Assembly: GCA_001771505.1 (NCBI GenBank)
Contig: MEUA01000031.1
Coordinates: 1 to 52,864 of the forward strand
Length of the DNA stretch: 52,864 bases
Direction: 5' to 3'
Origin: a candidate division WOR-1 bacterium RIFOXYB2_FULL_36_35
GTDB lineage: Bacteria > Margulisbacteria > WOR-1 > XYC2-FULL-46-14 > XYC2-FULL-37-10
Position numbers and translations under genes: made by a program. Below, piece by piece: positions 1 through 52,864 of this stretch; position 1 is the stretch's first letter, and each line of letters begins with the position of its first letter. The notes beneath the pieces are model-generated. The model saw only the letters and a list, made by a program, of their open reading frames with translations, did not search any database and was not told the origin of the DNA.

Positions 1-1
1 T

Positions 2-430
2 CTGGTGGATAGAGCTCCAGTAAACGAGCCTGATTTTGCGATGGAATACTTGGCTGCCATTGAAAGAATCTCTCCTGTTCAGCAAAATCACATACTACAC
101 AAAGGGAGACTAAGGTTTTGTTTAGAAGACAGAAACGTTGCAGGATATGTCTTGAAGCTAATGAAACCTATGCAAGTCCATTACCCTGGAAGTCATTTAA
201 GCCCAAGTGATCCGATTGTCGCTATTCTGGGGGAAAAGATTGATTTTACAGATGAGGGGCTCAAAGAAATATTTTTAACATATATTGCCCCTTTTAATGA
301 AGGGACAAAATTCAAGATATGGAGTAGAATGCTTGCCAATGATAGTTTGCCAGAAGATTTAAAGGATCAAATCAGGAAAGAAGCGGAAACAACAGTCGCT
401 TACGCGGTTATAAAAAGGCTCAAAAGATAA
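2..430 (+). CDS. Hypothetical protein, open at the left edge
   Basis: The frame is open to the first base of the window, so the gene probably begins upstream; a GTG at base 5 is the first possible start inside the window. The visible 141 residues are mostly helical and charged, with no signal peptide, membrane segment or motif I recognise. The last third (IWSRMLANDSLPEDLKDQ and onward) reads like the end of a helical domain. It is followed 66 bases later by another unknown helical protein on the same strand, so the two may be co-transcribed. No function can be assigned. Confidence 0.6.
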   Translation: MVDRAPVNEPDFAMEYLAAIERISPVQQNHILHKGRLRFCLEDRNVAGYVLKLMKPMQVHYPGSHLSPSDPIVAILGEKIDFTDEGLKEIFLTYIAPFNEGTKFKIWSRMLANDSLPEDLKDQIRKEAETTVAYAVIKRLKR

Positions 431-496
431 AAACATAAGCTAATAATAAATTGATTTTTATGCTCCTTAAATTTTTGAAAGGAGAATGATAAAAAA

Positions 497-1270
497 ATGG
501 TGACTGTAGATTATAAGGTTATAAGAGATTCAAAACTCTCTCCCCTCGCACAAGGGCCTTTTTTTAAACTCACAGCATTTCCGGCTGTTTTATTTCAAGC
601 AACGATTTCAGCATTGGTTAATGCGGGAGTTTTTTCAAGACTAAAACTTCCTGAAGGCAAAGCGCTAATAACCAACATAAAACAAGACATTTCAGATCTG
701 CTAACAATTATGGAGTATGCAGAAACAACAGAAAGAGAAATAAAAGATCTTTTAATGTCAATTATACAAATTGCAAACATACAGGTCAAAACTCCAGAAG
801 GGGAAAAAATCTTATGTGAAGAGACTCTTATTAACACCCTTGAATCGTTATCAAAAAACAGATTCACTTTCTACGGTACGCTTGGAAAAATAATGCAAAG
901 CGTCTTACTCCCTCAAGTTTTATACAAAAAAGAATTTTTACAGCTGCCTGAAAACGAAAAAACAAAGAGGACTTTGAGAATGCAAATCGTCTTTGCTTCC
1001 AGCTTAGATACTGAGGTTGTATATCCTTTCCTCATAAAAGCATCTGAGGCAAAAGATATATCTCTTGCAAAAGAGGCAGTAAACATGTTGGAGTTAAAGC
1101 TGGTCGAATGCTCCCAAAAAGCAGAAAGAGCTATAAAAGAAGCTTTATTAAAAGTTGCCAAAAGAGACGACTTAGACCAAATAACAAGATCAATGGCCAG
1201 CGGAATTGCAACAGACAGAATATACAATTTTTCGAATAAGACTCTAGAAATAGTAGATGATTGCGAATAA
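497..1270 (+). CDS. Hypothetical helical protein, 257 aa
   Basis: The ATG at 497 follows a clear Shine-Dalgarno site (GAAAGGAG, about 10 bases upstream), which decides the start. The product is soluble, with no signal sequence or membrane segment. It is made of successive amphipathic helices of 20 to 30 residues, such as the stretches near residues 60-95 and 160-215, which resemble a helical-repeat scaffold. I do not recognise a family and see no catalytic motif. It lies between the edge gene and a secreted lipoprotein on the same strand. Confidence 0.65.
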   Translation: MVTVDYKVIRDSKLSPLAQGPFFKLTAFPAVLFQATISALVNAGVFSRLKLPEGKALITNIKQDISDLLTIMEYAETTEREIKDLLMSIIQIANIQVKTPEGEKILCEETLINTLESLSKNRFTFYGTLGKIMQSVLLPQVLYKKEFLQLPENEKTKRTLRMQIVFASSLDTEVVYPFLIKASEAKDISLAKEAVNMLELKLVECSQKAERAIKEALLKVAKRDDLDQITRSMASGIATDRIYNFSNKTLEIVDDCE

Positions 1271-1275
1271 TAGGG

Positions 1276-1335
1276 GTAAAAAGTCAAAATAAACTTGTAA
1301 AAAGTCAAAATGAATTTTTAGTATTATGTTATAAT
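1276..1335 (+). promoter_or_regulatory. Tandem operator-like repeats and -10 box upstream of the lipoprotein gene
   Basis: The 15-mer GTAAAAAGTCAAAAT occurs at 1276-1290 and again at 1297-1311, exactly 21 bases apart, which is two helical turns. A TATAAT box follows at 1330-1335. The second copy overlaps where a -35 element would lie (1307-1312), and no good -35 is visible. This arrangement fits a regulator bound as a side-by-side dimer, probably an activator. The protein that binds is unknown. Confidence 0.5.
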
Positions 1336-1374
1336 TGCTTAAAGTAAAAAAGTTTCTCGTAGGAGGATTTTCAT

Positions 1375-2118
1375 ATGAATAAAAATATTTTCTTAATCTT
1401 GTTTCTTCTTATTGCCAGTATTTCCATTATTGCCGTGATTGGAATTTTTGGCTGCTCAGGTTCAACTTCAACAGGAACAAGCAACGGAGGAAATGCCAGC
1501 AGCGTCATCGCAGGGAAATGGGCTCTTTTGGTTACGTGGGAAAGCACCTCCCAAAGCTTATATCTACTCGAATGCACATCAACATCAACAATAACAACAT
1601 CATTAACTGACGAAGGAACAATCGCCATAGGAACAAATGAAGCAGCAGGCACTTATACTTATGATGGGACAACTGTTGTCTTTTATTTCAGCAGCAACGG
1701 CAATATAACATTCAGCGGAACATTTACCAATGACAACACAATCGATGGTTCCGCAGAGAATAATAGCGGAAATACTTCAACTGGCGCCCATGCGACGCGC
1801 AATAACTCAACCGACTACACTTTGCAGGGACGTTGGTACGAATTTTGGGAAGGAAATGAGGGGTATAATAATATTGCTGAATTTTTCCCAATCTCCGCAA
1901 CACAAGGAACTGTAGTGCTTTCTGCAAGTACCGGCGGAGGGGAAACTGTTTCCGGCACATATACCTACACCAATGGTGTTATGACCTACATTGTCAATGA
2001 GGGACAACTTAATTGGGCCTCTGTCACCGCATCCTTTTTTGATGCGGGTTCTCTAAGCGGAACATGGTCTAACAGAGTTGACGGAACAAATTATTATAGC
2101 GCTTATAAAATAAACTAA
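1375..2118 (+). CDS. Secreted lipoprotein with two lipocalin-like beta halves
   Basis: The start follows a strong Shine-Dalgarno site (GTAGGAGG) and the -10 box at 1330. The N-terminus is a type II signal peptide: a hydrophobic run at residues 5-25, then the lipobox IFGC with Cys27 as the lipidated residue, then a Ser/Thr/Gly-rich linker. The mature part contains two similar beta-rich halves. Each begins with a G-[KR]-W pair (near residues 48 and 150) and carries a GTYTY motif, ending near AEN and TWSN. This is typical of lipocalin-like domains that begin with G-x-W. It is probably anchored in the inner or outer membrane facing the periplasm. Ligand unknown. Confidence 0.75.
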   Translation: MNKNIFLILFLLIASISIIAVIGIFGCSGSTSTGTSNGGNASSVIAGKWALLVTWESTSQSLYLLECTSTSTITTSLTDEGTIAIGTNEAAGTYTYDGTTVVFYFSSNGNITFSGTFTNDNTIDGSAENNSGNTSTGAHATRNNSTDYTLQGRWYEFWEGNEGYNNIAEFFPISATQGTVVLSASTGGGETVSGTYTYTNGVMTYIVNEGQLNWASVTASFFDAGSLSGTWSNRVDGTNYYSAYKIN

Positions 2119-2213
2119 ATCCCGCTAAAAAAGTTAAATTTGAGAGTGCGCCAGAGAAAAATAATTGTTTTGTTGTGAGGTGTAGATTCTACTTGGGAAC
2201 TGTTGCGTAATTG

Positions 2214-2243
2214 TCATTCCCGTGAAAACGGGAATCTATTTCC
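2214..2243. repeat. Dispersed hairpin repeat, copy 1
   Basis: The 30 bases around ATTCCCGTGAAAACGGGAAT form a perfect hairpin. They recur in inverse orientation at 44817-44846, with all 30 bases matching by eye. Similar GATTCCCG..CGGGAATGAC hairpins are common intergenic repeats in many bacteria. Confidence 0.75.
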
Positions 2244-2427
2244 TGACTTAGGACATTTAGTGTCCCAAGAATTTTATTGCTTTTTATGCCCCTAAATCCC
2301 CTAAAGGGGACTTCACACTACTTATCGGTTGTATGTTGGGCTTGTTGCAACAATCTCATATTTTTTTCCCATTTCTCCATCTCCCCCTTTAGGGGGCTGG
2401 GGGGCAAAAGATCATTCTGGAATAGTT

Positions 2428-2545
2428 CCTGACTTAGGACATTTTAGTATCCCAAGAATTTTAGCTTAGATTGGAATGTGGTTAAGTTTAGTGTCCTAAA
2501 AGTTATTGATTTGTGCTCAATTTAGAGGGGGTGTCCTAAGTCAGG
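2428..2545. mobile_element. MITE-like element with 14-bp inverted ends
   Basis: The segment begins with CCTGACTTAGGACA (2428-2441) and ends with its exact inverse TGTCCTAAGTCAGG (2532-2545), giving a 118-bp unit with no coding capacity. An extra copy of the left end with its next 23 bases lies at 2240-2276, so an older or partial copy sits beside it. The ends look like transposon terminal repeats, but no transposase is in the window and I cannot name the parent family. Confidence 0.6.
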
Positions 2546-2630
2546 TGGAAACTGTTGCGTAATGTCACCCTGAGCTCAGCCTAAGGGTTCATCATGGCAC
2601 ATTCGTTATTTTGCAACAGTCCCACACTTA

Positions 2631-4037
2631 TTATTCTATCTTCAAGGCTTGTATTCTTGAGGCCAGGGTTGTCCTGCTTAATCCCAAAATTTTAGCGGCG
2701 GAACTTTTGTTCCCTTCCGTCTTTTCAAGCGCCCGTTTAATATGATCAATCTCAAATTGCCTAACAGCCTCTTTAAAACCGACAGGAGGATCAGAATCAA
2801 GCTCTTTACCCCGACCAGAAGGAATTTCAAGCCCCGATTTATGATCATCGGGGTTAATTTCTGGTTTTACCGTGAATAATCGGGATTTATCTTTTATCAA
2901 AACTTCTTCTCCCAAAACAACAAGCCTTTCAACAAAATTTTTAAGTTCTCTAACATTCCCCGTCCATTCGTAGGAAGAAGCAAAATCAAAAACCCGATGG
3001 CTTAGCTTTATATTTTTTCTTTTAAGTTCTCTGCAAAATTTATCAAAGAAAAACAGTAATAACGGCTCTATATCTTCTCTCCGTTCACGAAGAGGAAGAA
3101 TTTCTATGTTTATGACATTCAATCTGTAAAATAAATCTTCTCGAAATGTCTCTTTTTCAATGGACTCTTTTAAATTGGCATTTGTCGCGGAAATAATCCT
3201 GACATCAGAAGTAATCAGTTTATGCCCCCCCACCCGCTCAAAAGACTTGTTTTCCAAAACTCGCAGCAATTTTGACTGCATCGTCATAGGAAGAGATCCA
3301 ATCTCATCCAAAAAGATTGTTCCCTGATCCGCCAGCTCAAACTTGCCTATATTCCTCTCAAATGCCCCCGTAAAAGCCCCTCGTTCATAACCAAAAAGCT
3401 CTGATTCAAATAAATTTTCAGGTATGGCAGCGCAGTTTACAGAAACAAAAGGATGTCTTCTGCGCAAGCTCAACTTATGTATAGCCCTTGCGACAACCTC
3501 TTTTCCCGTCCCCGTCTCCCCTGTTATTAAAATAGTACTGTCAACATCATAAAGAGAAGCAATCTGTTCTTTTATTTTTTTAATGACAAAAGAATTTCCT
3601 ATAAGATCAATATCTTTAAACTCGTCATCCACTATTTTCTTTAGGCATAAATTTTCTTTTTTAAGGTTTTGTTTGTCTAAAACATTTTTTATGACAGCAA
3701 GCAGAGTCTCAACTTCAAAAGGCTTGGTAATATAATCATACGCGCCCAATTTTATAGCTTGGACAGCCGCTTTTGCTTCGTCGGCAGCTGTTATCATTAT
3801 TACTTCTATGTCAGAATCAATCTCTTTTATCTTTCTTAAAACCTCAAGGCCATCTATTTGGGGCATCATATAATCAAGAAGGACAAGGTTTATAGACTGA
3901 TTTTTTAATATTTCAAGACCGTCTGTCCCAGAAGGGGTCGCAATAACATCATAATGTTTTCTTAAAACAGCTTCATAAGTTATAAGCATGCAATCATCAT
4001 CATCTATTGCCAGAATAATATCTTTTTTGTTTGTCAT
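2631..4037 (-). CDS. Sigma-54-dependent response regulator (NtrC type)
   Basis: This is a full-length three-domain activator of 468 residues. The receiver domain (about 5-120) has the acidic pocket D13/D14, phospho-acceptor Asp55, Thr83 and Lys105. The AAA+ domain (about 145-375) has Walker A GETGTGKE at 173-180, the sigma-54 contact motif GAFTGA at 220-225 and Walker B GTIFLDEIG at 239-247. A Fis-type helix-turn-helix closes the protein (about 425-468). When phosphorylated it should oligomerise and drive sigma-54 open-complex formation. No kinase gene is adjacent; the NtrB-style kinase at 32691-34856 is the only candidate partner in the window, which is inference. The linker at about residues 384-403 is encoded by a copy of the palindromic repeat family. 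Confidence 0.95.
   Translation of the reverse strand: MTNKKDIILAIDDDDCMLITYEAVLRKHYDVIATPSGTDGLEILKNQSINLVLLDYMMPQIDGLEVLRKIKEIDSDIEVIMITAADEAKAAVQAIKLGAYDYITKPFEVETLLAVIKNVLDKQNLKKENLCLKKIVDDEFKDIDLIGNSFVIKKIKEQIASLYDVDSTILITGETGTGKEVVARAIHKLSLRRRHPFVSVNCAAIPENLFESELFGYERGAFTGAFERNIGKFELADQGTIFLDEIGSLPMTMQSKLLRVLENKSFERVGGHKLITSDVRIISATNANLKESIEKETFREDLFYRLNVINIEILPLRERREDIEPLLLFFFDKFCRELKRKNIKLSHRVFDFASSYEWTGNVRELKNFVERLVVLGEEVLIKDKSRLFTVKPEINPDDHKSGLEIPSGRGKELDSDPPVGFKEAVRQFEIDHIKRALEKTEGNKSSAAKILGLSRTTLASRIQALKIE
2831..2888. repeat. Palindromic repeat pair inserted inside the response-regulator gene
   Basis: This copy contains CCCCGATTTATGATCATCGGGG followed at a fixed distance by TGAATAATCGGG. 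It closely matches the copy at 4060-4116 over nearly 60 bases, including the spacer. It lies inside the coding sequence and keeps the frame, encoding residues in the linker between the AAA+ and DNA-binding domains. Confidence 0.8.
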
Positions 4038-4059
4038 AAAATTCTACGCTCCTCTTCTT

Positions 4060-4116
4060 AACCCCAATTATGATAATCGAGGTTAATTTCTGAGTTCACC
4101 ATGAATAATCGGGGTT
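4060..4116. repeat. Palindromic repeat pair upstream of the response regulator
   Basis: ACCCCAATTATGATAATCGAGGTT is followed by a spacer and TGAATAATCGGGGTT. It starts about 22 bases upstream of the response-regulator ATG and is the closest relative of the copy inside that gene. The spacer between the two palindromic units is shared too, so the pair moves or is copied as one unit. Confidence 0.75.
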
Positions 4117-4196
4117 ATCTTTAATTTTATCATATATTTGGTCGTTCAAAATACAATTCTATGCGTGATTGGATCTGATGTAAAACCAGCAAAATT

Positions 4197-4255
4197 TATA
4201 GCCCCACGGCGTGATAATCAAAAGTGCTACAAAATTATATGCCAAGTTCGTAAGG
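4197..4255. repeat. tRNA-Glu 3'-end copy plus 45-bp repeat, left
   Basis: TATAGCCCCACGG here (4197-4209) is identical, 13 of 13, to the 3' end and flank of the tRNA-Glu gene at 5811-5823, in the same orientation. It continues into a sequence, ATCAAAAGTGCTACAAAATT, shared with 5169-5225. The position fits an attachment-site remnant left by integration into the tRNA 3' end. Confidence 0.5.
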
Positions 4256-4305
4256 GGACACAACAGAAAATTATAATAATCAGCAAAGGCCGATAGTTTC
4301 GCACA

Positions 4306-4542
4306 TTATCGTTTCTTTAAAATTTTTAATTGGGGTTTTAGCATTTCAAAACCAATAGTATAAAATTCTGATTTTGGAGCTGGTAAGTTTTTTGATGCAT
4401 CCAAAATTTCAATAGCTATGACTTTCCCTTTTTTGTCGTAATCCAAAATTATGCCATCTTTTACTTCATCGCTTTCGTAATAAGGGTTATCGCTAAATCG
4501 TAAATACATTGAATCTGATTGCTCATCATAACTGACCTTCAT
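4306..4542 (-). CDS. DUF2283 protein, probable antitoxin
   Basis: The 78-residue product has the typical DUF2283 pattern. It starts MKVSYDEQSDSMYLRFS, continues ESDEVKDGIILDYD, and has the conserved GKVIAIEILDAS strand near residues 39-50. Proteins of this family are small, beta-rich and often paired with DUF4258 toxins. It overlaps the upstream DUF4258 gene by four bases (ATGA), so translation is coupled. The order, toxin gene first, is the usual one for this pair. It is probably the neutralising partner; this is inferred from the pairing and not seen directly. Confidence 0.75.
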   Translation of the reverse strand: MKVSYDEQSDSMYLRFSDNPYYESDEVKDGIILDYDKKGKVIAIEILDASKNLPAPKSEFYTIGFEMLKPQLKILKKR

Positions 4543-4808
4543 TTTAACTTCTCCCCCTTAAAATATTTTTGAATTTTAGTTGTCCTATATACTGTAATAA
4601 TAAAATATTTTAAACTTTCCTTAATGAAAACAATCCGATAAAGAAAAATTTTATTTTTTATTTTAAATATTTTGTGAGCAATTTTTCTTCCATGCAAACT
4701 GCCATTTACAATTTCATCAGGTTTTTTAAGTGATTTCTCAACCTTTTTGAAATTTATCTCTCTTTCCTTTAATTGCCGTTTGGCATGAGGCGAAAATTCT
4801 ATTTCCAT
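4539..4808 (-). CDS. DUF4258 protein, probable RelE-fold toxin
   Basis: The 89-residue basic product has the DUF4258 signature: FSPHAKRQLKEREI at residues 5-18, the KPDEIV motif near residue 30, and the C-terminal strand FIITVYRTTKIQKY. DUF4258 belongs to the RelE/ParE-like superfold, whose toxins usually cut mRNA at the ribosome. No biochemical activity can be read from the sequence. A TATAAT (minus strand, 4822-4827) lies 13 bases before the ATG with only a weak -35. The pair lies in the small island between tRNA-Glu 3'-end copies. Confidence 0.75.
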   Translation of the reverse strand: MEIEFSPHAKRQLKEREINFKKVEKSLKKPDEIVNGSLHGRKIAHKIFKIKNKIFLYRIVFIKESLKYFIITVYRTTKIQKYFKGEKLK

Positions 4809-4989
4809 TGGTCTTTAAATAATTATAACATTTCCTTTCAACCTTAACCACGACAAATTATGTCCGTAGAACTTTCTATCCCCCCAATTAAAAAGGTGAA
4901 ATTGCACTCTCGTTTTATCGATTAAATGGGTATGAAGGTTTCTAGTGTTTGTCACGCATCCGAGATGTTAAATAAATTAAAGGATCAAG

Positions 4990-5172
4990 TTGTTCGGTGA
5001 AATTCCTCCCCAGTTAACCGCATACTTTAGAAAAACAAATCTAAGCAGCTTAACTGATAGAGATTGGCAAGTGGCGGTTGATTTAAGAGTCGGGCTGAAA
5101 GACGCACGAGACAAGAAAGAATGCCAGCGATTGGAAAGAATGTTTCAAATGTTTTATCAAAGAAGCAAATAG
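4990..5172 (+). CDS. Small hypothetical protein, 60 aa (TTG start)
   Basis: The frame begins with TTG at 4990, preceded by AAAGGA at a suitable distance; an in-frame stop at 4978 excludes a longer version. The product is charged and helical, with a motif SLTDRDWQVAVDLRVGL in the middle, and no family that I recognise. It lies in the accessory island and its stop falls on the second tRNA-end repeat. It could be a real small gene or the remains of a longer one. Confidence 0.4.
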   Translation: MFGEIPPQLTAYFRKTNLSSLTDRDWQVAVDLRVGLKDARDKKECQRLERMFQMFYQRSK

Positions 5173-5225
5173 TCCCACGACGTAACAATCAAAAGTGCTA
5201 CAAAATTATATGCCAGTTGCTTAAA
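5169..5225. repeat. tRNA-Glu 3'-end copy plus 45-bp repeat, right
   Basis: ATAGTCCCACGACGT is a two-mismatch version of the tRNA-Glu end. It is followed by the same AATCAAAAGTGCTACAAAAT block seen at 4215. Together with the copy at 4197 it brackets the DUF4258/DUF2283 segment, and with the tRNA itself it brackets the AbiEii-like segment. Confidence 0.5.
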
Positions 5226-5260
5226 AGGACGCAAAAGGAGATTATGGAAGTCAAAAAGGA

Positions 5261-5494
5261 CTAGGCTCCTATGTTTGAAGGTTTAGCAGCATCAAATAAT
5301 TTATTAGCCATAGTAATAAAATAATTCTTTAATAAATCCAAATCTATATTTTTAATCATTTTAGGGAACATATTTAGATTTTTAATTTCTAATAAAGCTG
5401 TTCCTCCTGTTAAATAAAACGAATCCGACATTTTTTGCTCAAAAAAAACCTTCAGGAATTCCCTTTGAAAATCAGTCAAAATACTAATTGGCAT
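5261..5494 (-). pseudogene. AbiEii-type nucleotidyltransferase toxin, internally deleted
   Basis: The first 35 residues match the N-terminus of AbiEii/AbiGii-type nucleotidyltransferase toxins: LTDFQREFLKVFFEQ, then FYLTGGTALLE. The end (FPKMIKNIDLDLLKNYF) resembles the C-terminal part of the same family. The whole is only 77 residues, whereas the family is usually around 200 or more, and the catalytic R-x-S-x-D-x-D segment that should follow GGTAL is missing. The frame stays open across the join, so this looks like an in-frame internal deletion. It cannot be an active nucleotidyltransferase. It overlaps the upstream partner gene by 11 bases. Confidence 0.65.
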
Positions 5495-5738
5495 TTGTCC
5501 ACCTGTTTACAGCATATTGCCAAATGTTTTTAAACTTGGGATTTATTTTTAATGAAGGAAGAGCTTCCTTAATTTGATTTAACGAAAGATATTTCCAAAT
5601 ATCGTCCCACTTAGCGTACTCCAATATTCTTGCAATAATCCAGTTTTTCTCTGTTTTATTCCCTGTTTTTAATATATTGACTACTTCTTTTTCAGAAAGG
5701 TCATAATCCCAAAAAAAGTAAAGAGATTTAGTCTTCAT
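5484..5738 (-). CDS. Probable antitoxin partner of the AbiEii-like gene
   Basis: The 84-residue product contains FFWDYDLSEKE near the start, WIIARILEYAKWDDIWKYL in the middle and a WQYAVNRW motif at the end. Small proteins with a WDYD motif and an I-x-R-I-L-E-Y-G/A helix are commonly encoded just upstream of AbiEii-type nucleotidyltransferases and are treated as antitoxins. That assignment is from memory of the neighbourhood and is moderately sure. The gene looks intact although its toxin partner is broken, a common end state for such modules. Confidence 0.6.
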   Translation of the reverse strand: MKTKSLYFFWDYDLSEKEVVNILKTGNKTEKNWIIARILEYAKWDDIWKYLSLNQIKEALPSLKINPKFKNIWQYAVNRWTNAN

Positions 5739-5812
5739 TTTTTACATCCATTGCAATTAATTATAAACCGATAGCAAATTCATCTCAAGCGTAAGAATTA
5801 GAAACTCGATTA

Positions 5813-5884
5813 TAGCCCCACGGGGAATCGAACCCCGACCGTCAGCTTGAAAAGCTGATGTCCTAACCGTTAGACGATGGGGCC
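5813..5884 (-). tRNA. tRNA-Glu (anticodon UUC)
   Basis: On the minus strand the 72-base sequence folds into a standard cloverleaf. The acceptor arm GGCCCCA pairs with TGGGGCT (a G-U pair at the base), the D arm begins GTCTAACGG, the anticodon loop is CTTTTCAAG with anticodon TTC, and the T arm is GGGGTTCGATTCCCC. The discriminator base is A. CCA is not encoded (the next bases are TAA), so a CCA-adding enzyme is needed. It follows a good promoter and lies at the right end of the small accessory island. Confidence 0.95.
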
Positions 5885-5906
5885 ATAGTCAAACATCTAA
5901 ATAATT

Positions 5907-5935
5907 AGAATACCAGATTTTTTTAGGGTTTTCAA
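5907..5935 (-). promoter_or_regulatory. Promoter of tRNA-Glu
   Basis: On the minus strand TTGAAA (5930-5935) and TATTCT (5907-5912) are separated by 17 bases, with an extended TGG before the -10. It lies 23 to 51 bases upstream of the mature tRNA 5' end. Confidence 0.75.
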
Positions 5936-6020
5936 GACATGCGCTAATAGAAATAGAATTTTCTATTTCATAATTTTTAATCGTGAAATTTCATTATGTC
6001 TCTTTCGAAAAGTATAGGAA

Positions 6021-7028
6021 ATGATATATAAAAAGGTAGTATCTTTTGATTTGGATAAGACAATAGAAAGAAGACCGATAAAAGAGTTATATCAAAGCTT
6101 TGAAGAGATAAAATCTTCTGAGGATGTAATTTTAACTGAAGAATTTATCGCAGATGTTATAGCCTATGGATTCCCTTTTACAAGAAATATGATGCGTAAA
6201 GCTATGGTTGATCCTGGTAAGCTTGCCGCTTTTGGTTGTTTTTTGAAAGATTTATTTTTTTCTTCGGTTGGTAGTATAACTGAGATGATTCAAATTCCTG
6301 CATCAACATTTAAAATGGGGGGTACTGATTACAGGGATGAACAACCGGTGAGAGAGGTAACTGTTTCTGGATACAGTATAGGTAAATATCCTGTGACAAA
6401 CAGGGAATATAAAATGTACCTTGAAGATACAAATCGAGAAGTTCCGGCGGCAGTATCAGATCCAGAAAAAGCTAATCATCCAATAGCTGGGGTGTCATGG
6501 TTTGATGCTGTTGAGTATTGCAACTGGTTAAGTAAAAAGCAGGGGCTTGAACCTGCTTATACTATTAAACGTAATAGAGCTGGAGAAATTATAAAAGTAA
6601 TCCTAAGTAAAAATTTAATAGAAAAAGGATACCATCTTCCAACGGAAGCTCAATGGGAGCTTGCAGCAAGAGGAACAGATGGCCGTAAATATCCGTGGGG
6701 AAATGATTTTGACCCATCAAAGTTTACATCTAGCGTAAATGGAAAGAGAGAAGGAACGGAGCCTGTAGACGCTCATCCTGAAGGAACAACGCCAGAAGGG
6801 GTGATGGGAATGGCAGGAAATGTTTGGGAATGGGTAGCTGATTTTTATTGGTTGTACAATTTTAAGGACATTAATAATCCTAAAGGTCCTAGAACTGGTG
6901 AAGACAGAGTGTTGCGCGGTGGTTCTTGGTTTGACTTCAAAACGAATCCCTTTAGAGGTGCCTACCGTGGCTACGATAAACCAAAGCGTTGTTTCAAGGC
7001 CTTTGGCTTCAGGGTAGCCAAGGGCTAA
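6021..7028 (+). CDS. SUMF1/FGE-fold protein lacking the catalytic cysteines
   Basis: Residues about 92-335 form a formylglycine-generating-enzyme-like (SUMF1) domain. It opens with IPASTFKMGG, then GKYPVTNREYKMY, VSWFDAVEYCNWLS, LPTEAQWELAARG, MAGNVWEWVAD, RGGSWF and a final FGFRVAKG. True FGEs have a catalytic Cys pair shortly after RGGSW. Here that stretch has Asp/Phe and Asn, and only one Cys near the end (KRCFKAFGFR). It is therefore more likely a non-catalytic or differently acting member of the fold, many of which are binding modules. The first 90 residues (MIYKKVVSFDLDKTIER onward) match nothing I know. There is no signal peptide, so it is probably cytoplasmic. Start ATG chosen as the first in frame; no clear ribosome site. 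Confidence 0.8.
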   Translation: MIYKKVVSFDLDKTIERRPIKELYQSFEEIKSSEDVILTEEFIADVIAYGFPFTRNMMRKAMVDPGKLAAFGCFLKDLFFSSVGSITEMIQIPASTFKMGGTDYRDEQPVREVTVSGYSIGKYPVTNREYKMYLEDTNREVPAAVSDPEKANHPIAGVSWFDAVEYCNWLSKKQGLEPAYTIKRNRAGEIIKVILSKNLIEKGYHLPTEAQWELAARGTDGRKYPWGNDFDPSKFTSSVNGKREGTEPVDAHPEGTTPEGVMGMAGNVWEWVADFYWLYNFKDINNPKGPRTGEDRVLRGGSWFDFKTNPFRGAYRGYDKPKRCFKAFGFRVAKG

Positions 7029-7116
7029 TAAAATACACTTTTGTCTTTATCCCCGTTACTTCCCTCTATATCATATTATCTCTGTCAAAATAAGAAATTA
7101 TTCTGTTTATGTTTGA

Positions 7117-7479
7117 TTAAAATACATCTTGCTTTTTCATTAAACTATAATCTAATTTTTCATCAAGATTGCCCAGATCAAGAACACCACCTTCTTCATC
7201 CGGTTTCCAGCCGTTTTTTAGAGCATATATTATAGTTTGCCTCACTATATATGGTGGAGGCTTATCTGCAGGAACGAATAACTTGTGGCCAACTTCCTTA
7301 TATTTTTTTTGTAATTTTGAAAAAGTAAATGTCGCTTTTATTTTTTTCCTAGGGTTATCAAAAAGCTCTACAAATATCTCTGCATAATCATCCCCTTCAT
7401 ATTTAGTGGCAAACCCAAGCCATCTATATTTAACTCCATTTACAATAATTTTTCTTGATTTTTTCTTTGGCAAAGACAT
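7117..7479 (-). CDS. Hypothetical protein, 120 aa
   Basis: The product begins MSLPKKKSRKIIVNGVKYRW and ends with ALKNGWKPDEEGGVLDL, with a central region rich in beta strands. Small proteins with a K-S-R-x-I-x-V-x-G-x-x-Y-R-W start and an A-L-x-x-G-W-x-P ending occur in several bacterial groups, but I know no function for them. It is divergent from the arsR operon, sharing its roughly 100-bp upstream region. Confidence 0.65.
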   Translation of the reverse strand: MSLPKKKSRKIIVNGVKYRWLGFATKYEGDDYAEIFVELFDNPRKKIKATFTFSKLQKKYKEVGHKLFVPADKPPPYIVRQTIIYALKNGWKPDEEGGVLDLGNLDEKLDYSLMKKQDVF

Positions 7480-7544
7480 ACTTATGCATATATTACATGA
7501 CGTTTTAATTTATTCCAAGGATAAAATAATAATTTTCCGCATTC

Positions 7545-7573
7545 TTGACATTTTAGAAATTATAGTTTATAAT
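7545..7573 (+). promoter_or_regulatory. Promoter of the arsR operon
   Basis: This is a perfect consensus: TTGACA (7545-7550), a 17-base spacer and TATAAT (7568-7573). Transcription should begin only a few bases before the ATG at 7584, so the message is nearly or fully leaderless. The ArsR product probably binds here; the A+T-rich spacer TTAGAAATTATAGTTTATAA is a possible operator. Confidence 0.85.
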
Positions 7574-7583
7574 ATTCGAAACT

Positions 7584-7925
7584 ATGAAACAGATATACGA
7601 GCTACATGCAGAGATATGCAAAACCCTGGCTAATCCAATAAGAATAGAAATTATAAACATTTTACGAAATAATGAGATGGCGGCGGGTGAATTGTTAGCC
7701 AAACTGAAAATTAGAAAATCCAATCTATCTCAACATTTGGCTTTGATGCGTGCCAAAGGAATTGTCAAAGCTAGAAGAGATGGAATCAATATATTTTATC
7801 GAATCTCTAACTTAAAAGTCATTAAGGCTTGTGACATTATGAGGCAAGTACTAATCGAACATTTATCAGAAGTAAGCAAAGCAACAAATAAATGGAGCAG
7901 ACAAAACAATGAAAGCAAGAGATAG
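7584..7925 (+). CDS. ArsR-family transcriptional repressor
   Basis: The 113-residue product has the ArsR winged helix fold: the helix KTLANPIRIEIINIL (13-27), then the recognition helix in KLKIRKSNLSQHLALMR (about 40-56) and the wing GIVKARRDGINIFYRI. The metal-sensing ELCVCDL motif of ArsR/SmtB sensors is absent, so the effector is not an alpha-3 site metal. It lacks a Shine-Dalgarno site; the -10 box lies 10 bases from the ATG. It heads a three-gene operon with a methyltransferase and a DsrE-like protein, and should control it. Confidence 0.9.
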   Translation: MKQIYELHAEICKTLANPIRIEIINILRNNEMAAGELLAKLKIRKSNLSQHLALMRAKGIVKARRDGINIFYRISNLKVIKACDIMRQVLIEHLSEVSKATNKWSRQNNESKR

Positions 7926-8487
7926 CGGAATGCCGGACAGTGAAATGTGGAAGAAGTTTTTTAATCCTGATAAAATTCTTGCAACACTTGGCTTAAACAA
8001 TAAAACTTATGATGTCGCGGAGTTTGGATGCGGCTATGGAACATTCACAATTCCTGCAGGCAAAATCATTAAAGGCAAAATTTTTGCCCTTGATATTGAA
8101 CCGGAAATGATTTCAACAACAAAAAGCGAAGCAATAAAGCATGGATTGAAAAATATAGAAATTATTCTCCGCGATTTTGTATCTTTTGGATCAGGATTAG
8201 AAGATGAAAGCGTAGACTATGCCATGCTTTTTAATATCCTTCACCTTGAAAATCCTACTTCACTGCTTCTTGAAGCAAATAGAATTTTAAAGAAAGATGG
8301 GAAGGTTGGAATAATCCATTGGAATTATGATTCAACAACACCACGAGGTCCGTCAATGGATATTCGCCCTAATCCAGACCAGTGCGTTAAATGGGGAGAA
8401 GAAGCAGGATTTGATAATCCCATCCAGTTTAACTTAAAACCATATCATTATGGAATAGTACTTTCTAAAAAAAGGGGGCTAAAATGA
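7909..8487 (+). CDS. Class I SAM-dependent methyltransferase
   Basis: Motif I is VAEFGCGYGTF (about residues 37-47) and the acidic end of strand 2 is ALDIEPEM, as in UbiE-like enzymes. A further marker is LFNILHLENP and the ending HWNYDSTTPRGPSMDIRP, a pattern I associate with one branch of small methyltransferases. Substrate unknown; the Cys residues typical of arsenite methyltransferases are missing. The listed start overlaps arsR by 17 bases. A second ATG at 7930 (MPDSEMWKKFF) would leave a 4-base gap and is just as likely. Its 3' end overlaps dsrE by four bases. Confidence 0.85.
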   Translation: MKARDSGMPDSEMWKKFFNPDKILATLGLNNKTYDVAEFGCGYGTFTIPAGKIIKGKIFALDIEPEMISTTKSEAIKHGLKNIEIILRDFVSFGSGLEDESVDYAMLFNILHLENPTSLLLEANRILKKDGKVGIIHWNYDSTTPRGPSMDIRPNPDQCVKWGEEAGFDNPIQFNLKPYHYGIVLSKKRGLK

Positions 8488-8804
8488 AAATAGGTATAAT
8501 TATTTCAAGTAACGACGCAGAAACATGTTGGAATGCTCTTCGGTACGCGAATTATTCTATAGGCCAACAGGATGAAGTTAAGGTCTTTTTTATGGGTAAA
8601 GGAGTGGAATATCAAAGTGTTAGTACAGATAAATTCAATACTATTGAACAGTCAGACAAATTCCTTAAATCGGGCGGCAAAGTCTATGCCTGCGGAACTT
8701 GCATTAAGTCCAGGCAACAAAAAGAATCAGAAGCATGTCCTATTTCAACATTAAAAGATATGTATGAAATAGTGAAAGAAAGCGATAAAGTTATTACATT
8801 TTGA
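8484..8804 (+). CDS. DsrE/DsrF-like sulfur-carrier family protein
   Basis: The 106-residue product has the DsrE fold pattern: a MKIGIIISSND first strand, VKVFFMGKGVEY in the middle and a Cys-rich loop YACGTCIKS with another Cys at SEACPIST. Such cysteines carry persulfides in related proteins. It is translationally coupled to the methyltransferase (ATGA overlap). An operon of ArsR regulator, methyltransferase and DsrE protein suggests control of a sulfur- or thiol-linked methylation, but the chemistry is open. Confidence 0.85.
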   Translation: MKIGIIISSNDAETCWNALRYANYSIGQQDEVKVFFMGKGVEYQSVSTDKFNTIEQSDKFLKSGGKVYACGTCIKSRQQKESEACPISTLKDMYEIVKESDKVITF

Positions 8805-8829
8805 AAGTATTGCAAAATACTTATTTTTG
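8805..8829 (+). terminator. Terminator of the arsR operon
   Basis: Directly after the dsrE stop, AAGTATT (8805-8811) pairs with AATACTT (8816-8822) around a GCAA tetraloop, followed by ATTTTTG. The stem is A+T-rich but the layout is that of a Rho-independent terminator. Confidence 0.6.
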
Positions 8830-8850
8830 TCGAGGAAACTTACGATTAAC

Positions 8851-8873
8851 AAAAGATGAATTTCGCAACAATC
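8851..8873. repeat. Dispersed repeat, copy 1
   Basis: AAAAGATGAATTTCGCAACA is identical to a stretch at 11602-11621. Related GCAACAGT or ACTGTTGCG pieces lie at 2198, 2551 and 2611. It seems to be a border of a dispersed non-coding element. Confidence 0.6.
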
Positions 8874-8915
8874 CTAGCTTGGTTGTCATTCCTTGGATAT
8901 TAGCTTTCTGCTTAC

Positions 8916-8933
8916 GGCACAAAAGTTTGTGCC
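8916..8933 (-). terminator. Hairpin at the end of xseB
   Basis: GGCACAAAAGTTTGTGCC is an 8-bp perfect stem with a two-base loop. It lies immediately downstream of the xseB stop on the minus strand and faces the dsrE terminator between the convergent operons. A U tract is not obvious, so its role as a terminator is likely but not certain. Confidence 0.5.
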
Positions 8934-8934
8934 T

Positions 8935-9141
8935 CTACCCCTCATCCTTAATCTCCTTTAAAATATCTGTCACCTTTGTCTCCTGTTTTTTGAGTATCTC
9001 TTTGCAGGTTTTTATATATTCCAACGCCTTTTTAAGTTTTACTTCAAGATCATCGACTTCAATATTCCCCTCCCGCAACTCATTAAAAATCACCTGCAGT
9101 CCTTCGTACGCAACTTTGTAGACCCCTTTTTTACCTGCCAT
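8935..9141 (-). CDS. xseB: Exonuclease VII small subunit
   Basis: The 68-residue product is a helical hairpin with the XseB pattern: YEGLQVIFNELREGNIEVDDLE (cut here at the conserved E-G-N-I-x-x-D-D-L-E piece), then KLKKALEYIKTCKEIL. XseB packs on the XseA rod and several copies are needed for single-strand exonuclease activity in repair and recombination. Its ATG overlaps the xseA stop region by 11 bases, as expected for a coupled operon. Confidence 0.93.
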   Translation of the reverse strand: MAGKKGVYKVAYEGLQVIFNELREGNIEVDDLEVKLKKALEYIKTCKEILKKQETKVTDILKEIKDEG

Positions 9142-10387
9142 GCTTTGCCTCCTTATTTACAACCTCCCCGCAAATATCCCCATTTTGAAGAGAAATTGAT
9201 ATTTTGTCTGCTATATCGACATCTTCTATTTTTTTAACGATCTTCCCATTTGAATCTCTAGTAATGCTATAACCAAACCTTAAAGTGTTTATCGGATCAA
9301 AAATTGCAACCTTCTCTTCAAGATGCTCTAATTCCTCTCTGCGTGATCTCAAAAAATGAGAGAGATCTACCGTTAGATTCCCCACTATCTCCGATATATC
9401 TCTTTTACTGCTTTCTATATAAAATTTCCCTTCAGAGTTTATATCTTTTATCGTCTCATACAGTTTTGTTTCAACCTGTGACAGAAAAGCTTCTGCTTCC
9501 GTGTAAACTCCATCGATTAATTCAGAGAGAGATTCTTCATAGTGCGAAACTGACTGGATCAAAAAAGAGGCAACAGCTGTCGGTGTCTTAAAATTCATAT
9601 TGGCAACCATATCGGTTACAGACAAATTGATCTCGTGTCCAATTCCGGTAAAAACAGGGATAGGACATTCGGAAATCGCAATTCCTATTTTTTTATTATC
9701 AAACCATTTCAAGTCGGTAACAGCCCCGCCTCCGCGGACAATTGCAACAACATCATAATCTCTTTTTCTTTTAACAATCTTTGCGATAGCAGAAAGAACC
9801 TCCTCCTCAACCTTCTCCCCCTGTACCGCAGCGTGGTAAAAATCTATCACAAAAGGATATTTTGAAGATTTTATTTCGCTTATAAAATCGTTAAATCCTG
9901 CGCTGCCGCGCGATGCAACAAGAGCTATCCTAAGGGGGCAAAGAGATATCCTTTGCTCTTTATTTTTATCGTGAAGGCCAAGCTCTTTTAACTCGTTGTA
10001 AATTTTTGCGCGTAAAAGATGAAGTTCCCCAAGAGTTATAGATGGCTCTATATCTTTTGCGATAAGCTGAAACCTCCCCGCTTTTGCCCAAAGGTCAAAC
10101 TGGCATTTTAGCTGGACGCAAACCCCATCTTTAAGAGAGAGAGTTCTATCTACTACTCTCAATTTGCGTTCCATATCCCAAAAATCACTTCCCCAGCACA
10201 TAACTTGAGTCTGTCCCACAATATTATTTGTCCCCTCTTCTTTTTCGCACAACAAAAAACTTGCGTATCGTTTGTCCGCCTTAAACCCGAGGATTTCCCC
10301 TTTCACCCAAACACCGTCAGGCTCAAGATTTTTCAGGTAATATTTCACCGTATTGTTAAGTTCGCTTACAGAAAAAACTTTGTTCAT
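9131..10387 (-). CDS. xseA: Exonuclease VII large subunit
   Basis: The 418-residue product has the N-terminal OB-fold (VSELNNTVKYYLKNLE, VWVKGEILGF) that holds single-stranded DNA. The catalytic core follows with ALVASRGSAGFNDF, the DVVAIVRGGGAVTDLKWFD block and the GIGHEINLSVTDMVANMNFKTPTA block. These carry the Asp, His and Arg residues typical of the family. The C-terminal third is a coiled coil to which XseB binds. One small difference is NGKIVKKIEDVDIADKISI near the end, the usual beta-rich tail. It is transcribed from a promoter whose -10 lies 9 bases before the ATG. Confidence 0.96.
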   Translation of the reverse strand: MNKVFSVSELNNTVKYYLKNLEPDGVWVKGEILGFKADKRYASFLLCEKEEGTNNIVGQTQVMCWGSDFWDMERKLRVVDRTLSLKDGVCVQLKCQFDLWAKAGRFQLIAKDIEPSITLGELHLLRAKIYNELKELGLHDKNKEQRISLCPLRIALVASRGSAGFNDFISEIKSSKYPFVIDFYHAAVQGEKVEEEVLSAIAKIVKRKRDYDVVAIVRGGGAVTDLKWFDNKKIGIAISECPIPVFTGIGHEINLSVTDMVANMNFKTPTAVASFLIQSVSHYEESLSELIDGVYTEAEAFLSQVETKLYETIKDINSEGKFYIESSKRDISEIVGNLTVDLSHFLRSRREELEHLEEKVAIFDPINTLRFGYSITRDSNGKIVKKIEDVDIADKISISLQNGDICGEVVNKEAKHGR

Positions 10388-10396
10388 ATAGTAAAG

Positions 10397-10425
10397 ATTT
10401 TACTTATAGGAGATTAAGTTAGCAA
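10397..10425 (-). promoter_or_regulatory. Promoter of xseA-xseB
   Basis: On the minus strand TTGCTA (10420-10425), 17 bases, and TAAAAT (10397-10402). The ATG follows nine bases after the -10, so the mRNA would start at or next to the start codon. Confidence 0.65.
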
Positions 10426-10451
10426 GTAAAATTTTATGGTGCACAAGCTAA

Positions 10452-10480
10452 TGAACCCCGATTTCCTAATCGGGGTTAAA
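10452..10480. repeat. Palindromic repeat at the end of an unknown gene
   Basis: TGAACCCCGATTTCCTAATCGGGGTTAAA, read across 10452-10480, forms a hairpin of GAACCCCGATT.. with AATCGGGGTT... Its flanking TTAA supplies the stop codon of the gene at 10476-11552 on the minus strand. Confidence 0.75.
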
Positions 10481-11552
10481 TATACAAGGCAATCTGCCAT
10501 GTAGGAAACCTTGAGTTATTATGAAGATATATTGACATAAAAAAAGAGTTTGGCGCCTTTTCTTTTTTCTCAAGTTTTTCTATCGTTTCATGCAAAAAAT
10601 AAACGTCAAAATGAAAAGCATTTCGATAATCCGTCCCAACCGTCTGCTGTAACGCCTCCAAAAAAGAAGATATCTGTTCAGGGAAAACGCTTCTGCTAAA
10701 TGACAAAGAAGACGTTAATGGGAATTTATCCCTATCTGTTAAATAACTACCCCCTTCACAGGAAAAACAGTCATATAAAACATCTGCATAAACCTCTTGC
10801 CCAGACGCAATAATCTTTGTATTGAATATACCCCTATTCCCACAAAAACAAATCCCGGCATTTAAGCCCAGAGAGGCATTATCCTCCGCCAAAAAATAAG
10901 GGTTCTTAAATACTCTATCTATAACTTCTAAATTTTTAATGACAATTTTATAGTCTTGCACAAGTCTCTCTCGCAAACTATCGTTTGTACAACAAGCAAG
11001 TAATTCCATATCTTCTGCACTGCCACTAAAATTAATCTGTCCAACGTTTAAAAGCATCATATCTGTTACATCTCTAGCCCATAAATATAAAGATCCAAAA
11101 TGTTTCACATCAGCTACAAACGTTTCTTTTGCTCCAGCATAAATACCTGTAGTCAGCTCTTCTTTAGATGGAAATCCTCTCTTCTGAAACCTTATAGCAA
11201 GCTTTTTTCGTGTCACAAATTCATATTGATCTCTTAAGCCTCGAATATTTCCTTTATGGTTATGCTTACCGTCCAAACCGGTCCCGGATAAATGCCAGTG
11301 AGGAAACCAATCTAAATGACCAAAAGAATCATTTCCTGCCGCCATGGCATCAATCCACCCTTTAAATAATCTGCCATTTTCATTGGGAAGATTGATTGGA
11401 ATCCCCTCAGGATTCTGTTCCAATAAACCAAAATTGTTCTCGATTGCTTCTGTCATCCTCAAAACGTTAGACCCTCTTTTTATTGCTTCACGATGAAAAG
11501 AAGACATAAACCTCACCAATGATCCACCAGAAACTTTTAAAATATTATTCAT
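10476..11552 (-). CDS. Hypothetical protein, 358 aa
   Basis: I do not recognise this protein. It has no signal peptide or membrane segment. Notable features are a His-rich stretch around residues 79-95 (GHLDWFPHWHLSG, then DGKHNHKGN), a paired-Cys segment (ICFCGNRG) near residue 232, and another (YDCFSCEGG) near residue 262. The Cys and His content could hold a metal, but no known motif fits. It lies between xseA and uvrD on the same strand, with palindromic repeats on both sides, and its stop codon lies in one of them. Confidence 0.6.
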   Translation of the reverse strand: MNNILKVSGGSLVRFMSSFHREAIKRGSNVLRMTEAIENNFGLLEQNPEGIPINLPNENGRLFKGWIDAMAAGNDSFGHLDWFPHWHLSGTGLDGKHNHKGNIRGLRDQYEFVTRKKLAIRFQKRGFPSKEELTTGIYAGAKETFVADVKHFGSLYLWARDVTDMMLLNVGQINFSGSAEDMELLACCTNDSLRERLVQDYKIVIKNLEVIDRVFKNPYFLAEDNASLGLNAGICFCGNRGIFNTKIIASGQEVYADVLYDCFSCEGGSYLTDRDKFPLTSSLSFSRSVFPEQISSFLEALQQTVGTDYRNAFHFDVYFLHETIEKLEKKEKAPNSFFMSIYLHNNSRFPTWQIALYI

Positions 11553-11601
11553 ATAGTCTATTCTCTTTATTAAGAAAGGAAAATTTCACCCCAATTTTGA
11601 A

Positions 11602-11624
11602 AAAAGATGAATTTCGCAACAGTC
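11602..11624. repeat. Dispersed repeat, copy 2
   Basis: Same 20-mer as at 8851-8870 (AAAAGATGAATTTCGCAACA), in the same orientation, about 2.75 kb away. It lies in the short gap upstream of the unknown 358-aa gene. Confidence 0.6.
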
Positions 11625-11633
11625 CCTTCTAGT

Positions 11634-11652
11634 ATGAATAATCGGGGTTAAA
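11634..11652. repeat. Half copy of the palindromic repeat at the uvrD end
   Basis: TATGAATAATCGGGGTTAAA is one arm of the repeat family, abutting the uvrD stop codon (minus strand, 11653-11655). Confidence 0.6.
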
Positions 11653-13806
11653 CTATTTTTCCCAAAAAAATTTATCTTCTCTAGAATCATTTTTTTTGTT
11701 ATTTTCAACTTTTACTTCTTTAAAATTACCATAATCTTCCCAGGTTATTGTCTCCTCTTGTTGCTCGCCAAAAGAGCCACTCCCAATATTGCTGGAATTG
11801 TCGGAAAAGGCGGGGGATTCGCTTTCTACCAGCCACTTATCATATCTATGCTCTGAAATCTCTTTAACAAACCGGCTGGCCTTCATCACAATTTCCCCTT
11901 CCCTAGAATGATAAACAACAGGGTATGTCAAATATAACTGGTCTTTACTTCGTGTGGATGCAACATAAAAAAGTCTTCTCTCTTCTTCAAGCTCTTTTGC
12001 ATTATTAAAAGTAAGATAAGACGGAAAACGCCCTTCCGCGAGCCAAATAACAAAAACAACTTTCCACTCAAGCCCTTTTGCCTGATGAACAGTAGTTAAC
12101 ACGACCGCCTCTTTTTCGGAGGTTGCCGCATTGGGAGATATCTCTTCGGCAGACACTCCGCCCAATAAAGCCAATGCGGACAAAAACTTTTCTAAATTCT
12201 CATACTCAGAAGCATAATTGCCAAGTTCCTCTATTTCATCAATTCTCATCCCAGCGTTTGGATATGACATTCTTAAATAATCTGCATATCCATTTTCAAC
12301 AATTGTAGACATCATAGTTGATGGACTGCTTGTCATTTGTGATAAAACTTTTATTAACGCTTGGAACTTCATAAAGCTATCTCTTCCATTCTTTGGAACA
12401 AATGCAAGAATTGACTCTTTTATAATTTCGTTTATGGGAAGAGAATTTTCTTTTATGGTTTTAATTATCTTTTCTGCCGTCTTTTGGCCTATTCCAGGAA
12501 CTAACCTTAAAACTCTGGCCCAGGAAAGATTGTCATTTGAATTGTGAAAAACCTTAAGATAGGCTAATACATCTTTTATATGAGCCTCTTCAAAAAGTTT
12601 CATTCCGGATCTTACTTCATACGGGATACGACGACGGGTTAATTCCACTTGAAGCTCCAGGCAGTGATAATGCGAACGATAAATTACAGCTATATCCGAT
12701 AAATTCATCCCATCGTCAACAAGCTCCAGTATACGCTGTGAAACAAAGTTTGCTTGCTGGTAAACATCTTTAAATGAAGCTAGGACAGGCTGAACCCCTT
12801 TTTTTCTAACAGGCTTTAACATTTTTTCAAAACGCTCAGCGGCATTGCTAATGCTATCATTTGCCAAGTCAAGGATTTCAGGCGTGGAACGATGATTAAG
12901 CTCGAGCTTATAAATAGAGCAGCCAGGATATCTCTTGGGAAAATCTATAATATTCCGAAACTCCGCGCCTCTAAACGAATAAATACTCTGGGAATCATCC
13001 CCAACAACCATAAGATTTTTATATTTTGAAGCAAGCAATTCAATAATTTTAGACTGTATGATATTGGTATCCTGATATTCATCCACAAGGATGTGTTTAA
13101 AGCGTTCAGCATATAAGGCTAAAACATCTTCATGTTTCAACAAAAGATCAAGCAATTTAGTCTGTAAATCATCAAAGTCCATTAAGTTTTGAGCTTTTTT
13201 TGTATCTTCATAAACTATTATAACCTTGCTGATTTCGGCCTGAAAATCAAAAAGATGGGGATATTTGCCTTCTATAACTTCATTAAAAGGTTTTGCGGTA
13301 TTTAAAACATAACTGTAAACATCCTGTAGAATATTTCCCTTTGGAAATTTCTTGGTTTTTGTATCTATTCCGGCTTCTTTTATACATTTATCAATAAGAT
13401 CTTTTGAATCAGCCCTGTCAAGAATTGTAAAGTTTTTTTCAAATCCTATTCTTTCAGCATGCGCTCTTAAAATAAGATTTCCAATATGATGAAAAGTGCC
13501 GGCCCACAAACCTTTTAAGTCTCTCCTTAAAAGCCCTTCAACGCGAAAAAGCATCTCTCTTGCAGCTTTATTTGTAAAAGTTACAAGCAAGATATCCCTC
13601 AAAGGGATCCCCGATTCAACAAGATAAGCTACACGGTATGTAATTGCTCTTGTCTTTCCTGACCCTGCTCCCGCGATAACAAGCATCGGTCCGCCCGAAG
13701 CCTTTACAACGGGGAGTTGCTCATCTGTCAATTCCTTCTCGTAAGGGATTGTATAGTTTGCCTCATTTTGAGAAAAAGAGGGCCTCAGTTTATAAACTTT
13801 TTGCAT
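11653..13806 (-). CDS. UvrD/PcrA-type superfamily 1A DNA helicase
   Basis: The 717-residue product shows the full set of helicase motifs: a Q-motif region LTDEQLPVV, Walker A GAGSGKT (46-52), DFDDLQ, Walker B VDEYQDTN, GDDSQSIYSFRGAE (motif III), ELNHRSTPEI (motif IV) and HQAKGLEWKVVFV (motif V). ATP-driven 3'-5' unwinding in excision or mismatch repair and in removal of stalled proteins is the expected role. It is a little shorter than typical UvrD, and the C-terminal tail is Ser/Glu/Lys-rich and probably disordered. A longer reading to a GTG at 13830 would place the start inside the -10 box, so I chose the ATG at 13806. Confidence 0.93.
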   Translation of the reverse strand: MQKVYKLRPSFSQNEANYTIPYEKELTDEQLPVVKASGGPMLVIAGAGSGKTRAITYRVAYLVESGIPLRDILLVTFTNKAAREMLFRVEGLLRRDLKGLWAGTFHHIGNLILRAHAERIGFEKNFTILDRADSKDLIDKCIKEAGIDTKTKKFPKGNILQDVYSYVLNTAKPFNEVIEGKYPHLFDFQAEISKVIIVYEDTKKAQNLMDFDDLQTKLLDLLLKHEDVLALYAERFKHILVDEYQDTNIIQSKIIELLASKYKNLMVVGDDSQSIYSFRGAEFRNIIDFPKRYPGCSIYKLELNHRSTPEILDLANDSISNAAERFEKMLKPVRKKGVQPVLASFKDVYQQANFVSQRILELVDDGMNLSDIAVIYRSHYHCLELQVELTRRRIPYEVRSGMKLFEEAHIKDVLAYLKVFHNSNDNLSWARVLRLVPGIGQKTAEKIIKTIKENSLPINEIIKESILAFVPKNGRDSFMKFQALIKVLSQMTSSPSTMMSTIVENGYADYLRMSYPNAGMRIDEIEELGNYASEYENLEKFLSALALLGGVSAEEISPNAATSEKEAVVLTTVHQAKGLEWKVVFVIWLAEGRFPSYLTFNNAKELEEERRLFYVASTRSKDQLYLTYPVVYHSREGEIVMKASRFVKEISEHRYDKWLVESESPAFSDNSSNIGSGSFGEQQEETITWEDYGNFKEVKVENNKKNDSREDKFFWEK

Positions 13807-13818
13807 GGGAATAAAATT

Positions 13819-13824
13819 ATTATA
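13819..13824 (-). promoter_or_regulatory. -10 box of uvrD
   Basis: TATAAT on the minus strand, 12 bases before the ATG at 13806, with no Shine-Dalgarno site between. A -35 with good spacing is not evident (TTGGGC is 20 bases away). Confidence 0.55.
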
Positions 13825-13865
13825 CCACACTTAAAAAACTATCGGCCCAAGAGCCTATGTTCTGC

Positions 13866-13871
13866 TATAAT
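13866..13871 (+). promoter_or_regulatory. Extended -10 promoter of yajQ
   Basis: TGCTATAAT (extended -10, hexamer at 13866-13871) lies about 25 bases before the yajQ ATG, leaving room for a Shine-Dalgarno site. It is divergent from the uvrD promoter, about 40 bases away. Confidence 0.6.
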
Positions 13872-13896
13872 ATTACAAAAAGGGAGGCATTTTTAT

Positions 13897-14388
13897 ATGG
13901 CACAAGATCATTCTTTTGATATTACTTCAAACGCGAACCTCGCAGAAGTTGACAATGCGATTCAAATGTCAATGAAAGAGATTTTAAATCGTTTTGATTT
14001 TAAAGGGACAAAAAGCGACATAAAAAGAGCAGATACTACTATTACAGTAATTTCTGATGATGAATTTAAGCTGAAAAATGTAATTCAAATATTACAAAAC
14101 AAACTGGTCAAAAGAGGAATCTCTCTAAAATTTTTAGACTATGGGAAAACAGACCAGGCTCTTCAGGGAACTGTTCGTCAAGAAATAAAAATCAAACAAG
14201 GAATATCACAAGAACAAGCAAAAGAGATCAACAAACTGATAAAAGAGATGAAGCTTAAGATCCAATCACAAATACAGGGAGATCAGATAAGAGTCTCAGC
14301 TGGAAAAATTGATGATCTTCAAGTTGTGATACAAAAGCTAAAACAGGTTAACCTTAACATAGAATTGCAATTTGCAAATTACAGATAA
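13897..14388 (+). CDS. yajQ: YajQ family nucleotide-binding protein
   Basis: The ATG at 13897 follows AGGGAGG (13881-13887), which decides against upstream in-frame starts. The 163-residue product is the full YajQ length. It begins HSFDITSNANLAEVDNA, has IKRADTTITVISDDEFKL and a KQGISQEQAKEINKLIKEMKLK core, and ends VIQKLKQVNLNIELQFANYR. The protein has two ferredoxin-like domains that bind nucleotides, and cyclic di-GMP in some species. It stands alone, divergent from uvrD. Confidence 0.95.
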   Translation: MAQDHSFDITSNANLAEVDNAIQMSMKEILNRFDFKGTKSDIKRADTTITVISDDEFKLKNVIQILQNKLVKRGISLKFLDYGKTDQALQGTVRQEIKIKQGISQEQAKEINKLIKEMKLKIQSQIQGDQIRVSAGKIDDLQVVIQKLKQVNLNIELQFANYR

Positions 14389-14448
14389 TAAAATCCAGCA
14401 TTCTGACCACAGGATAATTACTTATTAAAAATTGCAGTCCTCAACTAT

Positions 14449-14477
14449 TCACCCCGATTAGAATAATCGGGGTTCAC
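14449..14477. repeat. Palindromic repeat between convergent genes
   Basis: TTCACCCCGATTAGAATAATCGGGGTTCAC forms a near-perfect 12-bp stem. It lies between the convergent yajQ and BioH-like genes, where it could act as a terminator for both. Confidence 0.7.
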
Positions 14478-14498
14478 ACTCAAAACAATAATGACTAA

Positions 14499-15158
14499 TT
14501 AGGGAAAAGAAAATTGCCTGATAAAGTTTCTTGCTATTAAATTAAACTTGTCAATTTCCGCAATAAAAAGAGCATGCCCTCCCCCATTAAAAATTTCAAG
14601 CTCCGACGATACAATTTTAGTGTTCATATATTTCGAAGCCTCAACAGGAACAACTTGATCGTGATCCCCATGGATCAAAAGTGTAGGGACTTTAACCTCC
14701 GGCAAAAATGCTCTAAAGTCTTCTTTTTTTAAGCGCTCAAACCATAAAACAATATCTTCTTTTTTGTGCGGAGGGATTTTATCAATTAGATAATCATAAT
14801 CAGCATTTCCAAAAACTAGCCGGTAAAAATACTTCATCCCCTCTTTATAGTCAACCATAAACTTTTTTTCTAGTTTTCTTAAAAGAGCAGGATTTATTCC
14901 ATATGGATAATCATCGCTCTTCAAATATTTTGCAAACGAGGAGACCAATACAAGTCCTTTTATTTTCTGGGGATATTCGCTATAAAGCTTAAAGGCTTTC
15001 CACCCTCCCATCGACCATGCAACAATAACAACATTATCTAAATCGGTAATTTTTTCGGAATCTGTCGTTACATTAAAATCTTTTAAAAATTCTTTTATTT
15101 GACCATCCCAAATAGAAGGGCCTGTAGCAAAGCCATGAATGAACATTAGTGTCATCAT
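14499..15158 (-). CDS. Alpha/beta hydrolase, BioH-like
   Basis: The 219-residue product has the oxyanion strand MFIHGFATGPSIWDGQ, the nucleophile elbow AWSMGGWKA (Ser), the acid HGDHDQVVP and the base GGGHALF, so the catalytic triad is complete. BioH proteins share W-S-M-G-G and this size and free the pimeloyl chain before ring synthesis. The gene is divergent from bioB with promoters about 10 bases apart, which supports that role. A carboxylesterase of another kind is still possible. Longer starts at 15179 or 15239 would cover the promoters or bioB, so I chose the ATG at 15158, seven bases after a TATAAT. Confidence 0.78.
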   Translation of the reverse strand: MMTLMFIHGFATGPSIWDGQIKEFLKDFNVTTDSEKITDLDNVVIVAWSMGGWKAFKLYSEYPQKIKGLVLVSSFAKYLKSDDYPYGINPALLRKLEKKFMVDYKEGMKYFYRLVFGNADYDYLIDKIPPHKKEDIVLWFERLKKEDFRAFLPEVKVPTLLIHGDHDQVVPVEASKYMNTKIVSSELEIFNGGGHALFIAEIDKFNLIARNFIRQFSFP

Positions 15159-15165
15159 ATATTTA

Positions 15166-15187
15166 ATTATATCAGACATGGTATAAT
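15166..15187. promoter_or_regulatory. Face-to-face promoters of the BioH-like gene and bioB
   Basis: TATAAT on the minus strand at 15166-15171 serves the hydrolase and TGGTATAAT on the plus strand (hexamer 15182-15187) serves bioB. The two transcription starts are so close that one regulator could control both. No clear biotin-repressor operator (TTGTAAACC-type) is visible. Confidence 0.6.
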
Positions 15188-15190
15188 TTA

Positions 15191-15217
15191 ATCCCGATTG
15201 TCCTAATTGGGGTGAAT
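15191..15217 (+). repeat. Palindromic repeat in the bioB leader
   Basis: ATCCCGATTGTCCTAATTGGGGTGAAT lies entirely between the bioB -10 box and its ATG. The stem CCCGATT/AATTGGG would form at the mRNA 5' end and end six bases before the start codon. Confidence 0.65.
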
Positions 15218-16204
15218 ATGAATTACAAAGCTCTCGCAAAACAGGCGATTAAAGGAAAAAAACTCTCATTTGATGAAGCTATGCAATTGCTAAAAACTTC
15301 CGATGACGATACTTTTGAATTTCTATCCGCAGCAAACCATATCAAGAGAGCTTTTAAAGGGAATAAAGTAAAACTCTGTGCAATAGTCAACGCAAAGTCG
15401 GGCAAGTGTACCGAAAACTGTTCCTTCTGCGCCCAATCGGCTCATCATAAAGCAAATTCCGATATCTATCCATTAATGTCAGATAAGAAGATTTTCTCTG
15501 CAGCGAAAAAATCGGAAGAAGAGATGATGGCCACCTGTTTTAGCATTGTAACTTCGGGCAAATCAATTATAAAAAAAGATGAATTGGCAACTATTGGAAC
15601 AGCAATAAAAAATATAAGCAAAAAAACAAGCCTCAATCGTTGCGTATCAATGGGAACTCTGTCAAAAAAGCAAATTGAAGAATTAAAGGCAAAAGGATTG
15701 AAACGTCTGCATCATAATTTGGAGACAGCGGAAAGTTTCTTCGGCAACATATGTACAACACACAGTTATAAAGAAAGGTTGGACACGATAAAAGAGGCCA
15801 AAAAGGCGGGATTAGAAATCTGTTCTGGTGGAATATTCGGATTGGGAGAGTCTTTGGAACAAAGACTTGAGCTTGCCTTCACTTTAAGAGAATTAGAGGT
15901 TGAATCTGTTCCAATAAACATATTAAATCCGATAAAGGGGACGCCTGCCGCAAAAAATTACAAGCCAATTAAACCCTTTGAAGTACTAAGGCTTATAGCT
16001 ACTTACAGATTTCTTCTCCCAAAGGCTGATATAGGGGTTTTTGGCGGAAGGGAGAAAGCGCTACGATCTCTTCAGCCCCTCATGTTTATCGCGGGAGCCA
16101 ACGTCACCTTAATCGGTAATTACTTAACTACAAAAGGGCGATCCCCTGAGAAAGACCTTCAAATGATTAATGAATTAGGCCTTAAAATCGACCAAGACAA
16201 TTAA
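15218..16204 (+). CDS. bioB: Biotin synthase
   Basis: This radical-SAM enzyme inserts sulfur into dethiobiotin. In the 328-residue product the [4Fe-4S] ligands are C64, C68 and C71 (CTENCSFC). The auxiliary [2Fe-2S] ligands are also recognisable: a Cys in MATCFSIV, one in NRCVSMGTL, one in EICSGGIFGLGE, and the Arg in GGREKALRSL. Further BioB signatures are LHHNLET, VPINILNPIKGTP and NVTLIGNYLTTKGR. A GTG two codons upstream lies inside the repeat; the ATG at 15218 is preferred. The leader contains a palindromic repeat hairpin. No other biotin ring gene is nearby except the divergent BioH-like hydrolase. Confidence 0.95.
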   Translation: MNYKALAKQAIKGKKLSFDEAMQLLKTSDDDTFEFLSAANHIKRAFKGNKVKLCAIVNAKSGKCTENCSFCAQSAHHKANSDIYPLMSDKKIFSAAKKSEEEMMATCFSIVTSGKSIIKKDELATIGTAIKNISKKTSLNRCVSMGTLSKKQIEELKAKGLKRLHHNLETAESFFGNICTTHSYKERLDTIKEAKKAGLEICSGGIFGLGESLEQRLELAFTLRELEVESVPINILNPIKGTPAAKNYKPIKPFEVLRLIATYRFLLPKADIGVFGGREKALRSLQPLMFIAGANVTLIGNYLTTKGRSPEKDLQMINELGLKIDQDN

Positions 16205-16243
16205 CTCCGATTATTCACCCCGATTATCCTAATCGGGGTGAAT
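16205..16243. repeat. Palindromic repeat after bioB
   Basis: A half unit (CTCCGATTATTCA) is followed by a full palindrome CACCCCGATTATCCTAATCGGGGTG. It begins at the bioB stop and probably ends that transcript. Confidence 0.75.
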
Positions 16244-16249
16244 TTAAAT

Positions 16250-16278
16250 TTGATTAACAAGATAATCTATACTATAAT
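16250..16278 (+). promoter_or_regulatory. Promoter of the membrane PAS protein
   Basis: TTGATT (16250-16255), 17 bases, TATAAT (16273-16278). The ATG is 11 bases after the -10, with no ribosome site. Confidence 0.8.
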
Positions 16279-16289
16279 TTCATTTTGAA

Positions 16290-17333
16290 ATGGCAATTTT
16301 CTATTCATACTTTGAATTAATGGCCTCACTCTTTATATTATTAATGTCTTTCTATATATTTAGCAGATATCATGACGATAAGGCAGCCAGGTTTTATGCC
16401 CGTCTTTCTCTTGTGGGATTCTTTGCTGCGATTTTTGAATATTCCATGAGGATTGCTTTCACACTGGAAATAGCAAGAGGGATAAACAGGATAAGCATCA
16501 TTTTCTTGTCTTTTATGCTTGCCATGTTTGTACAATTCGCCATGATCTTTACCAGAAGATACTCTTGGTTAAGCAACAGAATAACTTATATAATTTTATA
16601 TCTGCCTGCCATTATCGTAAGCAGCTTATTCCTCTTTACAAATTTAATGTACTCATACTACGAAATAAGAGATATAGGAATAGTAAGTCAACCCTCTCCT
16701 CTGTACTGGATTTTTACAATATATTCTCTAGCTTATGTTTTACTTGCCTGTTATCTTTTTGTAAGCTGCGCAAGAAGAGTCTGTCATCATCCAATAATAC
16801 AAAAACAATCTGAAATTATAGCAATGGGCGCAATGTTATCGCTTTTGCTAGCAAGTATCACCGACCAAATAATCCCACTTATTTATGGCACAAGAATATT
16901 CCCCCCAACCGTTGTATTTTCAGTTGCTCTTATGGGGTTGTTTGTTTTCATCGCAATGAGAAAATACAATTTATTTACAGTGTCTCCAGGCTTTGCCGCA
17001 GAAACAATTATTGAAACCATGCCAGACTCACTTATGATTACCGATCTGGAAGGAAGGGTGTTATCTTTAAACAAAGAAGCACAAAAATTTTTTCATGTTC
17101 CCAAGGAACAGATAATAGGAAAACCGATATGCAAGTTATTTAAAGATGTAAATAAATACAATCAACTCTTCTGCGAAGTTGCAGAAAAAAATATGGAGAT
17201 CCAAAGATTTGAGGCGGAGTTAATAGACCCTCAGGGAGAAAAGATCCCTTCCATAATAAACGCCAATAAAATTCGTGATTCTTTCGGCATTACAATCGGG
17301 GTTGTTTATGTCATAAGAGACGTCAGAGGATAA
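16290..17333 (+). CDS. Seven-helix membrane sensor with a PAS domain and no output domain
   Basis: About residues 5-225 form seven hydrophobic segments, like the N-terminal 7TM region of many sensor kinases. A short linker leads to a PAS domain (about 232-345: ETMPDSLMITDLEGRVLSLN, VPKEQIIGKP, IGVVYVIRDV). The protein stops exactly where a kinase or cyclase domain would begin; the stop is clean and the downstream DNA does not continue one in another frame. It may act by contact with a separate kinase or be a shortened sensor. It has a strong own promoter and no co-transcribed partner. Confidence 0.8.
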   Translation: MAIFYSYFELMASLFILLMSFYIFSRYHDDKAARFYARLSLVGFFAAIFEYSMRIAFTLEIARGINRISIIFLSFMLAMFVQFAMIFTRRYSWLSNRITYIILYLPAIIVSSLFLFTNLMYSYYEIRDIGIVSQPSPLYWIFTIYSLAYVLLACYLFVSCARRVCHHPIIQKQSEIIAMGAMLSLLLASITDQIIPLIYGTRIFPPTVVFSVALMGLFVFIAMRKYNLFTVSPGFAAETIIETMPDSLMITDLEGRVLSLNKEAQKFFHVPKEQIIGKPICKLFKDVNKYNQLFCEVAEKNMEIQRFEAELIDPQGEKIPSIINANKIRDSFGITIGVVYVIRDVRG

Positions 17334-17411
17334 TAAACCCCAATTATTAGCAAAAACACTTTGGACGTTTCCCAAATATTATTTCTGATGCTGCTGTGTT
17401 AAAAAATATGC

Positions 17412-17417
17412 TAAAAT
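17412..17417 (+). promoter_or_regulatory. Extended -10 of the mdh operon
   Basis: TGCTAAAAT (hexamer 17412-17417) lies six bases before the mdh ATG. The -35 is poor, as is usual with an extended -10. Confidence 0.55.
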
Positions 17418-17423
17418 AATTCT

Positions 17424-18347
17424 ATGCAAAAAATAACAGTCGTCGGAGCAGGAAATGTCGGAGCTCAATGCGTATATCGATTGGCGCAGATGGGACATGG
17501 AAATTTGGTCTTAATCGATATCCTAGAGGGTTTACCTCAAGGAAAAGCTCTCGACATGATGCAGGCAGGAGCGGTTGAAGGATTTAATGTCAAAATTAAA
17601 GGAACAAATGATTATAAAGACACCCAAAATTCCGATGTAGTTGTAATCACCGCGGGATTAGCGCGAAAACCAGGGATGTCACGAGATGATCTGATCGCCA
17701 AAAATTCAGAAATACTCTCCTCAATTATAAAAAACATCGTGGAACAATCGCCAAATACAATTTTGATAATTGTAACAAACCCTCTGGATGCCATGACATA
17801 CCTTGCGTATAAAGTTTCAGGCCTTCCGTCAAATAAGGTAATCGGAATGGCCCCTGTACTCGATTCCGCAAGAATGCAGTATTTTATCTCAGAAATGACA
17901 GGAACTTCTGTAAACGATATATACGCAGAAGTTATGGGAAGCCACGGAGACTTAATGGTTCCAATTCCTAGATTGTCAACAATAAATAAAAAAAACATAA
18001 CAGAAAAGATGACGTCTGAACAAATAGAAAATATTGTTGAAAGGACCAAAAATGGCGGGGCTGAAATTGTAAAACATTTAAAAACAGGATCCGCTTATTA
18101 CGCCCCCGGAAGCTCGGCCGCCTTCATGGCAGAGGCCATTGTTACAAACAGCAAAAAAATCGTAGGGACATGCGCATACCTGAACGGTGAATATGGTTTA
18201 AAAGACGTGTATGTCGGAGTACCAGCAAAGCTCGGCAAAAATGGCGTTGAAGAGATAATAGAGCTAAAATTAACTCCAAATGAACAAAAAGCTTTAGTCT
18301 CTTCTGCAGATGCGGTAAAAAAATTATGCGAAAAATTAATTCTTTAA
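17424..18347 (+). CDS. mdh: Malate dehydrogenase, LDH-like type
   Basis: The 307-residue product interconverts malate and oxaloacetate with NAD. The Rossmann motif is VGAGNVG (7-13), and Asp32 at the end of strand 2 favours NAD over NADP. The substrate-binding loop ARKPGMSRDDL carries the Arg residues that select malate over lactate. NPLDAMTYLAYKVSG and the catalytic His in GSHGDLMVP complete the active site. It starts an operon with both fumarase subunits, overlapping the next gene by 22 bases. Together they form the oxaloacetate-malate-fumarate arm of the TCA cycle, probably run reductively in an anaerobe (inference). Confidence 0.95.
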   Translation: MQKITVVGAGNVGAQCVYRLAQMGHGNLVLIDILEGLPQGKALDMMQAGAVEGFNVKIKGTNDYKDTQNSDVVVITAGLARKPGMSRDDLIAKNSEILSSIIKNIVEQSPNTILIIVTNPLDAMTYLAYKVSGLPSNKVIGMAPVLDSARMQYFISEMTGTSVNDIYAEVMGSHGDLMVPIPRLSTINKKNITEKMTSEQIENIVERTKNGGAEIVKHLKTGSAYYAPGSSAAFMAEAIVTNSKKIVGTCAYLNGEYGLKDVYVGVPAKLGKNGVEEIIELKLTPNEQKALVSSADAVKKLCEKLIL

Positions 18348-19162
18348 AAATAAAAGAGACTATTACCACACTTCTTAAAGAAGCCGCTTATGATCTGCCA
18401 AAAGAGGTTGAGTCTGCAATGAAAAAATCTTATAAAAAAAGCAATCTCTCAAAACTGGAAAAAAACATATTAAAAGAATTAATAGACAATATAAACATAG
18501 CAAGAGAAGAAAAAATGCCGCTCTGCCAAGATACAGGGACAGCGACAATTTTCATAGAAATTGGCCAGGATGTACATATAACAGGAGATTTTTACAAGGC
18601 AATAAATGATGGAGCAGTTGAGGCATATAAAAATCTCAGAAAATCGATCGTGGGACACCCTCTTACACGAGAAAACACTAAAGATAACGCGCCTGTCAAT
18701 CTTCACATGAATATTATCCCTGGAGACAAAATCAAAATAACTGTCCTCCCAAAAGGTGGTGGGGCTGAAAACGCAAGCCTTTTGAAGATGCTCCTCCCGA
18801 CATCATCGGAAGAAGATATCATAGACGCAATAGTAACCCACGTGAAAGAAAACGGAACAAAAGCATGTCCTCCACTAATAATAGGAATAGGACTTGGCGG
18901 CACTTTTGACAATGTAGCAACACTTGCAAAAAAAGCTTTACTTAGGCCTATAGAAAGCTTTAACAAGGACAAAAAAATCGCAAAGATAGAAAAGATTCTA
19001 TTAAAAAAGATAAATGGAACAAATGTCGGACCTATGGGGGTCGGAGGGGAAACAACGGCGCTCGCCATTCACATAGAAACAGCTCCATGCCATATTGCAA
19101 GCCTACCTCTTGCAATAAATCTGCAATGCCACTCCCACAGGCATAAAGAGGCAACAATATGA
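18326..19162 (+). CDS. Class I fumarase (or tartrate dehydratase) alpha subunit
   Basis: The 278-residue product is the iron-sulfur-binding half of a two-subunit class I fumarate hydratase. Three conserved Cys, one in MPLCQDTG, one in GTKACPPLI and one in NLQCHSHR, should hold the [4Fe-4S] cluster. The family motifs KGGGAENAS, GIGLGGTFD and PMGVGGETTALA are present. The close relative is L-tartrate dehydratase; the mdh neighbour favours fumarase. The gene starts inside mdh and ends with an ATGA overlap to the beta subunit. Confidence 0.92.
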   Translation: MRKINSLKIKETITTLLKEAAYDLPKEVESAMKKSYKKSNLSKLEKNILKELIDNINIAREEKMPLCQDTGTATIFIEIGQDVHITGDFYKAINDGAVEAYKNLRKSIVGHPLTRENTKDNAPVNLHMNIIPGDKIKITVLPKGGGAENASLLKMLLPTSSEEDIIDAIVTHVKENGTKACPPLIIGIGLGGTFDNVATLAKKALLRPIESFNKDKKIAKIEKILLKKINGTNVGPMGVGGETTALAIHIETAPCHIASLPLAINLQCHSHRHKEATI

Positions 19163-19710
19163 AAAACTCAAGGGGACAAAAACTTGTGCTTCCCCTAAAT
19201 AACAAGATCATCTCATCTCTAAAAAATGGAGATCGTGTTTTAGTTAGCGGAACCCTTTATACAGCAAGAGATCAAGCCCATAAAAAACTCGTGGAATTAA
19301 TTATCAAAGGGAAAAAACTCCCTTTTGATTTAAATAATCAGATAATTTTTTACGCGGGACCCACCCCAGGGAAAAATGGAAAGATTGTAGGGTCAATTGG
19401 TCCTACAACAGCAAGCAGAATGGATTCTTTTGTTGAACCATTGCTAAAAAACGGACTAAAAGGTATGATTGGTAAAGGGCCAAGAGATCAAAACATTAAA
19501 AAACTGCTAAAGCAGTATAAAGCAGTCTATTTTATAGCGACAGGGGGAGTTGCAGCCCTTCTTGGAAAATGCATAAAGAACTCTGAACTTATTGCTTTCC
19601 CTGAGCTTGGACCTGAAGCAGTATTAAAGCTTGAAGTAAAAGACTTTCCATTAATCGTCGCCTATGATGCCAAAGGGAATGATTTTTTTGAAGAAGAGAG
19701 AGAGGAATAA
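19159..19710 (+). CDS. Class I fumarase (or tartrate dehydratase) beta subunit
   Basis: The 183-residue C-terminal half carries the motifs RVLVSGTLYTARDQAHK, YAGPTPGKNGKIVGSIGPTT, RMDSF and GMIGKGPRD of this family; together with the alpha subunit it forms the active site. The final ALLGKCIKNSELIAFPELGPEA segment is also standard. The start codon overlaps the alpha stop by four bases. Four bases separate its stop from the next gene. Confidence 0.92.
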   Translation: MKNSRGQKLVLPLNNKIISSLKNGDRVLVSGTLYTARDQAHKKLVELIIKGKKLPFDLNNQIIFYAGPTPGKNGKIVGSIGPTTASRMDSFVEPLLKNGLKGMIGKGPRDQNIKKLLKQYKAVYFIATGGVAALLGKCIKNSELIAFPELGPEAVLKLEVKDFPLIVAYDAKGNDFFEEEREE

Positions 19711-19714
19711 TAAA

Positions 19715-20656
19715 ATGTCAGATTATTGGCAGGTTTGGAATTTTGGGTTTAAAAAGATATTTTTAATTATTATTGTATTCCTTTTATCTTTAACCCTTTT
19801 TAAAACCTCTGCATTAGCAACAGAATATGACGGCATCTGGTTTCTTGGATTTAATGTCCATAAAGATTTATTAAGCAATCAGAAAATAAGAGAAATAATA
19901 TTTCAGTCAATAAACAGAAAAAAGATTTCAAAAGAAATTGTTAAATCAGAAGTGATGCCAAACAGCATTATTCCGCCCGATATGCTTGGATCCTACAAAT
20001 CATTAAATTTAGATTATGATCTAAAAACAGCAAAAGAAACCTTAAAATCTTTGGGGTTTTCTATGAACGATAAAAGGCTTAAAAATTTAGAGCTCTTGCA
20101 TACAGATGGAGATATTACTCAAAAGATAGCAAAAGCTATTAAAAAAGATTTATCAAGTATAGGCATAGGGATAAAACTTGTAGAGGTAAAATATGCGGAG
20201 CCTGAAACATGGGTAAGTGAATTATCCTCAGGGAAATATCATATGTTCCTTATGGGATATAAAGCAAATCCATTTTTATCGATTTTTATAGGAGATACAA
20301 GCTCTAAAATTTTTCATCTAATGGATTGTGAAAAAGTTCCGCTTGAAGATAAACAAGTTTTATTCTCTTCTTATGATGATGCAATAAAAAATGGTTTTAC
20401 TCCCGACACAGTAAATTGTCATCCTAAAAATACGGGGAAAACTGAAACAGAAGCACTCCTTAGACCTCTTTTTTATTCGAAAGGAGACGCTAATTTTACC
20501 TTCTATAGTAATATAAATATTGACAACCTTTTAGATCAGCTTGCTCAAATTGACAGTTCCATGAAAGAAGAACAATTAAAGAAAATACAAGAGATCAATA
20601 AAAGACTCTCGAACGATTTACCAATAATCCCTCTATTTTACATAGAAAAATTGTAA
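19715..20656 (+). CDS. Short solute-binding-like protein with a nested Ada-like metal motif
   Basis: A signal peptide or anchor covers about residues 10-35. What follows resembles the C-terminal half of family 5 solute-binding proteins: the stretch around IFQSINRKKISKEI, LKSLGFSMND, and a final part with NFTFYSNINIDNLLDQLAQ and DLPIIPLFYIEKL. Full members exceed 500 residues; this has 313 and lacks the N-terminal lobe. Between about residues 190 and 238 lies a sequence like the metal-binding motif of Ada-type proteins: KIFHLMDC (Cys205), FSSYDDAIKNGFTP, and Cys235 with His236. Usual members have two final Cys; one is Asp-Thr here. No transporter genes are present. The ATG at 19715 follows GAGAGAGGA. 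Confidence 0.72.
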   Translation: MSDYWQVWNFGFKKIFLIIIVFLLSLTLFKTSALATEYDGIWFLGFNVHKDLLSNQKIREIIFQSINRKKISKEIVKSEVMPNSIIPPDMLGSYKSLNLDYDLKTAKETLKSLGFSMNDKRLKNLELLHTDGDITQKIAKAIKKDLSSIGIGIKLVEVKYAEPETWVSELSSGKYHMFLMGYKANPFLSIFIGDTSSKIFHLMDCEKVPLEDKQVLFSSYDDAIKNGFTPDTVNCHPKNTGKTETEALLRPLFYSKGDANFTFYSNINIDNLLDQLAQIDSSMKEEQLKKIQEINKRLSNDLPIIPLFYIEKL

Positions 20657-20874
20657 TGAAAGATTGTAGAAATTATTTCATTAAAGTCCCTAAAAAAGAA
20701 GTATTCTTTTGGGCCCCTTTTTTCGAGGCATATCAGGGGATGCTATCTTTAAGAACGCCGGAACCGCCAAAAAACGATACAGCTATAATACATATGCATG
20801 TATCGCCTGACTTTATAAAAGATTTTGACAGGTTAATTAAAAGATTTAATCTCAAAAAGGGCAAAAAACTTTAA
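20656..20874 (+). CDS. DUF4911 family protein
   Basis: This 72-residue product matches the small DUF4911 family: an aromatic-charged first strand, then FFEAYQGMLSLRTPEPP, IIHMHVSPDF and a C-terminal helix. No function is known for the family. Its ATG shares a base with the previous stop (TAATG), so translation is coupled to the solute-binding-like gene. Confidence 0.75.
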   Translation: MKDCRNYFIKVPKKEVFFWAPFFEAYQGMLSLRTPEPPKNDTAIIHMHVSPDFIKDFDRLIKRFNLKKGKKL

Positions 20875-20877
20875 TCA

Positions 20878-21393
20878 TTGAAAAACATAATAGAAAAATT
20901 AAGACCAAAAGAACATTTGGAATCTATTTATCAGGTGGATTTCAAGGCGCTAAAAGAGAAAGGGATAAAAGGGTTGATTCTTGATATAGACGATACTCTT
21001 TTGCCGAGGCAGATGATTGAAATATCCCATGTTCTTCTTACTTTTATTGAAAGATTAAAAGATTTAGGGTTTTCCATATTTTTACTATCAAACAACTTTT
21101 CCAAAGACAGAGTAGAACATGTCGGTAAAATATTAGGCGCTCCATATTCTACTTTTTCGATGAAACCGTTTCCTTTTGCTTTTAATTCAGCCTGCAAAAA
21201 AATGGAGCTTATGCCAAAAGAGGTCGCAGTAATAGGAGACCAATTATTTATGGATATATTGGGAGGCAATATTATCGGCGCCTATACCATACTAGTCGAT
21301 CCTATGTCAACTGAAACCTTAATTCTGCGACAGTGGATGCGAAAAGCCGAGAAATTGATGCTTCAGCATTTAGAGGAAGATATCCCAGTCTGA
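20878..21393 (+). CDS. YqeG-type HAD phosphatase
   Basis: The 171-residue product is a haloacid-dehalogenase phosphatase. Motif I is LDIDDTLL with nucleophile Asp, motif II is FLLSNN, motif III is the Lys in FSMKPFPFAF, and motif IV is VIGDQLFMDILGG. The set and the length match the YqeG branch, whose eukaryotic relatives dephosphorylate phosphatidylglycerophosphate. Start is TTG at 20878, three bases after the previous stop. It closes the mdh operon and could link it to phospholipid synthesis. Confidence 0.88.
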   Translation: MKNIIEKLRPKEHLESIYQVDFKALKEKGIKGLILDIDDTLLPRQMIEISHVLLTFIERLKDLGFSIFLLSNNFSKDRVEHVGKILGAPYSTFSMKPFPFAFNSACKKMELMPKEVAVIGDQLFMDILGGNIIGAYTILVDPMSTETLILRQWMRKAEKLMLQHLEEDIPV

Positions 21394-21442
21394 AAAATTC
21401 CACAAACGCTTCTCTATGCTCTTGAGCCTAAAGGATATATTT

Positions 21443-22288
21443 TTAGAACTCACTAAAAATCTCTTTATCCATAAAAGAGTATCTGTTAAAAAAAGTGTAA
21501 TCACCCGCTTTTGCTGCCCTAGAAGCCAACTCTTTAAATTCAGGATTTTTATTAACATACCACTCATAAGCCCAGGCAAAAGCCTCTAATGGATTCTCGT
21601 CCATAGGATGCTTTTTCTTATGATTAAGCTTTAAAATTATTTCGCCAAAAATATCACTATTTCTGGTTAAAGACTTCATGCTGAAACGATCAACAACAGA
21701 TTCCCAGTCTTCTTTGTCAATTTCAACAGGTTTTAATCCTATTTGATGAAATTTATTCCCCGGAATAAAAAACTTGCGAAATTCTGTCATGTTGTACCCA
21801 GCATCTTTTACAAACTCCATAAATTCTGCAAATTCCAGATTAAAATGAGAAACGGCGTGACCTATTTCATGGACCAAAACTTCCGGAATCCCTTCTGGCG
21901 TGACGTTATCAAAAACATAAATCCGCTTACTATCCGCATCATACGCGCCTCCTGCATCAATCCGCAATCCAGAAAGCAAACGAATACGATGCTCACGATT
22001 TTTTATAATCTGTTTAACTCCCATCAAATGCTGGCGCTTTTTCTTCTGAATTTCCTCTAGAGTTTCACCAATTATAGCAACTTCAACAGATGAAAATTTA
22101 ACATCAGAATCGACAACCTCAACCCCAAACTCTTTTGCTATCTTTTTGCGTAAAATTATCCCTTCAGGAATAATAACCGGTCTGGTATTTATCCCCTGGA
22201 TACCAAGCTGATTGTAGGGAATAGAAGTTCCTAATCTTCCTACATTGTAAGCGCCCGGCTGATTTGGATTGATCGGATCTATCGGCAA
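21443..22288 (-). CDS. Putative gluzincin metallopeptidase
   Basis: The active-site helix VLVHEIGHAVSH (His140, Glu141, His144) and a Glu in NPLEAFAWAYEWY (Glu235) give a complete HExxH plus Glu zinc site, as in gluzincins. The spacing and the EAFAWAYE helix resemble the anthrax-lethal-factor-like peptidase group, but I would not go further than that. No signal peptide is visible, so it may act in the cytosol or be exported by another route. The TTG at 22288 follows AGGGAGGGG at ideal spacing; a longer TTG start at 22324 is less likely. Confidence 0.72.
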   Translation of the reverse strand: MPIDPINPNQPGAYNVGRLGTSIPYNQLGIQGINTRPVIIPEGIILRKKIAKEFGVEVVDSDVKFSSVEVAIIGETLEEIQKKKRQHLMGVKQIIKNREHRIRLLSGLRIDAGGAYDADSKRIYVFDNVTPEGIPEVLVHEIGHAVSHFNLEFAEFMEFVKDAGYNMTEFRKFFIPGNKFHQIGLKPVEIDKEDWESVVDRFSMKSLTRNSDIFGEIILKLNHKKKHPMDENPLEAFAWAYEWYVNKNPEFKELASRAAKAGDYTFFNRYSFMDKEIFSEF

Positions 22289-22419
22289 GATACACCCCTC
22301 CCTATATCTTTTATCGCACAACAACCCATTAAACTTGCAAATTATTTAATATTATGAGAAAATAAAAAAGTCGCATTTAAAATTGCTGGTCCGCTTATTA
22401 TAAGGGAGGCATGATAAAA

Positions 22420-23607
22420 ATGGGAAAAAAGTATCTTTTTACGTCTGAGTCTGTTACTGAAGGGCACCCCGATAAAGTCTGCGATCAAATCTCCGATTCT
22501 ATCCTAGATGAAATAATGGAAAAGGATCCTATGGGACGCGTTGCGGTTGAAGCGCTTGTCACCAATGGTCTGTGTGTAGTGGCAGGGGAAGTAACTACCG
22601 GCTGTTATGTCGATATTCCAAAATTAGTCAGAAATACAATAAAAGAGATAGGATACACTCGAGCAAAATACGGGTTTGACTACGAAACTTGTGGTGTATT
22701 GGTCTCTATCAAAGAACAAAGCAAGGATATCGCCAGAGGGGTAGACAAAGCTTTGGAAATCCGCGGCGGAGAGGTAATAAGAGAAGATCTGGAGGGGTTG
22801 GGAGCAGGAGATCAAGGCCTAATGTTCGGTTATGCGTGCAATGAAACAGAAGAACTAATGCCTCTTCCAATAACTTTGGCTCAAAGACTGGCCAAAAAAT
22901 TAGCCGAAGTTAGAAAAACCGGTGAATTATCATACCTTAGACCTGACGGAAAATCACAAGTAACCGTTGAATATGAAGACGGAAGACCAATAAGACTTGA
23001 CACAGTTTTAATAGCAGCACAACATGCCCCTGAAGTAAAACCTGAACAAATAAGAGAAGACATTATAGAAAGGGTCATCCTTCCTATTCTTCCTCAGGAA
23101 TTAGTCGATGATAAAATAAAATATTTTGTTAACCCGACAGGTCGGTTTGTAATAGGAGGACCTCAGGGCGATACAGGTGTTACAGGAAGAAAAATTATAG
23201 TTGACACTTATGGAGGTTATGCAAGACACGGCGGAGGAGCGTTTAGCGGAAAGGACCCAACCAAAGTTGATAGATCGGGAACATATGCGGCAAGATGGGT
23301 AGCAAAAAATGTTGTAGCATCGGGCCTGGCTGATAAGTGTGAAGTCCAACTTGCCTATGCAATAGGAGTTGCAAGGCCACTATCAATCATGGTAGATACT
23401 TTTGGCACAGGCAAACTCTCAGAACTAAAAATAGCACAACTTATAGATGAACATTTTGACTTAAGGCCAGGATTAATAATTAAAAATCTTGACTTAAGAA
23501 GACCTTTGTATAAACCTGTGGCTTCCTATGGTCACTTTGGAAGGCCTGAACTTTCTCTTCCATGGGAAAACACAAATAAAGCTAACGAACTAAAAAAAGC
23601 AGCTTAG
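22420..23607 (+). CDS. metK: S-adenosylmethionine synthetase
   Basis: The 395-residue product makes SAM from methionine and ATP. It has the family motifs [20 protein letters not shown] near the start, [12 protein letters not shown] with the methionine-binding loop, [20 protein letters not shown] and the [16 protein letters not shown] phosphate loop. Length is standard. An ATG at 22411 is only one base after the Shine-Dalgarno GGGAGG (22404-22409), so the ATG at 22420 is preferred. It stands alone with a probable promoter TTTAAA-N17-TATAAG about 25 bases upstream. Confidence 0.96.
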
Positions 23608-23623
23608 TTTTAAAAGAAATAGT

Positions 23624-26377
23624 TTAAAATCTAAATTTTTGGGCGGCGATTGATCTTCCTCCATCAGAAAGGTCTTCCCATACCAAAAGAAATTCCCTCT
23701 TTCCTGTAGGTAAAAGCTTGGGAGCGCGGGCGCCTCCCGCAGTCTCCTTTATTTTCACCCCGTTTTTTGGGAAGATTGTAACATTTGATTTATTTAAAGC
23801 TTGCAAATAAATGTTATAATTCGCACCACTCCTATAATCCTCCCAAGCTATTATTTTGTCATCATCAAGGTTTATAATAGAAGGAGAATACTGCGTCCCG
23901 GGAGCAGAACAAATATCTATTCCGTCTTTATTGTCTTTATCTTCTTTTATCCTGCCGTCCCGTTCAATTTCCTGCCCAAAAATATCCCAATTTCCAAAAC
24001 GGAAATCTTCCCATACAAAAAAAGACTCTCCTCCCCTCAAAGAAATAACTTTCGGTCGTTGCTGAGTACGTCCTACCTGACATACAGGAACACCGTCTTT
24101 AATCCATAAATTTTTTCCTTTTATATCTATTTTTTGAGCGTAGACATCAAAATTACCACTACCTTTATCCGTCCATCCAACAATAACCCCAAGATTATCA
24201 GCAGCCATCGTCAAATCTTTTTGCAGATCAGGGGCTTCACACACAGGAATTCCGTCATCCTGAAAAACAATATTGCCTGATAAATCAAGTTTTTGGGCGC
24301 GTATATCAGAATTTTTTTCACCCTTTGAGTAATCAATCCAAACAGTAAAAAGGGAGACAGGCATTATCAAGGGAGAGTCCTGTCTTCCTATAGAAAAAGA
24401 AACCAGTTTGCCTCCTCCCCCCCACAACAGAGTCCCTTTTGAATCAATTCTCTGAGTGCCGATATCAAACTTGCCTGAAGTAGTATCTTCATTTATAAAA
24501 ACAACTACAGCCCCTCCTCCCTCAAAAGAGACAATTTTTGGTTTTGTCTGCCTGGAAGAAATACGTTTAGGGGTGAGTTCTATCCCCCCGGGGAAGAGAG
24601 CTTCTCCTTCTTGATCAAAATGCTGTAGATAAATTTTTGTGCCTGAAAGTTTTCTTTCATCCTCCCATACAACATATACGCCTCCTTTACCATCTGCCGC
24701 AACTTCAGGATTTGTCTGTTCAAAATCTTGACGTGAAGCAGCAACAGCCTTATCTCCCCAAAGTAAAAAACCTTGAGAACTTAATTTTTGGGCATAAACA
24801 TTTAAATTCCCAAAACGTTTGTCTTCAAAAGCAAAATAGAAAGAGCCATCATCATCTAGAGTCGCCTGAAAGTTTTTTTGAACAACAGATCCCATCACAT
24901 TATTAATTACTTTCCCCAAATCTCCCCAAACACGCCCACCTCCCTTTGAAATTCTTTGAGCATAAATATCAAAATTTCCATCTTTATCATCCTGAAAACA
25001 GACAATTGCATCCTCTCTACTCCCAAGGGCAAGATCAGATTCTATTGCGTCATGTTGAAAGTCAGATATAAGAACTCCTTCTTTGTCAAAAATTAAAAGC
25101 GCATCGTCTGTCACTTTCTGGAGATAAAGCCTTCTTTGTCTCCCCACCCCCTCTTCCCAAACAACATAAAATGGCGATGTTCCATATATCTTAGGATTAG
25201 ATTGAATGCCTCTCTTGCTTACAACAGGCCTTGCATCTCCTCCCCATAACAAAACGCCATGTGATGAAACTCTTTGCATGTATACATCAGAATCCCCTGC
25301 ATGAGGATCGCTCCATACAAGAGTACATCCCCCATCTTTATCTGAAACAATTTCAGGAGGGGTCGGATTAGAAAATGTGTCAGCAACTTTCAATCCGTTT
25401 TTTTCAAAAAGGCTTTTTGCGTTAATGTCTAAATTTTGAATAAAAACACCAGCATCGCCAGACCTTTTATCAAGCCAAGTAATAAAAACACCGCCATTTT
25501 TATCTTTCACAATTTTGGGGTTTTCCTGATTCCCGCCGATTTTACAGACTGCGATGCCAGATGCAGGCCATGTATTTTTCCCTTCCATATCAACATGTTG
25601 AGCATAAACATCAAAATCCCCCGATCTTCTATCTGCCCATGCTAAAAAAGCTCCTCCTTTTCCATCCCCCGCAATTTCCGGATACCATTGAGTTGCTTTC
25701 TCGTTGCAAACAAGAACACCGTTTAACATCCAAAGAGAACGACCCTTTGAATCTACCTTTTGGGCATATATATCTTCTTCCCCTGATCTATAATCAAACC
25801 ACGTTATAATAACTCCATCTTCCCCATCTGAAATAATTTTTGGAAAAATCTGCCCCCCCCTTGCGGCACAAACAGGAACTCCGGTTTTGGCATATAATAA
25901 AGTGCCATTCGCGCTTACCCTCTGCAAATAAATATCAAAATCTCCATTTCTATCATCCTGCCAAACAATAAAAACCCCACCTGCATTATCCGAAATTATC
26001 TGAGGAAAAATCTGATCATTTTTAAATTTTATTAGAGGAAAAGCCGTAATCCCCCACAATCTGCTCCCGTCCTCACTTATCTTTTGCATGTATAAATCGG
26101 CATTTCCATCACGGAGATCCTCAAAAACTAAAATATAATCGGAAATACCGGATTTTATAATCTTTACATTTCTTTGAATGGTGTTTCCAGGAGAATCATT
26201 AACAATAACTCCCCCTTCTTTCCATAAAGTTTTAGGATAATTAGCGGAAGGAGAAACTTGTTCAGCCCAAATAAAACTAACAAAAAAAATAAACCCTACA
26301 ATACCCACTCCCAAAAAAAACAAAAATCGGGATTTAGGCACGCAAAATTTATTTTTTTTTTCTTTATCAATTGTCAT
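23624..26377 (-). CDS. Secreted protein with sixteen beta-propeller-like repeats
   Basis: A signal anchor (about residues 15-38, ending IWAEQ) leads into sixteen copies of a unit of about 50 residues. Each carries a form of G-G-x-x-V-x-W-x-D-x-R-x-G-x-x-D-I-Y-x-Q-x-V-x-x-x-G, for example WQDDRNGDFDIYLQRVSA. Some copies have lost the Asp or Gly residues, but the Q-x-[hydrophobic] step is kept in all. Such repeats usually build propellers or solenoids on cell surfaces, in secreted adhesins or in scaffolds. A substrate is not known. It is encoded 35 bases after the short SMC gene and probably in the same transcript. Confidence 0.85.
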   Translation of the reverse strand: MTIDKEKKNKFCVPKSRFLFFLGVGIVGFIFFVSFIWAEQVSPSANYPKTLWKEGGVIVNDSPGNTIQRNVKIIKSGISDYILVFEDLRDGNADLYMQKISEDGSRLWGITAFPLIKFKNDQIFPQIISDNAGGVFIVWQDDRNGDFDIYLQRVSANGTLLYAKTGVPVCAARGGQIFPKIISDGEDGVIITWFDYRSGEEDIYAQKVDSKGRSLWMLNGVLVCNEKATQWYPEIAGDGKGGAFLAWADRRSGDFDVYAQHVDMEGKNTWPASGIAVCKIGGNQENPKIVKDKNGGVFITWLDKRSGDAGVFIQNLDINAKSLFEKNGLKVADTFSNPTPPEIVSDKDGGCTLVWSDPHAGDSDVYMQRVSSHGVLLWGGDARPVVSKRGIQSNPKIYGTSPFYVVWEEGVGRQRRLYLQKVTDDALLIFDKEGVLISDFQHDAIESDLALGSREDAIVCFQDDKDGNFDIYAQRISKGGGRVWGDLGKVINNVMGSVVQKNFQATLDDDGSFYFAFEDKRFGNLNVYAQKLSSQGFLLWGDKAVAASRQDFEQTNPEVAADGKGGVYVVWEDERKLSGTKIYLQHFDQEGEALFPGGIELTPKRISSRQTKPKIVSFEGGGAVVVFINEDTTSGKFDIGTQRIDSKGTLLWGGGGKLVSFSIGRQDSPLIMPVSLFTVWIDYSKGEKNSDIRAQKLDLSGNIVFQDDGIPVCEAPDLQKDLTMAADNLGVIVGWTDKGSGNFDVYAQKIDIKGKNLWIKDGVPVCQVGRTQQRPKVISLRGGESFFVWEDFRFGNWDIFGQEIERDGRIKEDKDNKDGIDICSAPGTQYSPSIINLDDDKIIAWEDYRSGANYNIYLQALNKSNVTIFPKNGVKIKETAGGARAPKLLPTGKREFLLVWEDLSDGGRSIAAQKFRF

Positions 26378-26412
26378 TTGCCCTTATCTGCTGATCATTC
26401 AAAATCTAAAAA

Positions 26413-28743
26413 TCAATCAACTTTATCTAGCTTCATAGAAATAACTCTTGAAACTCCAGGTTCTTCCATGGTTATGCCATATATATAATCCGCAACGGCC
26501 ATAGTACGTTTACTATGGGTAATAACCAACATTTGCGATGTCTCTGAAAAATTTTTTAAATAAGAAGTAAACCTAACTATATTAGAATCATCAAGAGCGG
26601 CATCCACTTCATCCAAAATACAAAGAGGACTTGGAGATGTTTTTAATATTGCAAAAAGAAGGGCTATGGCAGTTAAAGACCTTTCTCCTCCGGAAAGCAA
26701 GGAAAGATTTAGCCATTTACGCCCATTGGGCCTAACGGAAATTTCAATCCCTGCATTTAACGTATCTTTTTCTCCTTCCAGAACAATTTTAGCCTCTCCC
26801 CCCTTAAACAATTCAGAAAATACCAGCGAAAAATTGTTTGCGATAACCTCCATGGCTTTTTGAAAATCCTGCCTAGCTTTAACATCAAGTTCAGAAATAA
26901 GAGTCATTAAATTCTCTCTAGCCGATAATATATCCTGATGCTGGGACTCAATAAAAACATGCCTGTCTTTGCACTTTTCATACTCATCTATGGCAAGAAG
27001 GTTTACAGGCTCTAACGCCCTAAGTCTTTCCTTAAGCAAGTCTATCTCTTTTTTGCTCCTATTCACATTGCCGACATCCCCGTCAAAAGCCAATAAATCA
27101 GAAAATAAAATAGCATATTCCGCTTGAATATAAGTCTCTATTTGGGCAAGTTCGCTATTTATCTTTGTCAAAGAAATCTCTTTTCTCAACAATTCGGAGC
27201 TTTGTCCGTCAGAAGTGATATCATCAAATGCCGTACTATCTATGGATTGAATATCTTTTAAGAGCTTGTCTTTTTGATTTTTTAAAACATCCTTTTTTTG
27301 CTCAAAAAGCTCTTTTTCTTTTTGGAGCTTAGATACAATTTCACTAATAGGCATTTTTTCAAAATCTTCTGTTTGCCTTATAATTTCATCAAGCCTCTTT
27401 TCTGCTTTTATTAAATCATCCCTTAAACAAGTTAACTTTTCCTGTTTTTCTTTTAGCTCTTTTTGGCGAGTGGCAATCTCCGCTTCTATTATATTAAACT
27501 CCCTTTCTAGCAATTCTCTAAAGCGTTCTATAGAGACATCTTCTTTTAATCCATCCCAAGCTTTTCCAAAACAGGAAACAAGTATCGCCTTAAGTTTTTG
27601 AGAAGTATCAACCGTAAGGCGTATAACTTCTTTAAAATCTCCAAACTCCTCCAAATTCATAGATGAAGAATTTTTGCTTTTGTTTTGAATTTCTTTTCTT
27701 TTTTCACTTAAAGAATTTAAAACGTCATTTACCTTTTTTATTTCAAAAGCCAAAAACCTCTCTTCTTCTTTTATGTCCCTGACCTTGTTTTTTTCCTCAA
27801 AAAGATGCCTCTCTTTTTCTATGATTAAATTCCCTCTCTCTTTTTCTATTTCATCTTTTACATTTTCCAATCTTTGGAAAACATCATTTAATTCTGTTTC
27901 ACATAACTGCAAATCCTTTTGTTTATGAACCCTTTCCTCTTTTAATTTACGGAGTTCTTCTTCTTTTTGAGTTAAAAGTTTACGCAAAGCTTCAAGTTCC
28001 TTAGTTACACTCTCTTGCTTCTGCAACAGTTGTTTGGCCTGTTTATTAAAAGCGGACAGCTCCAACAAACGCAATTCCCCTTGAATTTCCTTATATTCTC
28101 TTGCAGCTTTTGCTTGTAATTCAAGAGATATAAGCTGCTCCCCTATTTCAACTTTCAAATCCGAAATCCTAAGCAAGTTTTGTTCAGACAATATTAATTT
28201 TCTTTCCGCTTCGGTTTTACGAAATCTATATTTGTTAATCCCCGCAACCTCTTCAAAAACAGCACGCCGGTCCTCGGGCTTAGAAGATAAAATAGCATCC
28301 ACTTTCCCTTGGCTGATAATAGCCAATGATTCCGTGCTTAATCCCGTGTCTAAAAACAAATCTCTTAGATCTTTTAAGCGACAAGATTGTCCATTGATTA
28401 AAAACTTGCTTTCTCCATCACGAAAAGTTCTTCTTTTTACGCAAACTTCATTATAATCAACCGGCAAAGATCTATCGGAATTATCAAAAACCAAAGAGAC
28501 CTCGGCCATAGAAAGTGCTTTTTTGGTTTCAGTCCCCGCAAAAATCACCTCGGGAACAGAATTAACTCTAAGACCGCGAATATTTGTTTCTCCCAATACA
28601 AAACGAAATGCATCTACGATATTACTTTTTCCGCATCCGTTAGGCCCCACAATAGCTGTAATGCCGGTCCCTGAGTCAAATATAATCTCTTCTCCATCAG
28701 CAAATGTTTTAAACCCTTTAATTTCTAAAGACTTAAGATTCAT
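26413..28743 (-). CDS. SMC-family chromosome ATPase with short arms and a nearly absent hinge
   Basis: Both half-ATPases are clear. The N-terminal head has FKTFADGE, Walker A GPNGCGKS (33-40) and the Q-loop ISQGKVD (144-150). The C-terminal head has LRALEPVNLLAIDEYE, the signature LSGGERS (684-690) and Walker B PLCILDEVDAALD (706-718). These are SMC hallmarks, not RecF or SbcC. The total of 776 residues is far below the roughly 1150-1200 of bacterial SMC. Each coiled-coil arm is about 170 residues. In place of a hinge of about 150 residues there is one segment of about 50 (355-410), whose LKAILVSCFGKAWDGL faintly recalls the first half of an SMC hinge. The ATG at 28743, not the longer GTG/ATG reading, starts the classic MNLKSLEIKGFK sequence. 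Confidence 0.88.
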   Translation of the reverse strand: MNLKSLEIKGFKTFADGEEIIFDSGTGITAIVGPNGCGKSNIVDAFRFVLGETNIRGLRVNSVPEVIFAGTETKKALSMAEVSLVFDNSDRSLPVDYNEVCVKRRTFRDGESKFLINGQSCRLKDLRDLFLDTGLSTESLAIISQGKVDAILSSKPEDRRAVFEEVAGINKYRFRKTEAERKLILSEQNLLRISDLKVEIGEQLISLELQAKAAREYKEIQGELRLLELSAFNKQAKQLLQKQESVTKELEALRKLLTQKEEELRKLKEERVHKQKDLQLCETELNDVFQRLENVKDEIEKERGNLIIEKERHLFEEKNKVRDIKEEERFLAFEIKKVNDVLNSLSEKRKEIQNKSKNSSSMNLEEFGDFKEVIRLTVDTSQKLKAILVSCFGKAWDGLKEDVSIERFRELLEREFNIIEAEIATRQKELKEKQEKLTCLRDDLIKAEKRLDEIIRQTEDFEKMPISEIVSKLQKEKELFEQKKDVLKNQKDKLLKDIQSIDSTAFDDITSDGQSSELLRKEISLTKINSELAQIETYIQAEYAILFSDLLAFDGDVGNVNRSKKEIDLLKERLRALEPVNLLAIDEYEKCKDRHVFIESQHQDILSARENLMTLISELDVKARQDFQKAMEVIANNFSLVFSELFKGGEAKIVLEGEKDTLNAGIEISVRPNGRKWLNLSLLSGGERSLTAIALLFAILKTSPSPLCILDEVDAALDDSNIVRFTSYLKNFSETSQMLVITHSKRTMAVADYIYGITMEEPGVSRVISMKLDKVD

Positions 28744-28751
28744 CGGCAATA

Positions 28752-28779
28752 ATATTACCACAGAATGATTCTCTTGCAA
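28752..28779 (-). promoter_or_regulatory. Promoter of the smc-like operon
   Basis: TTGCAA (28774-28779), 16 bases, TAATAT (28752-28757) on the minus strand. Eight bases separate the -10 from the ATG at 28743, and no ribosome site is present. Confidence 0.7.
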
Positions 28780-28824
28780 ACAATCTTTCCCCTTGTTAAA
28801 ATAGCCTTTAAATGCAAAAAAAGA

Positions 28825-28870
28825 TTTCACCCCGATTATTCACCCCGATTAGGAAATCGGGGTTCATTCC
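28825..28870. repeat. Tandem palindromic repeats upstream of the envelope operon
   Basis: A half unit TTCACCCCGATTATT is followed by the full palindrome CACCCCGATTAGGAAATCGGGGTTCA. It lies between the divergent smc-like and envelope operons, before the promoter of the latter. Confidence 0.75.
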
Positions 28871-28893
28871 TGGGAAAATTTTCAACACTCTGC

Positions 28894-28899
28894 TAGAAT
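28894..28899 (+). promoter_or_regulatory. Extended -10 of the envelope operon
   Basis: TGCTAGAAT (hexamer 28894-28899) lies 11 bases before the ATG at 28911. The promoter is sandwiched between two repeat copies. Confidence 0.5.
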
Positions 28900-28909
28900 T
28901 TTGTTCGTC

Positions 28910-28932
28910 TATGAATAATCGGGGTTCATTCC
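28910..28932 (+). repeat. Repeat arm that supplies a start codon
   Basis: TATGAATAATCGGGGTTCATTCC is one arm of the palindromic repeat. Its ATG is the likely start codon, and the arm encodes the first residues MNNRGSF of the next protein. Confidence 0.65.
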
Positions 28933-30146
28933 TATTGATTATTTTTTTTACGGCAGTATTTTGCAAAAACCTTGTGGCTGACACAATACAGCCTTCTGAT
29001 TTTAAAGATAAGTTCATAGTTTATAAGAACATTCTAGAAATAAAAGAAGAAGCGCAAAAAGGACAAGAAATTAAAGTAAACAACGCTCTTGTCAAAGAAA
29101 AAAACAACTCTTTCAGTTATGAAATTATACTCTCTCCAGGAAAAAATCTCATAAAAATAAAAAACATAGGGTCATTCAGGGTCTTACGCATGGTATCATT
29201 CCCCGACTCAATAAATATTTACACCAAAAGGCCTTCTTGGGCAAAAGAAGAGTCGGACACTCTTAATACTTTAGGAATAATAGAAGGACATCCTGACGGC
29301 AATTATTATTTTAATGACAGTACTACAAAAGGAGAGTTTGCTACTTGGCTATGCAAGGCTCAAAACTTAAAAATACAGGAACTCACAAATGATCCTTTCA
29401 AAGATGTACCCAAAGAACATTGGAGAGCTCCTTATATTGAAGCAGTTATAAAGGCGGGTTATATGAAGGGCTATTCAGATGATAATTTCAATCTAGATTA
29501 CAACATAAGCAGGGTTGAAGCTGCGGTTTCCGCCTTAAAATCAGAAGAACCCTCAATCAAAGAGGTTGTTTCCATCGGTTTTTTTAGAGACGTACCAAAA
29601 ACACATCCCCTATTTAACCAACTTCAACTGGCAAAATCTCTGGGTTTAATAAAAGGGGTTTCATATGAAATCCCCATGTTTGAACCCGACAGGGATATAA
29701 CACATGCAGAAACAGCAGCTCTACTCTCTCGCCTAAAAGGAGTAAAAACACAAAAAAATGAGTTATATGATTTTAGTTCAGGATATACAGACGATAAACT
29801 TTGCAAAATTAATATAGCCCCGGAAATAAGTTCTGTAGAAATAATTCCCAAATTTATTACGATTAATACTGATTACCTGTTAACAATTAATGCAAAGATA
29901 GATCCAGCGTATAATTTAGATGATATTTTATATGTTAAAGCGGACCTTTCAGATTTTGGGAACGAGGCAGATGCAAAGATGTATGATGATGCAACAAATG
30001 GTGATAAAGTTAAAGGAGACGGAGAATACACCCTAAAGTTTCAAGGATCATCAGAGGGGACAGGAGAAAAAAACATAAAAATAACAGCTGTAAACAGATT
30101 TGGATGGAAAGGGGATAAAGGGATAAAGGTATTAGCCACAGAATGA
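28911..30146 (+). CDS. Exported SLH-domain protein
   Basis: The start ATG at 28911 gives a good signal peptide (MNNRGSF, then LLIIFFTAVFCKNLVAD). A short beta domain follows, then three SLH-like repeats: one around SDTLNTLGIIEGHPDGNYYF, one with FKDVPKEHWRAPYIEAVIKAG, and one with FFRDVPKTHPLFNQLQLAKS. A C-terminal immunoglobulin-like domain has the Asp-rich DGEYTLKF loop. SLH repeats bind pyruvylated or polyamine-modified cell-wall polymers, so the protein should sit on the peptidoglycan. It is the first of four overlapping genes (envelope operon). Starts further upstream at 28812 would run through the promoter and repeats and are rejected. Confidence 0.85.
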   Translation: MNNRGSFLLIIFFTAVFCKNLVADTIQPSDFKDKFIVYKNILEIKEEAQKGQEIKVNNALVKEKNNSFSYEIILSPGKNLIKIKNIGSFRVLRMVSFPDSINIYTKRPSWAKEESDTLNTLGIIEGHPDGNYYFNDSTTKGEFATWLCKAQNLKIQELTNDPFKDVPKEHWRAPYIEAVIKAGYMKGYSDDNFNLDYNISRVEAAVSALKSEEPSIKEVVSIGFFRDVPKTHPLFNQLQLAKSLGLIKGVSYEIPMFEPDRDITHAETAALLSRLKGVKTQKNELYDFSSGYTDDKLCKINIAPEISSVEIIPKFITINTDYLLTINAKIDPAYNLDDILYVKADLSDFGNEADAKMYDDATNGDKVKGDGEYTLKFQGSSEGTGEKNIKITAVNRFGWKGDKGIKVLATE

Positions 30147-31840
30147 AAAAAATATTTCTTACTATTATAATTACTCTATTTTTAGGAGCAACTGCAAATT
30201 GTTTAACCTTACTAGAGCTTGGAGATCAAGTATTTGATACAAATTTAGGTAGTAGGCCTTTAAGTATGGGGGGGGCTTTTGTCGCAGTTGCGAACGATCC
30301 GAATGCTTCTTTTTATAATCCAGGGGGACTTCCATGGGCAAAAGGGATAAGTTTAAATGGAAAAGATTTCAATAATTTATCCGTATCGCAAGCATATCCC
30401 ACAGGATTTGGCTCAACATTGGGAATTGCTTATATAAGATCAAATATAAAAAATCTCATAATTGACAACAATTCAGCGGGAGATTTTTCGAGCAGTGTTA
30501 TTGTTTTTTCGGCCGGAAGTAAATTGAGCGCTCTTCCTTTTATAAGTAAAATTCCAAATTCAGAAAACATAGGAATAGGCTTTAATTTTAAGTCTATCCT
30601 TTCACAAATAACTACAGGAACATTTGAGATTACCGGTACCATCGACAAAATAACACAGGGGTGGGAACTTGATGCTGGATTACTTACAAAAACCCTCCCA
30701 TGGCTCTCTTTTGGTATAACGGCCCAAAACATCATGCCAAAAGGCAGCAACGTCAACAATGGAGGCGTAATAAACTGGAACACCGCAGGATATGGAGCTG
30801 TCCCTGCAATATTAAAAAGCGGAGTCAGCGCTCAAATTATTGGGCCGGAAAGTCCTATCAATTCTGAGCAAAATAAACTCATTTTAAATACGGATATGCA
30901 AAGCCAGCAACTGTCGCAAAGTGTAACAACTATAGGGCTTGAATGGATTTTTAACAATTACCTTGCGTTTAGATGCGGGATTGTAACAAAGCCAGCGCCA
31001 AGCGACACCGGCAGTTTCGGAATAGGATTTAATACTCCTGAATGGGGACTAGATATAGCTTCATATTATGATTTTCTTAGCAGCTCCAGGGCTTATACGT
31101 TTTCTATGTTATATAACCCCCAAACATGGACATTTAAACCTAAAAGCTCCGATAATAATATAAAGCCGGAAGGGAAAAAAGCATCTGTAATAAAACTTGC
31201 CGTTCCAAAAGAATTTACAACCTACAATGAAAACATAGTTGTAAGCGGAGAAGCTCAAAACGGAACAATAGTCCTAATAAATAATCAGCCAATTATTCTT
31301 GACAAAAACAACAAATTTGAAGTTGTCCTGCCCTTATCCATAGGCAAGAACTTTATAGCTATCGAGGCTTCACTAAATGATTTGAAAGAAAATCTTGATC
31401 TAAAAATCCTAAGAAAAGCAAAAATCAAAATAGCAGAAGAGGGAAAAATAGAAAACGATTTAAAATCAGCAAAAACAGAAGAAGCCAAAGAATTCGCAAA
31501 AAAAGAGATGACACAATTTAAAATCAGAAAAGAAAAGCTTGAAGCTTTGATAACAATTGGAGTAATAGATGTTGCTCCTCAAGAAGAATTTGCATTTGAC
31601 AAGCCAATTTCCAGAGGAGAGTTTGCAAGTTGGGTTGTAAAGTCATTTAATATTCCACTTGCAAATTCAACAGATTCAAATCTTTTTTCCGATGTGCCGT
31701 CAACATATCCGTTTGCGCCTTATATAATAACCTTGGTTGATAAAAAAATAATGTCTGGAGAAGGAGGCTATTTTTATCCTGAAAAAACTATAACTAAAAC
31801 AGAAGCAGAGAAAATCATAAAAAAAATAAAAAATATATGA
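30143..31840 (+). CDS. PorV-like outer-membrane barrel with a C-terminal SLH tail
   Basis: A signal peptide (about 1-20) precedes a PorV/UPF0164-like barrel: SRPLSMGGAFVAVANDPNAS and FYNPGGL at the start, then alternating beta strands to about residue 335. A beta domain with GEAQNGTIVLINNQPI follows. A Lys/Glu-rich coiled-coil (about 420-465) then leads to SLH-like sequence at the end (ISRGEFASWVVKSF, FSDVPSTYPFAPYIITLV). The order is barrel, spacer, wall-binding end. This would tie the outer membrane to peptidoglycan, as SLH-bearing OmpM does with the reverse order. It overlaps both neighbours by four bases. Confidence 0.82.
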   Translation: MKKIFLTIIITLFLGATANCLTLLELGDQVFDTNLGSRPLSMGGAFVAVANDPNASFYNPGGLPWAKGISLNGKDFNNLSVSQAYPTGFGSTLGIAYIRSNIKNLIIDNNSAGDFSSSVIVFSAGSKLSALPFISKIPNSENIGIGFNFKSILSQITTGTFEITGTIDKITQGWELDAGLLTKTLPWLSFGITAQNIMPKGSNVNNGGVINWNTAGYGAVPAILKSGVSAQIIGPESPINSEQNKLILNTDMQSQQLSQSVTTIGLEWIFNNYLAFRCGIVTKPAPSDTGSFGIGFNTPEWGLDIASYYDFLSSSRAYTFSMLYNPQTWTFKPKSSDNNIKPEGKKASVIKLAVPKEFTTYNENIVVSGEAQNGTIVLINNQPIILDKNNKFEVVLPLSIGKNFIAIEASLNDLKENLDLKILRKAKIKIAEEGKIENDLKSAKTEEAKEFAKKEMTQFKIRKEKLEALITIGVIDVAPQEEFAFDKPISRGEFASWVVKSFNIPLANSTDSNLFSDVPSTYPFAPYIITLVDKKIMSGEGGYFYPEKTITKTEAEKIIKKIKNI

Positions 31841-32682
31841 AGCTAAAAAATGCACTTATAATAATCTTTATGCTTTCAACAGTTGTAAATACTACATCGT
31901 TTGGCGATGAAGTTCTTTCCAAAGGAGAAGCCATTGATATAATTTCAGCAACTAAGTTTTTAAAAGAGAAAATAGGCAGTTTATTATCTTGGAGCAAAGG
32001 ATATGACATAAGCGCCATCAACAGAGTAAAGCTTATTCCTATTATAAAATACATCAAAGCTGTCCCCAAAAGCGTCCCTCCCGACGGAAGGACAGTTCTA
32101 GAAATATCTGCCGCAATTGATGACCCTGAAGGATTATCCAATATAAAAGGAGTCACAGCAGATCTAACCAACATAGGAAGACTAAAAGAGACAATTTTAG
32201 TAGATACGGGGCTCTGGGGAGATCAAACCCCCAACGATGGGATATATACAATGCAAACAAATATTAATCCCGACATACCCCTGGGAAACAAAGAAATCAC
32301 AGTTAAGACGGTAAACAAAAAAGGCTGGCTTGCTCTTTCAAAAACAACCATAACAGTTGACAGATCCCCAAAGCTTAAAGACCTTGCAATAACTCCTCCT
32401 AGAATTAAAGCAGGAGAAAACACGCAGATCACAATAAGTGTTACAGTTATCTCTCCAAATAAAAATGATATGATAAAAGAGGTTTTTGCGGATTTAAGAG
32501 AAATTGCGCAAGGCGAAAAAGTTAATCTGCAAAAGATAGGTTATAATAAATTTTATTTAGATACTGTAGTCCCATCAATTGTGCAAAGAGGCCAAAAAAG
32601 AATAATCGTATTCGCAGTCAACTATGAAGGGGAGACAGGGAAAGAATATGTTGTTTTGGAAGTAATTCCACCTCAACAATAA
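31837..32682 (+). CDS. Exported protein with two immunoglobulin-like domains
   Basis: A signal peptide (MKLKNALIIIFMLSTVVNTTSFGD) is followed by a short helical piece and two beta domains. The first has ISAAIDDPEG and the Asp-rich loop TPNDGIYTMQ; the second has TITVDRSPKL and ISVTVISPN. This is similar to the C-terminal part of the first protein in the operon. It has no SLH motif. It overlaps the barrel gene by four bases and is nine bases before the kinase gene. Confidence 0.75.
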   Translation: MKLKNALIIIFMLSTVVNTTSFGDEVLSKGEAIDIISATKFLKEKIGSLLSWSKGYDISAINRVKLIPIIKYIKAVPKSVPPDGRTVLEISAAIDDPEGLSNIKGVTADLTNIGRLKETILVDTGLWGDQTPNDGIYTMQTNINPDIPLGNKEITVKTVNKKGWLALSKTTITVDRSPKLKDLAITPPRIKAGENTQITISVTVISPNKNDMIKEVFADLREIAQGEKVNLQKIGYNKFYLDTVVPSIVQRGQKRIIVFAVNYEGETGKEYVVLEVIPPQQ

Positions 32683-32690
32683 AAATAAAA

Positions 32691-34856
32691 ATGCTTCCAA
32701 CAATAGTAATAATAACTATTTTTACTGAGATTTTTAGCGTAGGAGTATTGCTCTTTACTTCTTTCGCATTTGGTAAAAAATTTTTTGAACAGAAACAAAA
32801 AAAGGATTTCATTCTAAGTCTTGCCCTTTTTTCTTTTGCGATATACCCATGCCTTATAATTATTTCCCAAATGCTTTACAATTTGGGGACCCCTTTATCT
32901 TCACTTATCTTCATCCAGAGATTAATTTCTTACAACTTAATCCTCGATGCATTTTTAATACTTTTATTCATAAAATTTAGATTTAATCCCAAAATGATCA
33001 ATATTATTCTATGGATATTTTTTATCTCTGCGCTAACAATGATTTACAGAGTTGGAGCCTCTTCCATAAGCCTTGTATACAGGGTTGAAGGAGTAGAACC
33101 AATGGTAAATTTTTCTATTCCAACACTTCTTCGCCCTGTCTGGTCAAACACATGGCTATTGCTTTCAATAGTCTCTCTCTTTTTCTCTTTCAAGAAAAAG
33201 GGGGCGGAAAAAACTCTGTTGCTCTACGAATGTTTAGGTTCTTTTTTAGTTTTCTCATCGGTTTTGCCGACAATTGCATATCTTGCAACACAAAACAATT
33301 ATTATCTACTGATTTCATGGATTACAATTCTTTCAGGAACAATTCTTTTAACGCTGGCTGAGATAATCCCTAGCAAATCACCCCTAGCAAAAAGCCCTTT
33401 TAGCTTTTTCAGGAGCAGGATATTATTTAAATTAGTCTTTATTTTTGTGCTTATTATAGTTATTCTTTTTGAAATAACAACTCTTGTAACATTAAATCTA
33501 AGCAAACAAGCTCTTCAAAAATCAATCTTCTTAAGTTATAACGAAATAGCAAAAAACATCCGAGACCAAATAGAGCTTCTTGATACTCCTGATAATGATG
33601 CTCTTCAAAATATTGTAGAAAATAAAAAAATCGGAAGAACGGGAATTGCCTTTGTAATAGATTCGCAAGGCAATATCATAGCCCATCCCGACAAAACCCG
33701 AGTTTTTATTAAACAAAACTTTAAAGAAATAATATATGTAAAAAAAGCTCTTTCCGGAAAATCCGGGTCAGGAATACTGGGAGAAGATGATTTTGGGCAA
33801 ATTAAGGCAGGGGCTTTTCTTCCAATCAGAAAATTTGGCGGCGCCTTAATAGTGGAAGAGCCATTAAAAGATGCCTTTTATGAAATGCGCCAATTAGAAA
33901 CAAATTCTTTGATTTTTGTAATAATAGGTTTAACTCTAACCGTTATAACAGGATTGATTCTGGCCCAAAGCATAGAAAGTCCCATACATAAACTTACCCA
34001 AGGGACAGAAGCAATCTCCCACGGAGATTTAAGCGCAAAAATAGATATTGAATCTTCAGATGAAATAGGTAAGCTGGCTCTTGCTTTTAATAAAATGACC
34101 CGCTATCTGCAAGACAGCCAGGATCGTTTAATACTTTCTGAAAAATTAGCCGCGTTAGGAACAATGTCCGCGGGAATGGCTCATGAAATAAAAAATCCTC
34201 TGGTATCGCTTAGAACCTTTTCTCAGCTATTGCTAAGCAGATGGGAAGACAAAGAATTCCGAGAGAAATTTGCGCAGATAGTTCCCGCGGAAATCGAAAG
34301 AATCAACAAAATAGCAGAAAGTCTCCTTAAGTTTGGCAGACCAAGTAAACCAGAAATGGGGAAAGTAAATGTCAATATAATTCTTGAGGAAATACTCACT
34401 CTTTTCGAAAGTGAATGCAAAAAAAACAATATCCGCCTCAGCACAAAGTTTACAGAACTACCTGAAATTACAGGCGATCCACAACAATTATCACAAGCTT
34501 TCGTCAATTTAATTTTAAATGCTATACAAGCAATGGATAAAAATGGTGAACTCATTGTAAAAACCGATATAGGGGAAGTTGTTCAGACAGATTACAAGGA
34601 AGACTCTCTTCTCGAAAAGGGAGCTATAAAAGCAATTTTTGTTGAAATTTCAGACACAGGCCCTGGAATAGACGAAGAACACCTAAAATCATTGTTTGAT
34701 CCGTTTTTCACAACAAAGGTTAAAGGGACCGGAATGGGTTTGCCGATAACGTTAAGGATTATAGAGGAACATAAAGGCTCAATTAAAGTAAAAAGCACAG
34801 TTGGAAAAGGGACAACTTTTATTATTATGCTACCTCAGAAATTTGGGGAAAATTAG
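32691..34856 (+). CDS. Membrane histidine kinase with Cache-like sensor (NtrB style)
   Basis: In the 721-residue product, about residues 1-225 contain seven membrane segments. Another membrane segment follows (about 236-262), then an extracytoplasmic Cache-like domain (TGIAFVIDSQGNIIAHPDKTR), a membrane segment at about 405-425, HAMP, and the kinase core. The phospho-accepting His498 is in AGMAHEIKNPL. The ATPase has N boxes (NLILNAIQAM), SDTGPGI (G1) and GTGMGLPI (G2). This type commonly pairs with sigma-54 regulators. Being last in an operon of SLH and outer-membrane proteins, it may sense the envelope state. The orphan NtrC-type regulator at 2631-4037 is a candidate partner. Confidence 0.9.
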   Translation: MLPTIVIITIFTEIFSVGVLLFTSFAFGKKFFEQKQKKDFILSLALFSFAIYPCLIIISQMLYNLGTPLSSLIFIQRLISYNLILDAFLILLFIKFRFNPKMINIILWIFFISALTMIYRVGASSISLVYRVEGVEPMVNFSIPTLLRPVWSNTWLLLSIVSLFFSFKKKGAEKTLLLYECLGSFLVFSSVLPTIAYLATQNNYYLLISWITILSGTILLTLAEIIPSKSPLAKSPFSFFRSRILFKLVFIFVLIIVILFEITTLVTLNLSKQALQKSIFLSYNEIAKNIRDQIELLDTPDNDALQNIVENKKIGRTGIAFVIDSQGNIIAHPDKTRVFIKQNFKEIIYVKKALSGKSGSGILGEDDFGQIKAGAFLPIRKFGGALIVEEPLKDAFYEMRQLETNSLIFVIIGLTLTVITGLILAQSIESPIHKLTQGTEAISHGDLSAKIDIESSDEIGKLALAFNKMTRYLQDSQDRLILSEKLAALGTMSAGMAHEIKNPLVSLRTFSQLLLSRWEDKEFREKFAQIVPAEIERINKIAESLLKFGRPSKPEMGKVNVNIILEEILTLFESECKKNNIRLSTKFTELPEITGDPQQLSQAFVNLILNAIQAMDKNGELIVKTDIGEVVQTDYKEDSLLEKGAIKAIFVEISDTGPGIDEEHLKSLFDPFFTTKVKGTGMGLPITLRIIEEHKGSIKVKSTVGKGTTFIIMLPQKFGEN

Positions 34857-35085
34857 AAGATTCCGTAGCGCAGCTTAAAAACCCCGGAGGCAAACTGCCT
34901 ACCTCTTGAAAATGCCTAAATTCAGACAAACGAATAGAAGGGGAAGGATCAGAAAAACCTTTACTTACATCATGTTCTATGTTTTCACCAATCATCCACA
35001 CGGAAGACAATCCTGTCTTAGAAAAGCGCGGCAAAGAACTATTAAAATCTATATGCATGCTTTTATCCCCTCTAGTTTCCCACAT
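34825..35085 (-). CDS. Possible small gene, 86 aa, antisense to the kinase 3' end
   Basis: The ATG at 35085 follows AAAGGA by about six bases, a good ribosome site. The predicted product (MWETRGDKSMHIDFNSSLP at the start) is soluble, with a conserved-looking Gly/Pro/Ser middle, and matches nothing I know. It overlaps the kinase gene by 32 bases at the 3' ends. It may be a real gene or chance; nothing else occupies the 316 bases between the kinase and clpC. Confidence 0.4.
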   Translation of the reverse strand: MWETRGDKSMHIDFNSSLPRFSKTGLSSVWMIGENIEHDVSKGFSDPSPSIRLSEFRHFQEVGSLPPGFLSCATESSNFPQISEVA

Positions 35086-35136
35086 AAAAGTTCCTTTAAA
35101 ATATATTGCGCTTTCAATATAAAATATCGGGGTTAA

Positions 35137-35165
35137 TTGCTTAAAACTTGCACAAATGTTATAAT
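35137..35165 (+). promoter_or_regulatory. Promoter of clpC-radA
   Basis: TTGCTT (35137-35142), 17 bases, TATAAT (35160-35165), then seven bases and the clpC ATG. There is no CtsR heptad-repeat operator, and the mRNA should be leaderless. A half copy of the palindromic repeat (ATCGGGGTTAATTG) touches the -35. Confidence 0.8.
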
Positions 35166-35172
35166 TTTTTAT

Positions 35173-37653
35173 ATGTTTGAAAGGTTTTCTGAACATGCAA
35201 TTCGCATAATAATGTCGGCCCAAGAAGAGGCAAAAAAGATGAAAGCTTCCGAAGTTAGAGTAGAACATCTTTTACTTGGAATGATAAGAGAAAAAGAATC
35301 TATAATAATTAAAACATTTGAAGCTTTAGGCCTTTATGCCGAAGAACTAAGGACAATCTTAGAAAAAAATCTGCCGTCGGAAATTACCATACAAAAACAA
35401 GAAATTCCATTTTCAAACAATGTAAAAAAAGTAATAGAAATATCATGGGAAGAAGCAAGAACCCTGGGACATAATTATATTGGCGCAGAGCATTTATTTC
35501 TTGCCTTGTTAAGAATAGAATCAGGGATAACAGCCGAATTGTTTAAGAAATATAACATAACTGAACAACAGGCAAAACAGAGCCTGATTTCATACATGAC
35601 TCAACAGACTACCCAACACAAACAATTCCCCAAAAGGAGTGATACTCCGTTTCTCGACAGTTTTAGTAGGGATTTAACAAAACTTGCCAGAGAATCAAAA
35701 CTTGACCCTGTCATAGGCAGGCACAAAGAGATAGAAAGAGTAATCCAGATTTTATCTCGCCGCAAGAAAAATAATCCTGTACTTTTAGGAGAAGCGGGAG
35801 TTGGAAAGACAGCCATTGTTGAGGGACTAGCCCAAAGAATTATTGCGGCAGACATTCCAAGCCCCCTACTAAACAAAAGAATTATCTCTTTAGATCTTGG
35901 TCTTTTGGTGTCGGGGACAAGATACAGAGGAGAATTTGAAGAAAGACTAAAAAAGATAATGACAGAAATAATAAAGTCAGGGAAAATAATCCTTTTTATA
36001 GACGAACTTCACACTCTAATAGGAGCAGGGGCCGCAGAAGGGGCCATGGATGCGGCAAACATACTAAAACCTTCCCTTGCGCGCGGAGAGATTCATGTAA
36101 TTGGAGCAACAACGCTAAATGAATACAGGAAAAAAATAGAATCTGATCCCGCATTGGAAAGAAGATTCCAGTCAGTAATTGTTGACGAGCCAAAGGTTGT
36201 AGACACAATTGAAATTTTAAAAGGTTTAAGAAGCCGTTATGAGGATTTCCATAAAGTAAGAATTACAAACGATGCTCTTGTTTCTGCTGCAAGGCTTTCG
36301 GATCGTTATATCGCCGACAGAAAACTTCCTGACAAAGCAATAGATTTAATGGATGAAGCCGCCTCAAAAATAATGCTCAAATCAAACATTGCGCCTCCCG
36401 AACTTTTAGAACTCAACAAAAAATTAGAAGAGATGAAAACAAAAAAAGAGGCTGCCATACAAAATCAGGACTTTGAAATAGCTGCTAAGTTAAGAGATGA
36501 AGAGATGCAACTAAAAAATAAGTATGAAGAAGCATCAAAAAAAGTTGTTGGAGTATCTTATGATGAACTGCCAATTGTAGATTCCGAAGCTATAGCAGAA
36601 GTTGTCTCCGCATGGACAGGATTTCCTATTACCCAATTAACTTCCGAAGAAACAAAAAGGCTGCTAATGATGGAAGAAGAATTATCTCAAAAAGTCGTAG
36701 GCCAAAAAGAGGCAATAACAACTATTTCAAAATCCATACGAAGAGCTCGGACAGGACTTAAAAATCCAAACAGGCCTATAGGATCATTTATATTTCTTGG
36801 CCCTTCCGGCGTTGGAAAAACAGAGCTGGCAAAATGTTTGGCGGAGTTTTTGTTTGGAGACAAAGATGCAATGGTCAGAATTGATATGTCGGAATATTTA
36901 GAATCTCATACGATATCACGATTGCTAGGCTCCCCTCCCGGCTATATAGGCCATGGCGAAGGTGGATTACTAACAGAACCTATCCGCAAAAAACCACATT
37001 CTGTCGTTTTATTTGATGAAATTGAAAAAGCACATAAAGACGTAATGAATATCCTTCTTCAAATTTTAGATGACGGAACTGCAACTGACGCGCAAGGGAG
37101 GAAAGTCGATTTTAAAAACACAGTATTAATAATGACAAGCAATATCGGCGGAGATCTTTTTCAGAAGGAATCTTCAATTGGCTTTATAAACAGAGAAGAT
37201 GCGCATGCCAACTACGAAAAAACAAAAAAAGAAGTTCTGGAAAAACTTTCAAAAGAGTTTAAGCCGGAGTTTTTAAACAGAATAGATGAAACAGTTGTTT
37301 TCGCTCCATTGTCAAAGGAGGATTTAGCTGAAATAGTAGACTTAATGATAGAAGACATCAACGAAAGAATAAAAGAAAAAGAGATGTCTATTAAAATCAC
37401 AAAAAAAGCTAAAGATTTTCTTGTGGAAAAAGGCTACGACCCCAAATTTGGAGCCAGGCCTTTGAGACGTACTATCGAAGACTATATTGAAGATCCCCTT
37501 TCGGAAGAGGTTCTTCGGGGGAAAATTATATTTGGTTCGGAAATAAAAGCTGATACAAAAGACAACAAAATAATTTTCAGCACTTTAAAAACAAATTCAA
37601 AAAATCTGCAAAAATCGCTGTTGGTCAAAGAAACCTCTTTAAAGAATAAATGA
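35173..37653 (+). CDS. clpC: ClpC-type AAA+ unfoldase
   Basis: The 826-residue product has the whole ClpC plan: two Clp-N repeats (about 1-150, FERFSEHAIRIIMSAQEEA), a first AAA+ ring with Walker A GEAGVGKT (207-214), a UVR middle domain (AAIQNQDFEIAAKLRDEEM), a second AAA+ ring with Walker A GPSGVGKT (543-550), and a D2-small domain (GYDPKFGARPLRRTIEDYIE). It unfolds proteins for ClpP. The adaptor and kinase genes of the Firmicutes clpC operon are absent; the gene is coupled to radA by an ATGA overlap. This clpC-radA order is known from other bacteria. The ATG at 35173 is set by the promoter. Confidence 0.96.
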   Translation: MFERFSEHAIRIIMSAQEEAKKMKASEVRVEHLLLGMIREKESIIIKTFEALGLYAEELRTILEKNLPSEITIQKQEIPFSNNVKKVIEISWEEARTLGHNYIGAEHLFLALLRIESGITAELFKKYNITEQQAKQSLISYMTQQTTQHKQFPKRSDTPFLDSFSRDLTKLARESKLDPVIGRHKEIERVIQILSRRKKNNPVLLGEAGVGKTAIVEGLAQRIIAADIPSPLLNKRIISLDLGLLVSGTRYRGEFEERLKKIMTEIIKSGKIILFIDELHTLIGAGAAEGAMDAANILKPSLARGEIHVIGATTLNEYRKKIESDPALERRFQSVIVDEPKVVDTIEILKGLRSRYEDFHKVRITNDALVSAARLSDRYIADRKLPDKAIDLMDEAASKIMLKSNIAPPELLELNKKLEEMKTKKEAAIQNQDFEIAAKLRDEEMQLKNKYEEASKKVVGVSYDELPIVDSEAIAEVVSAWTGFPITQLTSEETKRLLMMEEELSQKVVGQKEAITTISKSIRRARTGLKNPNRPIGSFIFLGPSGVGKTELAKCLAEFLFGDKDAMVRIDMSEYLESHTISRLLGSPPGYIGHGEGGLLTEPIRKKPHSVVLFDEIEKAHKDVMNILLQILDDGTATDAQGRKVDFKNTVLIMTSNIGGDLFQKESSIGFINREDAHANYEKTKKEVLEKLSKEFKPEFLNRIDETVVFAPLSKEDLAEIVDLMIEDINERIKEKEMSIKITKKAKDFLVEKGYDPKFGARPLRRTIEDYIEDPLSEEVLRGKIIFGSEIKADTKDNKIIFSTLKTNSKNLQKSLLVKETSLKNK

Positions 37654-39011
37654 AAACCGAATCACGTTTTTTTTGCCAAAATTGCGGGAATGATTTCCCG
37701 AGATGGTCAGGGCAATGTCAATCTTGTGGCGCCTGGAACAGTCTGGTCGAAGAAAAAACCGTGAAAGCTAAACAAACAGTCTACAAACCCAAACATGCCG
37801 AGTTAAATACAACTCCACTATCAATAAAAGATATAGATTATAACCAAGAAGAGAGAAAATCATCCGGAGTGGAAGAATTTGACAGGGTTTTAGGGGGTGG
37901 GATTGTCCCGGGGGCTGTAATTTTAGTGGGCGGTGATCCGGGAATCGGGAAATCAACCTTAATGCTGCAAATTGCAAATAAATCAGACAAAAAAATCCTT
38001 TATGCTTCAGGAGAGGAATCAGCAAAACAAATTAAAATCAGGGCTCAACGACTTGGAGCGCTATCTGAAAAAATTAAGGTTTATGCCGAAACAAATTTAT
38101 TTTTAATAGAAAAAGGGATAGAACAAGAAAAGCCTGAAATCGTAATAATAGATTCTATACAAACAATGTTTCGTGAAGATATAGATTCTGCCCCGGGATC
38201 TGTTTCACAGGTGAGAGAGTGTGCAGCTTACCTGGTAAAAATAGCAAAAGAGACTCATATCCCAATATTTATAATCGGGCATGTCACAAAAGAAGGGAAC
38301 ATCGCAGGGCCTAGAATTTTGGAGCACATAGTTGATGCTGTCATCTATTTTGAGGGAGAACAACACAAACAGTTTAGAATTCTTCGAGGGATAAAAAACA
38401 GATTCGGATCTATATCAGAAGTCGGTATCTTTGAAATGACAGAAACAGGGCTTGTAACAGTTGACAATCCATCTGAAATCTTCCTGGCAGAAAGGCCCAA
38501 AGGAGAAAGCGGATCAACAATTACAGCCATTATAGAAGGATCAAGACCTCTTTTAATTGAAGTACAAGCCTTAACAGCATATACAAAGATGGTAATGCCA
38601 CGAAGAACATCGGTCGGCATTGATTACAACAGATTGATGATGATTCTGGCTGTTCTGGAGAAAAAAGCCAATTTAAAACTATCGTCTCTTGATATTTTTG
38701 TAAGCATTGCTGGAGGGATAAAGGTTGCGGAACCTGCCATCGACCTCCCCATGGCGCTGGCAGTCGCGTCTTCCTATAAAAACAAACCGCTTCCGGAAGA
38801 TTTAATCGCTGTCGGAGAAATAGGATTAACGGGAGAAGTAAGAGCTGTTAATCAGATCGAAAAAAGGATAACAGAAGCCGAAAAGCTCGGCTTTAAGAAG
38901 ATTCTAATTCCAAAAGGGAATCTGAAACAGATAAAAACTTCCAAAATAGAAATCGCGGTAGCCGGATCGATTTCTGAGGCATTTAATAATATCGGAACTG
39001 TTGAGAAATAA
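37650..39011 (+). CDS. radA: DNA repair protein RadA
   Basis: The 453-residue product begins with a four-Cys zinc finger (C9, C12, C23, C26), then a RecA-like ATPase with Walker A GDPGIGKST (about 95-103). The RadA signature KNRFG (about 250) and a Lon-protease-like C-terminal domain (about 290-450) follow. It acts in branch migration during recombination. The first codons overlap the clpC stop (ATGA), so both come from the same message. Confidence 0.96.
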   Translation: MKTESRFFCQNCGNDFPRWSGQCQSCGAWNSLVEEKTVKAKQTVYKPKHAELNTTPLSIKDIDYNQEERKSSGVEEFDRVLGGGIVPGAVILVGGDPGIGKSTLMLQIANKSDKKILYASGEESAKQIKIRAQRLGALSEKIKVYAETNLFLIEKGIEQEKPEIVIIDSIQTMFREDIDSAPGSVSQVRECAAYLVKIAKETHIPIFIIGHVTKEGNIAGPRILEHIVDAVIYFEGEQHKQFRILRGIKNRFGSISEVGIFEMTETGLVTVDNPSEIFLAERPKGESGSTITAIIEGSRPLLIEVQALTAYTKMVMPRRTSVGIDYNRLMMILAVLEKKANLKLSSLDIFVSIAGGIKVAEPAIDLPMALAVASSYKNKPLPEDLIAVGEIGLTGEVRAVNQIEKRITEAEKLGFKKILIPKGNLKQIKTSKIEIAVAGSISEAFNNIGTVEK

Positions 39012-39021
39012 GCACCCCACA

Positions 39022-39070
39022 TTAACCCCGACTATTCACGTTTAAACCAGAAATTATCATTATCGGGGCT
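39022..39070. repeat. Palindromic repeat pair, shortened, between radA and the HEAT protein
   Basis: On the minus strand this reads GCCCCGATAATGATAATTTCTGG.. to TGAATAGTCGGGGTT. It matches the copies at 2831 and 4060, including the spacer, but lacks about ten bases of the first palindrome. Confidence 0.7.
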
Positions 39071-39156
39071 TGAAATTCCTTATGGACACACCATGCCCAT
39101 ATAAAAAAGTTCCCTTCCGAAATTCAACCTCAGAATTAACGATATATATACAAATC

Positions 39157-41772
39157 ATGCTAAATACTCAAATACAAACATCAACATTTAAAGGAAGTAA
39201 ATACGGCTCTTTTCCCGTAAGATGGAAATTCCCCGGGGACAAAACACCTTCAAGGCAACATCTGCCTGAAATAACAGGAGATGCCAGAAAAACAATCACA
39301 CATTCATTATGTTATTATGGTTTTCCTCAAAATATAGACAAAAAGATAGACAAGCTCCCCTCCCAAGAAGAATTAAACAATCTAACCAGTTTAGGACAAC
39401 ATTATATTTCCTTTACTGTTTATATACTAAAACAGATGTTAGCTGTCGGTGCCATAAAACCGGAAACAGCCTGGATGCTTTTCAACTGGGACTTTAATAA
39501 TATACAAAACCAAGGAGTAAACAAAAACAATTTTGAATATATGAGAAACTGTTTCATGTTAAAAGTCAGATCTTTTGTTCAAGAATCTGATTTAACACAG
39601 GGAAAAGCTTTAGTAATGTTTGAATTCTGGGCAAGAGCAGGAAGCGCAGGCTTAGAAAAATACGAAGAATATCCTCAATTTAAAAAAGAATTAGAATTCA
39701 ACCCTAAGGAAATTGAAGATTCTCAGTTAGAAGAAGAATACAAAAAAGCTCTCTGGCTGGAAATGAGATTAATGGAAGACCAAGTGGGAATAAAAGGTTT
39801 AAATGAAGAACTAAGCATTTTTGAAGACGGATACGGAAATGATTATGGAGAATATAATCCTGAAAAAAACAAAATAACAGCAACAATCAATATGTTTAAT
39901 AGAAGAAAGATAATCTATGAACCCAAATCTATAGATTCAACAATAAAAGCAGAAATAGGGCATTGGATGTTTCGATTTCTCAACATTAGAACCCCGCGCA
40001 TGGGATGGAGTATCCACAGGGTAGTAACAGAGTTAGCCGATAGAAGTAATTTCCATGCTATTCTCAATGGTAATCTTGAAGATCGTTCACCTCAAGCAAA
40101 AGTCTTTAAAACGGGCGGGTATTACTTCACAAGTCGCCATAAAGATTCTTCCTTCAATAACCAAGAAGAAAGATTCCCAACTTTTCCGGAAGAACACCCA
40201 ACAAAACGCGCTCCTTTGAAAGATTTGACGGAGGAACATGTTGCCGCGGAATATTTTGACAGATTAATAAGAATAAAACTGTTCTCTCAAAAAGGCTTAT
40301 TACACTTAGCCCCAAAGCCATCATCAAAAGCCAAAGTAGCAATCGCAAGAAAACAATTGTACAGAAAAATAGTTCTATATATTTCACTTTTAGATCTGGA
40401 AGGAAAAATAAAGAATTTTAGTGACTTACAAAAAGCAATTAAAAAAATTGATCCTGAAAAAATAGAAGAGTATTATTTAAACTGGAGAGAAAAAGCAATT
40501 AAAGCTTTTGAACAAATATTGAGAGATGGGGAAGAAACTGTAGAGGTCAAAAAAAATGCAGCAAAAGCTATCGGCCATTTAGGAAATTCTTCTTCTCTTC
40601 CAACACTCTTGCAAGGGCTTGAATACTATTCTCAATTTAATTGGGATGAGGATTCAATGAGAATAGTAAAATCAATTATCGAGGCAATTGGATTTATAGA
40701 GAATGAAACAGCAGTTGCTGCGATTGAAAAGCAATTAAATAATGCCGAAGCGTCAGTAAGAAGCGCAGCGGCAAAAACACTAATCAAACTTAAAAATCTA
40801 AAAAAAGGCTCTAGTGAGTATAAGGAGCTATATGCTTATACCTTAATCATAGGAAAAACCTCTTTTGATAATTGCGTGAAGCTTGGAGAACAAGCTCTCT
40901 CTGCAATGGAAAAAGGACTAAAAGATAATAATTCCTATATTAGAGCATTAGCTGCATTAACAATAATTAAAATAAAAAAGCTTGAAAGTGAAACAGATGA
41001 ATACCAAAAGCTAATAGCTTATCATTTAATTCAAAAAAGGGAATATAAAGAAGCTCAAAAATTAGGAAGAAATATTTTGCCTGCTCTAAAAGAAGAGATC
41101 AAACACAATCCCTATTTTATAAATTGTGAAGGAGTTGTTCCTTTACTAAAAAAGACAATCCCACCAGAAAAGCTTTCCTTGCTGGATGAAAGATTGAACC
41201 TTTTTTCTTTATCAAATACAAGGGCGGCAATAGCAGGGGTAATGATAAACGTCAGAAAACTAAAGCCTGGAACTGCCGAATATAAGCGGCTATACGCGTA
41301 CATATTAATTGATAGATGGGAAGAAAAGAAACCTTCAACACAAGAAGTTAAAAATCTTGGGAACGATGCTATTTATGCGCTAAAAAGCGCACTAAATGAT
41401 TCTTATGCCTTTAGAGTCGAAGCAGCCGTTAATTTGTTGTTAGAAATAAACAGAGAAGAAGCTATCCAAATTTTGGAAGATCATCTGCTCAATGGTTGCG
41501 GAGAAAAAAAATCAATAGTTGCAAAAGCGCTAAAAAAAGCAAGAAACACAAAGAAAGGGTCAGAAGAAGAGAGAAGATTAACTGCTTTTCAGTTGATAGA
41601 GGGATTGGCAGTAGATAGCCAAAGAACAATAAAAAGATTGCAAAAACTAGGAAAAGCGGCAGTTCCTGCTTTGAGAGATACAATACAAAATTCTCCAGGT
41701 CAATATAGCGTCATGAGATATGCAAGCATATTAAAATCTATAGAAAAAACAAGTCGTTATAATCTCTTCTAA
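39157..41772 (+). CDS. HEAT-repeat protein with a degenerate zinc-peptidase helix
   Basis: The first half (to about residue 440) is of unknown fold and includes DSTIKAEIGHWMFRFLNI. This looks like a HExxH peptidase helix whose first His has become Ala, so it should not bind zinc. The second half is HEAT-like: VEVKKNAAKAIGHLGNSSSLP, then a longer unit repeated several times with a core like EYKELYAYTLI, LGEQALSAMEKGL and IRALAALTIIK. The last copy ends KAAVPALRDTI. It has no signal peptide. The ATG at 39157 has a TATATA seven bases upstream; an ATG at 39082 would add 25 unlikely residues. Confidence 0.7.
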   Translation: MLNTQIQTSTFKGSKYGSFPVRWKFPGDKTPSRQHLPEITGDARKTITHSLCYYGFPQNIDKKIDKLPSQEELNNLTSLGQHYISFTVYILKQMLAVGAIKPETAWMLFNWDFNNIQNQGVNKNNFEYMRNCFMLKVRSFVQESDLTQGKALVMFEFWARAGSAGLEKYEEYPQFKKELEFNPKEIEDSQLEEEYKKALWLEMRLMEDQVGIKGLNEELSIFEDGYGNDYGEYNPEKNKITATINMFNRRKIIYEPKSIDSTIKAEIGHWMFRFLNIRTPRMGWSIHRVVTELADRSNFHAILNGNLEDRSPQAKVFKTGGYYFTSRHKDSSFNNQEERFPTFPEEHPTKRAPLKDLTEEHVAAEYFDRLIRIKLFSQKGLLHLAPKPSSKAKVAIARKQLYRKIVLYISLLDLEGKIKNFSDLQKAIKKIDPEKIEEYYLNWREKAIKAFEQILRDGEETVEVKKNAAKAIGHLGNSSSLPTLLQGLEYYSQFNWDEDSMRIVKSIIEAIGFIENETAVAAIEKQLNNAEASVRSAAAKTLIKLKNLKKGSSEYKELYAYTLIIGKTSFDNCVKLGEQALSAMEKGLKDNNSYIRALAALTIIKIKKLESETDEYQKLIAYHLIQKREYKEAQKLGRNILPALKEEIKHNPYFINCEGVVPLLKKTIPPEKLSLLDERLNLFSLSNTRAAIAGVMINVRKLKPGTAEYKRLYAYILIDRWEEKKPSTQEVKNLGNDAIYALKSALNDSYAFRVEAAVNLLLEINREEAIQILEDHLLNGCGEKKSIVAKALKKARNTKKGSEEERRLTAFQLIEGLAVDSQRTIKRLQKLGKAAVPALRDTIQNSPGQYSVMRYASILKSIEKTSRYNLF

Positions 41773-41970
41773 AACAATTAACCCCAATTGTCCAATAAAT
41801 GTCCTAAGGTCATGGGTGACGAATTCTCGTCTACGGTTTAAAAGCTCTACTTGAAATTCTCCTTTATTTTAGGGGGCAATAGAGATGTTAGAGTCATGGA
41901 ATGAAAATTGCTACAAAAAAGGTGTCAAGGTTTCTAGGTTTCAAGGGATCGAGTAAGGGAAAAAACAAAC

Positions 41971-42189
41971 ATGGATATTAGAACTTTTAAAGACTTGAAA
42001 GTTTGGAAAAAGTCATATGATTTAGCGGTAGAGGTGTACAAGGCTACAAAGCTTTTCCCTTCCGAAGAAAAATTTGGCATAACTTCTCAAATAAGAAGGG
42101 CTGTTGTTGGCATATCATCTAATATTGCAGAAGGTTACGAACGTCAATACAGGAAGGAGTATATAAGATTTTTAATGATCGCTTGGTGA
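41971..42189 (+). pseudogene. Four-helix-bundle (S23-type) protein, truncated
   Basis: The 72-residue product begins FKDLKVWKKSYDLAVEVYK and has ITSQIRRAVVGISSNIAEGYER, both typical of the four-helix-bundle S23 family often found between genes. It ends abruptly at KEYIRFLMIAW, where the family normally continues for about 45 residues. A continuing LGEVEIYLT is readable at once in another frame, so a small deletion or frameshift has cut it. The downstream DNA soon becomes repeat sequence. It is probably non-functional. Confidence 0.7.
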
Positions 42190-42263
42190 GGTTGAAATAT
42201 ATTTAACTCCGATTATTCATACATCGAGTAATATTTGATAATTTGTTAGTTATTGATTCTGGT

Positions 42264-42293
42264 ATGAACCCCGATTAGGAAATCGGGGTGAAT
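42264..42293. repeat. Palindromic repeat
   Basis: TGAACCCCGATTAGGAAATCGGGGTGAAT forms a near-perfect stem. It lies between the broken S23-type gene and plsC. Confidence 0.75.
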
Positions 42294-42403
42294 GATTTCA
42301 TACGAAATCTTGTCATTAAGTTTAGTTTGCAACACCCAAATCGCAACTTTTTACGAGAGGAATTAACATTTTTTGAGGCTTGTGCGGAAGTCAGGAGAAA
42401 ACA

Positions 42404-42434
42404 GTGAACCCCGATTATGATGCTCGGGGTTAAA
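42404..42434. repeat. Palindromic repeat at the plsC stop
   Basis: TGAACCCCGATTATGATGCTCGGGGTTAAAG. On the minus strand its TTAA provides the plsC stop codon (42430-42432), as at 10476. Confidence 0.75.
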
Positions 42435-43137
42435 GCATGCTCTCAATAATTCTATAAACCTCTTCGTTCGCTCTGTCAGGATCTTTCCCGTACTCTTCCA
42501 AAGAGATGGGCTTTCCAATCTTTAAAGTTACAGGAACCGAGTGTATAACCATACTATGCTTTGGCATAATTTCAAAACTTCCTGATATCGCAATAGGAAG
42601 AACCCGAACCTTGTTTTTTATCGCTAACAACATACTTCCCCTCTTAAATTCCTTGAGAGTGCCGTCAGGGCTTCTTGTCCCTTCAGGAAAAATCAAGATA
42701 CTATCTTTGCTGGCAAGCGCCTCCCTGGACATTAAAAACATGTTGAGAGCCCCTTTTCTTGTCCCCCTGTCAACTGGAATATAACCGCAACGTCTCAAAT
42801 ACCATCCAAAAAACGGAATTTTAAAAAGTTCCTCTTTAATAATAAACCTAAACCCCACAGGCAAAACAGCCAAAAGAATTAATATATCAATAGCGCCTTG
42901 ATGATTGGAAACAAAAATCAATGGCTCTCCCCGTGGGATATTTTCTCTTCCCGTAACATGAACAGGAACTCCGCTTAACCATATAAGTAAACGCGACCAT
43001 ATAGCGGCTGATCGTTGAAATGTTTTTCTCTTTTTGGGCGATGACGTAAAAAATGAAGAAAAAAGAGTGATTCCTGTACCAACAAAAAAAGTCAAAAAAA
43101 CCGTAAAAAATAAAAAAATTGTCCTAAGAAATTTCAC
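42430..43137 (-). CDS. plsC: 1-acylglycerol-3-phosphate acyltransferase
   Basis: The 235-residue product has an N-terminal membrane anchor (about 5-27) and the acyltransferase motifs: NHQGAID (HX4D), a GYIPVDRG segment, FPEGTRS and a VLPIAISG strand. This type makes phosphatidic acid at the inner membrane. It begins with GTG, sharing one base with the DUF1015 stop (TAGTG), so the two genes are coupled. The stop codon lies in a palindromic repeat. Confidence 0.93.
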   Translation of the reverse strand: MKFLRTIFLFFTVFLTFFVGTGITLFSSFFTSSPKKRKTFQRSAAIWSRLLIWLSGVPVHVTGRENIPRGEPLIFVSNHQGAIDILILLAVLPVGFRFIIKEELFKIPFFGWYLRRCGYIPVDRGTRKGALNMFLMSREALASKDSILIFPEGTRSPDGTLKEFKRGSMLLAIKNKVRVLPIAISGSFEIMPKHSMVIHSVPVTLKIGKPISLEEYGKDPDRANEEVYRIIESML

Positions 43138-44471
43138 TATTCAATCTTCTCACCCAGAATAATTCTGTTCATAATTACTCCGCTTGTCAGCTTAGGATAA
43201 AAATATGTTGATTTTTGAGGCATCTTTTCAAACTTTTCAGCTATTTTTATTATGTCCTCAACTTTTACAGGATTTAATAAAACAGCTAAAGAGGCATTCT
43301 GATCTTTAACATAGTTTAAAGCTTCTTCCTGATGCTTTGTAAATATGAAATTTTCATTATCCTCAATGCCTAAAAGGTTTTTAAAAACCAGACTATGTAA
43401 AATAGTAACATCTAAATTTTTCCAGTTATCAGATTTATCTTCTTTTATGATGTCATGAATAATCACATCCTTTTTTAAGGCCAAAATATAATACGTGTCA
43501 GGTATCTCCTTAAAATAAAAACAAAAAGCATGCTCATTTGATTTTTTCTGAAGCTCTTTTGTCATTTTCTTTTTTATTTTATCTTCAGATTTCTTTTTAA
43601 ATGGATACTCAAAAATATCAAAATAAGCCTCAAGCTGAGTTAAAACATATTGAGCGCTAAACTGTAAAGGTATTTTCAAAACTCGATGGATAGGAAGAAC
43701 AACCAGCCCCAAGCTCTGGATAGGAACAAAATCCATCATTACATGATTATAAGCTTCTTCTTCTGTAAATCTGGTATTACGAACTTTCATTTCATTTTTA
43801 AATTGAAGCGCAGCCTCATATCGATGATGTCCATCTGCGATAAAAACGGTTTTATCTTTAAAGTATTTTTGGATCTTTTTTATTTCCGATCTCTTTTTTA
43901 CTTTCCAAAGTCTATTTATTATCCCTTTTACGTCTTTGACATCTAGTTCGGGTTTCCCTTTTTTCATTTTTTTCATGATTTTAGAAATTTTTCCTTTTTC
44001 ATCAGAAAACAGGGAAAAAACATTATCAAAATTTGCTGACGCAGAACGTATAAGGCTTATACGATCACGTTTTGGCGTAGGCAAAGTAAATTCATGAGGA
44101 ACAACCTTTCGCTTGGAAACATCATCAAATCTTAAAAGAGCAATAATCCCTGTTCTAGAATACGTCTTTGTCCCATATTTAAATTGTTGTTCATAAACAT
44201 ACAGCGACGGCTTTTCCTCAACAGATAAAATTCCATGACGAATCCAACCATTAAATGAAGAGGCAGCCCTAACATATTTATTGTTATATTCATTATCCCC
44301 AGGAAAATCCTTTCCCAAAATAAGCCTAACCATATTAAAGTCAGATAAATTGTAAAGAAACTCTTGCTCTTCATCTTTGATGACATCATAAGGGGGAGAG
44401 AGAACATTTGAAAGCTTTTTCACTCTTTTTTTATTGTATAATACGCCACAAAAAGGAAAGATATCTACCAC
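43137..44471 (-). CDS. DUF1015 family protein
   Basis: The 444-residue product matches DUF1015: it starts with a PFCGVLYNKKRVKKLSNVLSPPYD stretch (shown here only in its known parts FCGVLYN and SPPYDV), continues with YEQQFKYGTKTYSRTGIIA, and has the typical FIADGHHRYEAALQ and NFIFTKHQEEAL. The family is widespread and without an agreed function. The start is GTG at 44471, nine bases after a TATAAT, so it is probably leaderless. It is divergent from a small unknown gene and coupled to plsC. Confidence 0.88.
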   Translation of the reverse strand: MVDIFPFCGVLYNKKRVKKLSNVLSPPYDVIKDEEQEFLYNLSDFNMVRLILGKDFPGDNEYNNKYVRAASSFNGWIRHGILSVEEKPSLYVYEQQFKYGTKTYSRTGIIALLRFDDVSKRKVVPHEFTLPTPKRDRISLIRSASANFDNVFSLFSDEKGKISKIMKKMKKGKPELDVKDVKGIINRLWKVKKRSEIKKIQKYFKDKTVFIADGHHRYEAALQFKNEMKVRNTRFTEEEAYNHVMMDFVPIQSLGLVVLPIHRVLKIPLQFSAQYVLTQLEAYFDIFEYPFKKKSEDKIKKKMTKELQKKSNEHAFCFYFKEIPDTYYILALKKDVIIHDIIKEDKSDNWKNLDVTILHSLVFKNLLGIEDNENFIFTKHQEEALNYVKDQNASLAVLLNPVKVEDIIKIAEKFEKMPQKSTYFYPKLTSGVIMNRIILGEKIE

Positions 44472-44480
44472 GTCTTAAGT

Positions 44481-44502
44481 ATTATACCATATGTGATATA
44501 AT
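44481..44502. promoter_or_regulatory. Face-to-face -10 boxes of DUF1015 and a small gene
   Basis: TATAAT on the minus strand at 44481-44486 and on the plus strand at 44497-44502. Each is nine or six bases from its start codon, the same layout as at 15166-15187. Confidence 0.6.
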
Positions 44503-44508
44503 TTAACC

Positions 44509-44739
44509 ATGACTGATTTAAACAGCAAATTACAAAAACAACTTATAGATTTCTTGGGAATTTACTCGATTTTAACCTCTCAAGCAAGAGCAGAGCTTGA
44601 AGCAAAGCTATATGCTGTCATGGAAAAATCTGACCCAAAAACAAAGAAAATGTATAGAAGCATAATACAATCAGCAAAAGAGAACCTTTCTGTAACAGAA
44701 ACTATAGAAAATCTAAAAAAAGACTGCCCCCCTGATTAA
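44509..44739 (+). CDS. Small hypothetical helical protein, 76 aa
   Basis: The ATG follows a TATAAT by six bases and has no ribosome site. The product is three or four helices (LQKQLIDFLGIYSIL, ARAELEAKLYAVMEK) with no cysteine motif or membrane part. No family is recognised. A repeat array follows directly. Confidence 0.65.
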   Translation: MTDLNSKLQKQLIDFLGIYSILTSQARAELEAKLYAVMEKSDPKTKKMYRSIIQSAKENLSVTETIENLKKDCPPD

Positions 44740-44740
44740 C

Positions 44741-44807
44741 CTCGATTATTCACCCCGATTAGGATAATCGGGGTTCATCCCTCGAGCATATGAATAATCG
44801 GGGTTGT
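44741..44807. repeat. Palindromic repeat array
   Basis: A half unit, a full palindrome (CACCCCGATTAGGATAATCGGGGTTCA, through 44779) and another arm (TGAATAATCGGGGTT, 44790-44807) lie in a row. Directly after it comes the hairpin shared with 2214. Confidence 0.75.
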
Positions 44808-44816
44808 TTTATGAGA

Positions 44817-44846
44817 AATAGATTCCCGTTTTCACGGGAATGACCA
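44817..44846. repeat. Dispersed hairpin repeat, copy 2
   Basis: Thirty bases with GATTCCCGTTTTCACGGGAA, the inverse of 2214-2243. Confidence 0.75.
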
Positions 44847-44969
44847 TTATTCAACAGACCCATCAAAGATACAACAAACACAATAAAAATAAATAGCTTT
44901 TTATCGCTCCCAAGCCAAAAAATCATTTCATGAGCTTACTTAGAAAAATCTTATCTCTAAAATAAGTTT

Positions 44970-45131
44970 CTAATCTAAAACAGCAAAGCAGACTAATCCT
45001 ACAAGTATCAACATAAATCCTACCCCACCCCTCACCAACAACAAAACATCTCCCCACCACACAACAATAGCCCAAACTCCAAAAGCCACAAAAACAACAC
45101 CCAATACCAACTTAATTAATTTGCTTATCAA
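44970..45131 (-). CDS. Small two-helix membrane protein at the end of parB
   Basis: This 53-residue frame starts with TTG at 45131 and has an ideal Shine-Dalgarno GGAGG (minus strand, 45140-45144) eight bases upstream, inside the parB end. It overlaps parB by 20 bases in another frame. The product has two hydrophobic helices: LVLGVVFVAFGVWAIVVWW (about 8-26) and, after GDVLLLVRGG, GFMLILVGLVCFAVL (38-52). Small proteins with a W/WW-rich first helix and a Gly hinge are often encoded in operons of little-studied bacteria. The function is unknown. Coupling with parA-parB suggests co-expression. Confidence 0.7.
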   Translation of the reverse strand: MISKLIKLVLGVVFVAFGVWAIVVWWGDVLLLVRGGVGFMLILVGLVCFAVLD

Positions 45132-46038
45132 TTTCAATCCCTCCTTCTGTTACAAACACAGGTTCAACTCTTTTAACCTTTTCTCCCAAAATAATATCCA
45201 AAATCCTTTCAAGGTCTTCCTGAGAAAAAAAATCTATTTCAATTCTGCCACGATTTTTATTCCCTCTAAGGTGAACTTTGGTTGCCAAACAAAAAGTAAG
45301 TTTCTCAAGCCATGGTTTAAGTTCATCATCAATTTTCACAGCTCTTTTTGAGATTTTCTTGTTTTTTGAAGGTTTTGGCCCGCCATAAACAATAAGCTCT
45401 ACATCTCTCACGCTAAGCTTATTTTTTATAATATCCCCAAAAATCAATAATCTCTTTTTACTGTCAGAAAGAGATAAAAGAGCTCTTGCATGGCCGGAAG
45501 AAATCTCTCCCTTACGAAGAGAATCACGCATCTCTTCAGGCAGTTCATTTAATCTTAGCATGTTTGCAATTGTGGAACGATTTTTACTGACTTTATTTGC
45601 TATGTCAATTTGGCTCATGCTAAACTCAGAAAGCAATTTGGAATATGCTTCAGCTTCATCCATGGGGTTTAAATCTTCCCTCTGTAAATTTTCTATTAAG
45701 GCCAACTGAACAGACTCTTGATCGCTAAAATCTTTAATAATCGAAGGGATAACATTAAGTCCTGCTATTTTTGCGGCACGAAGCCTCCGTTCTCCTGCAA
45801 CCAGTTCATAATTTCCTTTTCTTAAACGAACAAGAATAGGCTGGGCGACTCCAGTGCTTTTTATGCTCTCTGCAAGTTCTTTCAAGCTATCTTCATTAAA
45901 AACTGTTCTTGGCTGACGCGGGTTCGGAATAACTTTATCTATAGGAATATTCACAATTGTTCTTCCGCCGGTAAAAACAGACCCTTCAGGAATTAACGCT
46001 GATAAACCTCTGCCTAAACCCTTTTTATTCATCGCCAA
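45112..46038 (-). CDS. parB: Chromosome-partitioning protein ParB
   Basis: The 308-residue product has the ParB N-terminal CTPase motifs IPNPRQPRTVF and GERRLRAA, the ENLQREDLNPMDEAEAY box, a helix-turn-helix (MSQIDIANKVSKNRSTIANMLRL) and a C-terminal dimer domain. It should load at parS sites and act with ParA. It overlaps parA by 14 bases. I found no perfect parS (TGTTTCACGTGAAACA) in the window. Confidence 0.95.
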   Translation of the reverse strand: MAMNKKGLGRGLSALIPEGSVFTGGRTIVNIPIDKVIPNPRQPRTVFNEDSLKELAESIKSTGVAQPILVRLRKGNYELVAGERRLRAAKIAGLNVIPSIIKDFSDQESVQLALIENLQREDLNPMDEAEAYSKLLSEFSMSQIDIANKVSKNRSTIANMLRLNELPEEMRDSLRKGEISSGHARALLSLSDSKKRLLIFGDIIKNKLSVRDVELIVYGGPKPSKNKKISKRAVKIDDELKPWLEKLTFCLATKVHLRGNKNRGRIEIDFFSQEDLERILDIILGEKVKRVEPVFVTEGGIEIDKQIN

Positions 46039-46786
46039 TTACCTCCCTGCTTAATTTTTCATAGGCCAACGCCCCTTTTGATGTAGGATCATAAAACATT
46101 ATTGGCTGGCCAAAACTTGGGGCTTCAGCCAAACGCACATTTCTAGGTATGATTGTTTGAAAAACTTTTGCGCCAAAATGTTTACGGGCCTCTTCTACAA
46201 CTTGATTGGCTAAAACAGTTCTCTGGTCGTGCATCGTAAGAAGGACACCTCCAACTTTAAGCATAGGATTTAGCCTCTCTCTAACAAGATCTAACGTCGA
46301 AATAAGCTGACTTATCCCTTCCAGGGCATAATATTCACACTGTATAGGGATCATAACTTCATCAGAAGCGGTCAATGCATTAACAGTTAAAAGATTTAAG
46401 GAGGGGGGGCAATCAATCATTAGATAATCATAAATATCTTTTGCAGCAGAAAGCGCTTTTTTCAATCTAAACTCCCTCTCAAAAACCGATACCAGTTCAA
46501 CTTCAGCTCCAGCCAAACGGGATGTCGCGGGAATAATATCAAGATTACTCACAATTGTCTTCTTAATAGCATCAATAACAGGAACTTGATCAACAAGGAT
46601 GTTATATATGCACATTTCAAGACTTTGTCTTTCAATCCCACAGCCAACCGTTGCATTTCCTTGAGGATCTATATCTATCACCAAAACTTTTTTATTAAAA
46701 GAGGCTAAATAAGCAGCCAAATTAACCGTAGTGGTTGTTTTACCAACCCCACCCTTCTGATTAACAAAGGAAATTATTGCTCCCAT
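46025..46786 (-). CDS. parA: Chromosome-partitioning ATPase ParA
   Basis: The 253-residue product has the deviant Walker A NQKGGVGKTTTT with the signature Lys at residue 10 (FVNQKGG), VIDIDPQGNATVG, DCPPSL and a C-terminal half with VVEEARKHFG and RNVRLAEAPS. The ATP-dependent ParA drives segregation with ParB; this Soj-type is chromosomal. It starts a transcript with a promoter whose -10 lies nine bases before the ATG. Confidence 0.96.
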   Translation of the reverse strand: MGAIISFVNQKGGVGKTTTTVNLAAYLASFNKKVLVIDIDPQGNATVGCGIERQSLEMCIYNILVDQVPVIDAIKKTIVSNLDIIPATSRLAGAEVELVSVFEREFRLKKALSAAKDIYDYLMIDCPPSLNLLTVNALTASDEVMIPIQCEYYALEGISQLISTLDLVRERLNPMLKVGGVLLTMHDQRTVLANQVVEEARKHFGAKVFQTIIPRNVRLAEAPSFGQPIMFYDPTSKGALAYEKLSREVIGDE

Positions 46787-46795
46787 GAAGGCTTT

Positions 46796-46824
46796 ATTAT
46801 ACTATGTAGAGACATTGTTTTCAA
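46796..46824 (-). promoter_or_regulatory. Promoter of parA-parB
   Basis: TTGAAA (46819-46824), 17 bases, TATAAT (46796-46801) on the minus strand, then nine bases to the ATG at 46786. Confidence 0.8.
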
Positions 46825-46827
46825 TTC

Positions 46828-46867
46828 GCCCCGAGGACTCATGTTTAGAGGAGAATAATCGGGGCTT
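46828..46867. repeat. Palindromic repeat
   Basis: GCCCCGAGGACTCATG... to GAATAATCGGGGCTT. It is a diverged copy, with stem GCCCCGA..TCGGGGC, between parA and the glycosidase gene. Confidence 0.6.
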
Positions 46868-46923
46868 ATTAAATAGCGCGAAAAATATGCCAGGCTTTTG
46901 CATCACAAAAACATTTCATTAGA

Positions 46924-49900
46924 TTAAAAAATCATTTCATAAAAGAATGCTTTGTCTGAAGCATCCATATAAAAACTCCTGCCCTTCAAAGGGATCGTTT
47001 TTATAATATCCCCATTAATATCAAGGGCTGATATCCTTCTGGGGAGTACCCCTTTAAATGTAATCTTTGCCTCCACCCCCTCCGTCAAAAGAGGAGCATC
47101 GCCAACGTTTGCAAGTTGAGTTTTGCTTTCATTATATTCCTGGTTTTTATTTTCTATCTTTGCCGCAACAGTAACAAGGATCGTACCGCCGTCTATCTTC
47201 TTAAATTTTAGTTTGTCATTCAAAACAGAAAACGCTATAGAGCAAAATTCATTTTCAGGTTCTACGATAAAATCATTTAATTGTATTATTCTGTTTTTCA
47301 TAAAGCCCATAGCAACTTCAGTCCTGTCACTATTTATTGTAAATATCCCTTTGCCATAATCCAATTTCAACTCACCTGTATCTGAAGATATTATTCTGTT
47401 TTGCTTATCATGATATTTTGAAACATAGTCTTTTGGAATAGAATTAATTTTTCCTTTAAAATTAATCGTAGTTTTTAGGATATAGGGCAAATAAGGGTTT
47501 CCGGCTATCATCTTATCTTCATCCAAAAGCCCATACAATTCAGAATCCGACACAGGATAGTTTAAGCTCTTTCTTGCTTCTGCAACATCTCCCCGATAAA
47601 AAAGCAGCGCTGCTGCGGGAAGCTGAGAATAAACATTGGGCCACGCGGAAACATCAAAGTTGTCTTCCATGGGAGCCTGCCATCCGGCATGGTTAAAAGA
47701 AAATTGAATTACTCCGTCCCAATCCTGAAGATTGGCGTATGCAGCCATAACAAGAGGGCCTTCCACCCTGAATTCATTAGGAAAACAACAATTCCATTCG
47801 GAAACAACAAAAGGGATGTCGCTTACATTGTAAAAAGCAAAGTTATTTGGCAGAGCATCTACAGGATTCTGAAGCATACTTAAATTTTCAAAAACAACTT
47901 GTGTGCCATATCCAAATTGAGGATGATCCCAATAACGATGTCTGTCTATATAATCTAAAGAAGAATTTGTTTTTACATCAACATAAAGATTAACCCAGTG
48001 ATTCGACCCGGAAATAGGAACCTTAACTCCCAGTTTTTTTAAATATTCTGACATCTCTTTATAATATTTAACCTGCAGCTCCTCATAAAATTTTAAAGTA
48101 TCGGCAAGCCGGCTTGGTTCATATTTTTCAGCGCCGCTTCTTTGATATTTAAGAGGAATATCTGCCCGTTGTACATTTTTTCTGTAGGGATCTTCGTCCT
48201 GCTTTAAATCTTTGCGCCCATATTTATCCGTCCAAGTCTTATCTAAATTATTTCTATTTTTATATCTCTTTAGCAACCATTCATTAAACATCCCATCCAA
48301 ATCAGTAAGATAGTGCTTAGAAATATTAAATTGCGTGCCGAAATAAAAAAGCATTGCTTCGTTAATAAGCTTAACAGAAACAAGCGCAGGGTCATCAACA
48401 TAACGCAATCCAGTGTAAGGATTTTTATGAGTCAAAATTTGTTCTGCATATTTCTTTTGAAGTTCTATTATACGATTATCAAAAAAGCCGGTAACCTTAG
48501 CCCCCCTCTCGACATTCTGCCAATCCTTAACGTTATCTCCTTTTTTAAACTCACGATCCACTAAGAGATCCATAAATACATAGATTCCCCGTCGCTTTAG
48601 CTGATAAATAAGATAGTCTAATTTATCAAAAGATTCCTTGGATAAATGTTGAGTATCATCATAATTCTGATCAAAAATATTCGGATTGGACCAAAAAGCA
48701 TCAATATGATGGATACGAACAAGATTGCATCCTGATCTGGCAAGGCGTTCTGCCATAATTTCAGCATCATGTTTTTCAGGAAAAGTTGAAGGGGCATATA
48801 TATTGGTCCCCCAAAATCGGACTCTAGTTCCATCCTCAAAATAAAAATGACCATTTTTAACCTTTAAAAACCCATGTTTTCCGGCTGGCGAGTCAAGCAG
48901 AAAACTTACATCCGAAACAGTCTTTTTGTATGACTCATTAAGTGGAATAAACTCATTCCAATCTTTTGTATCAGTTACATAAATACCGCCAGGTTGAAGT
49001 TTTTTTCCTTCATTATCAAACGCAATAAGTTTTATTTCGTCAAACCATGCTTCCCCGGCACACTCCAAAAGACCCGCAAAGACGTCAATCCTTCGGGTCT
49101 CTTTTGGAACATTAAACTCATTTTCAATAAATTTCCAGTCAAATGTCCCTGAAAAAGCTTCCAAGATAGGCCACCCATCCAACCGCTTCCCCTTCCCATC
49201 CTTAAATTCAATGTTAATCCTGGCAAGTTGCCACGGTTTTACCCCTGGAATAACATCTTTAGCCTTAATATATCCGGAAAGTTTTATTTTCTTTGCTTTT
49301 CTTCCGTCCACGGAGACCGATTGAGAAACAAAAGACCAAACAGGGGTGGAATTTCTTATCCTCAAAGCACCATTGCCAACTTTAACATTATTATTAATAA
49401 TTGCCCAATCTTCCGACCCTCCATATGCCCATTTTTCCCAAACTTCAAGCCCTCCATTTTCCAAAAAATTATATGGGTCTGTATTTTTTTGATCGGGAAG
49501 AGGGACAAGTTTTATATCATCAAAATATACAGTCCCAGCACAATCATAAAGGCCAAAGACAACTTTTGCTTTAACCGTACCTTTTGGAACAATAATATTC
49601 CTGGCAACATATTTCCAGCCAAAACTCCCTGTCCAAGCTCCAACGCTTGGCCATCCGCCAACTTGCACATCTTTTTCATCGAAAAAAAGTAGCTGAATAT
49701 TGGCTTGGTTCCAATCTTCATTTCCCTGAACAACATTCTCAGATTTTATCCACGCGGAAAGAGTAACTTTGGATATTTTTCTCCAGTCTATTGCAATAGT
49801 TTGCGCGCCCAAGGACATTTTTGGAGAATCATTTATGATTTTTAAAACATTTCCGCCACGATCAGGGAGCAGAGAGCTGTTATAATATTCTTCTCCCCAA

Positions 49901-50136
49901 TATTTTGGTATATTATTAACCAACCCTTCTTCAAACCCACTGTTTTTCAAAAGATCCTGGGCTAAAGATGGCATTGAAAAAAAGAAAAAAAGAAAAACAA
50001 AAAATAAAATTAAAAATCTTAAAAAAAGATACTTCTTAACAAAAGTCAAATGCCAAAATAGCATGGGATTTGAAGATTGAATAATTGATTTCTTTTTATT
50101 AAGCCAAAATTGCTTCAACTTTGTGTTCCTTCCCAT
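46924..50136 (-). CDS. Exported clan GH-A glycoside hydrolase with two carbohydrate-binding modules
   Basis: A hydrophobic signal segment (about 38-60, ending SMPSLAQ) precedes two CBM-like jelly-roll domains. Both start with an N-x-G-x-E phrase (LLKNSGFEEG; FLENGGLEVWEKW) and end with a CAG-x-x-[WY]-F-D-[DE]-I-K-L strand. The catalytic barrel starts around GHFYFEDGTRVRFWGTNIYAP. It has LVRIHHIDAFW, the acid Glu of LINEAMLFY and the nucleophile Glu of VVSEWN, the pattern of clan GH-A. A beta C-terminal domain ends it. The exact family and sugar are not clear. The ATG at 50136 overlaps the GH94 gene by 38 bases; starts at 50118 or 50064 are also possible. Confidence 0.85.
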   Translation of the reverse strand: MGRNTKLKQFWLNKKKSIIQSSNPMLFWHLTFVKKYLFLRFLILFFVFLFFFFSMPSLAQDLLKNSGFEEGLVNNIPKYWGEEYYNSSLLPDRGGNVLKIINDSPKMSLGAQTIAIDWRKISKVTLSAWIKSENVVQGNEDWNQANIQLLFFDEKDVQVGGWPSVGAWTGSFGWKYVARNIIVPKGTVKAKVVFGLYDCAGTVYFDDIKLVPLPDQKNTDPYNFLENGGLEVWEKWAYGGSEDWAIINNNVKVGNGALRIRNSTPVWSFVSQSVSVDGRKAKKIKLSGYIKAKDVIPGVKPWQLARINIEFKDGKGKRLDGWPILEAFSGTFDWKFIENEFNVPKETRRIDVFAGLLECAGEAWFDEIKLIAFDNEGKKLQPGGIYVTDTKDWNEFIPLNESYKKTVSDVSFLLDSPAGKHGFLKVKNGHFYFEDGTRVRFWGTNIYAPSTFPEKHDAEIMAERLARSGCNLVRIHHIDAFWSNPNIFDQNYDDTQHLSKESFDKLDYLIYQLKRRGIYVFMDLLVDREFKKGDNVKDWQNVERGAKVTGFFDNRIIELQKKYAEQILTHKNPYTGLRYVDDPALVSVKLINEAMLFYFGTQFNISKHYLTDLDGMFNEWLLKRYKNRNNLDKTWTDKYGRKDLKQDEDPYRKNVQRADIPLKYQRSGAEKYEPSRLADTLKFYEELQVKYYKEMSEYLKKLGVKVPISGSNHWVNLYVDVKTNSSLDYIDRHRYWDHPQFGYGTQVVFENLSMLQNPVDALPNNFAFYNVSDIPFVVSEWNCCFPNEFRVEGPLVMAAYANLQDWDGVIQFSFNHAGWQAPMEDNFDVSAWPNVYSQLPAAALLFYRGDVAEARKSLNYPVSDSELYGLLDEDKMIAGNPYLPYILKTTINFKGKINSIPKDYVSKYHDKQNRIISSDTGELKLDYGKGIFTINSDRTEVAMGFMKNRIIQLNDFIVEPENEFCSIAFSVLNDKLKFKKIDGGTILVTVAAKIENKNQEYNESKTQLANVGDAPLLTEGVEAKITFKGVLPRRISALDINGDIIKTIPLKGRSFYMDASDKAFFYEMIF

Positions 50137-52522
50137 CTTTAAAATAAGGAATCAAACATCCGTCAGCTCTTTGGCCATCAACTTTCAAAAACTTAACGCC
50201 TTTACTAACCTTAAAACTATTCCTGATTTTAATATTATATTTAACGCCTCTAACAGTTATGTTCAATTCAACTTCTTTCCATTTTTTTGGGAGGCACGGA
50301 TCCACAATTAGACCATTATAATCCGGCCGGACGCCTATTATCCATTGGATCGCGGCAACAAAACTCCATGAAGCAGCACCAGTAAGCCAGGAATTCTTCC
50401 CCTCCCCAAAATCAGGATGGTCAGGACCTGCTATCATTTGACAGTAAACATAAGGCTCAGTCTTTCTAACATCAGCAACATTATTTTGAGCTGAAGGAAG
50501 AGTTGCACTATAATATTTAAAAGCTTTGTCTCCATGCCCTAACAAACATTCAGCTATTACAACCCATGGATTTGTGTGGCAAAAAACAGATCCATTTTCT
50601 TTAAGCCCCGGAGGATAAGTTGAAATTTCCCCAAGCTTAGGTTTATATTCTTTAAAAGAAGGATGTAGTAACTTTATCCCTTTTTCCGTCTCCAGATGAT
50701 TGGCAACAGAATCCATACAAATTTTCGCCCTATCCTTGGATGCAGCACCAGAGATAACAGCCCACGGTTGGGTTTCAAGAAAGATTTTTGCTGCTTTATC
50801 CGTACTCGCTCCAACAGGTTTTCCTTCATCATCAAAAGCTCTCAAATACCATTCCCCATCCCAGGCATATTCATTTACTAAAGAGGCCATTTCAGAAAGT
50901 GAATTTTCAAAAAAATCTTTATCTTTTTTCAATCCTTTATGACTGGCAATGCTTATCATTTCACGCGCGGCAAAAACAAGCAATTCAGCCACAAAAACCG
51001 ACTCAGCCATCCCGTTTTTGCCAACCATATTTAAGCAATCATTCCAATCAGCAAATCCCGCCTTTGGAAACCCATGCGGCCCTATATTTTTCCATGAAAA
51101 CAATATTGCTCTTTTTAAATGTTCATATAAGGTAGCTTTTTTAACCTTCTTATGTTTTTCATCCTTCAACTGGATGTCAACATGATCATGATGTCCCATC
51201 TGCAAAGGGATCATTTCCTCTTTTTCAGCAAAAGGGATTTCTTCGTCCAATATTTTCCAATCACCCGTGGCTTTAATATAATTAGAAACAGAAACAATCA
51301 ACCAAAGATGATCATCGGAATAACCATAAAGGGCCCCTTTTCCTGTTATCGGAGAGTATTGATGATAAGTATCACCTTCTTCAAATTGAATTGAAGCCAA
51401 ATCAAGAATCCGTTTTTTCACCTTATCTGGGATTATATGAACAAACCCTAGTGTATCTTGGTTGGAATCTCTAAATCCCATTCCACGGCCGATTCCCGAT
51501 TCATAATAACTTGCATATCTAGACCAGTTAAAGGTTTGCATACATTGATACTGATTCCAAATGTTGAGCATGGAATTTACATTTTCATCAGGGGTTTTTA
51601 CCTGGATTTTAGAAAGATTTTTCTTCCAATATTCCTTTATTGCTGTAAGTTCCAGGTCAACCGTTTGCACTTTTGTGAATTTCTTCACAAGTTCTTTCGC
51701 TTTTTTCTCGTCAGGAGCAACGCCTAAAACAAAAATCATTGTCTTCTTCTGGTTGCTTGCTAACTTCAATTTTATACAATGGGACCCTACAGGAGCCCAG
51801 CCGATTGCTTCAGAATTAGAACACCGACCGTCAACTACAGCTTTAGGTTTTTGAAGAGAATTATATCCATTATTCCCCAAAAAATTTTTCCGCTGACAAT
51901 CAAAACTATCTATTTTTTCAGATGCGCCAAAAAAGGCAAGAATATCCACCCAGCTTTTATGCAAGGTATCATGAATTATCGTAGATCCGTCACAATACGC
52001 CTTGCCTATTGACCAAGTACGCTGGAAATTAGTCGAATCGCCAACAGCATCCCAAAGACAAAACTCAACAAAAGAAAAGAGTGTCAGATCTTGATTCTTT
52101 TTGGTTTTGTTTTCTATCTCCACCTTCCAAATTTCTAAATTTTCATCCATTGGGACAAAATAAGTTATTTTCGTTTTAATCCCTTTATACAAAGAAGCAA
52201 TTGAAGTATAGCCCAGTCCATGTCTACATTCATATTTCTCTAATTTTTTCTGAACCGGCTGCCATGTAGGAGAATAAATATCTTTATTTTTATTATTTCT
52301 AATATAAAGGTAACGACCCCCCTGATCAAAAGGGACATTGTCATAACGATAACGTAAAATTCTGCGCTCTCTGGGATCTTCATAAAAAGAGTATCCACCA
52401 GCAGTATTAGATATTAGCGCGCAATATTTTTGAGTCCCGAGATAATTTATCCAAGGCAGAGGAGTATTAGGTTTTTCAACAACGTATTCGCAATTTGCAT
52501 CGTCAAAGTGTCCATAACGCAT
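50099..52522 (-). CDS. GH94 glycoside phosphorylase (cellobiose phosphorylase type)
   Basis: The 807-residue product is of the family length. It starts MRYGHFDDANCEYVV, as cellobiose phosphorylases do, and has GGYSFYEDPRERRI, RYLYIRN, GFRDSNQDTLG, the acid Asp in ADWNDCLN, and the phosphate-site part GSVFCHTNPWVV. It splits a beta-linked glucoside with phosphate to give a sugar 1-phosphate and acts in the cytoplasm, as no signal peptide is seen. It is encoded ahead of an exported glycosidase, with overlapping frames, so the pair could release and then phosphorolyse a beta-glucan oligomer. Cellobiose is a guess; laminaribiose or chitobiose enzymes look similar. Confidence 0.88.
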   Translation of the reverse strand: MRYGHFDDANCEYVVEKPNTPLPWINYLGTQKYCALISNTAGGYSFYEDPRERRILRYRYDNVPFDQGGRYLYIRNNKNKDIYSPTWQPVQKKLEKYECRHGLGYTSIASLYKGIKTKITYFVPMDENLEIWKVEIENKTKKNQDLTLFSFVEFCLWDAVGDSTNFQRTWSIGKAYCDGSTIIHDTLHKSWVDILAFFGASEKIDSFDCQRKNFLGNNGYNSLQKPKAVVDGRCSNSEAIGWAPVGSHCIKLKLASNQKKTMIFVLGVAPDEKKAKELVKKFTKVQTVDLELTAIKEYWKKNLSKIQVKTPDENVNSMLNIWNQYQCMQTFNWSRYASYYESGIGRGMGFRDSNQDTLGFVHIIPDKVKKRILDLASIQFEEGDTYHQYSPITGKGALYGYSDDHLWLIVSVSNYIKATGDWKILDEEIPFAEKEEMIPLQMGHHDHVDIQLKDEKHKKVKKATLYEHLKRAILFSWKNIGPHGFPKAGFADWNDCLNMVGKNGMAESVFVAELLVFAAREMISIASHKGLKKDKDFFENSLSEMASLVNEYAWDGEWYLRAFDDEGKPVGASTDKAAKIFLETQPWAVISGAASKDRAKICMDSVANHLETEKGIKLLHPSFKEYKPKLGEISTYPPGLKENGSVFCHTNPWVVIAECLLGHGDKAFKYYSATLPSAQNNVADVRKTEPYVYCQMIAGPDHPDFGEGKNSWLTGAASWSFVAAIQWIIGVRPDYNGLIVDPCLPKKWKEVELNITVRGVKYNIKIRNSFKVSKGVKFLKVDGQRADGCLIPYFKDGKEHKVEAILA

Positions 52523-52534
52523 GATAGTTTATAT

Positions 52535-52563
52535 ATTCTAAATGAAATAGATTGATTAGTCAA
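52535..52563 (-). promoter_or_regulatory. Promoter of the GH94 operon
   Basis: TTGACT (52558-52563), 17 bases, TAGAAT (52535-52540) on the minus strand. The ATG at 52522 is 12 bases after the -10, so the mRNA has at most a few leader bases. Confidence 0.75.
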
Positions 52564-52645
52564 TTTTTGTACGGTCCAGAAAAACAAGATTGATCCCTGG
52601 TTTCTCTAAGATGGCAAATTGCAAGAATTGGCATTATACAACAGG

Positions 52646-52864
52646 TCACAGTTCCTCCTCATCCATAAGGAAATACTGACCAAAAAACATACCTCTTGTT
52701 TGCTCAGGGATAAACGGAACACCTAAAAAATAATACTTCCATGAAGAGGAGAATCCACTTGCATCATGTATTATATTAAGGTTTCTTGTAAAAAGAATTC
52801 CTAACCCTTTATCTAAAAGCTCTTTCAGTCCGTAATTGGAATAGTGATATCGACTACAATATTC
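52646..52864 (-). CDS. 3' end of an unknown gene at the right edge
   Basis: A frame of 72 codons is open from the window edge to a TGA at 52646-52648. It reads EYCSRYHYSNYGLKELLDKG, then ILFTRNLNIIHDASGF, then GVPFIPEQTRGMFFG and ends FLMDEEEL. The aromatic-rich, protein-like composition and lack of an alternative gene in the last 340 bases support a real coding end. No family is recognised. It precedes the GH94 promoter on the same strand. Confidence 0.6.
   Translation of the reverse strand, partial: EYCSRYHYSNYGLKELLDKGLGILFTRNLNIIHDASGFSSSWKYYFLGVPFIPEQTRGMFFGQYFLMDEEEL

Follow-up and report, generated by a model that had tools for sequence, protein, structure and literature searches.

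The hinge is commonly regarded as an essential, near-universal component of SMC rings. How much of such a ring can be taken away? In B. subtilis, cells whose Smc carried the Rad50 zinc hook in place of its hinge grew normally on rich medium, and according to the authors' conclusion it does not matter for segregation how the dimerisation domain is folded; functional shortening of the arms reached down to 253 aa only, and natural prokaryotic SMC arm lengths may include a minor mode at 163 aa (Burmann et al. 2017, PMC5344682). Wadjet JetC deprived of the segment from elbow to hinge acts on DNA when a disulfide closes the ring. This engineered 'core-only' SMC still extrudes DNA loops, is unable to pass obstacles and loses its activity once the disulfide is reduced, i.e. 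it needs linked arms (Liu et al. 2025, PMC12647877). These constructs suggest that the basic SMC motor may dispense with the hinge, provided that something else closes the ring. A 2025 proposal sees obstacle bypass as the conserved role of the hinge, with SMCs that have no hinge channel tending to longer arms as compensation (PMC12647877). Hinge-less Smc as a kind has been known since 2025, when such proteins were described on the basis of metagenomic ORFs of marine Actinobacteria and were taken to suggest biology of a new kind (Sussfeld et al. 2025, PMC12153180); they form one actinobacterial clade, and their ScpA/ScpB context was not given. In the open-licence literature searched, we found no report of hinge loss in SAR11, SAR86, Patescibacteria or the class studied here.

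The window analysed here, a stretch of 52,864 nucleotides from a bacterium of the class WOR-1 (hereafter the class), encodes a short-armed Smc of this kind. Like the proteins of Sussfeld et al., it combines SMC heads and an antiparallel coil with neither hinge nor CXXC zinc hook, and it is not found beside a regular SMC (PMC12153180). Unlike them, by their description, it probably belongs to a separate lineage, in which it occurs class-wide, together with ScpAB and parS. With canonical Smc-ScpAB, as in B. subtilis or in family f10 of the same phylum, it shares orthologous heads, the joint, ScpA, ScpB and ParB-parS, but it lacks the hinge and about half of each arm and carries a 51-residue helical tip instead. 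Engineered zinc-hook Smc and Mini-Smc are similar in that the hinge was replaced or the arms were shortened with function kept; zinc-hook Smc is man-made and owes its dimerisation to the hook (PMC5344682), whereas the class Smc is natural. The Wadjet JetC core likewise consists of heads and head-proximal arm with the elbow-to-hinge part deleted, but it is an engineered, disulfide-closed plasmid-defence SMC (PMC12647877) and the class Smc a natural, chromosomal one. MukB, Wadjet-II/III and Acetobacter Smc also have no open hinge channel; they keep a hinge, however, and tend to longer arms (PMC12647877), and the class Smc does neither. New in the present case are the class-wide fixation, the setting with ScpAB and ParB-parS, and repeated hinge loss coupled to short arms.

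The smc frame is uninterrupted over its 776 codons (Table 1). Its conserved start is the ATG at 28743, the GTG at 28830 being merely the mechanical start of the ORF. A preliminary description of this DNA had given the protein 776 residues in an open frame, with no simple frameshift, and had called its heads standard SMC; both statements agree with what we find. The protein scores 705 bits against SMC_prok_B (curated cut-off 567). Both of its ends match solved Smc heads, so that the split ABC ATPase head of bacterial Smc is present, and every ATPase motif is intact: in addition to Walker A, LSGGE and Walker B, there is a Q-loop at residue 143, a D-loop at 716 and an H-loop at 742. Mean pairwise identity of the N-terminal head half is 81% within one subgroup of the class. 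By descent, the window protein is a true Smc ortholog minus one defining domain. Just downstream of smc, at 23624-26377 (-), the window encodes a secreted-looking protein of 917 aa with repeated DxDIYxQR-type units.

Table 1. Features of the smc gene and of the parA- and parB-like genes in the window.
Feature	Residues	Position	Strand	Basis
smc gene, hinge-less short-armed Smc	776 aa	26413..28743	(-)	Open frame; SMC_prok_B 705 bits; ortholog in 30/31 class genomes
N-terminal half of ATPase head	1-165	28249..28743	(-)	Sequence match to solved Smc heads 5xg3, 3zgx
Walker A GPNGCGKS	33-40	28624..28647	(-)	Invariant in 27 class members
N-terminal arm helix	169-360	27664..28239	(-)	AlphaFold helix; Smc profile alignment continues to residue 359
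Arm motif RDxxxxxRF, about 30 residues below tip	322-330	27754..27780	(-)	Class-specific pattern
Tip segment, in place of hinge and hinge-proximal arms	360-410	27514..27666	(-)	Profile gap 363/816; all-helical model
Predicted tip helix, hydrophobic, candidate dimer interface	364-399	27547..27654	(-)	AlphaFold helix 364-399, local pLDDT about 55-72
C-terminal arm helices including head-proximal joint region	402-577	27013..27540	(-)	AlphaFold; profile positions 816 onward
C-terminal half of ATPase head	579-776	26416..27009	(-)	Match to solved heads (5xg3, 3zgx); invariant columns
ABC signature LSGGE	683-687	26683..26697	(-)	Motif scan
Walker B CILDEVD and catalytic glutamate	708-714	26602..26622	(-)	Motif scan
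parB-like gene, putative condensin loader, on the smc contig about 16 kb off		45112..46038	(-)	Translation read by eye: ParB/Spo0J
parA-like gene		46025..46786	(-)	ORF translation read by eye as ParA/Soj family

What became of the hinge? The SMC_prok_B alignment falls into two blocks, profile positions 2-363 (protein about 3-359) and 816-1181 (protein about 411-772), and the 51 residues between them occupy the place of 452 profile positions, that is, of the hinge and the hinge-proximal arms. The long antiparallel coiled-coil arms of bacterial Smc are present at about half length, as the preliminary description had estimated: the helices predicted by AlphaFold (169-360 and 402 to about 577) measure about 180-190 residues each, compared to 344 for the arm of B. 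subtilis Smc (PMC5344682). The Pfam hinge family SMC_hinge (PF06470) was matched neither by the window Smc nor by any of 27 class Smc proteins, and in none of 31 class genomes, while the same search succeeded in 8 of 8 family f10 genomes and in 10 of 14 control genomes, its sensitivity being limited in that it misses some real hinges, such as that of the Caulobacter control. Could a hinge be present, then, yet diverged beyond recognition? The failure of PF06470 on genuine hinges speaks for this, but the tip has only 51 residues between the profile blocks, where a hinge takes about 200. When a profile of the class tips was aligned by hhalign with a hinge profile made from full-length Smc, the probability of similarity was 0.2%; the full-length f10 Smc of the same phylum (L114) reached 100%, a hinge-bearing Smc of the Uhrbacteria class (L133) 99.8%, and even the reduced, diverged hinge of a SAR11-like Smc (L034) 90.9%. 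In the AlphaFold model, built with 27 sequences (mean pLDDT 77), the tip is one helix between two short loops, with no strands, at a moderate confidence of about 55-74 pLDDT; the best PDB fold matches of the model are Smc heads with coiled coil. We therefore consider an undetected hinge very improbable, and a hinge remnant inside the tip is rejected on the hhalign value. That this Smc has no normal hinge, as first described, is confirmed by the Pfam, hhalign and model results alike. The same description had the hinge reduced to a segment of about 50 residues (355-410); the position was almost exactly right, and is refined here to 360-410, but at 0.2% the segment does not qualify as a reduced hinge.

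Head and coil minus a hinge is also the outline of SbcC/Rad50, and a Rad50/SbcC-like or RecN-like repair protein, rather than a chromosomal condensin, would fit that outline. The Rad50 and RecN models, however, score 53 and 65 bits on the window Smc against 705 for SMC_prok_B, and a CXXC zinc hook at the coil apex is absent from all hinge-less sequences scanned. ScpA and ScpB are kept, moreover, and the head tree places the protein with full-length Smc, which makes a repair protein extremely improbable. Nor were MukB or MksB among the reported NCBIfam and Pfam matches, SMC_prok_B being the best.

The short hinge-less Smc is fixed across the class. An ortholog is present as a single copy in 30 of 31 class genomes and in 29 of 29 genera, the sole exception being a genome that is 69% complete. 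Proteins with both ends measure 716-905 aa. No second SMC was found in the genome of the window, and there is one SMC per genome across the class. The preliminary description had asked whether relatives share the short form and whether a second, full-length SMC exists in the same genome, and these counts answer both questions. It had also raised the possibility of a deletion made in assembly. The source assembly of the window is in 67 contigs, which leaves room for such an artefact or for a pseudogene, but the same architecture recurs in 30 of 31 separate assemblies, one of which is a single contig of 1.67 Mb, and the sequences, at 41-72% identity, contain no stops and retain all ATPase motifs. 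The relatives thus refute this explanation, which we regard as practically inconceivable. In a tree of the heads alone, the class forms one clade (SH-aLRT 99) that groups with full-length Smc, namely as sister to that of the same phylum (support 89); family f10 there keeps a hinge-bearing protein of about 1193 aa. The deepest branches within the class are families f8, f5 and f6, which have the longest proteins (905, 828 and 844 aa), and this fits a loss of the hinge first and further shortening of the arms afterwards. In many genomes of other families elsewhere in the phylum, several of them more than 95% complete, neither a full Smc match nor ScpA nor ScpB was found (G032, G034, G035, G037, G039, G040, G042, G043, G045, G047, G048, G050-G052 and G054-G056). 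In G053, scpA and scpB lie adjacent on L123, yet the query used gave no Smc match.

The partners of Smc were retained as well. Of 31 class genomes, 27 have ScpA and 26 have ScpB, with misses confined to genomes at most 89% complete. The genome of the window has one match to each, as the preliminary description had proposed to check, and the two genes are adjacent, next to what we take to be a tryptophanyl-tRNA synthetase gene; the kleisin and ScpB of an Smc-ScpAB condensin are both in place. Sites for ParB were searched as TGTTNCACGTGNAACA with at most one mismatch, and the reversed pattern served as control. parS was present in 29 of 31 class genomes and the control pattern in 2. Two exact, origin-proximal copies occur in the genome of the window, flanked by genes that we read as presumably mnmE, jag and yidC; they sit on another contig, and there is none inside the window itself. 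ParB-parS is accordingly present, parS by pattern and the parA and parB genes by eye. Since ScpA, ScpB, ParA/ParB and origin-proximal parS are retained and no second SMC was found, the class Smc is very probably a working chromosomal condensin.

How, then, would two copies be held together? That a hinge-less Smc must dimerise by another route or act in a different mode, as first suggested, is reasonable. When the arms are scanned for their most hydrophobic 21 residues, these turn out to lie close to the tip in 24 of 27 class members, comprising 21 of 24 short forms and all 3 longer ones, and we propose on this ground that tip-helix dimerisation may substitute for the hinge. The motif RDxxxxxRF, the locally best conserved element of the distal arm, is a second candidate contact; 25 of 28 class sequences contain it as the pattern RD-(4 to 6)-RF, against 1 of 90 others, so that it is nearly class-specific. 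We infer the following sequence of events. Hinge and hinge-proximal arms would have disappeared jointly in an ancestor before the radiation of the class, leaving heads, joint and head-proximal arms linked by a short helical tip. This protein, as the only Smc of the organism, would power an Smc-ScpAB condensin that is ordinary in other respects, and ParB would probably load it at parS. Two copies would pair at the far ends of their arms via the hydrophobic tip helix, and perhaps via RDxxxxxRF, and ATP-driven head engagement and closure by ScpA would yield a small ring that entraps DNA. Such a natural core-only SMC would extrude loops with neither a hinge channel for passing obstacles nor long arms to thread them, and bypass would be reduced. 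For loop extrusion, loading by ParB and behaviour at obstacles, this picture extrapolates from work on other species.

Alternatively, the arms may remain unjoined at the tip, as in an open clamp. The monomers may then be held together solely at the heads, where ATP-dependent engagement, bridging by the kleisin ScpA and the dimer of ScpB would act, or along the arms by contacts such as RDxxxxxRF. The tip sequence is the least conserved part of the class Smc (local identity about 0.17-0.32), which is weak for an obligate dimer interface and counts against tip pairing. The conservation and near class-specificity of RDxxxxxRF point in the same direction, as does SAR11, in which, as in SAR86, the hydrophobic peak of the arm is not at the midpoint. 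On the other hand, 24 of 27 class members share the hydrophobic tip helix, and the truncated Wadjet core is active only with linked arms (PMC12647877). We find an unjoined tip unlikely, and judge it fairly probable that this is a natural core-only Smc-ScpAB condensin, built on the only Smc of the organism and paired through its helical tip.

Is hinge loss confined to this class? Among the matches listed in a contig scan, short Smc proteins came from SAR86 (727 aa), Pelagibacteraceae (about 800-870 aa) and Uhrbacteria (750 aa). In the SAR11 order, 57 of 58 genomes match SMC_prok_B, with apparently complete frames of about 800-890 aa, and the AlphaFold model of one SAR11 Smc is likewise all-helical in the middle; absence of the hinge was judged here by length, hhalign and model, and Pfam was set aside because PF06470 misses Caulobacter. 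An SAR11-like alphaproteobacterial Smc (L034:3995-6595) has a reduced hinge at about residues 375-490 and is a possible intermediate in hinge loss. In the Patescibacteria-like Uhrbacteria class (115 genomes), most of the listed Smc frames measure about 735-950 aa and a minority exceed 1000. Fifteen of its Smc sequences were inspected in detail: the hinge is clear in L133, L134 is probably hinge-bearing by length and profile coverage, and L145, at 1080 aa, has none. In this last protein (L145:363-3602, G120) the arms have apparently been re-lengthened by internal duplications in both coil halves, with repeats around LEAQGQFDxAWLNNKHxEL and IARSxVKFDAxKIN.

A single origin of all hinge-less forms, as one clade, was rejected (p=3.65e-9), as was a common origin of the class and the Uhrbacteria class (p=1.06e-5), and SAR86 Smc sits with full-length Smc of Shewanella and Pseudomonas (support 100) in the head tree, which is of the 'quick' type, with groups named with the data in view. 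A tip domain common to all lineages was rejected too, since the tip profiles of the class, SAR11, SAR86 and the Uhrbacteria class show no convincing match to one another: only the two Uhrbacteria-class forms match each other (94%), and the 11% match of the class to the shorter Uhrbacteria form falls in the arm and not in the tip. Quantised arm lengths were likewise rejected, inter-head lengths of hinge-less forms being spread over 317-332, 342-386, 401-418, 453-485 and 515. From the rejected single clade, the placement of SAR86 and the unmatched tips, the sequences indicate that the hinge was lost several times separately, in this class, SAR11, SAR86 and the Patescibacteria-like class. More tentatively, and with rather more doubt than confidence, we suggest that core-only Smc-ScpAB may have evolved at least 4 times, in small genomes for which bypass would be dispensable, with the tip remade differently each time.

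The class Smc runs against the trend proposed for channel-less SMCs: its hinge is absent and its arms are shorter, not longer. With short arms and no hinge channel, bypass would be either unneeded here or achieved in a different way. Whole lineages without a hinge, of which the class still has ScpA, ScpB and parS, amount to a natural test of hinge function. With such natural proteins one can ask which tasks fall to the hinge and the distal arms, what closes a minimal loop extruder, and whether a small chromosome can manage without bypass. In SAR11 and other abundant groups, the annotation label 'SMC' conceals a major change of architecture. If our reading is true, some of the most abundant bacteria would segregate their chromosomes without needing obstacle bypass, and each lineage would have rebuilt dimerisation at the far end of the arms with a helical tip of its own.
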